Below the pieces are notes generated by a model, which worked only from the letters and a program-made list of their open reading frames with translations, did not search any database and had not been told where the DNA came from. A stretch of DNA of 64,000 bases from Streptomyces sp. NBC_01353 (lineage in GTDB: Bacteria > Actinomycetota > Actinomycetes > Streptomycetales > Streptomycetaceae). The stretch lies in the NCBI RefSeq assembly GCF_036237275.1, contig NZ_CP108352.1, positions 3,286,001 to 3,350,000 on the forward strand. The letters run 5' to 3'. The translations under genes and the position numbers were made by a program. Within the stretch, counting starts at the first letter, position 1. Each line of letters starts with the position of its first letter. Positions 1-64,000 of this stretch are shown here, one piece after another.

Positions 1-1
1 C

Positions 2-211
2 CTCCAGGCCGCCTACTTCATCGTCGGCGTCCGCGCCGCCGGCCTCGCCGCCGGCCCGATGACCGGCCTCGACTTCGCCGGAGTCCAGAAGGAGTTCCTG
101 GACGACGACCACACCCCGCTGATGGTCATCAACATCGGCAAGCCCGGCGAGGACGCCTGGTTCCCGCGCTCCCCGCGCCTGGCCTTCGACGAGGTCGTCA
201 CCACCGTCTGA
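2..211 (+). CDS. Nitroreductase-family protein, C-terminal part (malonic semialdehyde reductase-like)
   Basis: The window opens inside this gene, and only the last 69 codons are present. The visible part carries the nitroreductase tail: a helix with [14 protein letters not shown] followed by a beta strand [21 protein letters not shown]. This reads like the RutE/HadB subgroup of FMN-dependent nitroreductases, annotated as malonic semialdehyde or 3-hydroxypropionate reductases. The FMN-contacting N-terminal half is outside the window, so substrate cannot be judged. It ends 20 bases before a strong hairpin and converges on the next gene. Confidence 0.7.
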
Positions 212-230
212 TCCGTACGGCATACGGCAG

Positions 231-259
231 AACCCCCGGACTCCATGAGTCCGGGGGTT
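231..259. terminator. Bidirectional hairpin terminator
   Basis: A perfect 12-bp stem (231-242 with 248-259) and a 5-base loop lie between the convergent nitroreductase and DUF4245 genes. It has no long U run, as is usual in Streptomyces, and could serve both strands. Confidence 0.75.
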
Positions 260-294
260 CTCGCGTATCCGGGGGCCCTACCCGAGCGGCGCGC

Positions 295-828
295 CTACAC
301 CTTCTTCGACTGCAGCGCGCCCGCCATCTCGGCCAGCCGCTCGAAGGAGGCCGTCCCGGTCACCACCGTCGTGGCGCCGCCTTCCGTGCGGACCAGGGCG
401 TCGTACTTCGGCCCCTCCCAGCGCTGCCAGACCTGACCGGCGACCGTCTGGGTCTTCCCGGAGTTCTCGGCCTGCTGAGTGACGTCGGGGACGTACTGCT
501 TCGGCTCCTCCGTCGACTGGTGGATCGCCACGTACTGGGTGTCCGGGTCGAGGAAGCCCAGCTGCCAGGCGTCGTGCTGCTCGCGCTTGTACGAGACCAC
601 GGTCGCCTTCCAGTCCTCGCCGAGCCCCTCGGGGGCCAGCACCGGGTACGGCGCCGCCCGCTGTGCCGTCAGGAGCTCGACCCGGTAGTCCTTCGCCTGG
701 ACCGGGTTCGCATCCTCGTCGTGCGGGATGAAGAGATACATCACGCCCGCGGCGACCATGATCACGCCGAGGGACTGGAACATCCCGCGTACCGTCTGCC
801 TGCCTCGCATACCTGCCACGCCCCCCAT
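295..828 (-). CDS. DUF4245 family membrane-anchored protein
   Basis: 177 residues if started at 828. A second ATG at 810 (MRGRQTVRG) gives 171 residues and is equally plausible. One N-terminal membrane segment, about residues 17-34 ([19 protein letters not shown]), is followed by an extracytoplasmic domain with the DUF4245 features: YPVLAPEGL, then [15 protein letters not shown], then a [15 protein letters not shown] strand. Biochemical function is unknown. In actinobacteria this gene often neighbours glpX, which here starts 117 bases away on the other strand, so the two may share a promoter region. Confidence 0.8.
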
Positions 829-945
829 GGTCGCATCATGGTGTTGTGCTCATACGTGGGCCCCTCTGCTCAATTTGTCGACGTACCGATAGAGTCGCAT
901 CACCCTCTTTATTCCGGCCGTCGCCGTACAGAAAGGTGCGCTCCG

Positions 946-1977
946 ATGACCGAGCATTCCCTGCCGTCCGAGCTCGAGGTCTCCCCCGAGGCCCCTGACC
1001 GCAACCTCGCCCTGGAGCTCGTCCGGGTGACCGAGGCCGCCGCCATGGCAGCCGGCCGCTGGGTCGGGCGCGGCGACAAGATCGGCGCGGACGGCGCCGC
1101 GGTCAATGCGATGCGAACGCTGATCTCGACCGTCTCGATGAACGGCGTCGTCGTCATCGGCGAGGGCGAGAAGGACGAAGCCCCCATGCTGTTCAACGGC
1201 GAGCGGGTCGGTGACGGGACCGGCGCCGAGGTGGACATCGCCGTCGACCCGATCGACGGCACCACGCTGAACGCCAAGGGCATGCCGAACGCGATCGCCG
1301 TCCTGGCCGCCGCCGACCGCGGCACCATGTTCGACCCGTCCGCGGTCTTCTACATGGACAAGCTGGTCACCGGCCCCGAGGCCGCCGACTTCGTCGACAT
1401 CAACGCCCCCGTCTCGGTCAACATCCGCCGCGTCGCCAAGGCCAAGAACATGGCCGCCGAGGACGTCACCGTCGTCATCCTGGACCGCCCCCGTCACGAG
1501 GGCATCGTCAAGGAGATCCGCGAGACCGGCGCCCGGATCAAGTTCATCTCGGACGGCGACGTCGCGGGCTCGGTCATGGCGGTGCGCGAGGGCACCGGCG
1601 TGGACCTGCTCCTCGGCGTCGGCGGTACGCCCGAGGGCATCATCTCGGCCTGCGCCATAAAGTGCCTCGGCGGCGTCATCCAGGGCAAGCTGTGGCCCAA
1701 GGACGAGGCCGAGCGTCAGAAGGCGATCGACGCGGGGCACGACCTGGACCGTGTGCTGTCCACGAACGACCTGGTCAGCGGCGAGAACGTGTTCTTCGTC
1801 GCCACCGGCATCACGGACGGCGAGCTGCTGCGCGGCGTCCGCTACCGCTCGGAGACCGCGACCACGTCGTCGCTGGTGATGCGGTCGAAGTCCGGCACGA
1901 TCCGGCAGATCGACTCCACGCACCGGCTGTCGAAGCTGCGCGCGTACAGCAAGATCGACTTCGACCGGGCGAAGTAG
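946..1977 (+). CDS. glpX: Class II fructose-1,6-bisphosphatase GlpX
   Basis: Hydrolyses fructose-1,6-bisphosphate to fructose-6-phosphate, a cytosolic gluconeogenic step. The 343-residue protein has the GlpX motifs: [14 protein letters not shown] at about 69-82 (metal-binding acidic loop) and DPIDGTT at 101-107, the lithium-sensitive phosphatase signature. The ATG at 946 is chosen because GAAAGGTG lies just upstream and the protein then has family length; the frame is open much further upstream, but that part does not resemble GlpX. Actinobacteria commonly rely on GlpX as their main FBPase. It is monocistronic and followed by a strong hairpin. Confidence 0.95.
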
Positions 1978-2014
1978 CGAAGCAGCCGCCGGAGCAAGCG
2001 GCAGCGGTACGAAG

Positions 2015-2047
2015 AGGGGCGCCCCCATGTGCGGTGGGGGCGCCCCT
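2015..2047. terminator. Bidirectional hairpin terminator
   Basis: A perfect 12-bp GC stem (2015-2026 with 2036-2047) and a 9-base loop lie between glpX and the convergent WhiB-like gene. Confidence 0.75.
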
Positions 2048-2079
2048 TCCCGTACGGCCGGAGCCGGGACCCGGAGCCG

Positions 2080-2451
2080 TCAGCCCGCCGCGGCGATCCG
2101 GTCCGCTGCCGCCGCCTTCTGGAGCTCCACCTCGCGCCGCCGGCGCCGGGCGAGGACGACACGGCGCTCGGCCGCCGTCAGCCCGCCCCACACTCCGTAC
2201 GGCTCCGGCTGGAGCAGTGCGTGCTCCCGGCACTCGACCATCACGGGACAGCGGGCACAGACCTGCTTGGCGGCCTCCTCACGCGACAGTCTGGCGGCGG
2301 TCGGCTCCTTGGAGGGGGCGAAGAACAGCCCGGCTTCGTCCCGGCGGCACACCGCCTCCGTGTGCCAGGGGCCGGCCTCGTCCTCCCGCGCGGGGGCGCG
2401 CTGGGGCGGCACGGCGGCGACCTGGAGGGGCTGATGCGGCAGTTGCAGCAC
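2080..2451 (-). CDS. WhiB-like (Wbl) iron-sulfur transcription regulator
   Basis: 123 residues with the four-cysteine Wbl signature: one Cys in AVCRRDEAG (about 35), then CARCPVMVEC (about 66-75), giving C-Xn-C-X2-C-X5-C for a [4Fe-4S] cluster. The GVWGG turn follows at about 87-91, and then a basic DNA-binding tail AERRVVLARRRRREVEL. Wbl proteins act with the principal sigma factor HrdB/SigA. The GTG start at 2451 has AGGAG six bases upstream. Position next to glpX matches S. coelicolor SCO5046, which I recall as wblI; that name rests on synteny, not on sequence seen here. Confidence 0.9.
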   Translation of the reverse strand: MLQLPHQPLQVAAVPPQRAPAREDEAGPWHTEAVCRRDEAGLFFAPSKEPTAARLSREEAAKQVCARCPVMVECREHALLQPEPYGVWGGLTAAERRVVLARRRRREVELQKAAAADRIAAAG

Positions 2452-2624
2452 GGTCTACTCCTGACGACGGCTTCGCGAGCGAGAGACGATGCACCAGCCC
2501 TACCCGCTGTGCGCACGCCTATGCACTGCGTGCCGCCGAGTTCCGGAGTGCGGAACGACAGGAGCGAAATCCGGTCAGGTGCGCCCGCGGATCCGGTCAG
2601 CGGGCGAGGTGCTCACGGAGCGGG

Positions 2625-3323
2625 TCAGTGGCCGAGGTGCTTGCGGAGCCTGTCCTGGAGGTCGGTGATCCACTTGCCGCGCTTGGGCTTCGCCTCGACG
2701 TTGCCGAAGACCGAATAGCCGTTGATCACGACGACCGGGGCCTGCGGGTCGGCGGCCTCCAGGGTCACGACCTCGAAGTTGCCGAAGATCCCGGTTCCGT
2801 TGCCGCGCAGGCTGATGTTCTCCGGGACCCGCACCTCGACGTTGCCGAAGATCGACGTGGCGTTGATGGTGGTCAGCCGCTGGGCGAAGAGCGCCTCTGT
2901 CAGGTCGATCTCGATGTTGCCGAAGAGCGCGAAGGCGTTGGTCCTACGACCAACCCGCCAGCGGCCCTTGCGGGTGGTGCTGGAGAAGACGGCGACCATG
3001 TTGTCGGCGGGGCCCGAGTCGTCGTCGGGGCCGTACGCATAGGACTGCTCGGGCTCCCGTCGGACGCGGGAAGCGGCGGGGAGGTCACGGACGATCGGCT
3101 CGAGCTCACCGACGGTCTTGGCGCGGTAGACCGCGTCGATCCGCTCCGAGTGCTCCTCGGGGTCGAGCCGCCCCTCGGCCAGGGCGTCACGGAGGATGTC
3201 CGCGATCCGGTCCCGGTCGGCGTCCGAGGCACGCAGGGAGTCCCCCGGAGCGGCGGGAGCCGACGGAGCGGGAGCCGGCTCGGCAGGAGCGACCGGCTTC
3301 TGGGGCTGCTTTTCGAGGTCCAC
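2625..3323 (-). CDS. DUF1707 domain protein with LiaF-like C-terminal domain
   Basis: 232 residues. A Pro/Ala-rich N-terminus (1-28) leads into a DUF1707 domain (about 30-82), recognisable by LRASDADRDRIADILRDALAEGRLDPEEHSER split over two helices. The C-terminal half (about 110-225) is a beta-rich LiaF-like domain with four repeated phrases ending FGN (ALFGNIEI, SIFGNVEV, GIFGNFEV, SVFGNVEA). There are no membrane segments, so it is likely cytosolic or peripheral. LiaF-like domains are associated with cell-envelope stress sensing in Gram-positives; the specific role here is unknown. GTG start. Confidence 0.85.
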   Translation of the reverse strand: MDLEKQPQKPVAPAEPAPAPSAPAAPGDSLRASDADRDRIADILRDALAEGRLDPEEHSERIDAVYRAKTVGELEPIVRDLPAASRVRREPEQSYAYGPDDDSGPADNMVAVFSSTTRKGRWRVGRRTNAFALFGNIEIDLTEALFAQRLTTINATSIFGNVEVRVPENISLRGNGTGIFGNFEVVTLEAADPQAPVVVINGYSVFGNVEAKPKRGKWITDLQDRLRKHLGH

Positions 3324-3386
3324 GACGCCAGCGTAGCGAAACGCGATAGATCGCGACTAGTGGGCACGACCGGGAGTCGCCACTCC

Positions 3387-3421
3387 TGGACACGTGTCCA
3401 TGTATCCTGGACACATGTCCA
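3387..3421. promoter_or_regulatory. Two tandem 14-bp palindromic operators for the adjacent TetR gene
   Basis: TGGACACGTGTCCA at 3387-3400 is a perfect palindrome. TGGACACATGTCCA at 3408-3421 is the same site with only the two centre bases mismatched. They are 21 bases apart start to start, two helical turns, so repressor dimers would sit on the same face. The second copy contains the ATG of the downstream DUF1304 gene. The TetR gene is the second gene of that operon, so autoregulation is the natural inference. Confidence 0.7.
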
Positions 3422-3780
3422 GCATCCTTGCGAACATCGCCGTCGGCCTGGTCGCCGCCCTGCACGCCTACATCCTGGTCCTGGAGATGTTCCTCTGGGA
3501 GCGCCGTCCCGGCCGCGAACTGTCCGGTTTCGACGCCACCATGGCCCGCGCGACCGCGCCCCTCGCCGCCAACCAGGGCCTGTACAACGGCTTCCTCTCC
3601 GCCGGTCTGGTGTGGGGTCTGATCGCCGACGACCCCACCGGGTACCGGGTCCAGATCTTCTTCCTCTCCTGCGTCGTGATCGCCGGCGTGTACGGAGGCC
3701 TCACCGCCAACCGTCGGATCCTGCTCGCCCAGGCCCTGCCCGGGGCCCTCGCCCTGGCCGCCGTACTGTGGGCGGGGTGA
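3415..3780 (+). CDS. DUF1304 family small integral membrane protein
   Basis: 121 residues with four hydrophobic segments (about 3-24, 45-65, 73-90, 97-118) and the DUF1304 core HAYILVLEMFLWERR near the N-terminus and NQGLYNGFLSAGLVWG in the middle. Function of the family is unknown. The ATG at 3415 falls inside a palindromic operator and has no obvious ribosome-binding site, which suggests a leaderless or very short-leader transcript; an in-frame GTG at 3394 is an alternative. It overlaps the following TetR gene by 4 bases (GTGA), so the two are translationally coupled. Confidence 0.8.
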   Translation: MSSILANIAVGLVAALHAYILVLEMFLWERRPGRELSGFDATMARATAPLAANQGLYNGFLSAGLVWGLIADDPTGYRVQIFFLSCVVIAGVYGGLTANRRILLAQALPGALALAAVLWAG

Positions 3781-4343
3781 CCAGCCCGACCACCGACCCC
3801 CGCGCCGCCCGGACCCGCGCCAAGCTGCGCGCCGCCCTCCTGGAGGAGTGCGCCGAACGCCCCCTCGACGAGGTCGGCGTCGCCTCGCTGGTCCGCCGGG
3901 CCGGGATCGGCCGGGCCACGTTCTACCTGCACTACACCGACCTCCAGGCCCTCGCCGTCGACGCCTGCGCCGATGTCGTACGGGAAGCGGTCGACGCCCT
4001 GCACGCCTGGCGCGGCACGCCCGCCCCGGACGCCCCGCCGGCCGCCCTGCCCGCCTTCTTCGCCGAGGTCGCCCCGTACGCCCCGCTCTACCGGAGCCTG
4101 CTGCGCCCCGGGGGCGGCGGCCCGCTCGGCGAACTGCTCCACCAGGAGCTCCGCGCCCACAGCCGCCGCGAGCGCGAACTGGCCGGGGCGCCCGAGCCCG
4201 ATCTCGTGGCATCGGCGGTGGCGGCGACCTTCGCCGGCCTGCTGGCGGACTGGCTGCACGGCCTGATCGAAGCGACGCCGGAGGAGATCGCGGCCCGCAC
4301 CTGGCGCCTGCTGATCGCCCTGCACCGGACGCCACTGGGGTGA
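3777..4343 (+). CDS. TetR/AcrR family transcriptional repressor
   Basis: 188 residues. The N-terminal helix-turn-helix (about 10-55) contains VGVASLVRRAGIGRATFYLHYTD, typical of TetR: a recognition helix followed by the TFYxHF-like turn. The C-terminal ligand domain is all-helical with no recognised ligand. The GTG at 3777 overlaps the DUF1304 stop codon. Two matching palindromes lie at the start of the operon, so it probably represses itself and the membrane protein, releasing on binding a small molecule that the DUF1304 protein may handle. The ligand is unknown. Confidence 0.88.
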   Translation: MTSPTTDPRAARTRAKLRAALLEECAERPLDEVGVASLVRRAGIGRATFYLHYTDLQALAVDACADVVREAVDALHAWRGTPAPDAPPAALPAFFAEVAPYAPLYRSLLRPGGGGPLGELLHQELRAHSRRERELAGAPEPDLVASAVAATFAGLLADWLHGLIEATPEEIAARTWRLLIALHRTPLG

Positions 4344-4505
4344 AGGGCGGGCGTACCGCTCGCCCGCGTGCTCCACATCGGCAGGGTCCGGGTTCCAAGT
4401 GAGCCTTACCTCACAGGATCGGGCGCCCGGCCGCGCTCTACGCTGGAAGGCGCGCCGCCAATGGAGGTGGCGCTGCTGTCTGCCGAGTGAGGAATGGCTG
4501 CCGTC

Positions 4506-6173
<1,668 letters not shown>

Positions 6174-6219
6174 GGGGATCCGGGGGCCGGTTCGGGCCCC
6201 TGACATCCGGAGGCTTCTG

Positions 6220-6247
6220 CGGGTGGGCCGTCGTGGCGGCCCACCCG
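6220..6247. terminator. Bidirectional hairpin terminator
   Basis: An 11-bp perfect stem (6220-6230 with 6237-6247) and 6-base loop lie between the class I fumarase and the convergent HxlR gene. Confidence 0.7.
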
Positions 6248-6263
6248 TTGCCTTCCGGGAGGC

Positions 6264-6635
6264 TCACACTGCCGACCGGCCCTCGTGGGTGCCGTCGGCT
6301 TCCTGCGCGGCCATGACCTCGTCGCCGTGTTCGAAGGACCATGCTCCGATGGCGTCGATGGGCCCCAACAGGGTCCGTCCCAGTGGGGTGAGTCGGTACT
6401 CGACTCGTGGTGGCGCTCCGGGGTGCGCCTGTCGTGCCACCAGGCCGTTGAACTGGAGGCGTCGCAGCGTCTCCGTCAGGACCTTCGAGCTGATGCCCCC
6501 GATCAGTTCCCGCAGTTCGACCGGGCGCCTGGGGCCGTCTTTCAGCGCCCAGAGCACCACGGCGTTCCACGTGTTGGACAACAGGTCGAACGCGAGGCGA
6601 GCCCGGCAGTCGGCGAGGAAGGCGTTGGTCGTCAC
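6264..6635 (-). CDS. HxlR family transcriptional regulator
   Basis: About 123 residues from the GTG at 6635; the frame stays open to 6752, so the start is uncertain. A winged helix of HxlR type is visible: LLSNTWNAVVLWALKDGPRRPVELRE, then GGISSKVLTETLRRLQFNGL and the wing with PPRVEYRLTPLGRTLLGPI. HxlR proteins often control a divergently encoded oxidoreductase, sensing electrophiles or oxidants through cysteines. Here the divergent neighbour is an NADP-binding reductase starting 71 bases away, so that gene is the likely target. One cysteine lies near the N-terminus (FLADCRAR). Confidence 0.85.
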   Translation of the reverse strand: MTTNAFLADCRARLAFDLLSNTWNAVVLWALKDGPRRPVELRELIGGISSKVLTETLRRLQFNGLVARQAHPGAPPRVEYRLTPLGRTLLGPIDAIGAWSFEHGDEVMAAQEADGTHEGRSAV

Positions 6636-6706
6636 GTACCAAATGGTGCCCGACACGCCACCTAGCGTCTTCCTGAATGTTCGAAGCAGCGACGGAAGGC
6701 AATCGC

Positions 6707-7360
6707 ATGATGAGAATCGGTGTGCTGGGAACGGGCAACATGGCCGACGCACTCGCCTCCTCCTGGGTGCGGGCCGGGCACGAAGTGGTCATCGGTGGGC
6801 GGAACGCAGCCAAGGCGGAGCAGCTCGCTGCGCGCATCGGGGGCGGCGCCAAGGCTGCGAGCCTCCGCGCGGCGGCCGAGTTCGGTCAGGTGGTACTGGC
6901 CGCCCTGCCCTACGGCGCAGGGACGGACGTGGCACGGGAGCTGCGAACCGCCCTGGACGGCAAAGTGCTGGTCGACTGCTCCAATCCCAGCGGACCAGGC
7001 TTCCGCCTCCTGACAGAAGGAGGCCCCTCCGCCGCACAGCAGCTGGCCGCAGCGGCACCGGGAGCCCACGTCGTCAAGGCGTTCAACCTCTGCCACGAGG
7101 ACGTCTGGCGCATGAGGCCGCCCGTCTTCGAGGGCCGCCCCCTGGCCGTCCCGGTCTGCGGGGACGACAAGGACGCCCTCACGCTCGCATCCGAACTGGT
7201 ACGGGATGTGGGCTGCGACCCCATGGCCGCCGGCGGCCTCGAACGAGCAGGACTCCTGGAGGCGACAGCCGCCCTCTTCATCGCCCTGTGGGTGGGCGAA
7301 GGAGCGGACGCCCAGGCAATCGCACCCCCACTGGCCTACGCCTCAGGCCCACGTAGGTAA
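6707..7360 (+). CDS. NADP-binding reductase (F420H2:NADP oxidoreductase-like Rossmann protein)
   Basis: 217 residues. The N-terminus is a dinucleotide-binding Rossmann fold (MMRIGVLGTGNMADALASSW) followed by VVIGGRNAAKAEQLA, where the Arg after the second strand fits NADP preference. The family includes archaeal F420-dependent NADP reductases and small NAD(P)-binding proteins of unknown substrate. KAFNLCHEDVWRM and the C-terminal LFIALWVGEG segment fit this group. The ATG at 6707 follows GAAGG. It is divergent from an HxlR regulator, a typical electrophile- or redox-responsive arrangement. The exact substrate is not visible. Confidence 0.75.
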   Translation: MMRIGVLGTGNMADALASSWVRAGHEVVIGGRNAAKAEQLAARIGGGAKAASLRAAAEFGQVVLAALPYGAGTDVARELRTALDGKVLVDCSNPSGPGFRLLTEGGPSAAQQLAAAAPGAHVVKAFNLCHEDVWRMRPPVFEGRPLAVPVCGDDKDALTLASELVRDVGCDPMAAGGLERAGLLEATAALFIALWVGEGADAQAIAPPLAYASGPRR

Positions 7361-7487
7361 CTACACCCTGCTGTCGGTGACTCCCCGGATCGGGGCCCCT
7401 TGGGCCCGGCTGAACGAGGCCGCCTGCCCGCGTGGCCACCCCCGGGGCAACGCGTAGGCCGGATCACGCTTCGGAGATCATGTCCGC

Positions 7488-8162
7488 ATGTCAGTGAAGA
7501 CTCCCCGAGACGAACAGGCTGGACGGACACGCGTGAGACATCCGATACGGGTACGGACCCTGGTCCCCGCGCTCGCCGCGCTCGCGGCCGCCGGGCTGCT
7601 GACCGGCTGCCTGGGTACCGAGCCGGCGCCCGACAAGCCGGCCGGCACGACGGCCGCCAAGCCCGGGGCGAAAGGTGCCGCATCCCTCGGGGCCCCCGGC
7701 ACCGCGTGCGCGCTGCCCGTGTCCTTCGAACTCGCCGAGAACTGGAAGCCCAAGGCCGTCACCGTCTCCGCCGACGACGAGATCGCCGCCGCCCTCGGCA
7801 AGCAGGGTCCCGCCACCATGGTCTGCGAGATCGACGCGAAGTCGGCCGGCAACATCGGCTTCCTGCGCGTCTGGAGCGCCGGTAAGGGCCCCGCCAAGGC
7901 GGCGCTCGAAGGGTTCGTGAAGGCCGAGAAGAACGCCTCCAAGGTCGTCTACAACGAGATCGCGGCCGGTGGGACGCCCGCCACCGAGGTGACGTACACG
8001 GTCTACAACAAGATCATGGAGGAGTCCAAGGAGGAGCGCGCCTTCGCCCTCTCCACCCCCAAGGGCACCGTGATCATCCACCTGGGCGGACTCGACACCC
8101 AGGAGCACCGGGAGATGCTTCCCGCGTACGAGCTGGCCCGCTCGAGCGTCAAGGCGCTCTGA
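7488..8162 (+). CDS. Putative lipoprotein of unknown function
   Basis: 224 residues. A basic N-terminus and hydrophobic stretch (about 23-38) end in the lipobox LLTGC, so it should be exported and lipid-anchored outside the membrane. The mature part begins with a low-complexity Pro/Ala/Lys linker, then a domain with two cysteines (GTACALPVSF and MVCEIDAKS) and many Lys/Glu. It resembles the alternating-strand lipoproteins common in Streptomyces, but I recognise no named family. It stands alone, with a strong hairpin after it. Confidence 0.75.
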   Translation: MSVKTPRDEQAGRTRVRHPIRVRTLVPALAALAAAGLLTGCLGTEPAPDKPAGTTAAKPGAKGAASLGAPGTACALPVSFELAENWKPKAVTVSADDEIAAALGKQGPATMVCEIDAKSAGNIGFLRVWSAGKGPAKAALEGFVKAEKNASKVVYNEIAAGGTPATEVTYTVYNKIMEESKEERAFALSTPKGTVIIHLGGLDTQEHREMLPAYELARSSVKAL

Positions 8163-8203
8163 GAGCCACTCCGCTCAGGGCTCGGGGCCCAAACCCCACA
8201 GCC

Positions 8204-8239
8204 ATGGCCCCCGCCCCGCACCAGGCAGGCGGGGGCCAT
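8204..8239. terminator. Bidirectional hairpin terminator
   Basis: A perfect 12-bp stem (8204-8215 with 8228-8239) with a 12-base loop lies between the lipoprotein gene and the convergent SGNH hydrolase gene. Confidence 0.7.
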
Positions 8240-8258
8240 CACCGCGACCCGAAGGTCC

Positions 8259-9791
8259 CTACACGAACCGCTGCCCCGCCGACCCGTCGCAGCTCTGCAG
8301 CCGGATCGGCTGGCGCGCCGCCGACTGCGTCAGGCACAGGCCCGTCGCCGCCGCCGGCCTGATCGTCGCCCCGTCGCGTACGAACTTCTGGTTCGCCGTG
8401 CCCGAGCAGTTCCAGACGAGCATCCCCGTACCCGCCTGGTACTTGGCCGCCGGCACGTCCAGGCACCGGTCCTGGGTCAGCTCCGTGTGGACGGTCTGGC
8501 GTGCGGGGTCGTACCACCAGCCCTGATTGCGGCCGCCGTGGCAGTCCCAGCCGAGCACGGCGGTGCCGTTCTTCGACGTGGCCGCGTCGACGTCCACGCA
8601 GTTCCCCGTGGCCTGGTTCTTCAGCGGCTTGTAGGCGTCGTCCCAGGCGTACGGGACGAGGGTCGGGGTCCCCGAGGAGTTCACGTCCGCACAACCGGCC
8701 TCACGCAGACCCGAGTTGTAGATCTGCGTCAGGCAGGACGCGAAGGCCGCGTGGCCGCGCGCGTTGGGGTGGAAGGACTGCCGGACGGAGTTCTCGTCCG
8801 GGGGTCCGGGCTTGGAGAGGTCGATGTACAGGCCCCGGGCCCAGGGGTCCTCCATGCAGACCTCGTGGCCGTGGAAGAGCCGCGAGTTGTCGAGGTAGGT
8901 CGCCCCGGTACTGGCCGCCGCCCTGCGCATCCCGCGCTCGAAGGCGGGCACGGCGGTGTTGCGGCCCCAGACGGTGTCGGAGTCGTAGCCGAGGCCGCCG
9001 CAGGCGAGCTTGCCGGGGAAGTTCGGGTTGTCGTGGAAGTCCGGGCCGATGGGGCTCGGGTAGCCCATGACGACGAGCTTGTAGTCGCCGTCGGCGTATC
9101 CGGCGTCACGCATCACGGTCTTCAGGTCGCGTACGGTCTGCTCGACCTTGGGGACGAGTCCGTCGACGCGGGCCTGCCAGCCGGGGGCGTACTTGGGCTC
9201 GCAGGCGCCCTGCAGGGTCAGGTACCGCGTGACGCAGTCCGTCATCACCGGGCCGAACTGCAGGTCGTCGTTGGCGCCCGCCACCAGCAGCACCATCTTG
9301 ATACGGGTGTTGCGGGCCTTGATGGCGAGGTTGTCGCTCTGGACGAGTTCGTCGGCGTACTGCTTCGATCCGCCGATCCTGATGTTGCCGCTGTAGGCGC
9401 CGGAGCAGGACACGTTGAACGTGAGGTCCGCGGGGATTCCGGTGCGGTGGACGGCGGCGTCGGGTGAGCGGTGGCACCAGTTGGTCGGCCCGTTGGTCGG
9501 CGGCTCGTAGGTGCCGACGCCCTCGCCGGAGATCTCGCTGTCGCCGAGCGAGATCAGGCCGGACTTGCGCTGGGCGAGCGGTCGTTCCTCGGGGCTGCCG
9601 TAGATCTTGGTGGCCTCGGCCGCGCGGATGGCCTCCAGCTCGGGCGAGAGGGGTACGGACGCCGCCGTACGGGTGCCCGTTCCGGTGTCGGCCGCGCCGG
9701 CGGGGGCTGCGGCTGCCATGGTGCCGAGGGCCGCGGCGGCCGCGGCCGTGGCCGCGATCGTCCAGCGGAGTCTGTACCTGGTGCGCCTCAT
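8259..9791 (-). CDS. Secreted SGNH/GDSL hydrolase with C-terminal ricin B-type lectin domain
   Basis: 510 residues. A twin-Arg-free signal peptide (1-34, ending AGAAD) is followed by an SGNH esterase domain. Ser85 is in [11 protein letters not shown] (block I), Asn is in VAGANDDL (block III), and His is in SFHPNARGH (block V). Six or more cysteines suggest disulfides. From about 375 a carbohydrate-binding beta-trefoil follows, with QGWWY, NQKFV and GQRFV in place of the QxW repeats and paired Cys loops. It is probably an extracellular esterase acting on decorated polysaccharide. AGGAGG precedes the ATG. It is divergent from fumC, 105 bases away. Confidence 0.9.
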
Positions 9792-9896
9792 TGCGCCTCC
9801 TGGAAGTGGGGTTACCCACGGTTTTTACTGGCCGGTACGCGCAATGGGAATAGCCGGAACAAGACAAGTGCTCAACTTTGCATGGAGGTTGACGAC

Positions 9897-11381
9897 ATGA
9901 CCGACACCAGCGGCGGCACGGCCGGCACCGCGCCCGGCGACAAGAACGACGCCAAGAACGAGGTCTCGACCGGCGCCTCGACCGACGACCACCGCATCGA
10001 GCACGACTCGATGGGCGAGGTGCGCGTCCCCCGGCACGCCAAGTGGCGGGCGCAGACCCAGCGGGCCGTGGAGAACTTCCCCATCTCGGGGCAGCGGCTC
10101 GAACGGGCCCATATCGAGGCTCTCGCCCGGATCAAGGCCGCGGCCGCCAAGGTCAACGCCGAGCTCGGGGTGATCGACCAGGACCTCGCCACAGCCATCC
10201 AGGAGGCGGCCGCCGAAGTCGCCGAGGGCCGCTGGGACGAGCACTTCCCGGTCGACGTCTTCCAGACCGGATCGGGCACCTCGTCCAACATGAACACCAA
10301 CGAGGTCATCGCCACCCTCGCCACCGAGCGGCTGATCGACCTCCCCGGGGGCCGGAGCGTCCACCCCAACGACCATGTGAACGCCTCCCAATCGTCCAAC
10401 GACGTCTTCCCGTCCTCGATCCACATCGCCGCCACGGCCGCCGTCACCCGCGACCTGATCCCGGCCCTCGATCATCTGGCTGAATCCCTGGAGCGGAAAT
10501 CAGCCGAATTCGCGGACGTGGTGAAGTCCGGCCGTACGCATCTGATGGACGCCACACCAGTAACACTCGGACAGGAGTTCGGCGGCTACGCGGCCCAGGT
10601 CCGGTACGGGATCGAGCGGCTGCACGCCTCGCTGCCCCGGCTCGCCGAACTCCCCCTCGGCGGTACGGCGGTGGGCACCGGCATCAACACGCCGCCCGGC
10701 TTCTCCGCCGCGGTCATCGCCGAGATCGCCGACGCGACCGGTCTGCCGCTCACCGAAGCCCGCGACCACTTCGAGGCGCAGGGCGCCCGGGACGGCCTGG
10801 TGGAGACGTCCGGGCAGCTCAGGACCATCGCCGTCGGTCTCACGAAGATCTCCAACGATCTGCGCTGGATGGCGAGCGGCCCGCGCACGGGCCTCGCCGA
10901 GATCAACCTCCCCGACCTCCAGCCCGGCTCGTCGATCATGCCGGGCAAGGTGAACCCGGTCGTCCCCGAGGCGGTCCTCATGGTCGCCGCGCAGGTGACC
11001 GGGAACGACACCACGGTGGCGGTCGCCGGCGCGGCCGGCAACTTCGAGCTCAACGTGATGCTCCCGGTGATCGCCAAGAATCTCCTGGAGTCCGTACGGC
11101 TGCTCGCCAACGCCTCTCGTCTCTTCGCGGACCGGACGGTCGACGGCATCACCGCCAACGTCGAGCGGGCCCGGGAGTACGCCGAGTCCTCGCCGTCCGT
11201 CGTCACCCCGCTGAACAAGTACATCGGATACGAGGAGGCCGCGAAGGTGGCCAAGAAGTCCCTGGCGGAGCGGAAGACGATCCGGCAGGTGGTGCTCGAG
11301 TCCGGCTATGTGGAGAAGGGCGACCTCACCGTCGAACAACTCGACGAAGCGCTCGACGTGCTGCGTATGACTCATCCGTGA
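9897..11381 (+). CDS. fumC: Class II fumarate hydratase FumC
   Basis: Iron-independent, oxygen-stable fumarase; it interconverts fumarate and L-malate. The 494-residue protein shows the class II superfamily motifs: [14 protein letters not shown], the [14 protein letters not shown] stretch that supplies the substrate-binding His, and the signature [11 protein letters not shown] at about 344-354 with the catalytic Ser loop. The first 35 residues are a Gly/Thr/Asp-rich extension not needed for the fold. The ATG at 9897 has GGAGG eight bases upstream; an in-frame ATG at 9882 overlaps that site and is unlikely. The class I enzyme is at 4506-6173. Confidence 0.96.
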
Positions 11382-11425
11382 CCTGTACCGCAGCGACGAA
11401 CGGGGCCCGCCCCTAAGATCTGCGC

Positions 11426-12091
11426 ATGACAGGATCGGGCGGCCCTCAGCACTGGGCGCCGGGGGAGCACATTCTCTGGCGCTACCGCGGCAACGGCTCC
11501 GGCGCGGTGCACATCTGCCGGCCGGTGACCGTCGTCGAGGACACCCCCGAGCTGCTCGCCGTGTGGATGGCCCCGGGCACCGAGTGCGTCAAGCCGGTGC
11601 TCTCCGACGGAACACCCGTACACGAGGAGCCGCTCGCCACCCGGTACACCGCCCCGCGCACCACCGCCCGCGCCCGCTGGTTCGGCACAGGGGTACTGAA
11701 ACTGGCCAGACCGGCGGAGCCCTGGTCGGTCTGGCTGTTCTGGGATCGCGGCTGGCGCTTCCGCAGCTGGTACGTGAATCTCGAGGAGCCGCGCACCCGG
11801 TGGTCCGGCGGTATCGACTCCGAGGACCACTTCCTCGACATCTCCGTCTATCCCGACCGCAGCTGGCTGTGGCGGGACGAGGACGAGTTCGCGCAGGCCC
11901 AGCGGGCCGGTCTGATGGACGCGGCGCTGGCCGCGCGGGTGCGGGAGGCGGGCCGCGCCGCGGTCGAGGTGATCGGGGCGTGGGACGCGCCTTTCTCCGA
12001 CGGATGGGAGGACTGGCGGCCCGATCCCCGGTGGACCGTGCCCGAGCTGCCCTCGGACTGGGATCGCACTCCGGCGCACACGGCACCGTGA
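11426..12091 (+). CDS. DUF402 domain protein (FomD-like)
   Basis: 221 residues. The centre (about 75-170) fits the DUF402 beta-barrel: WFGTGVLKL, then WSVWLFWDRGWRFRSWYVNLEEP, then DHFLDISVYPDRSWLWRDEDEF, with conserved Trp, Tyr and acidic residues that in FomD coordinate a metal for nucleotide hydrolysis. The C-terminal tail is WDWRP-like and charged. It follows fumC by 44 bases on the same strand and may be co-transcribed. DUF402 proteins include nucleoside diphosphatases and ribonuclease G-like proteins; the substrate here is unknown. Confidence 0.85.
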   Translation: MTGSGGPQHWAPGEHILWRYRGNGSGAVHICRPVTVVEDTPELLAVWMAPGTECVKPVLSDGTPVHEEPLATRYTAPRTTARARWFGTGVLKLARPAEPWSVWLFWDRGWRFRSWYVNLEEPRTRWSGGIDSEDHFLDISVYPDRSWLWRDEDEFAQAQRAGLMDAALAARVREAGRAAVEVIGAWDAPFSDGWEDWRPDPRWTVPELPSDWDRTPAHTAP

Positions 12092-12220
12092 GACCCTTGA
12101 TGCGCCCCCGGGGTGCAAACGTAGGATCGTCCTCCGCAAGGCGGTGATCAACCGAACGAGGCGTCAACCACAGAGCGCAGCGCAGGACCTGACCGTAAGT
12201 CATTCTTGAGGGGGAGAGCA

Positions 12221-12385
12221 GTGCCGGACGTGTGCCCGGGTGTGCCGACCCCTGTCGTAGCCGCTGCTCGCGGGGCATTCACATCCACCGCGTGCCAGGG
12301 GTTTATCCCCGGTGAAGGCGCGGCATCGGCGAGAAGAGCGAGTGCATCGCACCACCGGCCCGGACGGACGGAATCCCACGCGTGA
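12221..12385 (+). CDS. Candidate 54-residue leader ORF before the SpoIIE-type phosphatase
   Basis: A GTG at 12221 is preceded by GGGGGAGA with good spacing. The frame runs 54 codons and ends in a TGA at 12383-12385, which overlaps the GTG start of the phosphatase (GTGA). That is the arrangement of a translationally coupled leader. Against it, about a third of codons end in A or T, far from the near-total G/C of neighbouring genes, and the peptide has no recognisable features. It may be a regulatory uORF rather than a functional protein, or chance. Confidence 0.3.
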   Translation: MPDVCPGVPTPVVAAARGAFTSTACQGFIPGEGAASARRASASHHRPGRTESHA

Positions 12386-14586
12386 CGGAGCATCCCACCT
12401 CCCACGAAGGCCGGCAGCCGCTGGCTGCCCGGTCGCACGAGCGCACCCGCCCCCGCCAGGAAGCGGCCGAGGCCCCGGTGCCGGCGCAGCCCGGCGCGGC
12501 CGGTCACCGGCCCGGCGCCGCGGACGGTCGGTCCGGCGACACCGCGGGCTCGGGCCGCGCCGGTACGGGAGCCCCCGTGCCCGGTCAGGTGACGCCGCCC
12601 ACGTCGGGCCCCACCGGAAGCACGTCGGCCGGACATGACGGCGCGTCGGCCGAGCACGGCGGCACGACGCCCGGCCATGGAGCCGCGCCGGCCGGACGCG
12701 GAGGCGCGCCCACCGGCCAGGCGGGCGAATCGGCAGCGCATGGCGGCGGATCGGCCGCACACGGTGCCGGCGCCCCGCACGGAGCCGGATCCGCCCCACA
12801 GGGCCCCGGGTCCGCCGGGCAGTCCGGAGCGCCTGCCGCCGCGATGGCCGTGAACGTCGCCCCGGGCGCGGCGGCCCCGCAGGATGTGCTGGCGGCCCGG
12901 CGCGAGGGGGACCGGCTGCGTTTCGTGGGCGCGGCGACCCGGCGGATCGCGCGCGGGATAGACCTCGACGAGATCGTGCTCGGTCTCTGCCGGGCGACCG
13001 TGCCGACCTTCTCCGACGCGATCCTGGTCTATCTGCGCGATCCGCTCCCGGTGGGCGACGAGCGGCCGGTGGCGCCGTTCGTGCTGCGGCTGCGGCGCAC
13101 CGACCGGCTCCGTTTAGCGGAGGTGGAGGGCGAGGAGCTCGCGCTCGTCCCCGACCCCGACCCGACCCCGGCCGCCGAGCTGTGCGAGGTCCGCTCCGGC
13201 GGCGCGCTCGCCGAAGTGCTGCGCGGGGTGCGGCCGGTCTTCGGCGACTCCGCCGCCGCCCGTGCCGCGCTGCCCGAACTGCTCGGGCCCGAGCATGTGC
13301 TGCCCGGCGGGCACCGGGCGATCCTCGCCCCGCTGCGGGGCCGTCGCCGCGTCATCGGCGCCGCGGTCTTCCTGCGCCGGCCCGAGCGGCCCGGCTTCGA
13401 GCCCAACGATCTCCTGGTCGCGGCCCAGCTGGCGACCCACACCGCGCTCGGCATCGACAAGGCCGTGCTGTACGGCCGCGAGGCGTACATCGCCGACGAG
13501 CTCCAGCGCACGATGCTCCCGGACTCGCTGCCGCAGCCGACCGGTGTCCGGCTCGCCTCCCGCTATCTGCCGGCCGCCGAGACCGCCCGCGTCGGCGGCG
13601 ACTGGTACGACGCGATCCCGCTGCCCGGCAGCCGGGTGGCGCTGGTCGTCGGCGACGTGATGGGTCACTCCATGACATCCGCGGCGATCATGGGCCAGCT
13701 GCGGACCACGGCGCAGACCCTGGCCGGGCTCGACCTGCCGCCGCAGGAGGTGCTGCACCACCTGGACGAGCAGGCCCAGCGGCTCGGCCAGGACCGGATG
13801 GCGACCTGCATGTACGCGGTGTACGACCCGGTCTCGCACCGGATCACCATCGCCAACGCCGGTCATCCGCCACCGATACTGCTCCACCTCGGCGGCCGCG
13901 CGGAGGTCCTGCGCGTACCGCCGGGGGCGCCGATCGGCGTGGGCGGGGTCGACTTCGAGGCGGTGGAGCTGGACGCCCCGGCGGGCGCCACGCTGCTGCT
14001 CTACACGGACGGCCTGGTCGAGTCCCGGCTGCGGGACGTGTGGACCGGGATAGAGCAGCTGCGGGAGCGCCTCGCGGCGACGGCCCAGCTGACCGGTCCG
14101 GATCACTCGCCGCCCCTCGAGGCGCTCTGCGACGACGTCCTCGACATGCTCGGCCCGGGCGACCGGGACGACGACATCGCGCTGCTCGCGGCCCGTTTCG
14201 ACGGGATCGCGCCCAGCGACGTGGCGTACTGGTTCCTGGAACCGGAGGACGCGGCCCCGGGGCGCGCCCGGCGGCTCGCGCGACGGGCGCTCGCCCGCTG
14301 GGACCTGGAGGAGCTTTCGGACTCGGTCGAGCTGCTGATCAGCGAGGTCGTGACGAACGCCGTGCGGTACGCGGAGCGGCCTGTGACCCTGCGGCTGCTG
14401 AAGACCGATGTCCTGCGCTGCGAGGTCGGCGACGACTCCCCGCAGCTGCCCCGGCAGCGCCGGGCGCGCGACACCGACGAGGGCGGGCGTGGGCTGTTCC
14501 TGGTGAACCGGCTGGCCCGGCGGTGGGGGGCGACGCGGCTCTCGGGCGGCAAGGTCGTCTGGTTCGAGCTGTCCACACGGACGTAG
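12382..14586 (+). CDS. SpoIIE-family PP2C phosphatase with GAF-like and C-terminal anti-sigma kinase (HATPase) domains
   Basis: 734 residues. Residues 1-165 are low complexity, rich in Gly, Ala, Pro and His. A GAF-like sensor covers about 175-370. The PPM/SpoIIE phosphatase follows: VGGDWYDA at about 405 and VGDVMGHSM at about 422 supply metal ligands, and LLYTDGLVESR lies at about 540. The C-terminus (about 610-734) is an RsbW-like HATPase with ISEVVTNAVRYA near 650 and GRGLFLVNRLA near 700. Such proteins control partner-switching of alternative sigma factors: one domain dephosphorylates an anti-anti-sigma, the other is a kinase and anti-sigma. GTG start with a weak ribosome site. No sigma factor gene is adjacent. 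Confidence 0.93.
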   Translation: MTEHPTSHEGRQPLAARSHERTRPRQEAAEAPVPAQPGAAGHRPGAADGRSGDTAGSGRAGTGAPVPGQVTPPTSGPTGSTSAGHDGASAEHGGTTPGHGAAPAGRGGAPTGQAGESAAHGGGSAAHGAGAPHGAGSAPQGPGSAGQSGAPAAAMAVNVAPGAAAPQDVLAARREGDRLRFVGAATRRIARGIDLDEIVLGLCRATVPTFSDAILVYLRDPLPVGDERPVAPFVLRLRRTDRLRLAEVEGEELALVPDPDPTPAAELCEVRSGGALAEVLRGVRPVFGDSAAARAALPELLGPEHVLPGGHRAILAPLRGRRRVIGAAVFLRRPERPGFEPNDLLVAAQLATHTALGIDKAVLYGREAYIADELQRTMLPDSLPQPTGVRLASRYLPAAETARVGGDWYDAIPLPGSRVALVVGDVMGHSMTSAAIMGQLRTTAQTLAGLDLPPQEVLHHLDEQAQRLGQDRMATCMYAVYDPVSHRITIANAGHPPPILLHLGGRAEVLRVPPGAPIGVGGVDFEAVELDAPAGATLLLYTDGLVESRLRDVWTGIEQLRERLAATAQLTGPDHSPPLEALCDDVLDMLGPGDRDDDIALLAARFDGIAPSDVAYWFLEPEDAAPGRARRLARRALARWDLEELSDSVELLISEVVTNAVRYAERPVTLRLLKTDVLRCEVGDDSPQLPRQRRARDTDEGGRGLFLVNRLARRWGATRLSGGKVVWFELSTRT

Positions 14587-14609
14587 AGCCGCACGGCTCA
14601 AGCAACGGC

Positions 14610-14640
14610 GAAGGCCGGACCTGAGGGAGGTCCGGCCTTC
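14610..14640. terminator. Bidirectional hairpin terminator
   Basis: A perfect 13-bp stem (14610-14622 with 14628-14640) and 5-base loop lie between the phosphatase and the convergent PBP gene. Confidence 0.75.
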
Positions 14641-14646
14641 GTCATG

Positions 14647-16821
14647 TCACTGCTCGGGGCGCTCGTCGCCGCCGAAGTCCGGCGGTTCGATCGTCGGACC
14701 GGTCGGGTCCGTCGTCCCGGTCGGCTGGGGCGGCACCGTGATCGTGTCCGTCGGCTGCGGCGGCGTGGTCGCCGTCGAGCTCGGCGGCGGCGTCGGGTCC
14801 GGGGAGCCGGTGGTGGGCGGCGGGGTCGACGTCGGGGCCTCGGTGGTCCGGGTCGGGGTCGGGTTCGGCTCCAGGACCGAGGAGTCCTCGGTCTCCAGGT
14901 CGAAGCGGGTGTCCGAGCCGCCGCCGAGGGCGGCGGTGGTGTAGTCGCCCCAGATCTGGGCGGGGGTCCTGCCGCCGTTGGCGCGGCCCTCGTTGATCGT
15001 GTCGGTGAGGGTGACCTGGTTGCCCTTGGCGTCCTCGCCGAAGAGGCCGACGGCGGTGACCAGTTCGGGCGTGTAGCCGACGAACCAGGCGGAGCGGTTG
15101 TTCTCCGACGTACCCGTCTTGCCGGCCGCGTCGTAGTCGCCGGCCGCCCGGGTGCCGGAACCGCTGGTGACGACGCCGGTCATGGCCTTGGTGACGGTGT
15201 CGGCGGTCTCGCGGCTGACGACCTGGTCGCCGGTCGCCTTCACCGGCTCGACCTTGCGGTCCTTGTGCTCGGCGGACTTCACGATGGTCGGGGTGACCTT
15301 CACACCGTGGTTGTCGAGCGTCGCGTAGGCGCCGGCCATGTCCCAGGTGGAGGCGCCCATGGTGCCGAGCGACATCGCGGGGCTCTCACCGAAGTCCGGG
15401 CCGTCCTTGAGGCCAAGGTCGAGGGCCGTCCGCTTCACGTGTCCCGGGCCGACGTCCACGATCATCTGGGCGTAGACCGAGTTGATCGAGCTGTTGGTGG
15501 CCTTCTGGACGGTGACGGGGCCGTACTTCCTGTCGTCCTCGTTCTGCGGGGCGAAGGGGATGTCGCTGCCTACGACCGGCGTCCGGCTGTCGCCGTTGTA
15601 GATGGTGCCGAGGCCGATCTTCCGCTCGTCCTGGGTCTCGGCGTCGTTCTCGAGCGCGGAGGCGAGGACGATCGGCTTGAAGGTCGAGGCGGGCTGGTAG
15701 TCGCGGCGGGTGGCGTTCGACGTCCAGTGCTCGGTGGCGCCGATGCCTCCGTAGAGGGCGAGGACCTTGCCGGTCTTCGGGTCGACGGACGTGGCGCCGG
15801 CCTGGACGGTGGCGTCCTTCTTGTCGCCCTTGCGGTCGAGCTTCTCCTCCAGCTGTCGGTCGACCGCCGCGACGAGGGCCTTCTGCTTCTTCTCGTCGAT
15901 GTTGAGGGTGATCGTCCAGCCGCCGGCCTTGATGTCCTCGGCGCTGAGGCCCTGACGCATCAGCTCCTGGTTGGCGGCCTCGACGAGGTAGCCGCGCTGG
16001 CCCTCCATGCCGGGGGCGGCCTTCTCCTTCTGCGGGACGGGGAACTTCAGCGTGGCGCGTTCCGTCGGGTCGAGCCAGCCCTCCTCGACCATGTTGTCGA
16101 GGGTGTAGTTCCAGCGCTCCTCGACGAGCTTGCGGCCGGTCGGGCTGGCGGCGGTCCAGTCGTACTGGTTCGGGGCCTGGAGCAGCGAGGCGAGGTAGGC
16201 GCCCTGGGCGACGTTCAGCTTGGAGGCGTCGACACCGTAGTACGACTGCGCCGCGGCCTGGATGCCGTAGGCGCTGCGGCCGTAGAAGCTCGTGTTCATG
16301 TACCCGGCGAGGATCTCGGGCTTCCCCATTTGCTGGTCGACCTTGAGCGCGATGACCATTTCCTTGAGCTTGCGCGTCGCGGTCTGGTCCTGGCTCAGGT
16401 AGAAGTTCTTGACGTACTGCTGGGTGATGGTCGAGCCACCCTGCTTGCCCTTGCCGGTGATCGTGGACCAGGCGGCGCGGGTGGTGCCCTTGATGTCGAC
16501 GCCGTTGTCCTTGTAGAAGGACTTGTTCTCCGCGGCGACGAAGGCGTTCTGGACCGGTACGGGGATCTTCTCCAGGCCCACGATCTCGCGGTTGATCTCG
16601 CCGGTCCGGGCGAGGATCTTGCCGTTGGCGTACTTGTAGACGTTGCTCTGCATGGTCGCCTGGGCGTTGGCGATCGGCACCGGGACCATCAGATAGACCA
16701 CGTAGAAGGCGCCCATCACGAGAAGGCAGCCGACGAAGAACGTGCCCAGGATCTTCTTCCAGGTGAAGAGTCGGCGTATCCGCCCGCCCTTCTTCCCCTG
16801 GCTTTTGTCCGCTCGGCCCAT
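14647..16821 (-). CDS. Bifunctional class A penicillin-binding protein
   Basis: 724 residues. It polymerises glycan strands and cross-links peptides during cell-wall synthesis. A cytoplasmic basic tail and one membrane segment (about 24-47) precede the GT51 transglycosylase, with catalytic Glu98 in VAAENKSFYKDNG and GGSTITQQYVKN at 128-139. The transpeptidase has Ser379 in STFK, the SxN motif at Ser445-Ile-Asn447, and KTGT starting at Lys568. The last 80 residues are a Pro/Thr-rich tail, common in actinobacterial PBPs, outside the membrane. It is monocistronic; the start follows a 274-base upstream gap shared with the divergent PadR operon. Confidence 0.95.
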   Translation of the reverse strand: MGRADKSQGKKGGRIRRLFTWKKILGTFFVGCLLVMGAFYVVYLMVPVPIANAQATMQSNVYKYANGKILARTGEINREIVGLEKIPVPVQNAFVAAENKSFYKDNGVDIKGTTRAAWSTITGKGKQGGSTITQQYVKNFYLSQDQTATRKLKEMVIALKVDQQMGKPEILAGYMNTSFYGRSAYGIQAAAQSYYGVDASKLNVAQGAYLASLLQAPNQYDWTAASPTGRKLVEERWNYTLDNMVEEGWLDPTERATLKFPVPQKEKAAPGMEGQRGYLVEAANQELMRQGLSAEDIKAGGWTITLNIDEKKQKALVAAVDRQLEEKLDRKGDKKDATVQAGATSVDPKTGKVLALYGGIGATEHWTSNATRRDYQPASTFKPIVLASALENDAETQDERKIGLGTIYNGDSRTPVVGSDIPFAPQNEDDRKYGPVTVQKATNSSINSVYAQMIVDVGPGHVKRTALDLGLKDGPDFGESPAMSLGTMGASTWDMAGAYATLDNHGVKVTPTIVKSAEHKDRKVEPVKATGDQVVSRETADTVTKAMTGVVTSGSGTRAAGDYDAAGKTGTSENNRSAWFVGYTPELVTAVGLFGEDAKGNQVTLTDTINEGRANGGRTPAQIWGDYTTAALGGGSDTRFDLETEDSSVLEPNPTPTRTTEAPTSTPPPTTGSPDPTPPPSSTATTPPQPTDTITVPPQPTGTTDPTGPTIEPPDFGGDERPEQ

Positions 16822-17071
16822 GTGCTTCGTCGCTCCGCTCGTCGTGGTCGCAGGTCTGGTGCCCGCGCCGAATCAGCTCAGCAAGCTAACACCGCTGATG
16901 CTGACAAAGTGCACTCGATCCGGTCTTTTCCGGACGTGAGAATCAGCACCCGTCCCCGCTGGAACCGACGCTCCTGGAACCGGGATGGTTGCGCATCGTC
17001 GGCCACATCACCCGTTATCGCTGGTCACATCACCCGATTTCGCCGATCTCGACGGCTATTCATCATGGGTA

Positions 17072-17084
17072 TACACCGGGTGTA
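17072..17084. promoter_or_regulatory. Palindromic operator, probably for PadR
   Basis: TACACCGGGTGTA is a perfect 13-base palindrome ending 11 bases before the PadR ATG. PadR-family regulators typically bind such short palindromes at their own promoters and usually repress an adjacent ABC exporter. Confidence 0.55.
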
Positions 17085-17095
17085 GAGTGACAGGC

Positions 17096-17620
17096 ATGTC
17101 AATCGGACACACCCTTCTCGGGCTCCTGGAGTCCGGTCCGCGCCATGGCTACGACCTCAAGCGCGCCTTCGACGAGAAGTTCGGCCACGACCGCCCGCTG
17201 CACTACGGGCAGGTCTACTCGACGATGTCCCGGCTGCTGAAGAACGGCCTCGTCGAGGTCGACGGCATCGAGGCCGGCGGCGGCCCCGAGCGGAAGCGGT
17301 ACGCCATCACCGAGGCCGGCGTCACCGATGTCGAGCAGTGGCTGCGACGCCCCGAGAAGCCGGAGCCGTACCTCCAGTCCACGCTCTACACGAAAGTCGT
17401 CCTCGCGCTGCTCACCGGACGCGGGGCCGCCGAGCTGCTCGACGTCCAGCGCGCGGAGCATCTGCGGCTGATGCGGGAGCTGACCCGGCGCAAGAAGGAC
17501 GGCGACCTCGCCGACCAGCTGATCTGCGACCACGCCCTGTTCCACCTCGAAGCCGATCTGCGCTGGCTGGAACTGACCGCCGCCCGGCTCGACCGGCTCG
17601 CCGAGGAGATCCGCCGATGA
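17096..17620 (+). CDS. PadR family transcriptional regulator
   Basis: 174 residues. The N-terminal winged helix reads GHTLLGLLESGPRHGYDLKR, then HYGQVYSTMSRLLKNGLVEVD and the wing GGPERKRYAITEAGV, the standard PadR pattern. The C-terminal half is the Vir-like dimerisation helix bundle. The ATG at 17096 is chosen because the upstream in-frame residues do not fit the family. It overlaps the ABC ATPase gene by 4 bases (ATGA), the usual layout of a PadR-controlled antibiotic or peptide exporter. Confidence 0.92.
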   Translation: MSIGHTLLGLLESGPRHGYDLKRAFDEKFGHDRPLHYGQVYSTMSRLLKNGLVEVDGIEAGGGPERKRYAITEAGVTDVEQWLRRPEKPEPYLQSTLYTKVVLALLTGRGAAELLDVQRAEHLRLMRELTRRKKDGDLADQLICDHALFHLEADLRWLELTAARLDRLAEEIRR

Positions 17621-18300
17621 CCACGACCCCCCTGCTCCGGGCGAGCGGCCTGGACAAGGCGTACGGACCGACGCCGGCGCTCTCGGGCGCCGAGTTCGCC
17701 ATCCGGGCCGGCGAGGTCGTCGCCGTCATGGGCCCCTCGGGCTCCGGGAAGTCCACCCTGCTGCACTGCCTCGCCGGGATCGTGCGGCCCGACGCCGGCA
17801 CCATCACCTACGACGGGCGTGAGCTGAGCGCGATGTCGGACGGCGAGCGCAGCGCCCTGCGCCGTTCCGACTTCGGCTTCGTCTTCCAGTTCGGACAGCT
17901 GGTGCCGGAGCTGACCTGTGTCGAGAACGTCGCCCTTCCGCTGCGTTTGAACGGCGAGCGGCGCAAGAGCGCCGAACAGCGCGCGCGGGACTGGCTCGCA
18001 CGTCTGGAGGTCGACGACATCGCCGCCAAGCGGCCCGGTGAGATATCCGGCGGCCAGGGCCAGCGGGTGGCGGTCGCCCGCGCGCTCGTCAGCGCCCCGC
18101 GCGTGCTCTTCGCCGACGAGCCGACCGGAGCGCTCGACTCCCTCAACGGCGAGCGCGTGATGCAGCTGCTCACGGACGCGGCCCGGGACACCGGCGCCGC
18201 CGTCGTCCTCGTCACCCACGAGGCCCGGGTCGCCGCCTACTCCGACCGCGAGGTCATCGTCCGCGACGGCGCCGTCCGCGACACGGAGTGGGCGGTATGA
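17617..18300 (+). CDS. ABC transporter ATP-binding protein (MacB/LolD type)
   Basis: 227 residues. Walker A is MGPSGSGKSTLLHC (about 38-51), a Q-loop lies in FGFVFQFGQLVPELT, the signature reads SGGQGQRVAVARAL, Walker B is RVLFADEPTGALDS, and the switch His is in VLVTHEARVA. The GALDS after Walker B and the short size are typical of ATPases partnering FtsX/MacB-like permeases, which is exactly the next gene. It overlaps the genes on both sides by 4 bases, so the three are one tightly coupled operon. Confidence 0.95.
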   Translation: MTTTPLLRASGLDKAYGPTPALSGAEFAIRAGEVVAVMGPSGSGKSTLLHCLAGIVRPDAGTITYDGRELSAMSDGERSALRRSDFGFVFQFGQLVPELTCVENVALPLRLNGERRKSAEQRARDWLARLEVDDIAAKRPGEISGGQGQRVAVARALVSAPRVLFADEPTGALDSLNGERVMQLLTDAARDTGAAVVLVTHEARVAAYSDREVIVRDGAVRDTEWAV

Positions 18301-20645
18301 GGCTCCGTACCTGGGCCCGCGACCTGACGCTCGGCGCGCGGTTCGCGGTCACCGGAGGCCGCTCGGGCCTGCTCCGCACCCTCCTGACCGCGATCGGCGT
18401 CGGCTTCGGCGTCGCCCTGCTGCTCGCCGCCGCCTCCCTGCCCGGCATGCTCTTCCAGCGGGAAGTGCGGGAGGCGACCCGCTCCGTCGACGGCAGCGAG
18501 CAGGAGACCGGCCCCCGCCCCGACACCTTTCTCCACCTCGGACAGACCACGCTCTACCGGGGCGATGCCGTCACCGGGCTCCTTCTGCGTCCCGAGGGCG
18601 CGGAGACCCCCCTCCCGCCCGGCGCGGCGAAACTGCCCGCGAACGGCGAGATGCTGGTCTCCCCCGCGCTCCGCGAGCTGCTCGACTCCCCCGACGGCGC
18701 CCTCCTCAAGGAGCGGCTCCCCTACAAGGTCGTCGGGACGATCGGCGACGCCGGACTCGTCGGCCCGGCCGAGCTGCGCTACGTCGCCCAGGTCGACTTC
18801 CTCACCACGGACAACTACGACGGGCGCGGATCGCGCTACGGCTGGTCGGTGCCCGCGGAACCGTTCAACGCGTTCCTGATCCTCCTCGTCCTCGTCGCCT
18901 CCGTCGTCCTGCTGCTCCCGGTCCTCGTCTTCGTCGCGACCGCCGTCCGCTTCGGCGGCGAACAGCGCGACCGGCGGCTCGCGGCGCTCCGCCTCGTCGG
19001 CGCGGACACCGCGACGACCCGGCGGATCGCGGCCGGCGAGTCCCTGGCGGGCGCACTCCTCGGCCTCGCGGTCGGTGTCGGACTCTTCGCGGTGGCCCGC
19101 CAGTTCGCCGGTACGGTCACCATCTGGGACGTCAACGCCTTCCCGTCCGACGTCGTGCCGATGCCCGCCCTCGCCGCGCTCGTCCTCGTCGTCGTGCCGG
19201 TCGCCTCGGTCGTCGTCACGCTCTTCGCGCTGCGCGGAGTGGCGATCGAGCCGCTCGGCGTCGTCCGGTCCGCCGCACCGCGCCGCCGCCGACTGTGGTG
19301 GCGGGTGCTGCTCCTGGCTGCCGGCGTGGCCCTGCTCGTCCCGCTGTTCGGGACGGTGGAGGTGAACCAGACCGCCATCGACACCGTGGGGATCGGGACC
19401 GGCGTCGCCCTCGCCCTGATCGGCCTCACCACCCTGCTGCCGTGGCTCGTCGAGGCCGGTGTGAAGCGGCTGCACATGGGGCCGGTGTCCTGGCAACTGG
19501 CCGTCCGCAGGCTCCAGCTGAGCAGCGGAACGGCGGCCCGCGCCGTCAGTGGCATCGTCGTCGCCGCGGCCGGCGCGATCGCGCTCCAGATGCTCTTCCA
19601 GGCGATGGAGAACGACTTCACGCAGGCCACGGGCGAGGACTCCACGCGGGCCCAGCTCGTGGCCGAGACCGAGGCGACGACCGGCGACGAGGCCCGGGAG
19701 ATGATCACCCGCTTCGCGAAGACCCGGGGCGTCAGTGGAGTGTCCGGCACGATCACGTCGTACACGTGGCGGCCGGGCGGCCTGAAGGAGGGCGAGGAGT
19801 TCTCCCCGCTCACCTCGATCAAGGTCGGCGACTGCGCCTCCCTCCGCGAGTTCGCGAACCTGCCCTCCTGCACGGACGGCGACGTCTTCATCGCCCTCGC
19901 TCACGGCGCCCAGGGAGCACCGCCCGACAGCTGGGTCACGGAGACCGCGAAGCCGGGCAGGACGGTCGTCCTGCGGGACCCGGAGGAGCACAAGGGCCCG
20001 CTCCCCCAGTGGCGGATCCCCACAACCACCCGGATCGTGGACTCCCGCCCCGACCCGACGGGCATGTACGAGTTCGGGATCCTCGCCACCCCGTCGTCGG
20101 TCGACGCGGCCCGGCTCGACGATCCCGCCGCGCTCGCCATGGTGCGGCTCGACCCGGCCGTGCCGGACGCCGCCGAGTACGTACGGAACACGGCGGTGGC
20201 CCTCGACCCGACCTCGTGGGTCCGCACGCTGAAGAACACCGAGCGGAACGCGCAGTTCAGCAGCGTCCGCACCGGCATCCTCGTCGGCTCCACCCTGACG
20301 ATGCTCCTGGTGGCGGCCTCACTCCTGGTGACCACGCTCGAACAGCTCAGGGACCGCAAGCGGCTGCTGTCCTCGCTGGTCGCCTTCGGCACCCGGCGCA
20401 CCACGCTGAGCTGGTCGGTGCTGTGGCAGACGGCGGTGCCGATCGTGCTCGGCCTCGTCCTCGCCGTGGCGGGCGGGCTCGGTCTCGGCGTCGTCCTGCT
20501 GAAGATGACGGGGCAACAGGTCCGGGACTGGTGGGTCTTCCTGCCCATCACCGGGATCGGGGTCGCGCTGATCGCGGCCGTGACGCTGCTGAGCATGCCG
20601 GTGCTGTGGCGGCTGATGCGGGCGGACGGGCTGAGGACGGAGTAA
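18297..20645 (+). CDS. FtsX/MacB-like ABC transporter permease
   Basis: 782 residues with about ten membrane segments in the duplicated FtsX layout: one N-terminal segment (about 25-45), a large extracytoplasmic loop, three segments at about 195-310, a second loop, and a C-terminal set ending near 770. Domain cores such as LVASVVLLLPVLVFVATAVRFGGEQRDRRLAALRL, read as two segments, fit the family. Such pairs move peptides or lipids out of the membrane or sense antimicrobial peptides. The ATG at 18297 overlaps the ATPase stop codon. Substrate is unknown. Confidence 0.9.
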   Translation: MRLRTWARDLTLGARFAVTGGRSGLLRTLLTAIGVGFGVALLLAAASLPGMLFQREVREATRSVDGSEQETGPRPDTFLHLGQTTLYRGDAVTGLLLRPEGAETPLPPGAAKLPANGEMLVSPALRELLDSPDGALLKERLPYKVVGTIGDAGLVGPAELRYVAQVDFLTTDNYDGRGSRYGWSVPAEPFNAFLILLVLVASVVLLLPVLVFVATAVRFGGEQRDRRLAALRLVGADTATTRRIAAGESLAGALLGLAVGVGLFAVARQFAGTVTIWDVNAFPSDVVPMPALAALVLVVVPVASVVVTLFALRGVAIEPLGVVRSAAPRRRRLWWRVLLLAAGVALLVPLFGTVEVNQTAIDTVGIGTGVALALIGLTTLLPWLVEAGVKRLHMGPVSWQLAVRRLQLSSGTAARAVSGIVVAAAGAIALQMLFQAMENDFTQATGEDSTRAQLVAETEATTGDEAREMITRFAKTRGVSGVSGTITSYTWRPGGLKEGEEFSPLTSIKVGDCASLREFANLPSCTDGDVFIALAHGAQGAPPDSWVTETAKPGRTVVLRDPEEHKGPLPQWRIPTTTRIVDSRPDPTGMYEFGILATPSSVDAARLDDPAALAMVRLDPAVPDAAEYVRNTAVALDPTSWVRTLKNTERNAQFSSVRTGILVGSTLTMLLVAASLLVTTLEQLRDRKRLLSSLVAFGTRRTTLSWSVLWQTAVPIVLGLVLAVAGGLGLGVVLLKMTGQQVRDWWVFLPITGIGVALIAAVTLLSMPVLWRLMRADGLRTE

Positions 20646-20668
20646 CCCGTCGAGCGTGTGTACGACGC

Positions 20669-20716
20669 GTGGGCGCGGGTTCCTGAAGCCGGGGGGTTTC
20701 AGGAACCCGCGCCCAC
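20669..20716. terminator. Bidirectional hairpin terminator overlapping the oxyR 3' end
   Basis: A 19-bp perfect stem (20669-20687 with 20698-20716) and 10-base loop. It lies after the ABC permease, and its right arm is inside the last six codons of oxyR, whose stop is at 20699-20701. Confidence 0.8.
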
Positions 20717-21640
20717 GACCCGTACCGGAAGGCGCTTCAACGCGCCCCGCAGCGCCTCGGCCAGCTCCTCGAACTCGGCCTGCCGGGCGGCGCCCGTCCG
20801 CATGGCGAGGGCGACCTGCCGCGAGGGCGCGGGCTCGGCGAACGAGCCGGTGAACAGGGCCGTGTTGCGGGCGGTCTCGACCTTGACGGCCGTACGCGGC
20901 AGCAGCGTCACACCGAGGCCGCCCGCCACCAGCTGGACCAGGGTGGACAGCCCCGCCGCGGTTGTGGTGACCGGAGCTCCCTCGGTGCGCCCGGCCTCGC
21001 GGCAGATGTCGAGGGCCTGGTCGCGCAGACAGTGCCCCTCGTCCAGGAGCAGCAGGTTGAGCTCCTTGAGCGCCTCGCGCGGTATGTCGTCGCGGCCGGC
21101 CAGCGGATGGCCCTCCGGGGCGACGAGCACGAAGTCCTCGTCGAAGAGCGGGAGTTCGCTCACTCCGGGGACCCCGAGCGGCACGGCGAGCAGCAGCAGG
21201 TCGAGCCGCCCGGCCGCGAGGCCCTCCAGGAGCGAGGAGGTCTGCTCCTCGTGGACCTGGAGGTCGAGCTCCGGATAGCGCCGGTGGACCAGGCTCAGGA
21301 CGGTGGGCAGTAGATAAGGGGCGACCGTCGGGATCACGCCCAGCCGCAGCACCCCGGTGAACGGGGCCTGCGCCGCCTCCGCCTCCTCCATCAGCTCCGC
21401 CACCGCGTCCAGGACGGCCTTCGCCCGCACCGCGAGCCGTTCCCCGGCGGGCGAGAGCAGCACCCTGCGCGTCGTACGCTCGACGAGCTGGACACCGAGT
21501 GCCTCTTCGAGAGCCGAAACGGCGCCCGAGAGCGCCGGCTGGCTCATTCCGATCGCCGCGGCGGCGTCACGGAAGTGCAGCTGCTCGGCGACCGCCACGA
21601 ACGCTCTGAGCTGGGAAAGACTGGGCTGCTTGCCACGCAT
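20699..21640 (-). CDS. oxyR: OxyR, LysR-family peroxide sensor
   Basis: 313 residues. The N-terminal LysR helix-turn-helix (about 5-65) includes FRDAAAAIGMSQPALSGAVSALEE. The regulatory domain holds the two redox cysteines, Cys204 and Cys213, in EGHCLRDQALDIC, with the same nine-residue spacing as Cys199/Cys208 of E. coli OxyR. Disulfide formation by peroxide should switch it to an activator of ahpCD, divergently encoded. The ATG at 21640 (MRGKQPSLSQ) is chosen as the start of the conserved domain; the frame remains open upstream. Confidence 0.95.
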   Translation of the reverse strand: MRGKQPSLSQLRAFVAVAEQLHFRDAAAAIGMSQPALSGAVSALEEALGVQLVERTTRRVLLSPAGERLAVRAKAVLDAVAELMEEAEAAQAPFTGVLRLGVIPTVAPYLLPTVLSLVHRRYPELDLQVHEEQTSSLLEGLAAGRLDLLLLAVPLGVPGVSELPLFDEDFVLVAPEGHPLAGRDDIPREALKELNLLLLDEGHCLRDQALDICREAGRTEGAPVTTTAAGLSTLVQLVAGGLGVTLLPRTAVKVETARNTALFTGSFAEPAPSRQVALAMRTGAARQAEFEELAEALRGALKRLPVRVVGAGS

Positions 21641-21806
21641 CGGGCCGGTGTACGGGCTGTACAGAGAGACCACTGATAACCACCTTCGATCAACACGAGG
21701 CAGTCTAGCTATTTCACTGATCAATGCACTCCGTGCCAGGATGAGCCCACGTCCAACCCCCCTCGGAAGGCCCCAAAAGGGACTTCCTCCTGTGCAAGGA
21801 GAGCGC
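21641..21806. promoter_or_regulatory. oxyR-ahpC divergent control region
   Basis: This 166-base gap is more AT-rich than its surroundings and contains ACTGATA at 21672 and ACTGATC at 21716, 44 bases apart, with TGATCAAT and CGATCAAC variants. LysR regulators bind extended, partly repeated sites of this size, so OxyR binding here is likely. I cannot fix exact half-sites by eye. Confidence 0.5.
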
Positions 21807-22361
21807 GTGCTCACTGTCGGTGACCAGTTCCCCACCTACGACCTGACCGCCTGCGTGTCGCTGGAGAGCGGCAAGGAGTTCGAGCAGATCGACCACAAGT
21901 CCTACGAGGGCAAGTGGCGTGTGGTGTTCTTCTGGCCCAAGGACTTCACTTTCGTCTGCCCGACCGAGATCGCCGCTTTCGGCAAGCTGAACGACGAGTT
22001 CGCGGACCGCGACGCCCAGATCCTCGGCGTCTCCGGCGACTCCGAGTTCGTGCACCACGCCTGGCGCAAGGACCACGCCGACCTGCGTGACCTGCCCTTC
22101 CCGATGCTCGCCGACTCCAAGCACGAGCTCATGCGCGACTGCGGCGTCGAGGGCGAGGACGGCTTCGCCCAGCGCGCCGTCTTCATCGTGGACCCGAACA
22201 GCGAGATCCAGTTCACGATGGTGACCGCCGGCTCCGTGGGCCGTAACCCCAAGGAGGTCCTGCGGGTCCTGGACGCCCTGCAGACCGACGAGCTGTGCCC
22301 CTGCAACTGGAACAAGGGCGAGGGCACCCTCGACGCCGCCTCGCTCCTGTCGGGCGAGTGA
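21807..22361 (+). CDS. ahpC: Alkyl hydroperoxide reductase AhpC (2-Cys peroxiredoxin)
   Basis: 184 residues. Reduces hydrogen peroxide, organic peroxides and peroxynitrite. The peroxidatic Cys51 is in FTFVCPTE, and the resolving cysteine is in DELCPCNW (Cys164; an extra Cys166 follows). The GTG at 21807 has AAGGAG five bases upstream; an in-frame GTG at 21792 precedes that site and is not used. It is followed 6 bases later by ahpD, its actinobacterial electron donor, and is divergent from oxyR, the expected peroxide-inducible arrangement. Confidence 0.96.
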   Translation: MLTVGDQFPTYDLTACVSLESGKEFEQIDHKSYEGKWRVVFFWPKDFTFVCPTEIAAFGKLNDEFADRDAQILGVSGDSEFVHHAWRKDHADLRDLPFPMLADSKHELMRDCGVEGEDGFAQRAVFIVDPNSEIQFTMVTAGSVGRNPKEVLRVLDALQTDELCPCNWNKGEGTLDAASLLSGE

Positions 22362-22367
22362 TCTGAC

Positions 22368-22901
22368 ATGGCTCTCGACGAACTGAAGTCCGCCATACCG
22401 GACTTCGCCAAGGACCTGAAGCTGAACCTCGGTTCGGTGATCGGCAACAGCGAGCTGCCGCAGCAGCAGCTCTGGGGCACGGTCCTGGCCTGCGCGATCG
22501 CCTCGCGCTCGCCGAAGGTCCTGGCCGAGCTGGAGCCGGAGGCCAAGGCCAACCTCAAGCCCGAGGCGTACACGGCCGCCAAGTCCGCCGCCGCGATCAT
22601 GGCGATGAACAACGTCTTCTACCGGACCCGGCACCTGCTGTCGGACCCGGAGTACGGGACGCTGCGCGCCGGTCTGCGGATGAACGTCATCGGCAACCCG
22701 GGCGTCGAGAAGGTCGACTTCGAGCTGTGGTCGCTGGCCGTCTCCGCGATCAACGGCTGCGGCCAGTGCCTGGACTCGCACGAGCAGGTCCTGCGCAAGG
22801 CCGGTGTCGACCGCGAGACGATCCAGGAGGCCGTCAAGATCGCCTCGGTGATCCAGGCGGTCGGCGTGACGCTGGACGCGGAAGCGCTCATCGCCGAGTA
22901 A
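22368..22901 (+). CDS. ahpD: Alkyl hydroperoxide reductase AhpD
   Basis: 177 residues, all-helical. It reduces AhpC in actinobacteria in place of AhpF, drawing electrons through lipoylated dihydrolipoamide succinyltransferase. The active site CGQCLDSH gives Cys131, Cys134 and His138, with Glu119 upstream, matching the M. tuberculosis enzyme's proton-relay residues. It sits 6 bases after ahpC in one operon, with a strong terminator behind it. Confidence 0.96.
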
Positions 22902-22917
22902 GGCGTGTGACGTGACG

Positions 22918-22953
22918 AGAAGGGCCCCGGGGTGCGAACCCCGGGGCCCTTCT
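22918..22953. terminator. Strong bidirectional hairpin terminator
   Basis: A perfect 16-bp stem (22918-22933 with 22938-22953) closed by a GCGA tetraloop of the stable GNRA class. It separates ahpD from the convergent membrane-protein gene. Confidence 0.85.
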
Positions 22954-22962
22954 CCGTCGCCG

Positions 22963-23673
22963 TCACTTCTTGAGCGAGGCCATCAACGCCCGGGCGTCCT
23001 CGGCGAGGAAGTCCCCGATCCCCGACAGATCGGCGGAGGGCCTCGGCTGCTCGACGGCCTCCCCCGTCGCCGGATTCACCTCGTACGCCCCGCTCGCAAT
23101 GAGTTCGATCTTCACCTCGGCCTGGCCATCCAGGACATGGATCCAGGCACCGGTGGAGGGTCCCTTCGGGGGCCTGTCCACGTACAGGCGCGCCGTCTCA
23201 CCCAGCCCGTCGACCGGATCGACGTCCTCCTCGTAGCCGGAGTCCTCGATCCGGGCCTCGAACTCCGGTCCCGGGTCGGTCTCCTTGTGCAGCGAGTAGG
23301 TGATTGCCACGTCGTAGCCGCTCTCCGGGTTGCCCAGCGTCGCGTTGCACCGGGCGATGTCCAGCGCGGAATGTTCCATGGTCAGGCCGTTGGCGTCGAC
23401 CGACCTCTTGCCGAGGGCCGTGGACAGCGCCTTCAGCTCCGCCTGCTCGCAGAGGTTCGAGGTGGTCCGGTATCCGCCCAGGTCGGGTCCCTCGTCCTGG
23501 GTCCGCTCGTACGCGTAGAGTCCGCCGGCCCACACCGCCGACGCCACCACCGCGCCACCGACCGCCCACAGCCAGGGGCGGCGGGGACGCGGCGGGCGCG
23601 GTGCCGGCTCGATCCGTACGGTCTCCGCCGCGGGGAACTCCGTGCCGCCCGCCAGCTCCGGCTCGGAGATCAT
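22963..23673 (-). CDS. Single-pass membrane protein with extracytoplasmic domain, unknown function
   Basis: 236 residues. A cytosolic Pro/Arg-rich tail (about 15-33, PAPRPPRPRRP) leads to one membrane segment (about 34-52). The outside domain has two cysteines (NLCEQAELKAL and DIARCNATLG) that could pair and a repeated acidic pattern. It resembles the short lipoprotein-like DUF families of Streptomyces, but I cannot name one. The ATG at 23673 overlaps the AI-2E permease stop by 4 bases (ATGA), so it is made with that transporter. Confidence 0.75.
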   Translation of the reverse strand: MISEPELAGGTEFPAAETVRIEPAPRPPRPRRPWLWAVGGAVVASAVWAGGLYAYERTQDEGPDLGGYRTTSNLCEQAELKALSTALGKRSVDANGLTMEHSALDIARCNATLGNPESGYDVAITYSLHKETDPGPEFEARIEDSGYEEDVDPVDGLGETARLYVDRPPKGPSTGAWIHVLDGQAEVKIELIASGAYEVNPATGEAVEQPRPSADLSGIGDFLAEDARALMASLKK

Positions 23674-25205
23674 GCGTCGCCCCGCTCCGCCGAACCGGGC
23701 GCCGGGGTCGGCGCCACTTCGAACGCCGTCGCTCCGTGCGGTCCCGGTGCGCTGAGCATGGCCTGTTCCTGACTGTAGGCACGGAGGTAGCCGACCACGG
23801 TGTTGGTGACCGCGACCAGCGGCACCGCCACCACCGCGCCACCGATACCGGCGGTGAGACCGCCGGCCGCGACCGCGAGGACGACGGCGAGCGGGTGGAC
23901 CCGGACCGCGCGGCCCAGGATGAACGGCTGGAGCACATGACCCTCGATCTGCTGCACGGCGAGGACCACGACGAGGACCATCAGGGCGGTGAACACCCCG
24001 TTGGTGACGAGGGCGACCACGACCGCGAGGGCGCCGGAGATGACGGCGCCGACCAGCGGGATGAAGGCGAAGAGGAAGATGAACACGGCCAGCGGGACGG
24101 CCATCGGGACATCGAGGAAGTAGAGCCCGAGGCCGATGAAGACCGCGTCGATCAGTGCGACGAGCACCGTGCCCCGCACGTAGGCGGTCAGCGTCCGCCA
24201 GGCCCGGGGCCCCGCGCCGGCGACGCCTGGGCGGGCCTGCGCGGGCACCAGCTTCAGCGTCCACTGCCAGACCTTCTTGCCGTCGTACAGCAGGAAGAGC
24301 GTGGAGAACATCGCGAGCAGGATGCCGGTCAGCGCCTCGACGACGACGGTGACGCCCTGGAGTCCGGCGGAGGTGATCTGCTCGGTGTTGGCGCCGACGG
24401 TGTCGCTGAGGTTCTTGGCGATGTCGTTGATCTGCTTCTCGGTCACGTGGAACGGACTGTCGAGCAGCCACTGCTTGAGCTCTTCGATGCCGTCCCTGAC
24501 CCGGTCGGACAGGTTGTCGATGTTGTCCATGACCTGCCAGACCACGAACCAGCCGACCAAGCCCATGATCACGAAGCCGGAGACGGCGGTGACGGCCGTG
24601 GCCAGCCCGCGCGGCAGCCCGGCGTGGCGCAGCCACTTCACCGTGGGCTGGAGCAGGGCGGTGACGAGCAGCGCGGCGACGAAGGCGAGGACGACCAGCT
24701 GCACGGAGCTGATCACCTTCATCAGCACCCAGACCGTGCCGGCGAGCACGAGCAGCCGCCAGCCGGCCTCGGCAGCGACCCTCATGCCCCAGGGGATCGC
24801 GGCGACCGGGTCGGGCCGCGCGGCGACGGCGGGGGCGTAGGCGGGCGGGGCGGGTACGGAGACGGCGGAGCTACCGGTCCACGGCGCACGCCGCCCGGGC
24901 CACCGCGCGGACTCGAACGTGCCCTTGGGGTGCGGGCCTCCGCCGGCCTCCTCTTCGGCCTCGGCAGCGGGTCGGGTGCCGGGTGCGGTGGCCGCCTCGG
25001 CGCCGGGCTCCTGCCCGGGCGTGGGCGCGGACTCGGGCGTACCGCCCACGTCTTCGGCGGGCGGAGGCATCGACTCGCCGCCCGGAGTGCCCGATTCACC
25101 CGGTCCGTCCGGCCGTTCCGCGTGCGCTCGGCGCTCGTCCAGCCGGTCGCCCAGTCGACTCAGGCCCTCGCCCAGTCGGTTCAGCCACCCTGGCAGTCTC
25201 GACAT
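23670..25205 (-). CDS. AI-2E family transporter (PF01594-type permease)
   Basis: 511 residues. Residues 1-155 form an unusual charged, Pro/Gly-rich cytosolic tail; then about eight membrane segments fit the AI-2E/YdiK/PerM fold, with the conserved signatures FIPLVGAVISG near 370 and PLAVVLAVAAGGLTAGIGGA near 440. Family members include a sodium/proton antiporter and the TqsA exporter; substrate here is unknown. The ATG at 25205 is preceded by GAGGAAAG. It is coupled to a downstream single-pass membrane protein. Confidence 0.88.
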   Translation of the reverse strand: MSRLPGWLNRLGEGLSRLGDRLDERRAHAERPDGPGESGTPGGESMPPPAEDVGGTPESAPTPGQEPGAEAATAPGTRPAAEAEEEAGGGPHPKGTFESARWPGRRAPWTGSSAVSVPAPPAYAPAVAARPDPVAAIPWGMRVAAEAGWRLLVLAGTVWVLMKVISSVQLVVLAFVAALLVTALLQPTVKWLRHAGLPRGLATAVTAVSGFVIMGLVGWFVVWQVMDNIDNLSDRVRDGIEELKQWLLDSPFHVTEKQINDIAKNLSDTVGANTEQITSAGLQGVTVVVEALTGILLAMFSTLFLLYDGKKVWQWTLKLVPAQARPGVAGAGPRAWRTLTAYVRGTVLVALIDAVFIGLGLYFLDVPMAVPLAVFIFLFAFIPLVGAVISGALAVVVALVTNGVFTALMVLVVVLAVQQIEGHVLQPFILGRAVRVHPLAVVLAVAAGGLTAGIGGAVVAVPLVAVTNTVVGYLRAYSQEQAMLSAPGPHGATAFEVAPTPAPGSAERGDA

Positions 25206-25271
25206 GATCTTTCCTCTTCCCCCGCTCACTCCCCCCGGGAGCCCGTGGACCAGAAACCTACACGCATGAAA

Positions 25272-25296
25272 CCCCCCACCGTAGGACGGTGAGGGG
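25272..25296 (-). terminator. Terminator after the lytic transglycosylase gene
   Basis: On the minus strand an 11-bp stem with one G-U pair and a 3-base loop (286-296 with 272-282 of this kilobase) is followed by UUU. This is one of the few classical-looking terminators in the window. Confidence 0.7.
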
Positions 25297-25320
25297 CTCC
25301 ACAAGGTTGAGCTCGCAGGT

Positions 25321-26010
25321 CTAGTACCAGCGGTTGGCCTGCCAGAAGTTCCACGCACCGCAGGGGCTGTCGTAGCGGTTGTTCATGTAGTTCAGGCCCC
25401 ACTTGATCTGGGTGGCCGGGTTCGTCTGCCAGTCGGCGCCGGCCGTCGACATCTTCGAACCCGGGAGAGCCTGGACGAGACCGTAGGCGCCCGAGGACGG
25501 GTTGGTCGCGCGGTAGTTCCAGCCGGACTCGTGGTCCACGATGTTGCTGAAGCACTGGAACTGCGAGGCCGGGATCATCTGCCGGGCGATCGCCTTGACC
25601 TCGGAGATGGAGTACGAGCCCTGGGCGGAGAAGCTCGAGGCGTCGCGGACCGAGGAGCGTTCGGCGCGCGCTTCGGCGTCCTTGCGCTCCTTCTCCGCCT
25701 TGTCGGCGGCCGTCTTCTTCGCTTCGGCGTCCTTGGCGGCCTGGATACGGGCCGCTTCCTCCGCGGACTTCTTCATGGCCGAGTCGGCCGCAGCGGCCTG
25801 GACGTCGGCCTGCTCCGAGAGCGAGGAGACCTGTACCTGGGCCTGCTCGCCCGCGGGGATGTCCGCGAGCAGCGTGGTGTCGGCCGCGGTGGCCTCGAAG
25901 TTGTCGTCCGAGGGCTGAGTGCTGCCCGAGGCAACACCCACGACGGCGCCGACGGTGGTGACCGCAGTGGCCGAAGCCACCGCGAATCCCCGGACCGAGA
26001 TCCGGCTCAC
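25321..26010 (-). CDS. Secreted lytic transglycosylase (SLT domain) with coiled-coil stalk
   Basis: 229 residues. The signal peptide is at about 1-30. An Ala/Lys/Glu-rich coiled coil follows (about 60-115, with AKDAEAKKTAADKAEKERKD-like heptads). The catalytic domain is at the C-terminus: catalytic Glu is in NIVDHESGWNYRA, then NPSSGAYGLVQALPGS and NPATQIKWGLNYMNNRY, the SLT pattern of muralytic enzymes used in germination and growth. The GTG at 26010 is chosen because GGAAGGA lies just upstream; an ATG at 26028 has no ribosome site. The gene has a long leader with a strong fold and a Crp-like site, described separately. Confidence 0.88.
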   Translation of the reverse strand: MSRISVRGFAVASATAVTTVGAVVGVASGSTQPSDDNFEATAADTTLLADIPAGEQAQVQVSSLSEQADVQAAAADSAMKKSAEEAARIQAAKDAEAKKTAADKAEKERKDAEARAERSSVRDASSFSAQGSYSISEVKAIARQMIPASQFQCFSNIVDHESGWNYRATNPSSGAYGLVQALPGSKMSTAGADWQTNPATQIKWGLNYMNNRYDSPCGAWNFWQANRWY

Positions 26011-26126
26011 ACGGTTTCCTTCCAGCATCGCCCACGCAGGTGACCAAGCGGGCGAAATCGTGCCCCTTGCGCTGGTCTCCGACGTACTGGGTCACAGAAG
26101 ACACGGGCCCGTGGTGCTGTGGGCGG

Positions 26127-26191
26127 CATACGGCTGACGGTTGTTGAGTTGTGTGGTGCAGCACCCTTGAGGGTGCACGTGTGCCGTATGC
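26127..26191 (-). promoter_or_regulatory. Structured 5' leader of the transglycosylase gene
   Basis: Nine bases, GCATACGGC at 26127-26135, pair perfectly with GCCGTATGC at 26183-26191. Inside this stem a GCACCC-TTGA-GGGTGC hairpin (26161-26176) competes with an alternative GGTGC-A-GCACC pairing (26155-26165), so two folds exclude each other. The seven bases CTGACGG occur just inside and just outside the long stem. The element is 120-180 bases before the start codon, in the expected 5' untranslated RNA. It does not match the c-di-AMP (ydaO) riboswitch. Confidence 0.45.
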
Positions 26192-26251
26192 GGGGCCTGA
26201 CGGAAGCAAGACTCTGCCGGACGGCGACGCCGCAAGGCAATTCTGCGTTGC

Positions 26252-26267
26252 GTGTGAAAGCTCACAC
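26252..26267. promoter_or_regulatory. Candidate Crp-type operator
   Basis: GTGTGAAAGCTCACAC is a palindrome with 6-bp perfect arms. It contains GTG-N6-CAC, the core reported for Streptomyces Crp sites. It lies about 240 bases before the transglycosylase start, near where a promoter for a long-leader transcript should be. Crp in S. coelicolor affects germination and spore wall lysis, consistent with this target. Assignment is by motif only. Confidence 0.4.
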
Positions 26268-26311
26268 CTCGTAAGTCACAGGGGTTTTGGCGAATTCTGC
26301 GGACAGCACGA

Positions 26312-26349
26312 CGCCGCCCGGCTAAGCTCCTGCGCTTTGCCGGGCGGCG
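26312..26349 (-). terminator. Terminator after phoH
   Basis: Perfect 11-bp GC arms (26312-26322 with 26339-26349) and a 16-base loop lie just downstream of the phoH stop on the minus strand. Confidence 0.6.
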
Positions 26350-26386
26350 CCAACTCCCGTACGGGTACGGGACGGTTTGAAACGGG

Positions 26387-27709
26387 TCAGATCTGGCCGT
26401 CCTCCAGCATCTCGGTCACGAGCGCGGCGATCTGCGAGCGCTCGGAGCGGGTCAGAGTCACGTGGGCGAAGAGCGGATGACCCTTCAGCTTCTCGACCAC
26501 GGCGACCACTCCGTCGTACCGGCCGACCCGGAGGTTGTCGCGCTGGGCGACATCATGGGTCAGCACCACACGGGAGTTCGCCCCAATACGGGACAGAACG
26601 GTCAACAGGACGTTCCGCTCCAAGGACTGGGCCTCGTCCACGATGACGAAGGCGTCATGGAGGGAGCGGCCCCGGATGTGGGTGAGCGGCAGGACCTCCA
26701 GCATCCCGCGGCCCAGCACCTCCTCGATGACCTCACGGCTCGCCACCGCCGAGAGCGTGTCGAAGACCGCCTGAGCCCAGGGGCTCATCTTCTCGGCCTC
26801 GCTGCCCGGCAGATAGCCCAGCTCCTGGCCGCCGACCGCGTACAGCGGACGGAACACCATCACCTTCTGGTGCTGCCGGCGCTCCAGGACCGCCTCCAGG
26901 CCCGCGCAGAGCGCCAGCGCGGACTTGCCCGTGCCGGCCCGGCCGCCCATCGAGATGATGCCGACGTCCGGATCCAGGAGCAGATCGAGCGCGATCCGCT
27001 GCTCGGCGCTGCGGCCGCGGATGCCGAACGCCTCCCGGTCGCCCCGCACCAGCCGGACGTTGCCCTCGGCCGTGATCCGGCCGAGCGCCTTGCCCCGCTC
27101 GGACTGCAGGACCAGGCCCGTGTGCACCGGGAACTCGGCGGCCTCCGGGACGTACAGCGTGTCCTGGTCGTAGAGGATGTCCACCTGGTCGGCAGAGAGG
27201 GCCAGTTCGGACATTCCGGTCCAACCGGAGTCCGTGATGGCGAGCTCGGCGCGGTACTCCTCCGCGAGGAGACCGACCGAGGACGCCTTGATGCGCAGCG
27301 GCAGATCCTTGGAGACGACCGTGACGTCGTACCCCTCGGCCTGGAGATTCCGCGCGACCGCCAGAATCCGTGAGTCGTTGTCCCCCAACCGGTAGCCGGC
27401 CGGGAGCACGCCGGGGTCGGAATGGTTCAGCTCGACACGCAGGGTGCCTCCCAGGTCCCCGATGGGGAGCGGGGAGTCCAGGCGCCCGTACCTGACCCGG
27501 AAGTCGTCCAGGAGGCGCAGGGCCGCCCGGGCGAAGTAGCCGAGCTCGGGGTGGTGCCGCTTGGCCTCCAACTCGGTGACCACGACGATCGGGAGCACGA
27601 CCTCGTGCTCGTCGAAGCGGGACACGGCGTTGGGGTCGGCCAGCAGGACGCTGGTGTCGAGTACATAGGTGCGCCTGTCGGACAAGCGGCGCTTAGTGCT
27701 GGTCACCAC
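26387..27709 (-). CDS. PhoH family protein: PIN domain fused to PhoH ATPase
   Basis: 440 residues. The N-terminal PIN ribonuclease domain has Asp18 in YVLDTSVLL, Glu46 in VVTELEAK and an acidic pair in [12 protein letters not shown]. The PhoH P-loop ATPase follows, with Lys262 in [13 protein letters not shown] and the Walker B aspartate in [13 protein letters not shown]. This PIN-PhoH fusion (PhoH2 type) acts as an RNA helicase and ribonuclease in mycobacteria, where it can pair with a small antitoxin. No small upstream gene is evident here: 294 noncoding bases precede it. GTG start. Confidence 0.92.
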
Positions 27710-28003
27710 GGAAGGACAGACCCCCTTTGACGACCCTTGTGAGGTCGGGGCGCGACGGAAGCGGTGTCGCTGCGGGATGGGACCGGGCTCTGGCCACGAT
27801 GCGCGGGCCGAGCTCCGGCCCTCCGCTCCGTCCGTACATGTCCTGCACGGTCGTCCTGGTGCAACGGGCCTCCCGGGTGGCGGTCTCCGTGCCGCTCACT
27901 CTGGAAGGGGTATTCCCTCGAACGCCCGCCGCCATGCCATGGCATATGACGACGTGTTCGTGAACGTCGGATGACCCGCCCCGCGGCGGACTGCCGGCCT
28001 CCG
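27710..28003. other. Noncoding gap between uppS and phoH
   Basis: 294 bases, no convincing gene on either strand. It contains a perfect 12-base palindrome, ATGCCATGGCAT at 27934-27945, and an inverted repeat CGACGT-N8-ACGTCG at 27950-27969. Both are upstream of phoH in the minus orientation and could be operators, but nothing ties them to a regulator. Confidence 0.45.
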
Positions 28004-28765
28004 TCAGGTGCCGTAGCGGCGGTGCCGGGCCGCGTAGTCGCGCAGCGCGCGCAGGAAGTCGACCTTGCGGAAGGCCGGCCAGTGGACCTCGCAGAAGTAG
28101 TACTCCGAGTGGGCGCTCTGCCACAGCATGAATCCGGACAGACGCTGCTCACCGCTCGTACGGATCACCAGGTCCGGGTCGGGCTGGCCGCGCGTGTAGA
28201 GGTGCTCGGAGATGTGCTCGACGTCGACGATCTCCGCGAGCTCCTCGAAGCTCGTCCCCTTGTCCGCGTGCTCCAGGAGCAGCGAGCGGACCGCGTCCGC
28301 GATCTCCTGGCGGCCGCCGTAGCCCACGGCGACGTTGACGAGTATCCCCGTGTTGTCGTGGGTGGACTGCTCGGCTTCCTTCAGTACGGACTGGGTGCGG
28401 GCGGGCAGCAGGTCGAGCGTGCCCACGTGGTTCACCCGCCAGCGGCCGTCGGAGGCCAGGGCGCGCACCGCGTCCTCGATGATGGCGAGCAGCGGGCGGA
28501 GCTGGTCCTCGGGCCGGTTCAGGTTGTCCGTGGAGAGCATCCAGAGCGTGACGACCTCGACGTCGGTCTCGGCGCACCAGCCGAGCAGCTCCTGAATCTT
28601 GTCCGCGCCGGCCTTGTGGCCCTGCTCGGGGGTCCCACCGGAGGCCTTGGCCCAGCGCCGGTTGCCGTCGAGGATGACACCGATGTGCTTGGGCACCTGG
28701 TCATGGTCGAGGCGGCCTTCCACCCGGCGTGCGTAGAGCCCGTACACCAGGTCGCGCAGGTTCAC
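28004..28765 (-). CDS. uppS: Cis-prenyl (isoprenyl) diphosphate synthase, UppS family
   Basis: 253 residues. Condenses isopentenyl diphosphate units in cis to make long-chain polyprenyl diphosphate, the lipid carrier for wall precursors. Asp33 in GVILDGNRRWAK binds the diphosphate and magnesium, followed by HKAGADKIQELLGWC and the C-terminal RTSGEQRLSGFMLWQ motif. The GTG at 28765 is chosen because GGAGGGG lies nine bases upstream; the ATG at 28783 sits on that ribosome site. Actinobacteria often have two such enzymes, one making shorter Z,E-farnesyl products, so chain length cannot be told here. Confidence 0.92.
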   Translation of the reverse strand: MNLRDLVYGLYARRVEGRLDHDQVPKHIGVILDGNRRWAKASGGTPEQGHKAGADKIQELLGWCAETDVEVVTLWMLSTDNLNRPEDQLRPLLAIIEDAVRALASDGRWRVNHVGTLDLLPARTQSVLKEAEQSTHDNTGILVNVAVGYGGRQEIADAVRSLLLEHADKGTSFEELAEIVDVEHISEHLYTRGQPDPDLVIRTSGEQRLSGFMLWQSAHSEYYFCEVHWPAFRKVDFLRALRDYAARHRRYGT

Positions 28766-28875
28766 TGTTCTTAACCCCTCCATGCAGCGGCGGTCCCCGA
28801 AGCCGCCACATTACTGCGCACGGGTCAAAGGCTCCCAGCCCGGGACTGTCACAAGTCCGTGATAAGCAGAGATAC

Positions 28876-29913
28876 GTGACTGATTCCTCCCTGTACCGCG
28901 CCTCCGCGGACCGCTACGAGCACATGGAGTACCGCCGCACCGGCCGCAGCGGGCTCAAGCTGCCCGCCGTCTCCCTCGGCCTGTGGCACAACTTCGGCGA
29001 CGACCGCGCGCTCGACTCCCAGCGCGCGATCCTGCGCCGCGCCTTCGATCTCGGTGTGACCCACTTCGACCTGGCGAACAACTACGGGCCGCCGCCCGGC
29101 TCGGCCGAGCTGAACTTCGGCAAGATCTTCGCGCAGGACTTCGCGTCCTACCGGGACGAGCTGATCGTCTCGACGAAGGCCGGCTATCTGATGCACGCCG
29201 GCCCGTACGGCGAGTGGGGCTCCCGCAAGTACCTGATGTCCTCGCTCGACGCCTCGCTGAAGCGGATGGGCCTCGACTACGTCGACATCTTCTACTCGCA
29301 CCGCTTCGACCCGCACACCCCGCTGGAGGAGACGATGGGGGCGCTCGCCTCCGCCGTCCAGCAGGGCAAGGCGCTGTACGTCGGTGTCTCCTCCTACAAC
29401 AGCGAGCAGACCGCCGAGGCCGCGCGGATCCTCAAGGAGATGGGTGTCCCGGCCCTCATCCACCAGCCGTCGTACTCGATGATCAACCGCTGGACCGAGG
29501 AGGACGCCCTCCTCGACACGCTGGAGGCGGCCGGCATGGGCTGCATCTCCTTCGTGCCGCTGGCGCAGGGGCTGCTCACCAACAAGTACCTGAAGGGCAT
29601 CCCGGAGGGTTCGCGGGCCACCCAGGGCAAGTCCCTCGACCCGAACCTGCTCTCCGACGAGGTGCTGCGGCGGCTGCACGGCCTGGCCGACATCGCCGAG
29701 CGCCGCGGACAGTCGCTCGCGCAGCTCGCGCTGTCGTGGGTGCTGCGCGACGAGCGGATGACCTCCGCGCTGATCGGCGCGTCCAGCGTCGGGCAGCTGG
29801 AGGAGAACGTGGCCGCGCTGGCCGGGCCGCCACTGACGGAGGAGGAGCTGAAGGAGATCGACTCCTTCGCCGTGGACACCGAGGGCACCAACATCTGGGC
29901 CGGACGGAACTGA
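28876..29913 (+). CDS. Aldo/keto reductase (YghZ/GpR-like)
   Basis: 345 residues, NADPH-dependent reductase with a TIM barrel. The catalytic tetrad is visible: Asp65 and Tyr70 in FDLANNYGPPPG, Lys101 in STKAGY, and His in FYSHRFDPHTP. The GPPPGSAE loop and the SRKYLMSSLDASLKRMGLDYVDI helix are typical of the YghZ group, which reduces L-glyceraldehyde 3-phosphate and methylglyoxal. The GTG at 28876 gives family length; it is divergent from uppS, 110 bases away. Confidence 0.9.
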   Translation: MTDSSLYRASADRYEHMEYRRTGRSGLKLPAVSLGLWHNFGDDRALDSQRAILRRAFDLGVTHFDLANNYGPPPGSAELNFGKIFAQDFASYRDELIVSTKAGYLMHAGPYGEWGSRKYLMSSLDASLKRMGLDYVDIFYSHRFDPHTPLEETMGALASAVQQGKALYVGVSSYNSEQTAEAARILKEMGVPALIHQPSYSMINRWTEEDALLDTLEAAGMGCISFVPLAQGLLTNKYLKGIPEGSRATQGKSLDPNLLSDEVLRRLHGLADIAERRGQSLAQLALSWVLRDERMTSALIGASSVGQLEENVAALAGPPLTEEELKEIDSFAVDTEGTNIWAGRN

Positions 29914-29953
29914 GCCCGCCCGGGTTCTGAGGGCTGGGGGCCTTGGCCACGGC

Positions 29954-30049
29954 CCTGGTCGCGGTCCTGGTCGCGGTCCTGGTCGCGGTCCTGGTCGCGG
30001 TCCTGGTCGCGGTCCTGGTCGCGGTCCTGGTCGCGGTCCTGGTCGCGGT
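29954..30049. repeat. 12-bp tandem repeat, eight perfect copies
   Basis: The unit CCTGGTCGCGGT is repeated eight times without a change (29954-30049), followed by a degenerate ninth copy. Because the unit is a multiple of 3, all frames stay open, giving LVAV-type repeats on one strand and DRDQ-type on the other. The identity of copies implies recent slippage or conversion. Confidence 0.9.
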
Positions 30050-30146
30050 CCTGTTCCTGGGAAGGCCTGGGTCTCGGTTCGAGGAACGCCCGGTCCCGGT
30101 CCCGGGAAGGCCTCCTGGTCCCGTTCCCGGTCCGAGGAACAAAAAA

Positions 30147-30181
30147 CGGGCCGGTCCGTGGGGGGGATACGGACCGGCCCG
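30147..30181. terminator. Bidirectional hairpin terminator
   Basis: A perfect 13-bp stem (30147-30159 with 30169-30181) and 9-base loop, preceded by an A run and followed by G then T residues. It is the stop signal for the aldo/keto reductase side or the HxlR side. Confidence 0.75.
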
Positions 30182-30391
30182 AGGGGGGGTTTCCACCATA
30201 ACCCTTCATTGGCGGTGCTGCGTGCCAAGCGGCGCCAATGGTCTGTCCCGGAATTGCCGGAGCCCAGGCAGGACAAGGGCCGTGGAGCCCCTTGGCGGGT
30301 TTGCGCCCCGGCGTGGCGGCGGGTTCCGTACCTCCCAAGGGGGACCCCCGAGGAGAGGCCCCCGGTTGACGACGCGCACCTCCGGCACAGG

Positions 30392-30763
30392 TCAGGGGCC
30401 GGGCGCAGGTCCGGCGGCCTGCTCCGCCTTACGGGCGAGGATCTCGGCCATGAAACGGCCGCCCCACTCCCCCAACGGCACCAGCGCCGTGTTCAGCGCC
30501 TCGCCGAACTCCGTCAGGGAGTACTCCACCCGGGGCGGGACCTCCGGGTAGATCTCCCGGTGGACGACTCCGTCCGCCTCCAGCTCGCGCAGCTGCTGGA
30601 TCAGCACCTTCTCGCTGACACCGGTGAGCCGCCGCCTGAGCTCCCCCAAGCGCGTCGCGCCGTGCGTGTGCAGTCCCCACAGGATCAGCGGCTTCCACTT
30701 GCCGCCGACGACGTCGACGGCCGCGTCGAGCCCGCAGCCGTACGTGGTCTTCCCCTTGGCCAT
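30392..30763 (-). CDS. HxlR family transcriptional regulator
   Basis: 123 residues from the ATG at 30763, which has GAGGAG about seven bases upstream; an ATG at 30799 is possible. The HxlR winged helix is clear: CGLDAAVDVVGGKWKPLILW (with the conserved first Cys), then GVSEKVLIQQLRELEADG and the wing EVPPRVEYSLTEFGEAL. The Cys near the N-terminus is the one used by many HxlR proteins for redox or electrophile sensing. It is divergent from the HTH_42 gene, 77 bases away. Confidence 0.9.
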   Translation of the reverse strand: MAKGKTTYGCGLDAAVDVVGGKWKPLILWGLHTHGATRLGELRRRLTGVSEKVLIQQLRELEADGVVHREIYPEVPPRVEYSLTEFGEALNTALVPLGEWGGRFMAEILARKAEQAAGPAPGP

Positions 30764-30840
30764 CGCCAACTCCTCGATTCGTCCGGTCTGTTCGGTCAAG
30801 GCGGACAGGCTCCGACCTATTCCGGCCCTACCGTCGAACC

Positions 30841-31989
30841 ATGACCGCTACCCCACCACAGGTCGGATGGGCCCAGGCCGACGCCCGAAGGATCCACCGG
30901 CAGTTCCTGGACGAACCGACCGACGCCCCGCCGGCGGCGGTGGCCGCCGCGATGCTCGGGGCGCACGCCCAGGTCCTCTCGGCCGCCGAACTGTCCCTGG
31001 CGCTGCGTACGGCGGATGCGACGCGGGCCGAGGTACGCGCGGCACTGAGGGAGGACCGCACGCTGGTCAAGACGTACGGCCCGCGCGGCACCGTGCACCT
31101 GCTGCCGGCCGGCGATCTGCCGCTGTGGACGGGGGCGCTCTCCGCGGTCCCGTGGACGCGCGCGCTGCCCGACGGGCTGCGGCTGACGGAGGCGCAGACC
31201 GAGGAGGTCATCGCGGCGATCGGGGACGCGCTGACGGGCACGGAGCTGACCGTGGACGAGCTGACGGACGCGATCGTGGCGCGCACCGGGCCCTGGGCGG
31301 GCGAGCGGGTGATGGAGGCCTTCCAGGACAAGTGGCCCCGCTGGCGCCAGGTGACCCACCTGGCCGGCTGGCGCGGCGTCCTCGCCTTCGGGGCGGACCG
31401 GGGCCGGAAGGTCACGTACACGAACCCCGGGGCACGCCCCATGGAGGGGACGAAGGCGCTGCGCGCTCTGGTGGAGCGCTATCTGTACGCGTACGGCCCC
31501 GCGACCCCGAAGCACTTCGCGCGGTGGCTGGCGGCGCCGGCCGGCTGGGCGGGTGAGCTGTTCGCCGCGGCGGCCGGGGAGGGGCGGATCGAGGAGGTCT
31601 CCTTCGAGGGTGAGGCGGCGTGGGTCGTCGCCGGGGACACGGAGTTCCCGGACGCGCCCGCGCGGGGGGTGCGGCTGCTGCCGTACTTCGACGCGTTCTC
31701 GATCGCCTCGCAGCCGAGGGAACGGCTCTTCCCGGGGAAGGCGTACGAGCGGGCGCTGGCGGGCGGGCAGGCAGGGAACTACCCGGTGCTGCTGGTGGAC
31801 GGGGTCGTCGCCGGGGTGTGGCACCAGCGGCGCTCCGGAAAGCGGATCGCGGTGACGGTGGAGCCGCTGAAGCGGCTGAGCGCGACGCGAGTGCGAGAGC
31901 TGGAGGCGCAGGCTGCCCGGGTCGGCGCGATCCTGGAGGGCACGGCGGAGCTGACGGTGGGCCGGGTGGAGGTGGGGCCGCACGCGTGA
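30841..31989 (+). CDS. HTH_42 winged-helix protein (AlkZ-like DNA glycosylase family)
   Basis: 382 residues. The family (PF06224) includes Streptomyces AlkZ, which removes azinomycin crosslinks, and E. coli YcaQ. The motif HAQ (42-44) in LGAHAQVLSAAELSLALR corresponds to the Q/H-x-Q catalytic element of AlkZ-type glycosylases. Tandem winged-helix sections follow, with TYGPRGTVHLLPAGD near 85 and RLLPYFDAFSIASQPRERLF near 285. Most genomic copies are housekeeping paralogues of unknown lesion. Divergent HxlR regulation could make it stress-inducible. Confidence 0.85.
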   Translation: MTATPPQVGWAQADARRIHRQFLDEPTDAPPAAVAAAMLGAHAQVLSAAELSLALRTADATRAEVRAALREDRTLVKTYGPRGTVHLLPAGDLPLWTGALSAVPWTRALPDGLRLTEAQTEEVIAAIGDALTGTELTVDELTDAIVARTGPWAGERVMEAFQDKWPRWRQVTHLAGWRGVLAFGADRGRKVTYTNPGARPMEGTKALRALVERYLYAYGPATPKHFARWLAAPAGWAGELFAAAAGEGRIEEVSFEGEAAWVVAGDTEFPDAPARGVRLLPYFDAFSIASQPRERLFPGKAYERALAGGQAGNYPVLLVDGVVAGVWHQRRSGKRIAVTVEPLKRLSATRVRELEAQAARVGAILEGTAELTVGRVEVGPHA

Positions 31990-32018
31990 GGGGCGCGCGG
32001 GTGAGGCGGGTGGAGGTG

Positions 32019-32085
32019 CTCACGCGCGCGTGAGGTTGGGGAGGGCGGCACACGCGCGAGGCGAGGAGGGCGGCACGCGCGCGTG
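32019..32085. repeat. GCGCGC-core palindromes
   Basis: CTCACGCGCGCGTGAG (32019-32034) is a perfect 16-base palindrome. CACGCGCGCGTG recurs at 32074-32085, and related GAGGGCGGCAC phrases flank both. The alternating CG runs lie between the convergent HTH_42 and DUF2079 genes. They may be terminators, alternative-DNA-structure tracts, or a small repeat; I cannot separate these. Confidence 0.5.
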
Positions 32086-32140
32086 AGGCGGGACGCGCGG
32101 GACGCGCGCCCCGCCCACTGGAGCCACGCGAGCCGCGCCG

Positions 32141-33685
32141 TCACATCCCCCGACGGCGCAGGAGCGTCATCCCGTCCCCCTCCGCCACCAGCTCGTATCC
32201 GTACACCTGACGCGCCAGCCTCAGCTCCGACTCCTGCACGTCGAGCCGGTACGGCCACTGCCCCTGCCGGAACAGCCAGCCCTCCGGCGCCTCCCGGTCG
32301 TGGACGATCCACTCCGCGGTGGGCTGCGGAATGAAGCTCAGCGGGGACTTCTGCGCCTTCGCCTCCACCGGGTACGTCGGGAAGACCACGACCGAGCAGC
32401 GCGAAGTGAGCTGCGGCACCAGCCGGTTGGAGGCCGCCACGGTCGCCCCGTCGGGGATCCGCGCCAGCAGCGCGCGGGCGGTCTCGACGTGCGGGTCGGC
32501 GCGCCAGGTCGACACCGCCGCCACCTGCGCGAGCGGGAAGGACGGCACCAGAACCACCGTCACCGCGAGGACGGTGAGGAGCGAGGCCCGCAGCTGACGG
32601 ACCCGGAGCGGATACGGCTCGCGGCGCCACACGGACAGCGCGTCGATGAGCGCGGCGAAGACGACCGGCATCAGGATCGCGCTGTAGTGGTACGCCGTGC
32701 CCCAGTAGGAGCTGTTCTCGGAGAGCATCCGCCAGCCGAGCGTCGGGACGGCGATCAGCGCGAGCGGTGAACGCAGGGCGAGCAGCGCGGACGGGGCGAA
32801 GATCAGGACCAGGGTCACCGCCTTGGCCTCGGGCTGCAGCGCGTCGATCGGGAGCAGGGCGAGGGTGGCCAGCAGGGAGCCATCGGTGTCGGGCAGGTTG
32901 CCGCCGTAGTAGTACTCCCCGGCGGGGTTCATGGCGGGCAGCAGCACCTTGACCGCGAGGACCGCGCCGAGCAGCCCGCCCACCGCGGTCACGGCGCCGA
33001 GCCGGCGCGGGCCCTTGACGGCGATGTACACGCCGATGGCGGCCACGGTGAGTCCCAGGTCCTCCTTGACGAGCAGCAGGGGTACCGCCCAGGCGACCGC
33101 GACGCCCCAGCGCTGTCGGCCGAGCGCTTCGAGGGAGAACGCGAGCAGGGGTACGGCGAAGGCGACCTCGTGGAAGTCGAAGGCGGCGGCGGAGGCGATG
33201 CCCCAGCTCAGCCCGTATCCGGCGGCGACCGCATGGGCCGCCCAGGTGCCGAGCACGCGCTGGGCCCAGCGCGCGAGCGGCACGACGGCGAGGGCGAGCA
33301 GGGCGGACTGGGCGACGAGCAGACAGGTCGCGGAGGGCCAGATCCGGTAGAGCGGCGCCAGGACGGCGAGGAGGGGGTGGAAGTGGTCGCCGAGGAGGTT
33401 GAAGTCCTCGCCGCGCAACGGGACGACCGGGGCGCGGACTTCGGAGTAGGCGCGCACGGCCTGCTCGAAGATGCCGAGGTCGTAGCCGGTGGTGCGCAGG
33501 AGGAAGTGGCGGCGCAGGGCGACGGTGGCGTACAGGAGGCACAGGCCGGCGGCCCAGGCCCAGGGCAGGAGCGAGCGCTTGCGGAGCGCGGGGGCGGCGG
33601 GCCGCTCGGGGACCGGTGGGGCCTTCATGGTTGGTTCGGACGGATCACCTGGCAGGTCCGGCAGATCGCCGGTCTTTGTCCACAT
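32141..33685 (-). CDS. DUF2079 multipass membrane protein
   Basis: 514 residues if started at 33685; an ATG at 33628 is as likely, and neither has a clear ribosome site. About ten membrane segments occur. The DUF2079 hallmarks are GYDLGIFEQAVRAYSE near 67 and LLGDHFHPLLAVLAP near 98, resembling the substrate loop of GT-C glycosyltransferases, with an acidic first loop. The C-terminal 100 residues are a soluble extracytoplasmic part. It is probably a polyprenyl-phosphate-sugar-dependent glycosyltransferase or relative; activity is unproven. The next gene on the strand is the prepilin peptidase, 11 bases away. Confidence 0.82.
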   Translation of the reverse strand: MWTKTGDLPDLPGDPSEPTMKAPPVPERPAAPALRKRSLLPWAWAAGLCLLYATVALRRHFLLRTTGYDLGIFEQAVRAYSEVRAPVVPLRGEDFNLLGDHFHPLLAVLAPLYRIWPSATCLLVAQSALLALAVVPLARWAQRVLGTWAAHAVAAGYGLSWGIASAAAFDFHEVAFAVPLLAFSLEALGRQRWGVAVAWAVPLLLVKEDLGLTVAAIGVYIAVKGPRRLGAVTAVGGLLGAVLAVKVLLPAMNPAGEYYYGGNLPDTDGSLLATLALLPIDALQPEAKAVTLVLIFAPSALLALRSPLALIAVPTLGWRMLSENSSYWGTAYHYSAILMPVVFAALIDALSVWRREPYPLRVRQLRASLLTVLAVTVVLVPSFPLAQVAAVSTWRADPHVETARALLARIPDGATVAASNRLVPQLTSRCSVVVFPTYPVEAKAQKSPLSFIPQPTAEWIVHDREAPEGWLFRQGQWPYRLDVQESELRLARQVYGYELVAEGDGMTLLRRRGM

Positions 33686-33696
33686 ATATGCGGATG

Positions 33697-34515
33697 CTAA
33701 GGCGTAGCGACGAACGCTCCCATGAGCACGCCGAACAGCGCGCCGCTGATCATGAAGGGCCCGAACGGGATCGCCGACTTACGGCTCCCGCGCCGCGCGA
33801 GGACGAGGCCGAGCCCGTACAGCGAGCCGAGGAGGAACCCCGAGAAGGCTCCGACGAAGAGGATCCCCCAGTCGTACCAGCCGAGGGCGACGCCGAGCGA
33901 GAGCGCGAGCTTGACGTCACCGAGGCCCATGCCGTTCGGGTGGATCAGGAACAGCACGAGATAGCCGCCGCCCAGGGCGAGCCCGCCGAGCAGCGCGTGG
34001 AGCCAGGAGCCGGCCTCGTACGGCAGGAGTTCGGCGGCGAGGAGGAGCAGGGGTGTGGCGGCGGCGAGCGGGAGAGTGAGCTGGTCGGGCAGTCGGTGGA
34101 CGCGGACGTCGACGGTCGAGAGGAGTACGGCGAAGGGCGCGTAGAGGAGCCAGACGGCCAGTTCGGGGCGGGGGCCGGTGGCGGCGGCGAGGACGGCGCA
34201 GGCGAGGGCGGTGAGGAGGGAGGGCGCGAGGCGGGAGGGCGCGAGGCACGGTGCCGAGTGCTGGGGGTCGGGGGTAACCGTACGGTCCGCGCTCGCCGTA
34301 CGCGCGCCGGGCGTACGGTCCGCGCAGGCGGCGCAGCCCGGGCCGCCGAGCCAGCCGCGCGCGGGGCCGACCAGGGCGTGCCCCGACTGGCAGCTGTCCC
34401 GCCACCGCTCCTCCGGCTCGACCGACAGCCGGTACGCGGCGCGCGGCACGAGCAGCCCGGCTGCGGCGCCCCACAGGGCGGCGACGACGATCAGCATGGC
34501 GTACACGCGCGGCAC
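33697..34515 (-). CDS. Type IV prepilin peptidase (A24 family)
   Basis: 272 residues, an aspartate protease in the membrane that cuts the short leader of prepilins. Both catalytic aspartates are visible: Asp136 in STVDVRVHRLPDQ and Asp200 in GMGLGDVKLAL (the GxGD motif). The N-terminal loop has cysteines (Cys42, Cys61, Cys64) reminiscent of the zinc-binding loop of PilD. It lies 4 kb from the Tad locus and is the only candidate here to process Flp and the TadE-like proteins. Divergent from the DUF192 gene. Confidence 0.88.
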   Translation of the reverse strand: MPRVYAMLIVVAALWGAAAGLLVPRAAYRLSVEPEERWRDSCQSGHALVGPARGWLGGPGCAACADRTPGARTASADRTVTPDPQHSAPCLAPSRLAPSLLTALACAVLAAATGPRPELAVWLLYAPFAVLLSTVDVRVHRLPDQLTLPLAAATPLLLLAAELLPYEAGSWLHALLGGLALGGGYLVLFLIHPNGMGLGDVKLALSLGVALGWYDWGILFVGAFSGFLLGSLYGLGLVLARRGSRKSAIPFGPFMISGALFGVLMGAFVATP

Positions 34516-34546
34516 CCTACCCAGCCTGGCCGCTACCGTCTCCCCT

Positions 34547-34915
34547 ATGGGGAGACCGGGGAAATGGCGTGACGGAGCGGGAAGTCTGCTCGTGGGGCGT
34601 GACTCGCTCCCGCTGGAGATCGCGGCGTCCTACCGGGCGCGGCGGCGGGGCCTGCTCGGCCGGGACGGGATCGGGGGCGCCCTGCTCATCACCCCGACGA
34701 ACAGCGTGCATACCTTCGGTATGCGCTTCGCGATCGACGTGGCCTACCTGGACCGTTCGTTCACCGTCCTGGACGTGGTCACGATGAGGCCGGGGCGGCT
34801 CGGCATGATCCGTCTGCGGGGCCGGCACGTGCTGGAGGCGGAGAGCGGCGCGATGGCGGGCTGGGGTCTGCGGCCGGGGGTACGGGTCACGGTGGTCCCG
34901 AGCCGAGGAGGGTGA
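34547..34915 (+). CDS. DUF192 family protein
   Basis: 122 residues. The DUF192 core is visible: RRRGLLGRDGIGGALLITPTNSVHTFGMRFAIDVAYLD, split here as two strands, then TMRPGRLGMIRLRGRHVLE and the end GWGLRPGVRVTV. The family has a small beta-barrel fold; the function is unclear, though it often neighbours Tad-type genes in actinobacteria. The ATG at 34547 has no strong ribosome site. Its 3' end overlaps the convergent glycosyltransferase gene by 29 bases. Confidence 0.85.
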   Translation: MGRPGKWRDGAGSLLVGRDSLPLEIAASYRARRRGLLGRDGIGGALLITPTNSVHTFGMRFAIDVAYLDRSFTVLDVVTMRPGRLGMIRLRGRHVLEAESGAMAGWGLRPGVRVTVVPSRGG

Positions 34916-35993
34916 AGGCTCCGTACGCACCCGACGCGAGCGCGAGCCCGGCGAGGACGAGGATCCGGTTGCGTACCCGGAGCCGTACGAGCGCCACCGC
35001 GGCCGGCAGCAGCAGACCGAACGCGGGCATCATCAGCCGCGGCCGGGAGCCGAAGTACGCCGCGCCGATGAGCGAGACGACCACGACGGCGATCGTGTAC
35101 ACGAGCAGCGGCAGCGGCTGCTTCTGCCGTACGCAGAGGACCACCAGCCATGCGAGCAGACCGAGCGCCGCGCAGAGCCCGAGGGCGGCGAGCGGCGGCA
35201 GCCCCCAGATGAAGCGGGCGAGCGCGACACCACCGTCGATGGAGTTGCCCCAGGCGGCCTGGACGTCGAAGTAGGCGGTGGGGCTGCCCTCCCGTACCCC
35301 GACGTAGACGATGTACGCGAGCCAGCCCAGGGGGGCGATCAGCACGCCGGCCGCCATGCGGGCGGGCAGCTTGCGTTCGCGGACGACGGTGACGAGCGCG
35401 GTGATTCCGATGGCTGCGATGAGCGCGGCGGCGGTCGGCCGGGTGAGTCCGGCGAGCACGCAGAGCGCACCGGCCAGGATCCAGCGGTCGCGCAGCACGG
35501 CCAGGATCGACCAGGCGGCGAGGGCGGTGAAGAGCGTCTCCGTGTACGCCATCGACTGCACGAACGCGGTCGGGTACACGCCCCAGAGGACGGCGAGGGC
35601 GACTCCGGCCTGCCGGCCCGCCGCATGGCTGCCGACGGCGTAGATCCCCCAGGCGGCGGCGAGCGAGGCGGCCCAGGAGACGAGCAGGCCGGCGGTGGCG
35701 GCGTCGACGGGGAGAACGGTGGACAGGGCCCGTTCGAGGGCCGGGAAGAGGGGGAAGAAGGCGAGGTCGGAGTGGACGCTCCCGTTGGGGAGGGTGACCT
35801 GGTAGCCGTATCCGTTCTCCGCGATGCGGACGTACCAGACGGCGTCCCAGCGACCCGTCAGCCGGTGCAGCCCGTCCTTGCCGGCCACGGCGGCGGCGAC
35901 GGCGAGGACCGCGAGGCCGATGACGCGGGTGGCGGCGTAGCCGCCGAGGGCGGCGGCGAGGGATTCCGGGGGACGGGGTCGATCTGGGGACAT
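34887..35993 (-). CDS. PIG-V-like GT-C mannosyltransferase
   Basis: 368 residues with about ten membrane segments. The first extracytoplasmic loop carries RWDAVWYVRIAENGYGY, the acidic motif of GPI mannosyltransferase V-type and other polyprenyl-mannose-dependent enzymes, with HSDLAFFPLFPALERAL next. It likely transfers a sugar from polyprenyl phosphate to an envelope or secreted acceptor. The acceptor is unknown. The overlap of its 3' end with the DUF192 gene implies no hairpin terminator between them. Confidence 0.83.
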   Translation of the reverse strand: MSPDRPRPPESLAAALGGYAATRVIGLAVLAVAAAVAGKDGLHRLTGRWDAVWYVRIAENGYGYQVTLPNGSVHSDLAFFPLFPALERALSTVLPVDAATAGLLVSWAASLAAAWGIYAVGSHAAGRQAGVALAVLWGVYPTAFVQSMAYTETLFTALAAWSILAVLRDRWILAGALCVLAGLTRPTAAALIAAIGITALVTVVRERKLPARMAAGVLIAPLGWLAYIVYVGVREGSPTAYFDVQAAWGNSIDGGVALARFIWGLPPLAALGLCAALGLLAWLVVLCVRQKQPLPLLVYTIAVVVVSLIGAAYFGSRPRLMMPAFGLLLPAAVALVRLRVRNRILVLAGLALASGAYGAFTLLGSGPP

Positions 35994-36070
35994 GCGCTCG
36001 ATTATGTCGGCAGCACGTGCGGGGGCGGTCGGGAGGACGGCAGGGGAGCCTTACGCCTCCCCTCCCCTCC

Positions 36071-36436
36071 TCATCCCCCGGGCCGAATCCGCCCGAAGCG
36101 CGCGGCCATGACGGGACCGAGCTGGAGGACGATGGCGTGGCCGGGCTCGTCGGGGTAGGGCAGGTCGTTGAGGAACGACGTGACGATGACCTCGTCGATG
36201 CCGAGGACCCCGCGTCCGCTCTGCTCCTCCAGGAAGTCGAGGGTGCGGCGCCAGTCGGCCGTGCCCGGGGTCTCGCCGAGGAACGAGCGCACGGTGTCCT
36301 GGACGACGTCCCAGAAGAACACGTGGGGCAGCACGCCGCCCTGGTTGAAGACGTGGGTGTCGAAGGCGTCCCGGAATTCGGGGATGTGGTTCACGAGGTC
36401 GCTGACCAGTTGCACGCTCGGCGTTGTCGTCGTCAT
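36071..36436 (-). CDS. Small acidic protein of unknown function
   Basis: 121 residues from the ATG at 36436 (GGAG 11 bases before it). It is a soluble, acidic and probably helical/beta protein: LVSDLVNHIPEFRDAFDTHV, then LPHVFFWDVVQDTVRSFLG, TADWRRTLDFLEEQSGRG, and DEVIVTSFLNDLPYPDEPGH. The profile resembles small cytosolic proteins of the DUF7674/immunity kind, but I cannot confirm any family. It is divergent from the DUF559 gene, with 113 bases between starts. Confidence 0.6.
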   Translation of the reverse strand: MTTTTPSVQLVSDLVNHIPEFRDAFDTHVFNQGGVLPHVFFWDVVQDTVRSFLGETPGTADWRRTLDFLEEQSGRGVLGIDEVIVTSFLNDLPYPDEPGHAIVLQLGPVMAARFGRIRPGG

Positions 36437-36549
36437 CTGCAGTCCACTCCGGAGGAGTCCTGGTGCCCGTTTCGACCAGGATGCGGCATGGGGGCGAGGG
36501 TTATCCACAGGGGGTGCGAACTGTCGGGCGTCCGTGGATCGTTGGAGCC

Positions 36550-37485
36550 ATGCACGACTTGGCGAGACTGGCCCGCGGCGGGGTGCTCCTGACCGCCTGG
36601 GCGTACGCGGCGGGCTGGCCAGGGGGCGGCCGGCTGGGGAGGCGACTGCGCCATGGGGGGTGGCAGCGGATCTGTCGGGGCGCGTGGGCGGTCCCGGGGA
36701 AGGAGGTGGATTGGAAGGTCAGGGCGAGGGCGGTCCAACTGCTGCGTCCGGAGCTGGTGTGCAGCCACGGCACGGCGGCGGCGCTGCACCGGGTGGAGGT
36801 CCTGGACGCGACGGGGGAAGTAGGGGACGTACTGGAATTCACAGCGAGCCGAGGGGGTGGCGGTGGATCCGCCCGGACGGACCTGCGGGTCCACAGGACG
36901 GCCGGGCTCACCGAAGGGGACACGTGCGTCCGGGCGGGCCTGCGGGTGACGAGCCCTGCGCGGACGGTCGGCGACCTGATGCGGAGCTGCGGCACCCGCG
37001 AGGGGGCGGTGGTCGCCGCGGACTCGGCGCTGTCGCGCCGTACGGTCCGGGGCATACGCCGCGAGCCGATCGTCCACCACGAGGCCCTGGCGGCCGAACT
37101 GACCGCACGCCGACCGGGCGCACCCCGGGCCCGCCGCTGGCTCCCTTTGACGAACGCGGCCTCGGGCTCCCCGGCGGAGACGATCGCCCGCCTCCACATG
37201 CACGACGCCGGCCTCCACCCGGAATGCCAACCCCTCCTCCACTCCCGCTCGGGCCGCACCCTCCGCCCGGACTTCCTCTTCCGCGAGGCGGGCCTGGCGA
37301 TCGAGATCGAGGGCTACGCCTTCCACGGCACCCGCCAGGCCCACGCCCGCGACATCCGCCGCTTCAACGAGCTCACCAACTGCCCGGCCATCCACAGAGT
37401 CCTCCGCTTCACGGCAACGGACGTCTTCCACCACCCGACCCACGTGATCACAACGATCAGAACGGCGTTGGGGAACTCGGGGTGA
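36550..37485 (+). CDS. AbiEi-like winged helix fused to a DUF559 (Vsr-like) domain
   Basis: 311 residues from the ATG at 36550, chosen because the conserved N-terminal helix (LARLARGGVLLTAWAYAAGW) begins there; the ribosome site is weak and the start uncertain. Residues 1-75 fit the AbiEi-type antitoxin winged helix. Residues 195-300 fit DUF559, a Vsr/restriction endonuclease-like fold, with SPAETIARLHMHDAG, PDFLFREAGLAIEIEG and a final beta sheet. These proteins are common in actinobacteria, often without an AbiEii toxin partner; none is present here. A nuclease or DNA-binding role is plausible. Confidence 0.72.
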   Translation: MHDLARLARGGVLLTAWAYAAGWPGGGRLGRRLRHGGWQRICRGAWAVPGKEVDWKVRARAVQLLRPELVCSHGTAAALHRVEVLDATGEVGDVLEFTASRGGGGGSARTDLRVHRTAGLTEGDTCVRAGLRVTSPARTVGDLMRSCGTREGAVVAADSALSRRTVRGIRREPIVHHEALAAELTARRPGAPRARRWLPLTNAASGSPAETIARLHMHDAGLHPECQPLLHSRSGRTLRPDFLFREAGLAIEIEGYAFHGTRQAHARDIRRFNELTNCPAIHRVLRFTATDVFHHPTHVITTIRTALGNSG

Positions 37486-37773
37486 GGGGACCCACGTTCG
37501 GGCCTACGACGCCTGGAATGGAAGGCCTTGGGCCGACCTCCGGCTCGGCCGCCCGGGTGCGTGACCACGCCGTCCGGACCGAGGGCGGTGCGGCTCTGCT
37601 CAGCGCCTGCGGGCGGGTGAGGGGCCGGGGCGGTGGCTGAAGCGGTGAGCCGGCCGAGGCCAGCGACACGAGTCCCCCGACTCCGCTCGACCGGACCCCA
37701 AGGTGCCGGGGAGCACCCCATTTCTTACGCGTACTCGCGCGCCGGGCAACGTCGACACCCGCGTTGGTGGCCC
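37486..37773. other. Noncoding gap before the Tad locus
   Basis: 288 bases between the DUF559 gene and the convergent OmpA-domain gene. There is a weak 6-bp hairpin at about 37529-37550. I see no gene, strong terminator, tRNA or repeat. Confidence 0.5.
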
Positions 37774-38373
37774 TCAGCCGCCCGTCGTCCGGGGGAAGGA
37801 GATCTCCACGCGGCGGTTCTTGGTACGGCCCTCCTCCGTGCTGTTGTCGGCGATGGGGTAGTCCTCGCTGTACCCGCGGATGTCGAACGTCTTCCCCGGG
37901 TCGAGGTTCTTGGCCAGCTCCTGCTGCACGGCGTCCGCGCGCTGCTTGGAGAGTGTGAGGCCGTGCTCGTACGTGCCGAGGTTGTCGGTGAAGCCGAAGA
38001 CGCGGACCTTGTTGGAGTCCTGCTTGTTGATCTCCACGGCGATGGCGGCGATCCGGGCGGTCGCGGCGGGGCTGAGCTTGGCGCTGTCCTTACCGAAGAG
38101 CACCTCGGCCTGGAGGGCGAAGGTGACATCGACGTTGGTGTCCTCGCGGCGCTGCTCGCCGCCTTCCTCTTCGACGACCTGCTTGATGTCGAGGATCTTC
38201 GCGGCGGCGAGGGTGGCGCCGTCGGGAAGCATGAGCTCGGGCGAGTTCGCGTCGATCGCGGGGGGCGGGGAGCCGCTGGAGGTGGAGTTGGGGGGATCGT
38301 CGGCGAGGGCGGGGGTGGCGGTGGCGAGGAGGAGGACTGTGGTGAGGGCGGCGATGCGGCTTGATGTCGTCAT
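37774..38373 (-). CDS. OmpA-family C-terminal domain protein (secreted)
   Basis: 199 residues. The signal peptide (about 1-24, ending ALADD) and a Pro/Ser linker are followed by an OmpA/MotB peptidoglycan-binding domain (about 80-195): VLFGKDSAKLSPAATARIAAI, VFGFTDNLGTYEHGLTLSKQRAD, then RGYSEDYPIADNSTEEGRTKNRRVEI. These are the residues that bind diaminopimelate in the cell wall. Streptomyces has no outer membrane, so it is a wall anchor, plausibly for the Tad pilus encoded just upstream. It is the last gene of that cluster. Confidence 0.9.
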   Translation of the reverse strand: MTTSSRIAALTTVLLLATATPALADDPPNSTSSGSPPPAIDANSPELMLPDGATLAAAKILDIKQVVEEEGGEQRREDTNVDVTFALQAEVLFGKDSAKLSPAATARIAAIAVEINKQDSNKVRVFGFTDNLGTYEHGLTLSKQRADAVQQELAKNLDPGKTFDIRGYSEDYPIADNSTEEGRTKNRRVEISFPRTTGG

Positions 38374-38380
38374 GGCTGCC

Positions 38381-38959
38381 TCAGGAGAGTTTGATGGTGC
38401 CGGGGCGGAAGGTGGGCAGCTGGACAGTCACCTCGGCCGTGTTGGCCGGAGGAGCGGGGAACTGCATGAAGACGTTCGTGGAGCGGCCCGCTCCGAGGTT
38501 CGACAGGCCGGTCGTGGTCAGCGGTCGGCCGTCTGTGTCCCGCAGGACGTAGTACCGCTTCTTCCCCATCGAGTCGACCAGGGTCGCACCACCCAGCGAA
38601 GTGCCGTGCTTGACGATCTCCGTCTCGTCACCCGCGAGCTGGGCCGGAATGATCCGAGTCGCGTCAGAGGTGTTGGCCAGCTTTCCACTGATGGTCAGAA
38701 ACCCTCCGACGTCACGCTTCGCCGACTCGACAGTGAACTCGAGCCCTTCCTGCCCCTTGAGGACGGCCAGGACTTCGGTGGGCTCCTCGGTCTGAACCCC
38801 CTTGCCGGCTTCAGGCGCCTTCGAGGACTGAGACGCGGAAGGCTTGGCCTGCGAAGGCTCGTCCTCACTGCCGCAGCCACCGACGCCAAGGGCCAGTCCG
38901 GCCGCGATGACGATCGCGACCATCCCTCTACGCGGCTTCGTCGCGCACCGAACGCTCAT
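38381..38959 (-). CDS. Lipoprotein of the Tad locus, unknown function
   Basis: 192 residues. The lipobox GVGGC is at about 25-29, giving lipid attachment to the membrane outside. A low-complexity Ser/Pro/Glu linker (30-60) leads to a beta-rich domain: GLEFTVESAKRDVGGFLTISG, then GKLANTSDATRIIPAQLAG and AEVTVQLPTF. It sits 7 bases before the OmpA-domain gene and 21 bases after the TadG-like gene, so it is probably part of the pilus export or anchoring apparatus. I recognise no named family. Confidence 0.75.
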   Translation of the reverse strand: MSVRCATKPRRGMVAIVIAAGLALGVGGCGSEDEPSQAKPSASQSSKAPEAGKGVQTEEPTEVLAVLKGQEGLEFTVESAKRDVGGFLTISGKLANTSDATRIIPAQLAGDETEIVKHGTSLGGATLVDSMGKKRYYVLRDTDGRPLTTTGLSNLGAGRSTNVFMQFPAPPANTAEVTVQLPTFRPGTIKLS

Positions 38960-38980
38960 GAGTCGGAATTCCTCTGCTTC

Positions 38981-39634
38981 TCATTCAGCCAGTCGGACAG
39001 TGAACAGATCGGCAACATCCGGAAGGCTCGGCCGGTCCGGCTCGATATCCCAGGCCTCACCGTCGCACGAAAGACCGAGGATCGGCTTGGGCTTCTCTTC
39101 CTCGGCCTCACCAGGGTCCGGTTCAGCCGGCCCCGTCGATGTGGGCTCCGGCTCGGGAGCGTCGAACGTGCAGCGCGGTTCGATGACGGCTGTCGCCGAC
39201 GCGAATGCATGCTGCTCATCTGTACCCGGGATCACCGATCCCCCGACGGTGTTCAGCGTGCGGACGTCCACACGGAATCCCTCTTCACCAAGGGGTAGAC
39301 GACGACAGCCTTCACCCCAGAGTTCCGCGTGATTCTTCGCCGCGAACGAAGCCGCCCGCTGGCACGCGGCAAGCTCGCCATAGTCTTGCCCCGTAAGGAA
39401 TTCATCCCATCGCGCGGGATCGAGGATGACCTTCAGCCATCCATCCCTGAGTTGCTGTCGTGCGTCCTGTGCCGCAGCCAGCGCGGCGGCATCAGCCGCC
39501 GTTTGGGCTCCGTTCCGGGTCGCGGCGGCTTGTCCCACCGCGAAATAGGCGAATGCGAGGAGGAGCAGGCCTGCCACCACCGTGATGTAGACGGGAAAGG
39601 CCTGCCCACGGTCGTCGGGGTGACGACCAGTCAC
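38981..39634 (-). CDS. TadG/TadE-like pilus assembly protein
   Basis: 217 residues from the GTG at 39634. The N-terminus DDRGQAFPVYITVVAGLLLLAF is a type IV-like leader and membrane helix, followed by RNGAQTAADAAALAAAQDA, the alpha-helix typical of TadG-like and TadE-like proteins. The C-terminal 120 residues are acidic with three cysteines in C-xx-spaced loops. It overlaps flp by 4 bases (GTGA), so the two are made together. It probably helps anchor or nucleate the pilus. Confidence 0.85.
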   Translation of the reverse strand: MTGRHPDDRGQAFPVYITVVAGLLLLAFAYFAVGQAAATRNGAQTAADAAALAAAQDARQQLRDGWLKVILDPARWDEFLTGQDYGELAACQRAASFAAKNHAELWGEGCRRLPLGEEGFRVDVRTLNTVGGSVIPGTDEQHAFASATAVIEPRCTFDAPEPEPTSTGPAEPDPGEAEEEKPKPILGLSCDGEAWDIEPDRPSLPDVADLFTVRLAE

Positions 39635-39858
39635 TCGCCTCCGCCACCGCCGGTGAGGCTGGCGATCTTCGTGCTGATCGCGTTCTTGATGTCCTGGCCA
39701 ATGCTCGTGCCCGAGATCGCGATCACGATCGCCACCACCACCACAATGATCCCCAGGTACTCGACCGCCGTCTGCCCCCGGTCCCCCGACCTCTCGCGGA
39801 CCCAGCCGCCGAAGCGCACCTTTGCCTTCGTCACGGCCCTCAGCATGACGTCGCTCAT
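39631..39858 (-). CDS. flp: Flp-type major prepilin
   Basis: 75 residues. The pilin segment GDRGQTAVEYLGIIVVVVAI has the prepilin cleavage site between Gly28 and Gln29, with Glu33 at the +5 position of the mature protein that class III prepilins use for assembly. The short mature pilin ends with a Gly-rich tail. The ATG at 39858 has GGAGGGG six bases upstream, the best ribosome site in the locus, as expected for the major subunit. It overlaps the TadG-like gene. Confidence 0.9.
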   Translation of the reverse strand: MSDVMLRAVTKAKVRFGGWVRERSGDRGQTAVEYLGIIVVVVAIVIAISGTSIGQDIKNAISTKIASLTGGGGGE

Positions 39859-39972
39859 CGTGGTCCCCTCCGGATTCGAACGTCCCCGTGCCGATGCCGA
39901 TCTCGGCCCGCGCACGGTACGCCCCCACCCCCTCCTCCCCACAGGGCCCGTAGGCCCAAACCCGGGCCCAAT

Positions 39973-40698
39973 TCACGAGGTCCTCCCCGCGCCGGGCGTG
40001 CCCCGAACCCCCCGCGTGCCCAGCCACGCCGCTATCGCCTCGCTGCGGCTCCTCGCGTGGAGTTTGGCGAAGATGCGGTTGATGTGGTTCTTGACCGTCT
40101 TCTCGCTGATGAAGCAGGTGTCGGCGATCTGTCGATTGCTGAGGCCCGACGCGATCAGGTCCATCACCTCCCCCTCCCTCACGCTCAGTCCATACCGTGC
40201 CACATTCGGTTGCAGCTGCGAAGGCCTTTCGCTGGATCTCAATGAAGTCGAGACAGTTGGCCGTGCCCCACCGTGTGCAGTCGCACCCCTCACCATCCCC
40301 AGTACCGCGCTCGCCGCCGTCGGGGTGAAGTGGGCCCGGCCGGCCGAGACATCGTGGACCGCCGTCCGTAGTTCCTCCGGGGTGAACTCTCCGTGGACCA
40401 GGTAGCCGCCCGCGCCCAGCCTCAGCGCCTCCCGGACGATCTCGCTCTCCCCGCTGTACGTCAGCATCAGCACCGGCGCCAGGCGGACCAGGTGCGGGAG
40501 GGCCGTCAAGCCATCGATCACCGGCATGCGGACGTCCAGCAGGACCACGTCCGGGCGGTGGTACTCCGTCAGGTTCACCGCCGTGCGGCCGTCGGGGGCC
40601 TCCGCGACGACCCGGAGGGCCGCGTCCGTGTTCAGCAGGGTCCGCAGGCCCGCCCGTACCACCGGGTTGTCGTCCGCCACGAGCACCGTGACCGTCAT
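39973..40698 (-). CDS. NarL/LuxR-family response regulator of the Tad locus
   Basis: 241 residues. The receiver domain (1-120) has the acidic pocket Asp9-Asp10 and phosphoacceptor Asp55 in VVLLDVRMP, plus the Thr in VLMLTYSGES. A linker with Ser/Thr follows, then a LuxR-type HTH (about 175-235): LSVREGEVMDLIASGLSNRQIADT and EKTVKNHINRIFAKLHARS. It overlaps its kinase gene by 4 bases (ATGA). Encoded between TadC and Flp, it probably regulates pilus genes. Confidence 0.9.
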   Translation of the reverse strand: MTVTVLVADDNPVVRAGLRTLLNTDAALRVVAEAPDGRTAVNLTEYHRPDVVLLDVRMPVIDGLTALPHLVRLAPVLMLTYSGESEIVREALRLGAGGYLVHGEFTPEELRTAVHDVSAGRAHFTPTAASAVLGMVRGATAHGGARPTVSTSLRSSERPSQLQPNVARYGLSVREGEVMDLIASGLSNRQIADTCFISEKTVKNHINRIFAKLHARSRSEAIAAWLGTRGVRGTPGAGRTS

Positions 40699-41927
40699 CG
40701 CGCGACCCCCTCGACCGGGAGTTCCAGGCGGACCTCCGTGCCGCGCACCACGCTTCCCCGGCCGATCCTGATGCGTGCCCCCACCCCCGCCGCCCTCTCC
40801 ACCATGCCGACCAGGCCGAAGTGCCCCGTCCTGCGCAGGTCGTCCAGGGTCGTGCCCGGGGGCAGGCCGCGGCCGTCGTCGCACACGCTGATGCGGAGCA
40901 GGCCCGCGACGACACCGGCCGAGACGTCCACCCGTGTCGGCGCCGCGTGGCGGCCCGCGTTCTCCATCGCCTCCGAGGCGATGGTCAGCAGCTGCCGTGC
41001 CACCGCGTACGGAACCGGGGGTACCGATCCCGGGCCGACCCCGTTGTAGTGGGTCTCGATGCCCGAGCGGTGGGCGAAGTCCCGTACCCGCACGGCCAGT
41101 TCTGAGGAGAGGTCGACCTCCTCCGCTCCGTACGACTGTCTCCGCAGGTCCGCCAGCAGCTCGCGCGACTCCGCCGCAGCCCTCCGCGCCGAGCGGGCCA
41201 CGACCAGCGCCTGCTGTCGCGGATCCGCCGACTCCGCCAGGCCGTCCGCCGCCAGCGCCAGGCCGTGCAGGGTCTTGGCCACCGAGTCGTGCATGTCGCG
41301 GGCGAGCCTGGCCCGTTCCTCCTCCACCGCCTGGGCGGCGGCCAGGCGGGTGCGGGCCTCCGTGAGGGCTCGGGTCGCGGCGCCGAAGCGGAGCAGCAGG
41401 TTGCGGAGGGTGACGCCCAGCGCGCCCGTGATCACGCACAGGCCGGGGAGCAGCGCGGCATCCCCCAAGTCCCCCACACCGCCCGCATCGCCCACCTCCG
41501 CGGCATGGATCGCCAGCAGGATCAGCGACTGGAGGCAGGCGAAGAAGGCGGCACCACGCCAGCTGTAGGCGAGTCCCGCGAGCAGCGGGGTGCAGACACT
41601 GACGTATCCGAGCGTGCTCTGCGGGCCCGCGGTGACCAGGAGCAGCGAGCCGAAGAGGGTGTCGGCGGCGAGCAGCGCGGGGTGCCGGAGCAGCAGCGGG
41701 CCGAACCGTTCCCAGTCCCGGAACATCACGTACGAGCCCATGAAGGTGACAAGGACCGCCGCGCCCACCAGCCAGGCCGCCACACCCGGTGCCGCTCCCG
41801 TCAGGGCCGTCGGGCTCGCCAGGGCGATCATCGCCAGCCGGAAGCCGAAGACCTGGCGGCACATCGCCTGGAGGGCGTTCACCTCGATCGAGACCGACAC
41901 GGCCACGGGTACCGACACGGCCCTCAC
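40695..41927 (-). CDS. HisKA_3 sensor histidine kinase of the Tad locus
   Basis: 410 residues. Five or six N-terminal membrane segments (about 30-180) with short loops form the input part. Dimerisation and the phospho-acceptor His213 are in LARDMHDSVAKTLHGLALA. The HATPase core has SEAMENAGRHAAPT (N box), CDDGRGLPPG (G1) and GHFGLVGMVERAAG (G2). The GTG at 41927 overlaps the TadC stop codon by 4 bases, so kinase output is tied translationally to TadC. The signal is unknown; the membrane part suggests an envelope or lipid cue. Confidence 0.9.
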   Translation of the reverse strand: MRAVSVPVAVSVSIEVNALQAMCRQVFGFRLAMIALASPTALTGAAPGVAAWLVGAAVLVTFMGSYVMFRDWERFGPLLLRHPALLAADTLFGSLLLVTAGPQSTLGYVSVCTPLLAGLAYSWRGAAFFACLQSLILLAIHAAEVGDAGGVGDLGDAALLPGLCVITGALGVTLRNLLLRFGAATRALTEARTRLAAAQAVEEERARLARDMHDSVAKTLHGLALAADGLAESADPRQQALVVARSARRAAAESRELLADLRRQSYGAEEVDLSSELAVRVRDFAHRSGIETHYNGVGPGSVPPVPYAVARQLLTIASEAMENAGRHAAPTRVDVSAGVVAGLLRISVCDDGRGLPPGTTLDDLRRTGHFGLVGMVERAAGVGARIRIGRGSVVRGTEVRLELPVEGVAR

Positions 41928-42811
41928 TCCCCCGTGATCGAGCCGAAGTTCGTGCCCGTTCCCAGGAACAGCCCCGCGCCCAGCAGGATCATCGTCGCCG
42001 GGACCATCAGCGTCGTGATCACCATCGTCGCTTTGGGGACCGCCTTCGCCGCCTTCCGTCGGGCGTTCTGGGCGTCCGTCCGCCGCATGTCGTTGGCGAT
42101 CTGGATGAGCGTGTCGACGATCGGCGCGCCGAGCTCCTCGCCCTGCTGGAGTGCGGTGACGAACTGGGCGACCTGTTCGGAGTCGTTACGGCGCCGCAGC
42201 TCGTCGAAGGCCTGCCGGCGGCTGACGCCCATGTCCATCTGGCGCAGGGTGATCCGGAGTTCGTCCGCCCAGGGGCCTTCGTACTTGTCGGCCACGCGGT
42301 CGAGCGCCTGCCGGAATCCGAGCCCGGCCGACACGACCACCGCCAGTACGTCGAGGAAGTCCGGCAACGTCCGCTCGATCTGGTCCTTGCGGATGCGGAT
42401 CGCGGACCAGATGCCGACCTCGGTCCAGAAGGCGCCGAAGGCGAAGAGCAGGAGGGCGACCAGTACGTCGCCGTTGGAGAGCATCACCAGGCCGCCCAGG
42501 CCGCCCAGGAATCCGTAGACCGCGCGCCGGGCTCCGTACCTGTCTATGGTCAGGCCGCCGGGGTTGCCCGCCAGGTCGATCCTGCGGCGTACGACGTTGA
42601 CCCGCTTCGGGCCCATCGCGCGCAGCACGGCGGCCGAGTAGCGCATCCCCAGCCGGTCCACGACGGAGTCGACGGCTCCCGTACGGGTGGAGCCGACCTC
42701 CAGGGCGAGCTGGAGGTCGCCGGGTAGTTTGGCGTCCGCGCGGTAGAGGCGGATGCCGTAGAAGATCCCGGCGACCGAGAGGCCGGCGGCCAGGGCGAGA
42801 AGAAGGTCCAC
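41924..42811 (-). CDS. tadC: TadC, type II secretion F-domain protein
   Basis: 295 residues, GTG start. It has the T2SSF/GspF fold: membrane segments at about 3-20, 85-110, 245-290, and the conserved cytosolic phrase DFLDVLAVVVSAGLGFRQALDRV with FVTALQQGEELGAPIVDTL. It forms the inner-membrane platform of the Flp pilus with TadB. It sits 10 bases after tadB and overlaps the kinase gene by 4 bases (GTGA). Confidence 0.9.
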   Translation of the reverse strand: MDLLLALAAGLSVAGIFYGIRLYRADAKLPGDLQLALEVGSTRTGAVDSVVDRLGMRYSAAVLRAMGPKRVNVVRRRIDLAGNPGGLTIDRYGARRAVYGFLGGLGGLVMLSNGDVLVALLLFAFGAFWTEVGIWSAIRIRKDQIERTLPDFLDVLAVVVSAGLGFRQALDRVADKYEGPWADELRITLRQMDMGVSRRQAFDELRRRNDSEQVAQFVTALQQGEELGAPIVDTLIQIANDMRRTDAQNARRKAAKAVPKATMVITTLMVPATMILLGAGLFLGTGTNFGSITGE

Positions 42812-42821
42812 GTCCAGCCCC

Positions 42822-43763
42822 TCAGACGTCGATCTTCGAGAAGCGGCGGATGGCGACGAAGCCGACGACGTACAGCGCGAACGCGGCGACGACGGCGAAC
42901 TGGCCGAGGCCGGAGCCGGTCATCCGGTCCAGGGCGCCCGGCTGCATGTTGTCGATGAGCAGCAGCGACCCGATGCCGATGACCGGGACCGAGTACGCCG
43001 TCATGCTCACCTGGGAGAGCTGGGTACGGACCTCCCGTCGGGTCTCCTTGCGCTCCTCCAGCGTCTCGGTGAGGTTGCGCAGCGAGGAGACGACCGTGCC
43101 GCCGGCCTTGTTGGCGAGGACGAGGGTGGTGACGAGGACGACGAGTTCGCGGGAGGGGAGGCGTTCGGCGAGTTCGCCGAGGGCGTCGTCGATGGAGGTG
43201 CCGACCGCGAGCTGCTGGGCGACCTTCTCCAGTTCGTCGCCTGCGGGCGCTTCCAGTTCGTCGGCGGCCATGCTGAGGGCCATCCGTAGGGCGAGTCCGG
43301 CCTGGGTGGCGTTGGCGAGGATCCTCGACAGCTCCGGCAGCTGGTTGATGAACTTCTCGATGCGCTTCTGGCGTTGCCAGTTGAGGAAGCCCATGGCCAC
43401 CCACACCCCGAGGAAGCCGCAGATGGGGCCGAAGAACGGGGAGAGCACGGACTGTCCGGTGATCCACAGGGCGGCCACGGTCACGGACATGGCGACGACG
43501 AACTCGCCGGGGGTCAGGTCGAGGCCGGTGGCGGAGATCCGCAGTTCCAGCTTCCGGCCGAACGCGGTCCGGCGGACACGTCGGTCGATGCCCCGGAAGC
43601 GGCGCCTGCGACGGCCGCCTCGTTCCGGTTCGCCGGTCTGAGTGAGCCGGGCGACCAGGGCGGCGCGCTGGGCGGCGCCGCTCGCGTACAGGTGGATGCC
43701 GAGCACGGCGAGGACGCAGCAGAGCAGCGCGACGCCGGTCACCAGCCAGGTGAGTGGGTTCAT
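42822..43763 (-). CDS. tadB: TadB, type II secretion F-domain protein
   Basis: 313 residues. T2SSF core phrases QLPELSRILANATQAGLALRMAL and ALGELAERLPSRELVVLVTTL; membrane segments at about 5-25, 90-130, 255-300. With TadC it makes the membrane channel/platform on which Flp subunits are polymerised. Encoded 13 bases after tadA and 10 before tadC. Confidence 0.9.
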   Translation of the reverse strand: MNPLTWLVTGVALLCCVLAVLGIHLYASGAAQRAALVARLTQTGEPERGGRRRRRFRGIDRRVRRTAFGRKLELRISATGLDLTPGEFVVAMSVTVAALWITGQSVLSPFFGPICGFLGVWVAMGFLNWQRQKRIEKFINQLPELSRILANATQAGLALRMALSMAADELEAPAGDELEKVAQQLAVGTSIDDALGELAERLPSRELVVLVTTLVLANKAGGTVVSSLRNLTETLEERKETRREVRTQLSQVSMTAYSVPVIGIGSLLLIDNMQPGALDRMTGSGLGQFAVVAAFALYVVGFVAIRRFSKIDV

Positions 43764-43776
43764 CTCCGTCGCCCTC

Positions 43777-45117
43777 CTACTTCGCTTCTCGGGTCGCGAG
43801 CTGCTCGTCGGACGCGGCGACGCCGAAGGCCTGCGGGATCGGTTGCCCCGCCATGTACAGCCGGTCGGCGACGCGTCGTGGCAGCGGGTGGTACTCGTAC
43901 GCGCCGTACACCCGTCCGTCGGCGGCGAGCGGCTGGGCGCGGAAGCGGCAGACGGTGGCGAGGGTGAAGCGTTCGCGTCCGTTCGACGCCAGGATGGCTA
44001 TCTCGGTGATGCGGCGGGTGCCGTCGGCGTGTCGGGTGAGCTGGACGAGGACGTCGACGGCGCTGTTGATCTGGTCGCGGAGCGCCTCGAAGGGGACCTT
44101 GACCTCGGACATCGAGGCCAGTGTCTGGAGCCGCATCAGGGCGTCCTCGGCCGAGTTGGCGTGGACGGTGGCGAGGGAGCCGTCGTGGCCGGTGGACATC
44201 GCCTGGAGCATGTCGAGGGTCTCTCCGCCGCGGACCTCGCCGACGATGATCCGGTCGGGGCGCATCCGCAGGGAGTTGCGGACGAGGTCGCGGATGGTGA
44301 CCTGGCCGCGGCCCTCGATGTTCGGGGGCCGGCTTTCGAGGCGGATGACGTGGGACTGCTGGAGCTGGAGTTCGGCCGAGTCCTCGATGGTGATGACCCG
44401 CTCGCCGTCGGGGATCAGCCCGGAGAGGGCGTTGAGGAGGGTGGTCTTTCCGGTGCCGGTCGCGCCGGAGACGATCACGTTGAACTTCGCCTGGACGAGT
44501 CCCGCGAGGAGGAACAGCATCTGCTCGTCGAGCGAGCCGAGGCCGATCATCTCGCGCAGGGTGTACGCGCGGGGGAAGCGGCGGATCGTGAGCGTCGCCC
44601 CGGTGAGGGAGAGCGGCGGGATGATCACGTTGACGCGCTCGCCGGACGGCAGCCGGGCGTCGACCATCGGATTGGACTCGTCCACGCGCCGGTTGACGGT
44701 GGAGACGATGCGTTCGATGGTCTGCATCAGCTGCTCGTGGGAGGCGAAGCGGAGCGGCAGCAGTTCGACCCGGCCGGCCCGCTCGATGAAGATCTGGTCG
44801 GGTCCGTTGACCATGATCTCGGTGATGGAGGCGTCTTCGAGGAGGGGTTCGAGGACTCCGAGGCCGAGCGCCTCGTCGACGACGCGGCGGATGAGCTGGG
44901 CGCGTTCGACGGTGGAGAGGACGGGGCCCTCGCGGCTGATGATGTGTCCGAGGACGCGTTCGAGGCGGGCCCGTCGCTCGGCCGCGGCGAGGGCCGACAT
45001 CTCGGTGAGGTCGATCTCTTCCAGCAGCTTGGCCCGGAAGGACGCGACGAGATGACCGTCCTCGCGGCCTCCGGGGCCGTTCTCCTCGGGTGCGCTGATG
45101 CGTGCCCGCAGGCTCAT
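43777..45117 (-). CDS. tadA: TadA/CpaF secretion ATPase
   Basis: 446 residues. The ATPase that powers Flp export. Walker A is GATGTGKTTLLNA with Lys224, the Asp box reads TIEDSAELQ, the Walker B-like segment is DRIIVGEVRGGE near 285, and the His box lies in GHDGSLATVHANSAE. The N-terminal region (about 80-200) contains the CpaF RNA-binding-like platform ITEIMVNGPDQIFIER. The start overlaps a TadE-like gene by 4 bases (ATGA). Confidence 0.95.
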   Translation of the reverse strand: MSLRARISAPEENGPGGREDGHLVASFRAKLLEEIDLTEMSALAAAERRARLERVLGHIISREGPVLSTVERAQLIRRVVDEALGLGVLEPLLEDASITEIMVNGPDQIFIERAGRVELLPLRFASHEQLMQTIERIVSTVNRRVDESNPMVDARLPSGERVNVIIPPLSLTGATLTIRRFPRAYTLREMIGLGSLDEQMLFLLAGLVQAKFNVIVSGATGTGKTTLLNALSGLIPDGERVITIEDSAELQLQQSHVIRLESRPPNIEGRGQVTIRDLVRNSLRMRPDRIIVGEVRGGETLDMLQAMSTGHDGSLATVHANSAEDALMRLQTLASMSEVKVPFEALRDQINSAVDVLVQLTRHADGTRRITEIAILASNGRERFTLATVCRFRAQPLAADGRVYGAYEYHPLPRRVADRLYMAGQPIPQAFGVAASDEQLATREAK

Positions 45118-45482
45118 GACTCGTCCTCCTCGGGCAGGGGCAGGATGGCGCTCTTGCGGACCGCGCCGAAGTCCCAGAAGGGGACGACGGACGGGATCTG
45201 TACGGTGACGGTCGCCACGGCCTCATCGCCTCCGGCGTCGACGTCGACTCCCGCGCGTTCGGCGATCCAGTCGCTCATCGCCGCCTTGCCCGCCGCCCCG
45301 GGGCCGAGCGTCGTGTCGTCGTGGGTGGCGGCCCGGGCGGCGGCGCGTGCTCCGGTGCCCGCCTGCTGGGCGGCGTACGCGGCGAGTCCGAGCTGGATCC
45401 CGGCGAGGGCTACGAGCAGCAGGATGGGGAGGAAGCCGAGGTATTCGACGGCCACCTGGCCCCGGTCGCGTGCCTTCCTCAT
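45114..45482 (-). CDS. TadE-like pseudopilin
   Basis: 122 residues. The leader MRKARDRGQVAVEYLGFLPILLLVAL has the GQVAVEY prepilin-like motif (processing after Gly8) then a membrane helix and the extended alpha stalk QQAGTGARAAARAATHD. The C-terminal half is beta-rich and acidic. It overlaps both neighbours by 4 bases (TadA and the second TadE-like). Minor pilin role is the usual inference. Confidence 0.88.
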   Translation of the reverse strand: MRKARDRGQVAVEYLGFLPILLLVALAGIQLGLAAYAAQQAGTGARAAARAATHDDTTLGPGAAGKAAMSDWIAERAGVDVDAGGDEAVATVTVQIPSVVPFWDFGAVRKSAILPLPEEDES

Positions 45483-45865
45483 GGCCGGCCCTCCTCTTCC
45501 TTCACGGCTCCGGCCTCACCGGTCACGGTGAAGGGGAAGCTGATCGCGCCGGGGAACAGCACGGGCACCTTGAGCCGTACCGTCGCCCGCACCATGTCCC
45601 CGGAGCCGGACGGGGCGCAGGACACCGAGGCGCCAGAGGCCCATGCCCCGTCCAGGTGCCGCTTCCCCGCCTCCCCGCAGTCGCCGCCCACCGCCCCCGC
45701 CCGTGCCGCCTCGTCCGCCGCGTTCCCCGCGAGCGTGAAGGTGTAGCCAACCAGGACGCACTGCCAGAGCAGGACGAGCGTGAGCAGGATGAGCGGCACC
45801 ATGCCGAGGAACTCGACGGCCACCTGCCCCTCGTCGCGCCGCGCCGCGTCCGGGTACGCCGGCAT
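45479..45865 (-). CDS. TadE-like pseudopilin
   Basis: 128 residues. RRDEGQVAVEFLGMVPLILLTLV carries the same GQVAVE leader motif as its neighbour, with a membrane helix and ANAADEAARAGAVGG-like stalk (here AGNAADEAARAGAVGG). Two cysteines (GGDCGEAGK and VSCAPSG) may pair. It overlaps the other TadE-like gene by 4 bases and is 3 bases from the TadZ-like gene. Confidence 0.88.
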   Translation of the reverse strand: MPAYPDAARRDEGQVAVEFLGMVPLILLTLVLLWQCVLVGYTFTLAGNAADEAARAGAVGGDCGEAGKRHLDGAWASGASVSCAPSGSGDMVRATVRLKVPVLFPGAISFPFTVTGEAGAVKEEEGRP

Positions 45866-45868
45866 GGC

Positions 45869-47179
45869 TCAGCGACCTTTCCCGCGGCGGCGCAGCCCCA
45901 GCGATCCCCGGTCGTCCCCGCGTGTGAGGGCGAGCTGCATCCCCGAACGCGATCCCGGACCCGATCCCGCGCCGGACCCCGCCGAGGCGCCCCGCGAAGG
46001 GGCCCCTGGTGTCCCGACCAGCCCCAGCTCGCCGGCGAGCGACCACAGGGCCTGCTTCACGCTCGACCGGGCGTCGAGTTCGTGCATCCGGCCCGCGTCG
46101 ACGACGCCCTGGAGCTCCTTGAAGTTGGCGGGGACGACGACGCCCGCCATCCGGGTCCCGGTGATCTTCTGGATGAGGGCGGGCTGGATCTCGGTGGAGC
46201 GCGTGTACCGGTTCACCAGTACGGTGCTCTCCTCCGCCTTGCGGATCTGGAGCCGGTCCCACATCCGTACGGTCCGCTTCGCTGCTCGTACCGCGACCAC
46301 GTCCGGGGTGGTGACCAGGAGCGCCGAGTCCGCCATCTCGACGGCGACCGCGCCCGCCCCGGTCAGATGGGTTCCGCAGTCGACGACCACGACGTCGTAG
46401 CGGGATCGGAGCACGCTGACGATCTTGCGGGCGGCGCGGTCGGGGACGTCCTCGCCGCGTTCGCCCTCACCGGGGGCGAGGAGCAGGGCGATGCCCGTCT
46501 CGTGGGTGTAGACGGCGTCCTGGAGAACGCGGGGCGAGATGTCGTCGACGGCCGCGAGGTCGGCGACCGAGCGGCGGAACTGGACGTCGAGGTACGAGGC
46601 GATGTCGCCGCTCTGGAGGTCCATGTCGACGAGGGCGACGGTCCGGCCCGAGGCCCGGGAGGCGAGGGCGAGTTGGACGGCGGTGACGGTGGTTCCGACG
46701 CCGCCCTTGGCGCCGCTGACGGTGACGACGGTGCCGCCGGGTCCGGTGAGGACGTCGGCGCCGCTGCCGAGGTGCCGGCGGACGCCGACGGACCACTGGG
46801 CGGCGGCCTGGACGCGGCTGGCGAGCTCCTCGTAGCCGAGAGGGAGGGTGACCAGGCCGCGGGCGCCGGAGTCCATGGCGGCGGAGAAGAGGACGGGGCT
46901 GGCGTCGGCGGTGATGAGGACGACGCCGACGGCGGGGAAGCGGAGCGCGACCTCACGGATGAGTTCCAGCGCCGGGACCGGGCCGATCCGCTCGTGGACG
47001 ACGACGACTTCGGGCAGCTCGTCGAGGGACTCGGCGGCCAGCCGGGCGAGGGTGTCGACGAGATGGGTGGAGTCGGCGACGGGGGCGGCGGGTTCGGCGT
47101 CGGGGAGCTGGCTGAGCAGCGTGGTGACGGCCCGGGCCGCGTCGGGGTCGGCGACGGCCGGCAGGATCCTGGTGGTCAT
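45869..47179 (-). CDS. TadZ/CpaE-like ATPase (MinD/ParA type) with receiver-like N-terminus
   Basis: 436 residues. Residues 1-130 form a receiver-like domain without the full acidic pocket. The MinD/ParA-like ATPase follows, with a deviant Walker A, SGAKGGVGTTVTAV, around Lys158. Then come VALVDMDLQSGDIASYLD and YDVVVVDCGTHL. TadZ/CpaE proteins position the secretion apparatus at a pole or site. The last 60 residues are a Gly/Ser/Arg-rich tail. It sits 6 bases after cpaB. Confidence 0.92.
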   Translation of the reverse strand: MTTRILPAVADPDAARAVTTLLSQLPDAEPAAPVADSTHLVDTLARLAAESLDELPEVVVVHERIGPVPALELIREVALRFPAVGVVLITADASPVLFSAAMDSGARGLVTLPLGYEELASRVQAAAQWSVGVRRHLGSGADVLTGPGGTVVTVSGAKGGVGTTVTAVQLALASRASGRTVALVDMDLQSGDIASYLDVQFRRSVADLAAVDDISPRVLQDAVYTHETGIALLLAPGEGERGEDVPDRAARKIVSVLRSRYDVVVVDCGTHLTGAGAVAVEMADSALLVTTPDVVAVRAAKRTVRMWDRLQIRKAEESTVLVNRYTRSTEIQPALIQKITGTRMAGVVVPANFKELQGVVDAGRMHELDARSSVKQALWSLAGELGLVGTPGAPSRGASAGSGAGSGPGSRSGMQLALTRGDDRGSLGLRRRGKGR

Positions 47180-47185
47180 CCGGCC

Positions 47186-47890
47186 TCACTTGTCCTTGTC
47201 GAGCGTGTAGGTGCGGTCGCGCGGGTCGACGGTGGGTTCGCCGCCGGGTGCGACGAGGGCGAGGCGTACGTGCTGGGCGAAGGACTCGGCGTAGGCGACG
47301 CGCTGGGTGTCGAGCGTGGAGAGCGCGAAGGTGATCGGGACGGCCTCGGTGGCGCGGCTGCTCCGGTCGTCACTGTCGCTGATGGGGGTGAGCTTGCCGA
47401 CGTCCAGGACCCGGGCGTTGGCGACGATCATCTTCGACTGGGCGGGCTGCCCGTCCTTCTCGCCGTCGAAGGTGGCGTAGATGTTGACCGTGGCACCGGC
47501 GGTGATCTTGCCGGCGACTCCCGTGGCGGCGTCGATCATGATGGCGATCTCCTGCTGGCCGGGCTGGAGCGCCGGACGTTTGACGATCATGTCGGACTGG
47601 AGCAGTGAGCCGGCCCGGAGGGTGGTGACGGCGATCTTGCCCTCGATCTGGTCGAGGTCGGTGACGGCGTTGTCCGAGAGCCAGCGCTCGGGCATCGCGA
47701 TCTCTTCGAACTGCCCGGCGCTCAGCGGGGTGTAGGGCGCCACGTCTTTCCTGACCTGGTACGCCTTCACCTCGGGTCCGACCTTGGAGTTGACGTCACC
47801 GATCACCGAGAGGACACCGGCGAAGGCGCCCAGGGCGCACAGGACGGACAGCAGCAGAAGTAGGACGCCACGACGCTGGCGGGAATTCAT
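47186..47890 (-). CDS. cpaB: CpaB, Flp pilus assembly protein (SAF domain)
   Basis: 234 residues. An N-terminal membrane helix (about 8-30) is followed by the SAF domain: VRKDVAPYTPLSAGQFEEIAM, then TTLRAGSLLQSDMIV, and a CpaB C-domain with GKITAGATVNIYATFDGEKDG. CpaB forms the exterior base of the pilus channel. The ATG at 47890 is preceded by a weak ribosome site. It is 31 bases after the zinc-ribbon gene. Confidence 0.92.
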   Translation of the reverse strand: MNSRQRRGVLLLLLSVLCALGAFAGVLSVIGDVNSKVGPEVKAYQVRKDVAPYTPLSAGQFEEIAMPERWLSDNAVTDLDQIEGKIAVTTLRAGSLLQSDMIVKRPALQPGQQEIAIMIDAATGVAGKITAGATVNIYATFDGEKDGQPAQSKMIVANARVLDVGKLTPISDSDDRSSRATEAVPITFALSTLDTQRVAYAESFAQHVRLALVAPGGEPTVDPRDRTYTLDKDK

Positions 47891-47921
47891 TGCCGTACAA
47901 CCTCGATCGGTTCCGTGTGAC

Positions 47922-48797
47922 TCAGCGGACAGGGGAAGTGAGCGCCCGGGGTTCGGCCGAGGCGGTGGGCAGCACGGTGGTGGGCAGAGGGGCGGAGCAG
48001 AATCCGCAGCGGTCGCCGATGAGTTCCATCCGGCACCAGTGGCAGGTCTCGCGGCGTACGGAGGAGACCAGGTGGTGGAGGACCGCGATGTCGGGGAGGT
48101 AGGCCGCGAACTCGACCAGCCGGCCGGTGCCCCACCAGCGCGGCGATTCGGCGGGCAGCGGGGCCTCCTGCACACCCTGGACCTGCCAGCGGGGTGCGAG
48201 GGTGCCGGTGGGCCAGTCGGTCTGCAGCTGTCCGCGGGCCAGCAGGAGCTGGGTGGCGAACTCGGGTCCGGCGGGCGGCTCGGCGCCCGGTGCGATGCGG
48301 ACGAGCTGCGGTACGGGCCCGGCGAGGACGGCGAACTGGGCGCCCGGCATCCAGCCCTTGAGGTGGGACTTGAGACTGACCGGTACGCGGTCGAGCTTGG
48401 CGACGGATCCGAGGACGGCCCCGGCGTAGATGTAGTGGGCGAGCAGTCGGGCGGCCGAGGCGACGACGCCGGGGCTGAAGTCGCAGGCGGACAGCTGCCT
48501 CAGCTGTCGGGCCAGGACGGCGGTGCCGAGCGGCGGCAGATCGGTCTTGACCAGGGCGATCCGGTCGCTCTCCAGGAGGGACCGTACGGCGTGCAGTCGC
48601 TGCTCGGTGGCGGTCGGTACGGAGGTGGGGCAGACCACGATCACATGGCCGTACCGGTCGAGGAGGAGCTGGAGGTCGGCGACGGCGGAGGCGAGGGGCT
48701 GGGTCCCCGGTGCCGGAAGGACGGCTGCGGTGGGTGTCTGCTGGTCGGTCGGTGGCAGCACCAGATCGGCACTGGTGACCGCGATCGCTGTCGGCAC
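47922..48797 (-). CDS. Unrecognised zinc-ribbon protein at the head of the Tad locus
   Basis: 291 residues; not a family I recognise. Residues 1-220 form a soluble Ala/Leu-rich alpha/beta domain (DLQLLLDRYGHVIVVCPTSV, then DRIALVKTDLPPLGTAVLARQ). The C-terminus has CHWCRMELIGDRCGFC, two CxxC pairs 9 residues apart that make a zinc ribbon, before a Pro-rich end. No membrane segment. It is the first gene of the cluster and is followed 31 bases later by cpaB. It could be a cytosolic assembly or regulatory factor. Confidence 0.75.
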   Translation of the reverse strand: MPTAIAVTSADLVLPPTDQQTPTAAVLPAPGTQPLASAVADLQLLLDRYGHVIVVCPTSVPTATEQRLHAVRSLLESDRIALVKTDLPPLGTAVLARQLRQLSACDFSPGVVASAARLLAHYIYAGAVLGSVAKLDRVPVSLKSHLKGWMPGAQFAVLAGPVPQLVRIAPGAEPPAGPEFATQLLLARGQLQTDWPTGTLAPRWQVQGVQEAPLPAESPRWWGTGRLVEFAAYLPDIAVLHHLVSSVRRETCHWCRMELIGDRCGFCSAPLPTTVLPTASAEPRALTSPVR

Positions 48798-49173
48798 GTC
48801 GGGCTCCCCGTCCCCATGTCCCCATGACTCACTGCGTTCACTGCGTTACTGCACAGCGCGGTGCTTCTGCACCTTATCCACGGACCGCGGGCTGGTGAAC
48901 ACACAATCCGCCAAGCGCCAGGAGTTTTCTGGGCCCGCACGACCCTTGCGCTGGGCCTGGACGTGGGCCCGGAAGTGGGTCCAGGCAGGGGCCTTGACAT
49001 GGGCCTGGGCGTGGCCGGCCATGGGCCCCAGGGCCCACACGCGGACCCCGCGCCTCAACTCCCGCCTCTTCCAGAGGTCTTGACAACTCGATTGGTCTGG
49101 ACCAGCTTGTCCCTCAGCGGTGGCCACCGTTCCGACCCCTCCACACCCCCAACTCCCCCTCCGGAGGCAGCAA
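48798..49173. other. Divergent control region between the Tad locus and the chitinase gene
   Basis: 376 bases with no credible gene. It contains GC-rich imperfect repeats around GGGCCTGG, a TTGACA box at 49080-49085 and a DasR-type palindrome at 49091-49106 for the chitinase. Promoter elements for the minus-strand Tad genes are expected near 48800-48950, but I cannot point to them. Confidence 0.6.
49091..49106 (+). promoter_or_regulatory. DasR-type (dre) operator of the chitinase gene
   Basis: ATTGGTCTGGACCAGC matches 13 of 16 bases of the dre consensus ACTGGTCTAGACCAGT, which DasR binds to repress chitinase and GlcNAc-uptake genes until glucosamine-6-phosphate rises. It sits just after a TTGACA box (49080-49085), the promoter position where DasR acts. 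Confidence 0.7.
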
Positions 49174-50874
49174 GTGGACCGCACCACCACCCGCTCCCGC
49201 AGATGGATCGGCGGCGCGCTTGCGCTGGCCGTCGGTTCCGGGCTCGTCCTCGTCGGCGGCGCCGGCACCGCCCAGGCCGCGGACGTCAACGTGGCCAAGA
49301 ACGCGGGCTTCGAGTCCGGTACCGCCAACTGGACCTGTTCCGCGGGCAGCGGCTCCGCGGTCTCCTCGCCCGTACGGACGGGGGCCGGCGCCCTCAAGGG
49401 GACCCCGGCCGGCCAGGACAACGTCCGGTGCAGCCAGGTCGTCACCGTCAAGCCCAACTCGACGTACACCCTGAGCGCCTGGGTGCAGGGCGGGTACGCC
49501 TACCTCGGCGCGACCGGCACCGGGACCACGGACGTCTCCACCTGGACCCCCGACAGCTCCTCCTGGAAGCAGCTGACCACCAGCTTCACCACCGGCGCGA
49601 ACACCACCTCGGTCACCGTCCACACCCACGGCTGGTACGGCCAGGCCGCCTACTTCGTCGACGACGTCTCCGTCTTCGGCCCCGACGGGGGCGGCGGCAC
49701 CGATCCCGACCCGGTCGTCCCGTCGACCCCGGCGGGCCTCGCGGCGGGCACGGTCACCTCGTCCTCGGTCGCCCTGAGCTGGAACGCCGTCTCCGGCGCC
49801 ACCGGCTACAAGGTGTACAGGGACGGCGCCCTGGCACAGACGGTCTCCAGCACGTCGGCCACGGTGACGGGCCTCGTCGCCAACACGACGTACCAGTTCC
49901 AGGTCTCCGCGACCAACGCGGCGGGCGAGTCCGCCAAGTCCACCGCCGTCTCGGCCCGGACCGGCACCACCAACCCGGGCCCCGGCCCGTCCGTCCCCAA
50001 GCACGCCCTGACCGGCTACTGGCAGAACTTCAACAACGGCGCGACCGTCCAGAAGCTGCGGGACGTCCAGGCGCAGTACGACATCATCGCCGTCTCCTTC
50101 GCCGACTCGACCACCACGCCTGGCCAGATCGTCTTCAACCTCGACCCGGCCGTCGGCTATGCCTCCGTCGCCGACTTCAAGGCCGACATCGCGGCCAAGA
50201 AGGCGGCCGGCAAGTCGGTCATCGTCTCCGTCGGCGGCGAGAAGGGCAACGTCACCATCAACAGTGACGCCTCCGCGACCGCCTTCGCGAACAGCGCGTA
50301 CGCCCTGATGCAGGAGTACGGCTTCAACGGGGTCGACATCGACCTGGAGCACGGCATCAACTCCACGTACCTGACCAAGGCGTTGCGCCAGCTCTCCGCC
50401 AAGGCCGGTTCGTCGATGGTCCTGACGATGGCCCCGCAGACCATCGACATGCAGAACACGGGCACCGAGTACTTCAAGACCGCGCTTGCCGTGAAGGACA
50501 TCCTCACGGTGGTCAACATGCAGTACTACAACAGCGGCTCGATGCTCGGCTGCGACGGCAAGGTGTACAGCCAGGGCTCGGTGGACTTCCTCACCGCGCT
50601 GGCGTGCATCCAGCTCCAGGGCGGCCTCGACGCCTCCCAGGTCGGACTCGGCGTGCCGGCCTCGACCCGCGGCGCGGGCAGCGGCTACGTCGACCCGTCG
50701 ATCGTCAAGAACGCGCTGGACTGCCTGGCCCGCGGCACCAACTGCGGCTCCTTCAAGCCCTCGCAGACCTGGCCCAACCTGCGCGGTGCGATGACCTGGT
50801 CGACCAACTGGGACGCGACGGCCGGCAACGCCTGGTCCAACGCGGTCGGACCGCACGTCCACAACCTCCCGTAG
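49174..50874 (+). CDS. Secreted GH18 chitinase with N-terminal carbohydrate-binding and fibronectin III domains
   Basis: 566 residues. Signal peptide 1-35 (ending AQAAD). A jelly-roll carbohydrate-binding domain covers about 36-172 (NAGFESGTANWTCSAG... VTVHTHGWYGQAAYFVDDVSVF). Fibronectin III covers about 190-272. GH18 follows: GYWQNFNNG at its start, SVGGEKGN in strand 3, and the catalytic GFNGVDIDLEHG with Glu392. It hydrolyses chitin outside the cell. The GTG at 49174 has GGAGG six bases upstream. The layout and the dre site fit ChiA (SCO5003) of S. coelicolor; that identity is from memory of context. Confidence 0.94.
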   Translation: MDRTTTRSRRWIGGALALAVGSGLVLVGGAGTAQAADVNVAKNAGFESGTANWTCSAGSGSAVSSPVRTGAGALKGTPAGQDNVRCSQVVTVKPNSTYTLSAWVQGGYAYLGATGTGTTDVSTWTPDSSSWKQLTTSFTTGANTTSVTVHTHGWYGQAAYFVDDVSVFGPDGGGGTDPDPVVPSTPAGLAAGTVTSSSVALSWNAVSGATGYKVYRDGALAQTVSSTSATVTGLVANTTYQFQVSATNAAGESAKSTAVSARTGTTNPGPGPSVPKHALTGYWQNFNNGATVQKLRDVQAQYDIIAVSFADSTTTPGQIVFNLDPAVGYASVADFKADIAAKKAAGKSVIVSVGGEKGNVTINSDASATAFANSAYALMQEYGFNGVDIDLEHGINSTYLTKALRQLSAKAGSSMVLTMAPQTIDMQNTGTEYFKTALAVKDILTVVNMQYYNSGSMLGCDGKVYSQGSVDFLTALACIQLQGGLDASQVGLGVPASTRGAGSGYVDPSIVKNALDCLARGTNCGSFKPSQTWPNLRGAMTWSTNWDATAGNAWSNAVGPHVHNLP

Positions 50875-50882
50875 TACGGGTT

Positions 50883-50936
50883 CCGCGGTACGGGATCGAT
50901 CCGCGGTACGGGATCGATCCGCAGTACGGGATTCCG
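50883..50936. repeat. 18-bp tandem repeat after the chitinase gene
   Basis: Three consecutive 18-base units beginning CCGCGGTACGGGATCGAT, the first two perfect, the third degenerate. They lie between the chitinase stop and its terminator, in what would be 3' untranslated RNA. Confidence 0.8.
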
Positions 50937-50938
50937 CC

Positions 50939-50976
50939 ACGAACAGCGCCGCCGCTCCCCCGGCGGCGCTGTTCGT
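50939..50976 (+). terminator. Chitinase terminator
   Basis: A perfect 16-bp stem (50939-50954 with 50961-50976) and a 6-base loop. Confidence 0.8.
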
Positions 50977-51204
50977 GCGTACGGCCACACCCGCCTGAGC
51001 GATCTCCGCCATGTCCGCCCGCCTTTCGCCGGTCCCGTGTGATCTCCTGTCTGATCCGGGTCCCCGAAGCGGCCGCTTGCACGGCAGCGCACGAGGGCAT
51101 GGCCGAACCCCACCCTTGACCAGTTCATGTCAGCGCCGCACGATGAGCCCGGACACCCCGCACAGCTTGTCGCACACCCCCACACTCCCCACCCAGGAGA
51201 CAGC
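50977..51204. promoter_or_regulatory. Upstream region of the M14 carboxypeptidase
   Basis: With the repeat and terminator before it, this makes a 330-base gene-free stretch. A TTGACC box lies at 51116-51121 with a weak -10 CACGAT 17 bases later, about 60 bases before the ATG at 51205; assignment is tentative. AGGAGA at 51195-51200 is the ribosome site. Nothing else is recognised. Confidence 0.35.
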
Positions 51205-52542
51205 ATGCGACTTCGAACCCGCGGAAGAAGGTCCGCCACTCTCGCGGCCCTACTGGCGCTCGCCCTCGCGGCGCCGCTCTCCGCAGGCGCCCACCAGGCC
51301 GGAGCCGACTCGGAACCGACCCCCGCCACCGAGGAAGTGATCCGCCAGTACGAGATCCACGGCCCGTCCACCGTCGCCGAACGCACCGAGCTCGCCGCGA
51401 CCGGCGTCTCGATCGACGAGGCGGACGACCACAGCGTCGTCGTCAGCGCCAACTCCGCCCAGCTGCGCAGGCTCCGCGCACTCGGCCACCGCCCCGAGGC
51501 GCTGCCGGCCCCGCCCGACCGCTCGGTGAAGGGCCTGGCGGTCGAACCCTTCGACTTCCCCTCCGCCGACGCGAAGTACCACAACTTCGCAGAGATGAAC
51601 ACGGAGATCGACCAGCGCCTCGCCCAGTACCCGAACATCATGAACAAGCGGGTCATCGGCAAGACGTACCAGGGCCGCGACATCGTCGCCATCAAGATCA
51701 GCGACAACGTCGGTACGGACGAGGCCGAGCCCGAGGTCCTCTTCACCCACCACCAGCACGCTCGCGAGCACCTGACCGTCGAGATGGCGCTCTACCTGCT
51801 GCGCGAGCTGGGGGCGGGCTACGGCACGGACTCCCGGATCACCAACGTGGTCAACAGCCGCGAGATCTGGATCGTGCCGGACCTCAACCCGGACGGCGGC
51901 GAGTACGACATCGCCTCCGGCTCCTACCGCAGCTGGCGCAAGAACCGGCAGCCGAACTCCGGTTCCAGCTACGTCGGTACGGACATGAACCGCAACTGGG
52001 ACTACAAGTGGGGCTGCTGCGGCGGCTCCTCGGGCAGCAAGAGCTCCGAGACCTACCGGGGCGCGGCCCCCGAGTCCGCCCCCGAGGTGAAGGTCGTCGC
52101 CGACTTCGTCCGCTCCCGTGTGGTGGGAGGCAAGCAGCAGATCAGGGCCGCGATCGACTTCCACACGTACAGCGAGCTGGTGCTCTGGCCGTTCGGCTGG
52201 ACCACCGCGAACACCGCGCCGGGCATGACCCAGGACGACCGTGACGCCTTCGCGGCCGTCGGCCAGAAGATGGGCGCGAGCAACGGCTACACGGCCGAAC
52301 AGTCGAGCGATCTCTACATCACGGACGGGTCGATCGACGACTACCTCTGGGGCTCGCAGAGGATCTTCGGATACACCTTCGAGATGTATCCGGCCTCGTC
52401 CTGGAACGGCGGCTTCTACCCGCCCGACGAGGTGATCGAGCGCGAGACCAGCCGCAACAAGGACGCCGTCCTCCAGCTTCTGGAGAATTCGGACTGCATG
52501 TACCGATCCATCGGCAAGGAGGCGCAGTACTGCACCTCCTGA
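51205..52542 (+). CDS. Secreted M14 zinc carboxypeptidase
   Basis: 445 residues, signal peptide about 1-32 (ending GAHQA). A propeptide-like section (about 40-105) precedes the M14 domain. Zinc ligands are His185 and Glu188 in THHQHAREH, with the third His in IDFHTYSEL; substrate residues include NPDGGEYD and [10 protein letters not shown], and the catalytic Glu is in FEMYPASSW. It trims C-terminal residues from peptides outside the cell. The ATG at 51205 has AGGAGA five bases upstream; it stands alone with its own terminator. Confidence 0.93.
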
Positions 52543-52551
52543 CACACGGAC

Positions 52552-52581
52552 AGGGGCGCCCCGGGCTCCCGGGGCGCCCCT
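52552..52581. terminator. Bidirectional hairpin terminator
   Basis: A perfect 13-bp stem (52552-52564 with 52569-52581) and 4-base loop between the carboxypeptidase and convergent GntP gene. Confidence 0.8.
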
Positions 52582-52598
52582 CGCCGCGCTGAGACCCG

Positions 52599-54065
52599 TC
52601 AGACCGCCAGGCTCAGCGCCGCGGCGACCGCGAAGCCGGCCAGCGAGAGCACCGACTCCAGGACGGTCCAGGACTTCAGGGTGTCGCGCTCGGAGATGCC
52701 GAAGTACTTCGACACGATCCAGAAGCCGCCGTCGTTGACGTGCGAGGCGAAGATCGAGCCGGCCGAGATCGCCATGATGACCAGGGCGAGGAACGCCTGC
52801 GAGTGGTCGCCGCCCTCGACCAGGGGCAGGACGATGCCGGCCGTGGTGACGATGGCGACGGTCGCCGAGCCCTGCGCGACCCGCAGGACGAGCGAGATCA
52901 GGTAGGCGAGGACGATCACGGGCAGACCGACGTCGTTGAAGGTGTCGGACAGCGCCTGGGCGACACCGCTCGCCTTCAGGATCGCGCCGAAGACACCGCC
53001 GGCGCCGACCACGAGCAGGATGTTGCCGACCGGCTTCAGCGAGGACGTGGACACCTGCTCCAGCGACTTGCGGGACCAGCCGCGCCGGATGCCGAGCAGG
53101 TAGTACGCGAGGAACAGCGCGATCGTCAGGGCGACGAACGGGTTGCCGAAGAACTCGATCACGGAGCGGAGGGTCGACTCGTCCAGCGCGATGGAGGAGA
53201 ACGTCGCGGCGAGGATGAGGACCAGCGGCGTACCGATGATGAGGAGCACGGTGGCGAGGGAGACGGGCGCCTCGGAGGCACCCCCCTTGCGCTCGGCGGC
53301 GACCTGGGCCTTGGCGTCCTCGGCGGCCTCGACCATGTCCTGCGGGACCTCGACGAAGATGCGCTTGCCGATCCAGGCGGCGTATGCCCAGGCGGCGAGG
53401 ACGGCGGGGATGCCGACGACGATGCCCATGAGGATGACCCAGCCGAGCGAGACGTTCAGCAGTCCGGCGGCGGCGACGGGACCGGGGTGCGGCGGCAGGA
53501 AGGCGTGGGTCATGGAGAGACCCGCGAGGAGCGGCATGCAGTAGAGCAGGATCGACTTGCCGGAGCGCTTGGCGGCCGCGTAGACGATCGGCGCGAGGAC
53601 GAAGATGCCGACGTCGAAGAAGACCGGGATACCGAAGATCAGACCGGTGAGACCCATCGCGAGCGGCGCCCGCTTCTCGCCGAAGAGGTTGAGCAACCGG
53701 CTGCTCAGCACCTCGGCGCCGCCGGAGACCTCGAGTATCGCCCCCAGCATGGTGCCGAGGCCGATGATGATCGCGACATGGCCGAGGATGCCGCCCATGC
53801 CGGTCTCGATGACCGAGGTGGCGGCGGACCTCTGGACCGTGCCGAAGAGTTCCGTGACGGAGAGACCCGCGGCGAGGCCGACGCTGATCGAGACGGCGAG
53901 CAGCGCGACGAACGGCTGCAGCCTGACCTTGATGATCAGGACGAGGAGGAGGGCGATTCCGAGGGCGGCGACGGTGAGCAGTCCGGCGGTGCCCGGGATC
54001 AGCAGCAGAAGGCCACCGGTGTGGGGTGGGGTCTCGGCGGCGGGGGGTGCGGCGGCGAGCAGCAA
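52599..54065 (-). CDS. GntP family proton symporter (gluconate or D-serine type)
   Basis: 488 residues with about twelve membrane segments and GntP signatures: GIPVFFDVGIFVLAPIVYAAAK, LLAGLSMTHAFLPPHPGPVAAA, VVGAGGVFGAILKASGVAQAL and SHVNDGGFWIVSKYFG. The family takes up gluconate, but DsdX carries D-serine; its neighbours here are D-amino-acid genes, which favours that role. The TTG start at 54065 has GAGGT a few bases upstream; the use of TTG is unusual here and may limit translation. Confidence 0.9.
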   Translation of the reverse strand: MLLAAAPPAAETPPHTGGLLLLIPGTAGLLTVAALGIALLLVLIIKVRLQPFVALLAVSISVGLAAGLSVTELFGTVQRSAATSVIETGMGGILGHVAIIIGLGTMLGAILEVSGGAEVLSSRLLNLFGEKRAPLAMGLTGLIFGIPVFFDVGIFVLAPIVYAAAKRSGKSILLYCMPLLAGLSMTHAFLPPHPGPVAAAGLLNVSLGWVILMGIVVGIPAVLAAWAYAAWIGKRIFVEVPQDMVEAAEDAKAQVAAERKGGASEAPVSLATVLLIIGTPLVLILAATFSSIALDESTLRSVIEFFGNPFVALTIALFLAYYLLGIRRGWSRKSLEQVSTSSLKPVGNILLVVGAGGVFGAILKASGVAQALSDTFNDVGLPVIVLAYLISLVLRVAQGSATVAIVTTAGIVLPLVEGGDHSQAFLALVIMAISAGSIFASHVNDGGFWIVSKYFGISERDTLKSWTVLESVLSLAGFAVAAALSLAV

Positions 54066-54097
54066 GGGGGACCTCGTTTTTTGGGTAGGGGGGAGCG

Positions 54098-54130
54098 CGG
54101 CACGGCGTCCCGGGGACGAACGCCGTGCCG
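54098..54130 (-). terminator. Hairpin between ridA and gntP
   Basis: A perfect 11-bp stem (54098-54108 with 54120-54130) and 11-base loop. It would reduce read-through from ridA into the permease gene, either as a terminator or an attenuator. Confidence 0.55.
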
Positions 54131-54189
54131 TGGAGCGGCGGTTTCAGCAGAATCAGCTCAGGTTCGGGGGCGGGTTTCAGCCGGGTCTT

Positions 54190-54600
54190 TCAGCCGAGGA
54201 CCGCGAGAGCGTCGATCTCGATGAGGAGCCCCTTGGGGAGGCCGACGTAGACCGTCGTACGCGCCGAGGCGGGCGTCTTGAGGCCCTGCTCCTCGAAGTA
54301 GGCGTTGTAGATCTCGTTCATCTCGGCGAAGTGGTCGACGTCGGTGAGGTAGACGCGCGTCATCATCACGTCGTCCCAGCTCGCGCCGCCCTCCTCCAGG
54401 ATCGCCTTGACGTTGGCGAAGGTCTGGAGGGTCTGCTCGCGCAGCGTCGGGCCGGCCGGGGTGGGCGCCTGGCCCTCGACGGCGGGGAGGAAGCCGACCT
54501 GGCCGGCGACCTGGAGGATGTTGCCCTTCTTGACGCCGTGCGAGAACTTCGCGGGCGGGGCGGTGTGGGTGGCGGGAGTGAGGGCGATCTTCTCGGTCAT
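54190..54600 (-). CDS. ridA: RidA family enamine/imine deaminase
   Basis: 136 residues, a trimeric RidA/YjgF/UK114 protein that hydrolyses the reactive enamines released by PLP-dependent deaminases to 2-keto acids. Conserved positions are seen: GNILQVAGQVGF, then TLQTFANVKAILEEGGAS, VMMTRVYLTDVDHFAEMN, and the substrate Arg in PASARTTVYVGLPKG. The ATG overlaps the IclR stop by 4 bases (ATGA), and the deaminase it would serve is encoded divergently. It is followed by a hairpin then the permease. Confidence 0.92.
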   Translation of the reverse strand: MTEKIALTPATHTAPPAKFSHGVKKGNILQVAGQVGFLPAVEGQAPTPAGPTLREQTLQTFANVKAILEEGGASWDDVMMTRVYLTDVDHFAEMNEIYNAYFEEQGLKTPASARTTVYVGLPKGLLIEIDALAVLG

Positions 54601-55358
54601 GTCCGGTCCTTGGTAGGGGCGTTGCCTGAGTAGTCCCGGCTGATGGCGTCGGCGGTGCGGCGCACCAGCGGGAGCAGGGTGAGGAGTTCCTCGGCGGTCA
54701 CGACCACATTGGGTGCCGAGACCGACATGGCGGCGACGACGCGGCCGTCGGCGCCGCGGATGGGGGCACCGATGCAGTTGATGGACTCCTCGTGGCCACC
54801 GAGGTCGGTGGCCCAGCCCTGTTCGCGTACGGTCGCCAGCTCCTTGAGGAAGGCGGCGGCGTTGGGGATCGAACGGGGCGTGTACATGGGGTAGTCGAGC
54901 TTGGCGGCGATGGCGCGCCGCTCGGGCTCGGGCAGGTCGGCGAGCAGCAGCTTGGCGACGGCGGCGACGGTGATCGCGACGGGCTTGCCGATACGGGAGT
55001 ACATCCGGACCGGGTAGCGGCTCTCGACCTTGTCGATGTAGAGCACCTCGCCCTCCTCGTGGACCGCGAGGTGGACGGTGTGTCCGATCTGCTCGTTGAG
55101 CGCGGCGAGGTGGGGGTGGGCGATCTCGCGGATGTCGAGGTTCTCGACGGCTTCCTGGGCGAGGGCGAAGAGGCGGGCGCCCAGGCGGTAGCGCTGGTCC
55201 TGCTGGCGGTAGACGAGCCCGTGCTCGTGCAGGGTGCGCAGCAGCCGGAGCGCGGTGGACTTGTGCACCCCGAGCCGGTCGGCGACCTGCCCGAGGTCGG
55301 CGGGGCCCTGTGCGAGCAGCGGCAGGATGCTCAGCGCGCGGTCGACGGTCTGGCTCAT
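54597..55358 (-). CDS. IclR family transcriptional regulator
   Basis: 253 residues. Winged HTH (about 1-65): SQTVDRALSILPLLAQGPAD, QVADRLGVHKSTALRLLRTL, HGLVYRQQDQRYRLG. The effector domain has the usual GAF-like core, EEGEVLYIDKVESRYPVRMYSRIG and NCIGAPIRGADG. It is embedded in the D-amino-acid operon, overlapping both the kinase and ridA by 4 bases. A 19-bp palindrome between the divergent arms is its likely binding site. Confidence 0.94.
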   Translation of the reverse strand: MSQTVDRALSILPLLAQGPADLGQVADRLGVHKSTALRLLRTLHEHGLVYRQQDQRYRLGARLFALAQEAVENLDIREIAHPHLAALNEQIGHTVHLAVHEEGEVLYIDKVESRYPVRMYSRIGKPVAITVAAVAKLLLADLPEPERRAIAAKLDYPMYTPRSIPNAAAFLKELATVREQGWATDLGGHEESINCIGAPIRGADGRVVAAMSVSAPNVVVTAEELLTLLPLVRRTADAISRDYSGNAPTKDRT

Positions 55359-56548
55359 GACGTACGTACCTCCTGGTCCTCCCCCGTCCAGCCGGGGCCG
55401 AGGTGAAGTCTCCCCCAGCCCTCGTCGTCGAGAGCGACGAGCCGGTCGGCGTGTGCGGTACGGGCAGGGGCGCCCAGATCACCGGGGACGGTGAGCGCGG
55501 CGGCGGCCATGAGGTGGCCGTGCCGGATCCGCGCCCGCACGCCGAGCCCCCGGAGGGTGCCGGAGAGGAAGCCGGCGGCAAAGGCGTCCCCGGCCCCGAC
55601 GGGCGCGACGACGTCGACGGTGGGGGCGGCCACGAATGTCACGGTGTCGGGTGCGGGCGCGTGGGGGCCGCTGCGCGGGGCCTCACCCCGCCCCGCCCCT
55701 TCCCGAGACTGGGGCTCCGCCCCAGACCCGGTTGGGGGTCCCCCCGCGTCCGCAGGGCGTAGGGGGACTGCGGCCGCGTCCTCAAACGCCGGACGGGCTG
55801 AAAAGCCGGCGCAGCGCTCGAAGACCACCGCGCCCCGCCCACCCTGCTTCACGACCAGTACGTCAGGCTCGGGCAGCGCACCCCGGACCGCCTCCGGCCC
55901 CATCACCCCCCACGCCTCCTCCGCCTCGTCCTCCCCCACGAACACCAGGTCCGCGCCCCGCGCGAGCTCCAGGAGTACCCGGGGTCCCGACCCGTCGCGC
56001 CACAGCCCGGCGCGGAAGTTCACGTCGAAGGAGACGACCGGCCGACCCGCCCGCGGCGCCGTCAGCTCACGCATCAACCCGAGACAGTCGTCCGACAGCG
56101 CGGCGGTGATCCCGGACAGGTGGAGCACCCGCCCGTCCGCGACGGAGTCGTACGGCACCGTCGCCGGCGACATCGCCGACGCCGCCGACCCCGCCCGGTA
56201 GTACGCGACCTCGTGCGCCGCCGTCGCCCGGTCCGTCGCGGTACGGAAGTAGATGCCGGTCGGCCGGTCGGCGTCCCGCCCCACGGCCGACACATCGACC
56301 CCGTACGCGGCGATCGTCTCCACGAGGTGGTCGCCGAAGCCGTCCGCCCCCACCCTGCTCACCCACTTCGCCCGGTGCCCCGCCGCGGCCAGTGCGCAGG
56401 CCACGTTGGACTCGGCGCCGCCGATGGCGCGGGCGAACGAGGGGGCGTCGGCGAGGCGGCCCGGCCGGGAGGGCAGAAAGGTGACCATGGACTCACCGAG
56501 GCAGACGACATCCACGGGTGGCGCGTCCACGGGCGGGCATCCGGTCAC
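55355..56548 (-). CDS. PfkB family sugar kinase (KDG kinase-like) with in-frame repeat insertion
   Basis: 397 residues, longer than the usual ~310-340. The PfkB fold is clear: VVCLGESMVTFLPSRPGR at the start, GGAESNVACALAAAG, NFRAGLW, VFVGEDEAEEAWG, KQGGRGAVVFE, and the catalytic GAGDAFAAGF with Asp321. It resembles 2-dehydro-3-deoxygluconokinase. Between residues 246 and 300, where relatives run straight from the strand VVFER into VAAPTVDVV, sits about 55 residues of Pro/Gly/Ala-rich sequence encoded by a Streptomyces-type repeat (separate entry). The insertion is near the nucleotide-binding loop, so activity is uncertain. ATGA overlap with iclR. Confidence 0.88.
   Translation of the reverse strand: MTGCPPVDAPPVDVVCLGESMVTFLPSRPGRLADAPSFARAIGGAESNVACALAAAGHRAKWVSRVGADGFGDHLVETIAAYGVDVSAVGRDADRPTGIYFRTATDRATAAHEVAYYRAGSAASAMSPATVPYDSVADGRVLHLSGITAALSDDCLGLMRELTAPRAGRPVVSFDVNFRAGLWRDGSGPRVLLELARGADLVFVGEDEAEEAWGVMGPEAVRGALPEPDVLVVKQGGRGAVVFERCAGFSARPAFEDAAAVPLRPADAGGPPTGSGAEPQSREGAGRGEAPRSGPHAPAPDTVTFVAAPTVDVVAPVGAGDAFAAGFLSGTLRGLGVRARIRHGHLMAAAALTVPGDLGAPARTAHADRLVALDDEGWGRLHLGPGWTGEDQEVRTS
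55649..55813. repeat. Streptomyces-type GC-rich intergenic repeat inside the PfkB coding sequence
   Basis: The section contains CCCCGCCCCTTCCCGAGACT, GGGGCTCCGCCCCAGACCCG and CCTCAAACGCCGGACGGGCT, phrases I know from a family of repeats scattered between genes in many Streptomyces genomes. Here it lies in the coding strand, in frame and without stops, as about 165 bases (55 codons). Boundaries are estimated from where the kinase family alignment breaks. Confidence 0.7.
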
Positions 56549-56633
56549 GTACGGGCTCCTCGGCGATCATGTGGGTCCATTGACCCGGCGTTGGCCCGGA
56601 TGTTAGACACCCATAAGCGAAACGCGCAATGAC

Positions 56634-56652
56634 CGTTGCACACAATGCAACG
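56634..56652. promoter_or_regulatory. IclR-type operator between the divergent D-amino-acid gene arms
   Basis: CGTTGCA-CACAA-TGCAACG is a perfect palindrome with 7-bp arms. It lies 16 bases before the deaminase ATG and 85 bases from the kinase start, in the only intergenic space between the two arms. IclR regulators bind palindromes of this kind, so IclR (54597-55358) is the likely ligand. Confidence 0.7.
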
Positions 56653-56668
56653 CCTTGGAGGAGGCCCC

Positions 56669-57958
56669 ATGCAGCAGCCGCAGCCCACACCCACCCAGCA
56701 GCTGGCGGACGAGCGCGTCGACCACCGCTTCAAGGCCCTGCCCCCGGACGCCGAGGGCCTGACTGTGGGCGAGCTGGCCGCCCAGCGCCGCAACCTGTTC
56801 ACCGGCGGCTTCACCACCCCCGTCCTCGCCCTCTCCGCAGAGTCCGTCGAGCACAATCTGCGCCTCCTGGAGATCTACGCCGAGCGCCACGGCCTCGCCT
56901 TCGCCCCGCACGGCAAGACCTCCATGGCGCCGCAGCTCTTCGACCGCCAGCTGGAGCACGGCGCCTGGGGCATCACCGCCGCCGTCCCGCACCAGGCCCG
57001 CGTCTACCGCGCGCACGGCATCGCCCGGATCTTCCTCGCCAACGAGCTCGTCGACGCTCCCGCCCTGCGCTGGCTGGCCTCCGAGCTCGACGCGGACCCC
57101 GACTTCCGCTTCGTCTGTTACGTCGACTCCGTGCGCGGGGTCGAGCTGATGGACGCGGCGCTCACCGAGGCCGGCGCCCGCCGCCCCGTGGACGTCGTCG
57201 TCGAGCTCGGCGCCGGCGAGGGAGCCCGTACCGGAGCCCGTACGGAGGCCGACTGCACGGCCGTCGCGGACGCCGTCGCGGCGACCACGACGCTGCGCCT
57301 GGTCGGCGTCGCCGGCTACGAGGGCGAGGTTCCGCAGGCCACGCCCGAGCGGGTGCACGACTGGCTGAACCGCCTCGTCTCCCTCGCCGCCGACTTCGAC
57401 AAGGGGGGCCGGTTCTCCCCCGAGATCGAGGAGATCGTCGTCAGCGCGGGCGGCAGCGCCTGGTTCGACGCGGTCGCCGACGTCTTCGCCGGTATCCCCG
57501 AACTCTCCCTCCCCGTACTGAAGCTCCTGCGTTCCGGTGCATACGTCTCGCACGACGACGGCCACTACCGGCACCTCACCCCCTTCAACCGGGTCCCCGA
57601 GGAGGGCACGCTGCAGCCCGCGTTCCGGCTCTGGGCCCAGGTCGTCTCGCGTCCGACGCCCGAGCAGGCGTTCACCAACGGGGGCAAGCGCGACGCCGCG
57701 TACGACCTGGACCTGCCCGAGGCGCAGGTCGTCCGCGACGGCCGTACGGGCGCGGTCCGCCCCGCCGACGGCATCGCGGTCACCGGCCTGTCCGACCAGC
57801 ACGGCTGGGTACGGACGGAGCAGGGCGCCGAGCTGGAGGTCGGTGACTGGCTGGGCATGGGCCTGTCCCACCCGTGCACGTCCTTCGACAAGTGGCAGCT
57901 GATCCCGCTGGTCGAGGCGGACGGCACGGTCGTCGACTACATCCGTACCTTCTTCTAG
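56669..57958 (+). CDS. PLP-dependent amino acid deaminase (D-serine dehydratase-like, alanine racemase fold)
   Basis: 429 residues. A fold-type III PLP enzyme; Lys83 in FAPHGKTSMAPQLF holds the cofactor. The C-terminus has His401 and Cys403 in LSHPCTSFDKWQL, which in eukaryote-type D-serine dehydratases bind zinc. It should eliminate ammonia from D-serine, D-threonine or a related 3-hydroxy D-amino acid to give an enamine that RidA clears. The ATG at 56669 has GGAGGAGG before it; an ATG at 56636 is overridden by that. It is 14 bases before the deacylase gene. Confidence 0.88.
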   Translation: MQQPQPTPTQQLADERVDHRFKALPPDAEGLTVGELAAQRRNLFTGGFTTPVLALSAESVEHNLRLLEIYAERHGLAFAPHGKTSMAPQLFDRQLEHGAWGITAAVPHQARVYRAHGIARIFLANELVDAPALRWLASELDADPDFRFVCYVDSVRGVELMDAALTEAGARRPVDVVVELGAGEGARTGARTEADCTAVADAVAATTTLRLVGVAGYEGEVPQATPERVHDWLNRLVSLAADFDKGGRFSPEIEEIVVSAGGSAWFDAVADVFAGIPELSLPVLKLLRSGAYVSHDDGHYRHLTPFNRVPEEGTLQPAFRLWAQVVSRPTPEQAFTNGGKRDAAYDLDLPEAQVVRDGRTGAVRPADGIAVTGLSDQHGWVRTEQGAELEVGDWLGMGLSHPCTSFDKWQLIPLVEADGTVVDYIRTFF

Positions 57959-57972
57959 AGGAGCCGGTCACC

Positions 57973-59583
57973 ATGGACCTCGTCATCCGCGACGTGGACG
58001 TCATCGACGGCTCCGGCGGGGACTCGTACCGCGCCGATGTCGCCGTCGACGGCGGCCGGATCGCCGCCATCGTCAAGGAGGCCGCGGCGGCGGGCTGTCA
58101 GCGCCCCACCGCCCGGCGCGTCCTGGACGCCGAGGGCCTCGCCCTGTCCCCCGGCTTCATCGACATGCACGCCCACAGCGACCTCGCGCTGCTCCGCGAC
58201 CCGGAGCACACCGCGAAGGCCGCGCAGGGCGTGACCCTCGAAGTCCTGGGCCAGGACGGGCTGTCGTACGCGCCGGTCGACGACCGCACGCTCGCGGAGG
58301 TCCGCCGGGCGATCACCGGCTGGAACGGCGACGGCTCCGACATCGACTTCGACTGGCGCACGGTCGGCGAGTATCTGGACCGCCTCGACCGCGGCATCGC
58401 GGTGAACGCGGCGTATCTGATTCCCCAGGGCACGGTGCGGATGTACGCGGTCGGCTGGGACGACCGCCCGGCGACCGACGCCGAGCTGAACCGGATGCGG
58501 CAGCTCGTCGCGGAGGGCATGGAGCAGGGCGCGGTGGGCATGTCCTCCGGGCTCACGTACACCCCCGGGATGTACGCGAAGGACGCCGAACTCACCGAAC
58601 TCTGCAAGGTCGTGGCGGGGTACGGCGGCTACTACTGCCCGCACCACCGCTCGTACGGCGCCGGTGCGCTCCAGGCGTACGAGGAGATGGTCGCCCTCAC
58701 CCGGGACGCGGGCTGCGCGCTGCACCTGGCGCACGCGACGATGAACTTCGGCGTGAACAAGGGCAAGGCCCCGGACCTCCTGGCCCTCCTCGACGAGGCG
58801 CTGGGGCGGGGCTCCGACATCACCTTCGACACCTACCCGTACACGCCCGGCTGCACGACCCTCGTGGCGATGCTGCCGAGCTGGGCGAGCGAGGGCGGCC
58901 CGGAGGCGATGCTGGCGCGACTCCAGGACGCGGAGACTTCGGAACGGATCCGCCACCACTTGGAAGAGATCGGCTCGGACGGCTGCCACGGAGTGCCGAT
59001 CGAGTGGGACACGATCGAGATCTCGGGGGTGAGCGACCCGGGTCTCGCGTCCTGCGTCGGCAGGACGATCGCCCAGTCGGCGCGGATGCGCGGGGAGTCC
59101 CCCTGGACCACCGCCCGGCGTCTCCTGATCGACGACCGACTCGGCTCGACGATCCTCCAGCACGTCGGCCACGAGGAGAACGTCCGCACGATCATGCGCC
59201 ACCGGGTCCACACGGGCGGCTCGGACGGCATCCTCCAGGGCTTCAAGCCGCACCCGCGGGCGTACGGCACGTTCCCGGAGTACCTGGGGAAGTACGTACG
59301 CGAGGAGGGCGTCCTCTCCCTGGAGGAGTGCGTGGCCCACCTGACCTCCCGCCCCGCGGCCCGCCTCCGCCTCCCGGACCGGGGCCTGATCCGCGAGGGC
59401 TACGTGGCGGACATGGTCCTCTTCGACGCGACGACGGTGGCGGCAGGCTCGACGTACGAGGCCCCGCGCACCTTCCCGGTGGGCATCCCCCACGTCCTCA
59501 TCGACGGAAGGTTCGTGATCGAGGACGGCAAGCGCACGGACGTCCTGGCCGGCCGAGCGATCCGGAGAACGCCGACGTCGTGA
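57973..59583 (+). CDS. N-acyl-D-amino-acid deacylase (D-aminoacylase family)
   Basis: 536 residues, an amidohydrolase-fold protein that frees D-amino acids from N-acyl forms. The metal site is seen in GFIDMHAHSDLALL (His66, His68), then CPHHRSYGAGALQAYEEM and RVHTGGSDGILQGFKPHP. In characterised D-aminoacylases the loop VVGNCGFS supplies a metal-binding Cys; here the aligned residues read VLGQDGLS, so the Cys is replaced by Asp. The role may remain, but metal number or substrate may differ. GAGGAG precedes the ATG; it closes the D-amino-acid arm. Confidence 0.88.
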   Translation: MDLVIRDVDVIDGSGGDSYRADVAVDGGRIAAIVKEAAAAGCQRPTARRVLDAEGLALSPGFIDMHAHSDLALLRDPEHTAKAAQGVTLEVLGQDGLSYAPVDDRTLAEVRRAITGWNGDGSDIDFDWRTVGEYLDRLDRGIAVNAAYLIPQGTVRMYAVGWDDRPATDAELNRMRQLVAEGMEQGAVGMSSGLTYTPGMYAKDAELTELCKVVAGYGGYYCPHHRSYGAGALQAYEEMVALTRDAGCALHLAHATMNFGVNKGKAPDLLALLDEALGRGSDITFDTYPYTPGCTTLVAMLPSWASEGGPEAMLARLQDAETSERIRHHLEEIGSDGCHGVPIEWDTIEISGVSDPGLASCVGRTIAQSARMRGESPWTTARRLLIDDRLGSTILQHVGHEENVRTIMRHRVHTGGSDGILQGFKPHPRAYGTFPEYLGKYVREEGVLSLEECVAHLTSRPAARLRLPDRGLIREGYVADMVLFDATTVAAGSTYEAPRTFPVGIPHVLIDGRFVIEDGKRTDVLAGRAIRRTPTS

Positions 59584-59621
59584 CGCGTGGCGTGCGGTCG
59601 CCCGCCCCGCACGTCCGCCCC

Positions 59622-61088
59622 TTATGGGAGCGTCCGCTCCAGGTGCCCGCCCACCGTGGGGGCCGTGCCCGACCGTGGACCGGTCGGGCACGGCCCCCTA
59701 CGCACCCACACGAGTCCCAGCGCCAGCACGATCCCGGTCACCACGAACCCGTACCAAGGCGTGGACCCCGACGGCGCGGTCTCGTACACGAGTGCCGCCG
59801 ACAAGACGGCGAGCAGCTGTCCGGCCCGGCTGCTCCACGCGACCGCCGCCACCACGCACACGCCCCACAGCGCGTACCACGGCTGCACCATCGGCGACAG
59901 CACCACCAGCGCCAGCAGCGAAAGCCCCAGCCCCAGCACCGGATCGATCCGCCCCTTCCACGCCCGCCAGGCGAGCGCCAGGATGATCATCACTGCCGCG
60001 AGAAGCCCGAGCTTCTGCACCACGCCCTTCACCGGATCGGGGTCGTCCGCGAGAAGGAGCCCGAGCCCCAGCCCCACGTCGCTCGTGACCGACAGGGCGG
60101 TGTGGATGGCCCCGGCGACGCCCTGCGTCCGCAGCCAGCCGAACCCGGTTCCGGCCACGACCGTGGCGCCCGCGGCCACCGCACCCGCCACCAGCCCCGG
60201 GAGAACGAGCCCCTTCACCACACCCCGTAGGCCACCGTCCCGCCGCGCGACCATCACCCCGATGAAGAGCAGTGCGACCGCCGCGGGCGACTTGATCATC
60301 ATCGCGAGCCCGACGAGCACGCAGCCGAGCACCCACCGCCCCCGCACCGCGAGCACGACGCCGCTGAGCATGAGCCCGATCATGAGCCCGTCGTTGTGCA
60401 TCCCGCCGACGACGTGAATGAGCAGCAGCGGATTGAGCGCGGCCAGCCAGAGCGCGCCGCTGCCACCCCCCAGCCCCCGTACGGCCCAGACGATCAGCGC
60501 GAGCGCACCGAGCGCGATCAGCCGCATCCCGAACACGGCGGGCACGATCTCCCCGCCGGTCACCTTCACGACGGCCTGCGCGAGGACGAGGAAGACCGGC
60601 CCGTACGGAGCGGGGGTGTCGGTCCAGTGCCCGCCGACGCTCGCCGCCGCGTCCGCCCCGAGCTCGCCGGGGCCGAGGACCGACGGCCCGCCCCCGTACA
60701 CGTCGTGCCCCTCCAGGACCATGGCGCCCTGCGCGATGTAGCTGTAGACGTCGGCGCTGTACAGCGGCGGCGCGAGCACCAGCGGCGCGGTCCACCACGC
60801 CAGCGTGCCGAGCACCCCGTCCCGCGCGTCCCGCATCCCGCGCGCCAGCAGCACCCCGTACCGCAACCAGACCACGACGAGGAGCGTCAGCCCCAGGTAC
60901 GCGAGGAGGGCGCCGGCCACGGTCGGCGCGAACCCCCGGGGGGCCCACACCCCCCACGGCTCGCGCACCGGCAGCGTCCCGGCCGTGTAGCCGCCCACCG
61001 CGACGGCGAGCGCCCCGACCGCGCCCAGCCACCGACACCCGGAGGCACTCCACAGGCCGCTCCACCGCGACGCGACCGCCTGCCTCAC
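59622..61088 (-). CDS. MptB-like polyprenol phosphomannose-dependent alpha-1,6-mannosyltransferase
   Basis: 488 residues with twelve or so membrane segments and GT-C hallmarks: YSADVYSYIAQGAMVLEGHD, with the DxD-like acidic loop near 100-115, then DTPAPYGPVFLVLAQAVV and NPLLLIHVVGGMHNDGLM. In mycobacteria MptB starts the mannan core of lipomannan; Streptomyces homologues build other cell-envelope mannans. Its last 25 codons fold with the next entry into a perfect 18-bp terminator stem. The start overlaps the following gene (ATGA). Confidence 0.87.
   Translation of the reverse strand: MRQAVASRWSGLWSASGCRWLGAVGALAVAVGGYTAGTLPVREPWGVWAPRGFAPTVAGALLAYLGLTLLVVVWLRYGVLLARGMRDARDGVLGTLAWWTAPLVLAPPLYSADVYSYIAQGAMVLEGHDVYGGGPSVLGPGELGADAAASVGGHWTDTPAPYGPVFLVLAQAVVKVTGGEIVPAVFGMRLIALGALALIVWAVRGLGGGSGALWLAALNPLLLIHVVGGMHNDGLMIGLMLSGVVLAVRGRWVLGCVLVGLAMMIKSPAAVALLFIGVMVARRDGGLRGVVKGLVLPGLVAGAVAAGATVVAGTGFGWLRTQGVAGAIHTALSVTSDVGLGLGLLLADDPDPVKGVVQKLGLLAAVMIILALAWRAWKGRIDPVLGLGLSLLALVVLSPMVQPWYALWGVCVVAAVAWSSRAGQLLAVLSAALVYETAPSGSTPWYGFVVTGIVLALGLVWVRRGPCPTGPRSGTAPTVGGHLERTLP
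59658..59698. terminator. Hairpin terminator within the mptB-like 3' coding end
   Basis: Perfect 18-bp arms (59658-59675 with 59681-59698) and a 5-base loop, between the deacylase gene and the convergent MptB-like gene, but 36 bases inside the latter's coding end (stop at 59622). Confidence 0.75.
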
Positions 61089-61552
61089 TGGGTCCGCTTC
61101 TGTTGCCCGGGGGCGGAGCCCGACTTCCCGGGCGTGTCACTCGTGGAACCGTCGGACGCACCGCCGGAAGTACCGTCCGTCGCGGTGGCCGACACGGTCG
61201 CCGTACCGGAGGCACTCGGACGCGCCGAGGCCGCAGCCGACGCGGACGCCGCGGCGGACCCGGACGGCTTCGACGCGGACGGTGCCGGTGCGCCGGTGGC
61301 ACCGGCCTCCGAGTCGTCCCCCGAAGGATCGGCCTGGATCAGCGCCGGCAACCCCGGATGCCCGCCGTCACCCGTCTGCGCTCCGCCGGTCTGCCCGGAC
61401 CGGAACGCTCCGGAGACGACCGCGACGAGCAGCCCGAGGCCGACGACACCGCCCCCGGCCAGCAGCCGGCGCGCCCATGGGGCCCGCCGAGCCGTGGCAT
61501 GACGGCGGCGGCGCCCGGGGGCGCCTGCGGCACGGTCGTCCTGATGGCTCAT
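61085..61552 (-). CDS. Membrane-anchored Ser/Ala-rich protein, unknown function
   Basis: 155 residues from the ATG at 61552. A basic N-terminus (RRRRHATARRAPWARR) and one membrane segment (about 30-48) are followed by a long low-complexity Ser/Ala/Thr/Pro/Gly tail outside, typical of glycosylated or wall-spanning linkers. The frame continues open to 61663, but that part adds no recognisable feature. It overlaps the MptB-like gene by 4 bases (ATGA) and might be its mannosylated substrate; that is only inference. Confidence 0.65.
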   Translation of the reverse strand: MSHQDDRAAGAPGRRRRHATARRAPWARRLLAGGGVVGLGLLVAVVSGAFRSGQTGGAQTGDGGHPGLPALIQADPSGDDSEAGATGAPAPSASKPSGSAAASASAAASARPSASGTATVSATATDGTSGGASDGSTSDTPGKSGSAPGQQKRTQ

Positions 61553-61704
61553 GGCCGCGAATTCTACGGAGCGGCCGCGCACCCCGGCGCACCGGTCATT
61601 CCCCGGCCTCCCGCACCCCCACCGCCCCGTGCCGCCCTTTCCGTTCCGCCCGACGTGTCCCAAAACACGAGGCGCCCCGCTCCGGCCCGCCGTAAGCTCT
61701 CGAC

Positions 61705-62916
61705 ATGCAGGTGATCCAGTCCACGAAGCTCGCCAACGTCTGTTACGAAATCCGGGGTCCGGTGCTCGAAGAGGCGATGCGGCTTGAGGCTGCGGGTCAT
61801 CGCATCCTCAAGCTCAACACCGGAAACCCGGCCGCCTTCGGCTTCGAGTGCCCGCCGGCGATCCTCGAGGACGTCCTGCGCAACCTCGCCGACGCCCATG
61901 GTTACGGCGACGCGAAGGGGCTGCTCTCCGCCCGCCGCGCGGTGATGAGCCACTACGAGACCAAGGGCATTCCGCTCTCCGTCGAGGACATCTACCTCGG
62001 CAACGGCGTCTCCGAGCTGATCCAGATGTCGATGCAGGCGCTGCTCGACGACGGCGACGAGGTGCTGGTCCCCGCCCCGGACTATCCGCTGTGGACCGCC
62101 TCGGTCTCCCTGGCCGGCGGTACGGCCGTGCACTACCGCTGCGACGAGCAGGCGGACTGGATGCCGGACCTCGCCGACATCGAGCGGAAGATCACCGATC
62201 GCACCAAGGCGATCGTGATCATCAACCCGAACAATCCCACGGGCGCCGTCTACGACGACGAGATGCTCCGGTCCCTCACCGAGATCGCCCGCCGCCACAA
62301 TCTGGTCGTCTGTTCCGACGAGATCTACGACAAGATCCTCTACGACGGCACCACGCACACCCCCACCGCCGCCATCGCGCCCGACCTGCTCGTGCTCACC
62401 TTCAACGGGATGAGCAAGAACTACCGGGTCGCCGGGTTCCGCTCCGGCTGGCTCGCGGTCTGCGGCCCCAAGGCCCACGCCACCTCGTACATCGAGGGGC
62501 TGACGATCCTCGCCAACATGCGACTGTGCGCCAACATGCCCGCGCAGCACGCGGTGGCCGCCGCCCTCCAGGGCCGGCAGTCGATCGAGGACCTGGTCCT
62601 GCCCGGCGGCCGGCTGCTCGAGCAGCGCGACACGGCGTACGAGCTGCTCACGCAGATCCCGGGCGTGACCTGTGTGAAGCCGAAGGGCGCCCTGTACCTC
62701 TTCCCGCGGCTCGACCCGAACGTCTACAAGATCAAGGACGACCGGCAGATGGTCCTCGACCTGCTGCGGGCCGAGAAGATCATGGTGGTGCACGGCACCG
62801 GCTTCAACTGGCACGAGCCGGACCACTTCCGGATCGTCACGCTCCCCGCGGCCACGGACCTGGCGGACGCGGTGACCCGGATCGGGCGCTTCCTGGACGG
62901 GTACAGCCAGCCGTAG
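61705..62916 (+). CDS. PLP-dependent aminotransferase (AlaA/AlaT type)
   Basis: 403 residues, fold-type I. The N-terminal VCYEIRGPVLEEAMRLEAAG fits the AlaA group; NPNNPTGAVYDDE gives the Asn-Pro-Pro loop, VVCSDEIYDKIL the PLP Asp and Tyr, and Lys238 in NGMSKNYRVAGFRSGW the Schiff base. The C-terminus has HFRIVTLP with the substrate Arg. AlaA converts pyruvate and glutamate to alanine, matching the keto acids the preceding operon produces, though it is a separate transcription unit. Confidence 0.92.
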   Translation: MQVIQSTKLANVCYEIRGPVLEEAMRLEAAGHRILKLNTGNPAAFGFECPPAILEDVLRNLADAHGYGDAKGLLSARRAVMSHYETKGIPLSVEDIYLGNGVSELIQMSMQALLDDGDEVLVPAPDYPLWTASVSLAGGTAVHYRCDEQADWMPDLADIERKITDRTKAIVIINPNNPTGAVYDDEMLRSLTEIARRHNLVVCSDEIYDKILYDGTTHTPTAAIAPDLLVLTFNGMSKNYRVAGFRSGWLAVCGPKAHATSYIEGLTILANMRLCANMPAQHAVAAALQGRQSIEDLVLPGGRLLEQRDTAYELLTQIPGVTCVKPKGALYLFPRLDPNVYKIKDDRQMVLDLLRAEKIMVVHGTGFNWHEPDHFRIVTLPAATDLADAVTRIGRFLDGYSQP

Positions 62917-62944
62917 CCCCGCCCACATCGGACCACACTCAACT

Positions 62945-62959
62945 TTAGATTGAATCTAA
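62945..62959. promoter_or_regulatory. AT-rich palindromic operator
   Basis: TTAGATT-G-AATCTAA is a perfect 7-bp palindrome in a 72% GC region. It ends 3 bases before a -10-like TAGGAT (62962-62967) and 40 bases before the next gene. The regulator is not encoded nearby; MarR, Fur or OhrR families bind AT-rich sites of this shape. Confidence 0.55.
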
Positions 62960-62998
62960 GCTAGGATGGCTGCAGAGCTACTGCAGGAGGCCGTCCCC

Positions 62999-63391
62999 AT
63001 GTACGAACCGATCCGCACGAAGTCGGTCCACCGGATGGCCGACGACGACCAGAACGCGTACCCGCACCGCTCCCGCGAGGAAGAGCTGGACATTCAGCTC
63101 GCCGGACATCTCGCCGCGCTGCTCGCCGTCACGGACGAGCTGGGCGACGCGGCGGCCGGTGAGCTCATCGCCCGGCAGGTGGCGCGGCTGCGCGGCGCGC
63201 CGCCGGCCCGTCATGCGGGGCTGAGCGGCTCGAACCCCCGGTCGCTGCACCAACGCGCCCACGCCCTCGCGGGCCGCGCCCTGGTCGTCGCCGCCTCCCG
63301 GGCCGACACGGCCGTCGCGATCCTCGCCGCCGAGCGCATGGACGCGCACACCGCGGCGCTGACCTCGCCCGAGCTGGTCAGCGCCCCCTGA
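62999..63391 (+). CDS. Small protein of unknown function
   Basis: 130 residues. The ATG at 62999 is chosen because AGGAGG lies eight bases upstream; an ATG at 62966 has no ribosome site. Soluble, Ala/Arg-rich, mostly helical: EEELDIQLAGHLAALLAVTD, AGELIARQVARLRGAPPARH and HALAGRALVVAASRADTAVAI. I recognise no domain. The palindrome before it is the only hint to its control. Confidence 0.65.
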   Translation: MYEPIRTKSVHRMADDDQNAYPHRSREEELDIQLAGHLAALLAVTDELGDAAAGELIARQVARLRGAPPARHAGLSGSNPRSLHQRAHALAGRALVVAASRADTAVAILAAERMDAHTAALTSPELVSAP

Positions 63392-63395
63392 CGGC

Positions 63396-63430
63396 CCCGG
63401 GCCGCGTGCCGGGGAGGCGCGCGGCCCGGG
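63396..63430 (+). terminator. Hairpin terminator
   Basis: Perfect 11-bp GC arms (63396-63406 with 63420-63430) with a 13-base loop after the small gene. Confidence 0.55.
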
Positions 63431-63539
63431 TGCCACCCAGCCCGTACACGGCGCTCCGGTTCGGTACCGGGATCGGTCCTTCACCCGCCGTCCACCCAAC
63501 TCCCCCTGGAATGTGGGCTTCCGCGAGCAACCTGCTCCC

Positions 63540-64000
63540 GTGAGACGCATCCTGGGAATCGTCCTCGCCGTCCTGCTCCTGGGCGGTGTGGCCGCCGTCC
63601 TCGTGGCGGGCGGCGACAAGGACAAGGGCACGGCAACGAAGACCGTGCGAGGAGTGATCGGATCGGAGAAGGCGGAGTTCTTCGCCGATCCCAAGGTGGT
63701 GAAGGCCCTGGCCGACAAGGGCTTCGCCGTGAAGGCGGAGACCTCCGGGTCCTGGGACATGGAGCAACTGCCGCTCGACGGCTACGACTTCGCGTTCCCG
63801 TCGTCCAAGGCGCCGGCCGACGAGCTGCGGGCCCGGACGAAGGTGAAGGGCGCCGTGCTGCGCCCCTTCTACTCGCCGCTCGTGGTCGTCGCCCACAGCT
63901 CCGCCGCCAAGGTCCTCGCCGACAACGGCCTGGTCACCCTGGGCGCCGGAGGCCGCACCGGCACCCTGCGCATGGGCCCGTACCTGGAGGCCGCGAAGGC
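63540..64000 (+). CDS. Exported binding-protein-like protein, N-terminal part
   Basis: Runs off the window. The visible 153 residues begin with the GTG at 63540, a basic start and hydrophobic export segment (about 5-25) without a lipobox, then RGVIGSEKAEFFADPKVVKALADKG, a strand-helix pattern of type II periplasmic binding proteins (SBP_bac_11/PBPb), and GYDFAFPSSKAPADELR. Many actinobacterial members carry a C-terminal von Willebrand A domain, which may follow beyond the end. Ligand unknown. Confidence 0.65.
   Translation, partial: MRRILGIVLAVLLLGGVAAVLVAGGDKDKGTATKTVRGVIGSEKAEFFADPKVVKALADKGFAVKAETSGSWDMEQLPLDGYDFAFPSSKAPADELRARTKVKGAVLRPFYSPLVVVAHSSAAKVLADNGLVTLGAGGRTGTLRMGPYLEAAK

Follow-up and report, generated by a model that had tools for sequence, protein, structure and literature searches.

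Palindromic repeats lie in frame in a variable linker of a PfkB-family kinase across Streptomyces

Results

A KDG-kinase-like gene with a long linker

The window, by which we mean the whole 64-kb stretch of DNA analysed here, carries a PfkB-family kinase gene on its minus strand (Table 1). A PF00294 match in two stretches (E = 6.9e-47, the best covering 13–255) and the GAGD motif place the product in the PfkB family, and GAGDAF is invariant in 40 of 40 aligned kinase rows. The kinase appears closest to 2-dehydro-3-deoxygluconokinases (KDG kinases): its top NCBIfam match is KDG_KDGal_kin, and a profile search of the PDB ranks 1v19 first (E = 1.9e-59), a 2-keto-3-deoxygluconate kinase from Thermus. 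The NCBIfam score of 156 bits lies below the curated cut-off of 400 for this equivalog (NF040938), and therefore we make no substrate call. By Pfam, the kinase has IclR, Ribonuc_L-PSP (RidA) and GntP genes to one side; an amidohydrolase and the D-serine dehydratase-like gene lie to its other side. The neighbourhood marks the kinase genes of 109 relatives (L013–L092 and L138–L166) as orthologs: the D-serine dehydratase-like gene is kept in 109 of 109, IclR in 108 and RidA in 103, while the counts for the farther amidohydrolase (77) and GntP (59) are limited by the stretch covered.

Table 1. Features of the kinase locus in the window
Feature	Position	Strand	Basis or remark
IclR-type regulator adjoining the kinase	54597..55358	minus	Pfam; orthology marker
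PfkB-family kinase gene, 397 codons	55355..56548	minus	ORF list, Pfam, NCBIfam, PDB profile
GAGDAF motif of the kinase	55580..55597	minus	3' of the insert, in the same frame
Hypervariable linker, 77 codons, directly 5' of GAGDAF	55598..55828	minus	
Family-A repeat, one arm of a palindromic element	55648..55800	minus	Own-genome BLAST, HMM, core pattern
Hairpin-like repeat of 35 nt inside the family-A arm	55733..55767	minus	Own-genome match
Family-A core CAGCCCGTCCGGCGTTTGAGGAC	55778-55800	minus	Pattern match
D-serine dehydratase-like gene, divergent from the kinase	56636..57958	plus	Pfam PF14031; orthology marker

In the alignment to 1v19, only a few residues separate 'AWAFVDGR' and 'VEGSAF' at the place of the linker, which presumably forms the turn of a β-hairpin in the PfkB fold. 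Compared with the 27 codons of the insert-free relative L015, the window linker has an excess of 50. The first-pass annotation had proposed a stop-free, in-frame insertion of about 55 codons at 55649–55813. Its location agrees with the insert to within about 15 nt and the kinase ORF indeed has neither stop nor frameshift; extra codons are present, at a count of 50.

The insert is a family-A repeat with a second repeat inside

The insert sequence has 12 BLAST places in its own genome, itself counted. One alignment covers 153 nt, with window positions 55800–55648 matching C1:3435501–3435622 at 69% identity with gaps. An HMM of family A, built from non-kinase copies only, gave a single match in the window (55810–55769, E = 3.5e-11). 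The core, CAGCCCGTCCGGCGTTTGAGGAC, occurs once in the 64-kb window at up to three mismatches and in none of 100 shuffles; the own genome holds few matches at that threshold, four with itself counted. A 35-nt piece (55767–55733) is absent from the copy at C1:3435501–3435622 and finds a 94% match elsewhere in the own genome (L225), with more matches in L011 and L012. Because this piece is missing from the aligned family-A copy and stands alone elsewhere, it was probably nested into the element. Family A has dispersed copies across the genus and own-genome copies outside the kinase, and at the level of sequence these comparisons confirm the insert as a Streptomyces interspersed repeat of family A that encloses another, short hairpin repeat.

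As RNA, the region has a somewhat better fold than shuffled sequence (z = −2.2, with 6 of 200 shuffles as good). Five repeat sequences folded as DNA showed no clear advantage over shuffles (z −1.6 to 0.0), and Rfam gave nothing at gathering score across 55400–56000, its one sub-threshold match reaching 14.3 bits against 70. A structured RNA was rejected on the Rfam result and the DNA folds.

Four repeat families and low-complexity tracts occupy the same linker

We compared 109 linkers, comprising 80 orthologs (the best 80 of 305, by tblastn), the window gene and 28 of 30 loci drawn from 61 genomes, of which 31 had a kinase match. Left out were L137, which is the window gene again, and L138, in which the motif differs; L138 reads GAGDGF in place of GAGDAF, with a linker that is long and in frame. 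Linker length ranges from 22 to 153 codons with a median of 32, and 63 orthologs have short linkers of 22–35 codons. Every one of the 109 is a multiple of three in length. Since tblastn favours in-frame genes, the 80 loci that it supplied count against our main reading in this respect; the 109 include 19 loci (L148–L166) whose search match stopped before the downstream core.

HMMs of four families, built from copies outside the kinase (52 A, 52 B, 19 C and 18 D), detected repeats in 26 of the 109 linkers: A in 10, B in 7, C in 11 and D in 5. The carriers include two near-identical pairs, L028/L142 and L048/L145. The reversed linkers, block-shuffled linkers and downstream pieces, 109 of each, gave no match. 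Among the 109 upstream pieces there were 2 matches, both being in-frame inserts in other loops. These are a family-A insert in L092 and a family-D insert in L053. On the reversed and shuffled controls we reject chance resemblance, with some background for family C. Family A lies in plus orientation in the window, L072 and L149, in minus orientation in L013, L021, L034, L038 and L165, and in both in L014 and L066. The families and the low-complexity expansions sit at varying offsets within the linker.

Another 20 of the 109 have long linkers in which no repeat was recognised; length must therefore also come from sources other than repeat capture. By eye, the linkers of L044, L065, L074, L140, L144 and L147 have grown by low-complexity or tandem peptide repeats, with no match to families A–D.

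The first-pass annotation took the repeat to be a Streptomyces type. Two observations that could have spoken against this came out otherwise: the sequence is not shared by the orthologs of other genera that were compared, all three of which (L080 from Embleya, L088 from Nocardiopsis and L091 from Actinacidiphila) have short linkers without a repeat, and copies outside the kinase are plentiful in Streptomyces. The linker holds a dispersed repeat in frame, in a selected gene, with some orthologs lacking it, as in protein-coding palindromic repeats of the RPE kind.

Long, repeat-bearing linkers are peculiar to this ortholog

Among 98 PfkB matches in six genomes, 93 run through the linker place, and the five that stop there are all this ortholog. 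Four of the 93 exceed the model length by more than 15 residues: the ortholog with the family-A insert, L300 (which has a normal segment here), and L298 and L299 (unreadable by motif). L298 and L299 are PfkB paralogs of one genome that are about 28 residues longer than the Pfam model, which counts against our main reading. The 38 PfkB loci fetched represent 35 distinct genes, 34 of them paralogs; none of these 34 contains families A–D, the sole match being the ortholog. The linker segment was readable by motif in 24 of the 38 loci and unreadable in 14. Readable segments are mostly 32–38 residues long, with two of 15 and 24, and that of the ortholog, present twice among the 38 loci, has 61. Ordinary variation of PfkB loops is not supported as an explanation, given paralog segments mostly of 32–38 residues.

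Families A–C are rare in genes and family D is not

Genome-wide, family A has 2,168 core matches at up to two mismatches in 43 of 50 genomes, with none for the reversed pattern. In 50 genomes, family B has 2,547 matches (reversed pattern, 3), family C 231 (reversed pattern 18, hence some background) and family D 368 (reversed pattern, 0). Where the kinase of a genome carries B, C or D, copies of that family are more numerous in the genome than in those of non-carriers (one-sided p = 6e-4, 1e-5 and 2e-3, in tests that ignore kinship). A kinase insert of family A is not predicted by the copy number of that family (p = 0.13, in a test that likewise ignores kinship), which counts against our main reading, as does the small number of family-A copies in the own genome.

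Outside the kinase, coding-like frames hold 2 of 52 sampled family-A copies, 0 of 52 B copies and 1 of 19 C copies; for random window positions the figure is 140 of 300. The samples are non-random and from few genomes, and the random positions come from one genome. One further C copy, the kinase itself in S. antibioticus (L169), was left out of the 19. With 50 of 52 sampled copies outside coding-like frames, family A bears out the annotation's description of a normally intergenic repeat type. A first, non-uniform test had given 2 of 52 for A, 0 of 52 for B, 1 of 20 for C and 6 of 18 for D; it scored the L169 kinase copy as not coding-like and so misses real cases. Family-A copies in coding-like frames lie in a CobB-like protein (L207, by Pfam) and in a protein without identification by family search (L219).

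Family D is about 36 bp long, and its consensus is stop-free in all six frames. Among sampled copies, 19 of 38 lie in coding-like frames that are open through the repeat, compared with the same 140 of 300 random positions; in S. canus V4I20 this holds for 14 of 26 copies (of 28 matches). By eye, all six frames of the repeat occur in ORFs. Copies in coding-like frames, each in mid-locus, are found at L187, L188, L191, L194, L195, L199, L200 and L206, and at L305, L306, L308, L311, L312, L315, L316, L317, L319, L320 and L321. The host proteins include an MFS transporter, a MarR-GNAT protein, a GH43 enzyme and a solute-binding protein (by Pfam), as well as acyl-CoA dehydrogenases and a LacI-type regulator (by PDB). 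For an acyl-CoA dehydrogenase with family D, the alignments to two solved enzymes of its kind show a gap of 12 residues. In the solute-binding-protein gene the insert measures 36 nt, and 16 of 17 readable relatives have an empty site (20 loci from 41 genomes, 3 unreadable). Two species, at L277 and L306, carry family D at the same site of this gene, beside GATGGGGG, which either common descent or a target preference might explain. In plasmid records, all 14 family-D matches are in Streptomyces; 0 of 12 in annotated records fall under a listed gene, which speaks against a general liking for genes, the annotation there being incomplete.

Families A–C are rare in genes and D lies in them about as random positions do, a contrast which suggests that the length of a repeat and its stop codons contribute to whether it can reside in genes. 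Family B runs against this rule, as only one of its six frames is closed, yet no gene copy outside the kinase was found in the sample.

The kinase is under purifying selection on both sides of the insert

In 11 chosen insert-bearing pairs, dN/dS is 0.07–0.35 upstream and 0.13–0.39 downstream of the linker; in 8 chosen insert-free pairs it is 0.10–0.39 and 0.07–0.37, respectively. The parts flanking the insert are under purifying selection. Within the linker of the 11 pairs, where alignment is less certain, dN/dS is 0.33–1.08. One of these pairs is L066/L069, in which L069 has a remnant only, below HMM scoring. The gene of L165 has frameshifts in its N-terminal part, and its linker, with a family-A remnant, is still in frame with the C-terminal part.

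The window clade probably shares a larger ancestral insertion

On a tree built from the kinase with the linker removed, in which 44 of 106 inner branches were drawn open for low support, the presence of any repeat needs at least 12 gains or losses. The minimum per family is 5 for A, 4 for B, 6 for C and 4 for D; these parsimony counts ignore kinship and do not separate gains from losses. The first-pass annotation had described one insert; the case is not a one-off, as other families fill the linker in other species.

L014 has both family-A arms, its left half resembling L013 (S. gardneri) and its right half the window, as judged by eye. The window insert appears to be one remaining part of a bigger palindromic insertion that L013, L014 and L149 share with it. 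L016 and L017 have apparent decayed family-A peptides, again by eye, and L015 and L148 lie inside the same clade without a repeat. For the window clade, one insertion with in-frame trimming is the simplest account. It fits the window, L013 and L014 better than independent insertion in every case, which we reject for this clade.

Discussion

We consider it highly probable that a family-A element was inserted into this gene and trimmed in frame, leaving a tolerated loop in a working kinase whose permissive linker collects repeats. The palindromic repeat would have entered the turn in an ancestor common to S. gardneri, Streptomyces sp. Root431 (L014) and L149. Frame-keeping deletions would later have trimmed it, leaving one arm in the window species and mainly the opposite arm in S. 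gardneri. Translation of the insert is probable and would add a GC-rich, unstructured loop of some 50 residues to the kinase; the enzyme would still be active, and the repeats themselves may be mobile. The linker may be the enzyme's most permissive place in Streptomyces, where inserts would survive when they keep the frame and bring no stop, while those in the rest of the gene seem for the most part not to persist. Such permissiveness towards in-frame, stop-free inserts would explain why different lineages appear to have filled the linker with genome-borne repeats of families A, B, C and D and with low-complexity expansions. As a rough guide, were the searched parts of the gene equally permissive, a split of 12 linker changes to 2 inserts elsewhere would have a probability of 2.5e-12, with every change counted as an insertion.

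That the insertion instead broke the kinase and left a decaying pseudogene could be suspected from its place immediately before the GAGDAF motif, and from the N-terminal frameshifts in the relative L165. We regard this as very improbable and rejected it on dN/dS and the conserved frame: the window ORF is free of stops and frameshifts, dN/dS is low on either side of the insert in carriers, and the frame is intact in 109 of 109 linkers. The annotation had offered a choice between a tolerated insert, to be seen as repeat domestication, and a broken gene. The gene does look intact by frame and dN/dS; "domesticated" overstates the case, as no sign of a function of the insert was found and linker dN/dS is above that of the rest of the gene. 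Selection of the inserted sequence for a role, for example as an intragenic mRNA hairpin or a kinase-tuning peptide loop, would accord with the folding of the region's RNA and with the many species that carry inserts. It sits poorly with the mixture found at a single place (repeats of unrelated families, in either orientation or as partial arms, and low-complexity tracts), with the linker dN/dS of 0.33–1.08, and with the insert-free L015 and L148 inside the same clade, and we think such a role improbable.

The hotspot might also reflect insertion preference rather than protein tolerance, the repeats sharing a DNA target in the kinase gene. The solute-binding-protein gene offers a precedent, with family D at an identical site in two species beside the same short sequence. 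In the kinase, four unrelated families and low-complexity expansions sit at differing linker offsets, and two more in-frame inserts (L092 and L053) lie in other loops; a shared target is in our judgement unlikely. Related species hold unrelated in-frame repeats in the same kinase loop, apparently without breaking the enzyme.

A wider proposal, which we hold to be evenly balanced, is that Streptomyces hosts frame-neutral coding repeats, that short palindromic repeats keep supplying its proteins with new loops, and that family D has been shaped by survival in genes. It builds on the family-D length of about 36 bp, a multiple of three, on the stop-free consensus with all six frames in use, and on a kinase linker that accepts even families A–C, otherwise rare in genes. 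The kinase loop forms a natural replicate series, with four repeat families, many species and insert-free relatives beside carriers, and a single assayable kinase makes it testable whether inserts are neutral, harmful or useful. Among the literature matches listed (titles and abstract starts, with most subscription journals outside coverage), no report of in-frame repeats in Streptomyces proteins was found, and a search for the repeat letters found no paper. Among the same matches, Streptomyces as host genus, several families converging on one loop, and a frame-neutral family D are apparently undescribed.

The likenesses to known systems are drawn from description in the papers cited. Intragenic REPs of the GTAG and CGTC families, which mark "REP-decorated proteins", are established for several other bacteria; they are palindromic, 20–40 bp long, mostly intergenic and in some cases intragenic, and Streptomyces is absent from the main text of that paper (PMC3733652). 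The Streptomyces repeats are similar by description, being short, palindromic, mostly between genes and sometimes within them. MITE-like ERIC/RU-1 and the short Correia form have open frames and are small repeats fused in frame to genes (PMC2229807), a likeness that holds here with approximate repeat boundaries. The closest parallel is with the Rickettsia palindromic elements (RPEs), short palindromic repeats that lie in frame in conserved protein genes and are apparently tolerated; a guanylate kinase carrying one is active with changed substrate affinity (PMC2229807, PMC10969869). The kinase repeats are alike in being palindromic, in frame and apparently tolerated, as far as descriptions can be compared. 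RPEs are 105–146 bp long (PMC2229807), against about 36 bp for family D. The finding brings large GC-rich genomes into the range of protein-coding palindromic repeats; it differs from the RPEs in its organism and in that, here, four families converge on one enzyme loop across a genus.
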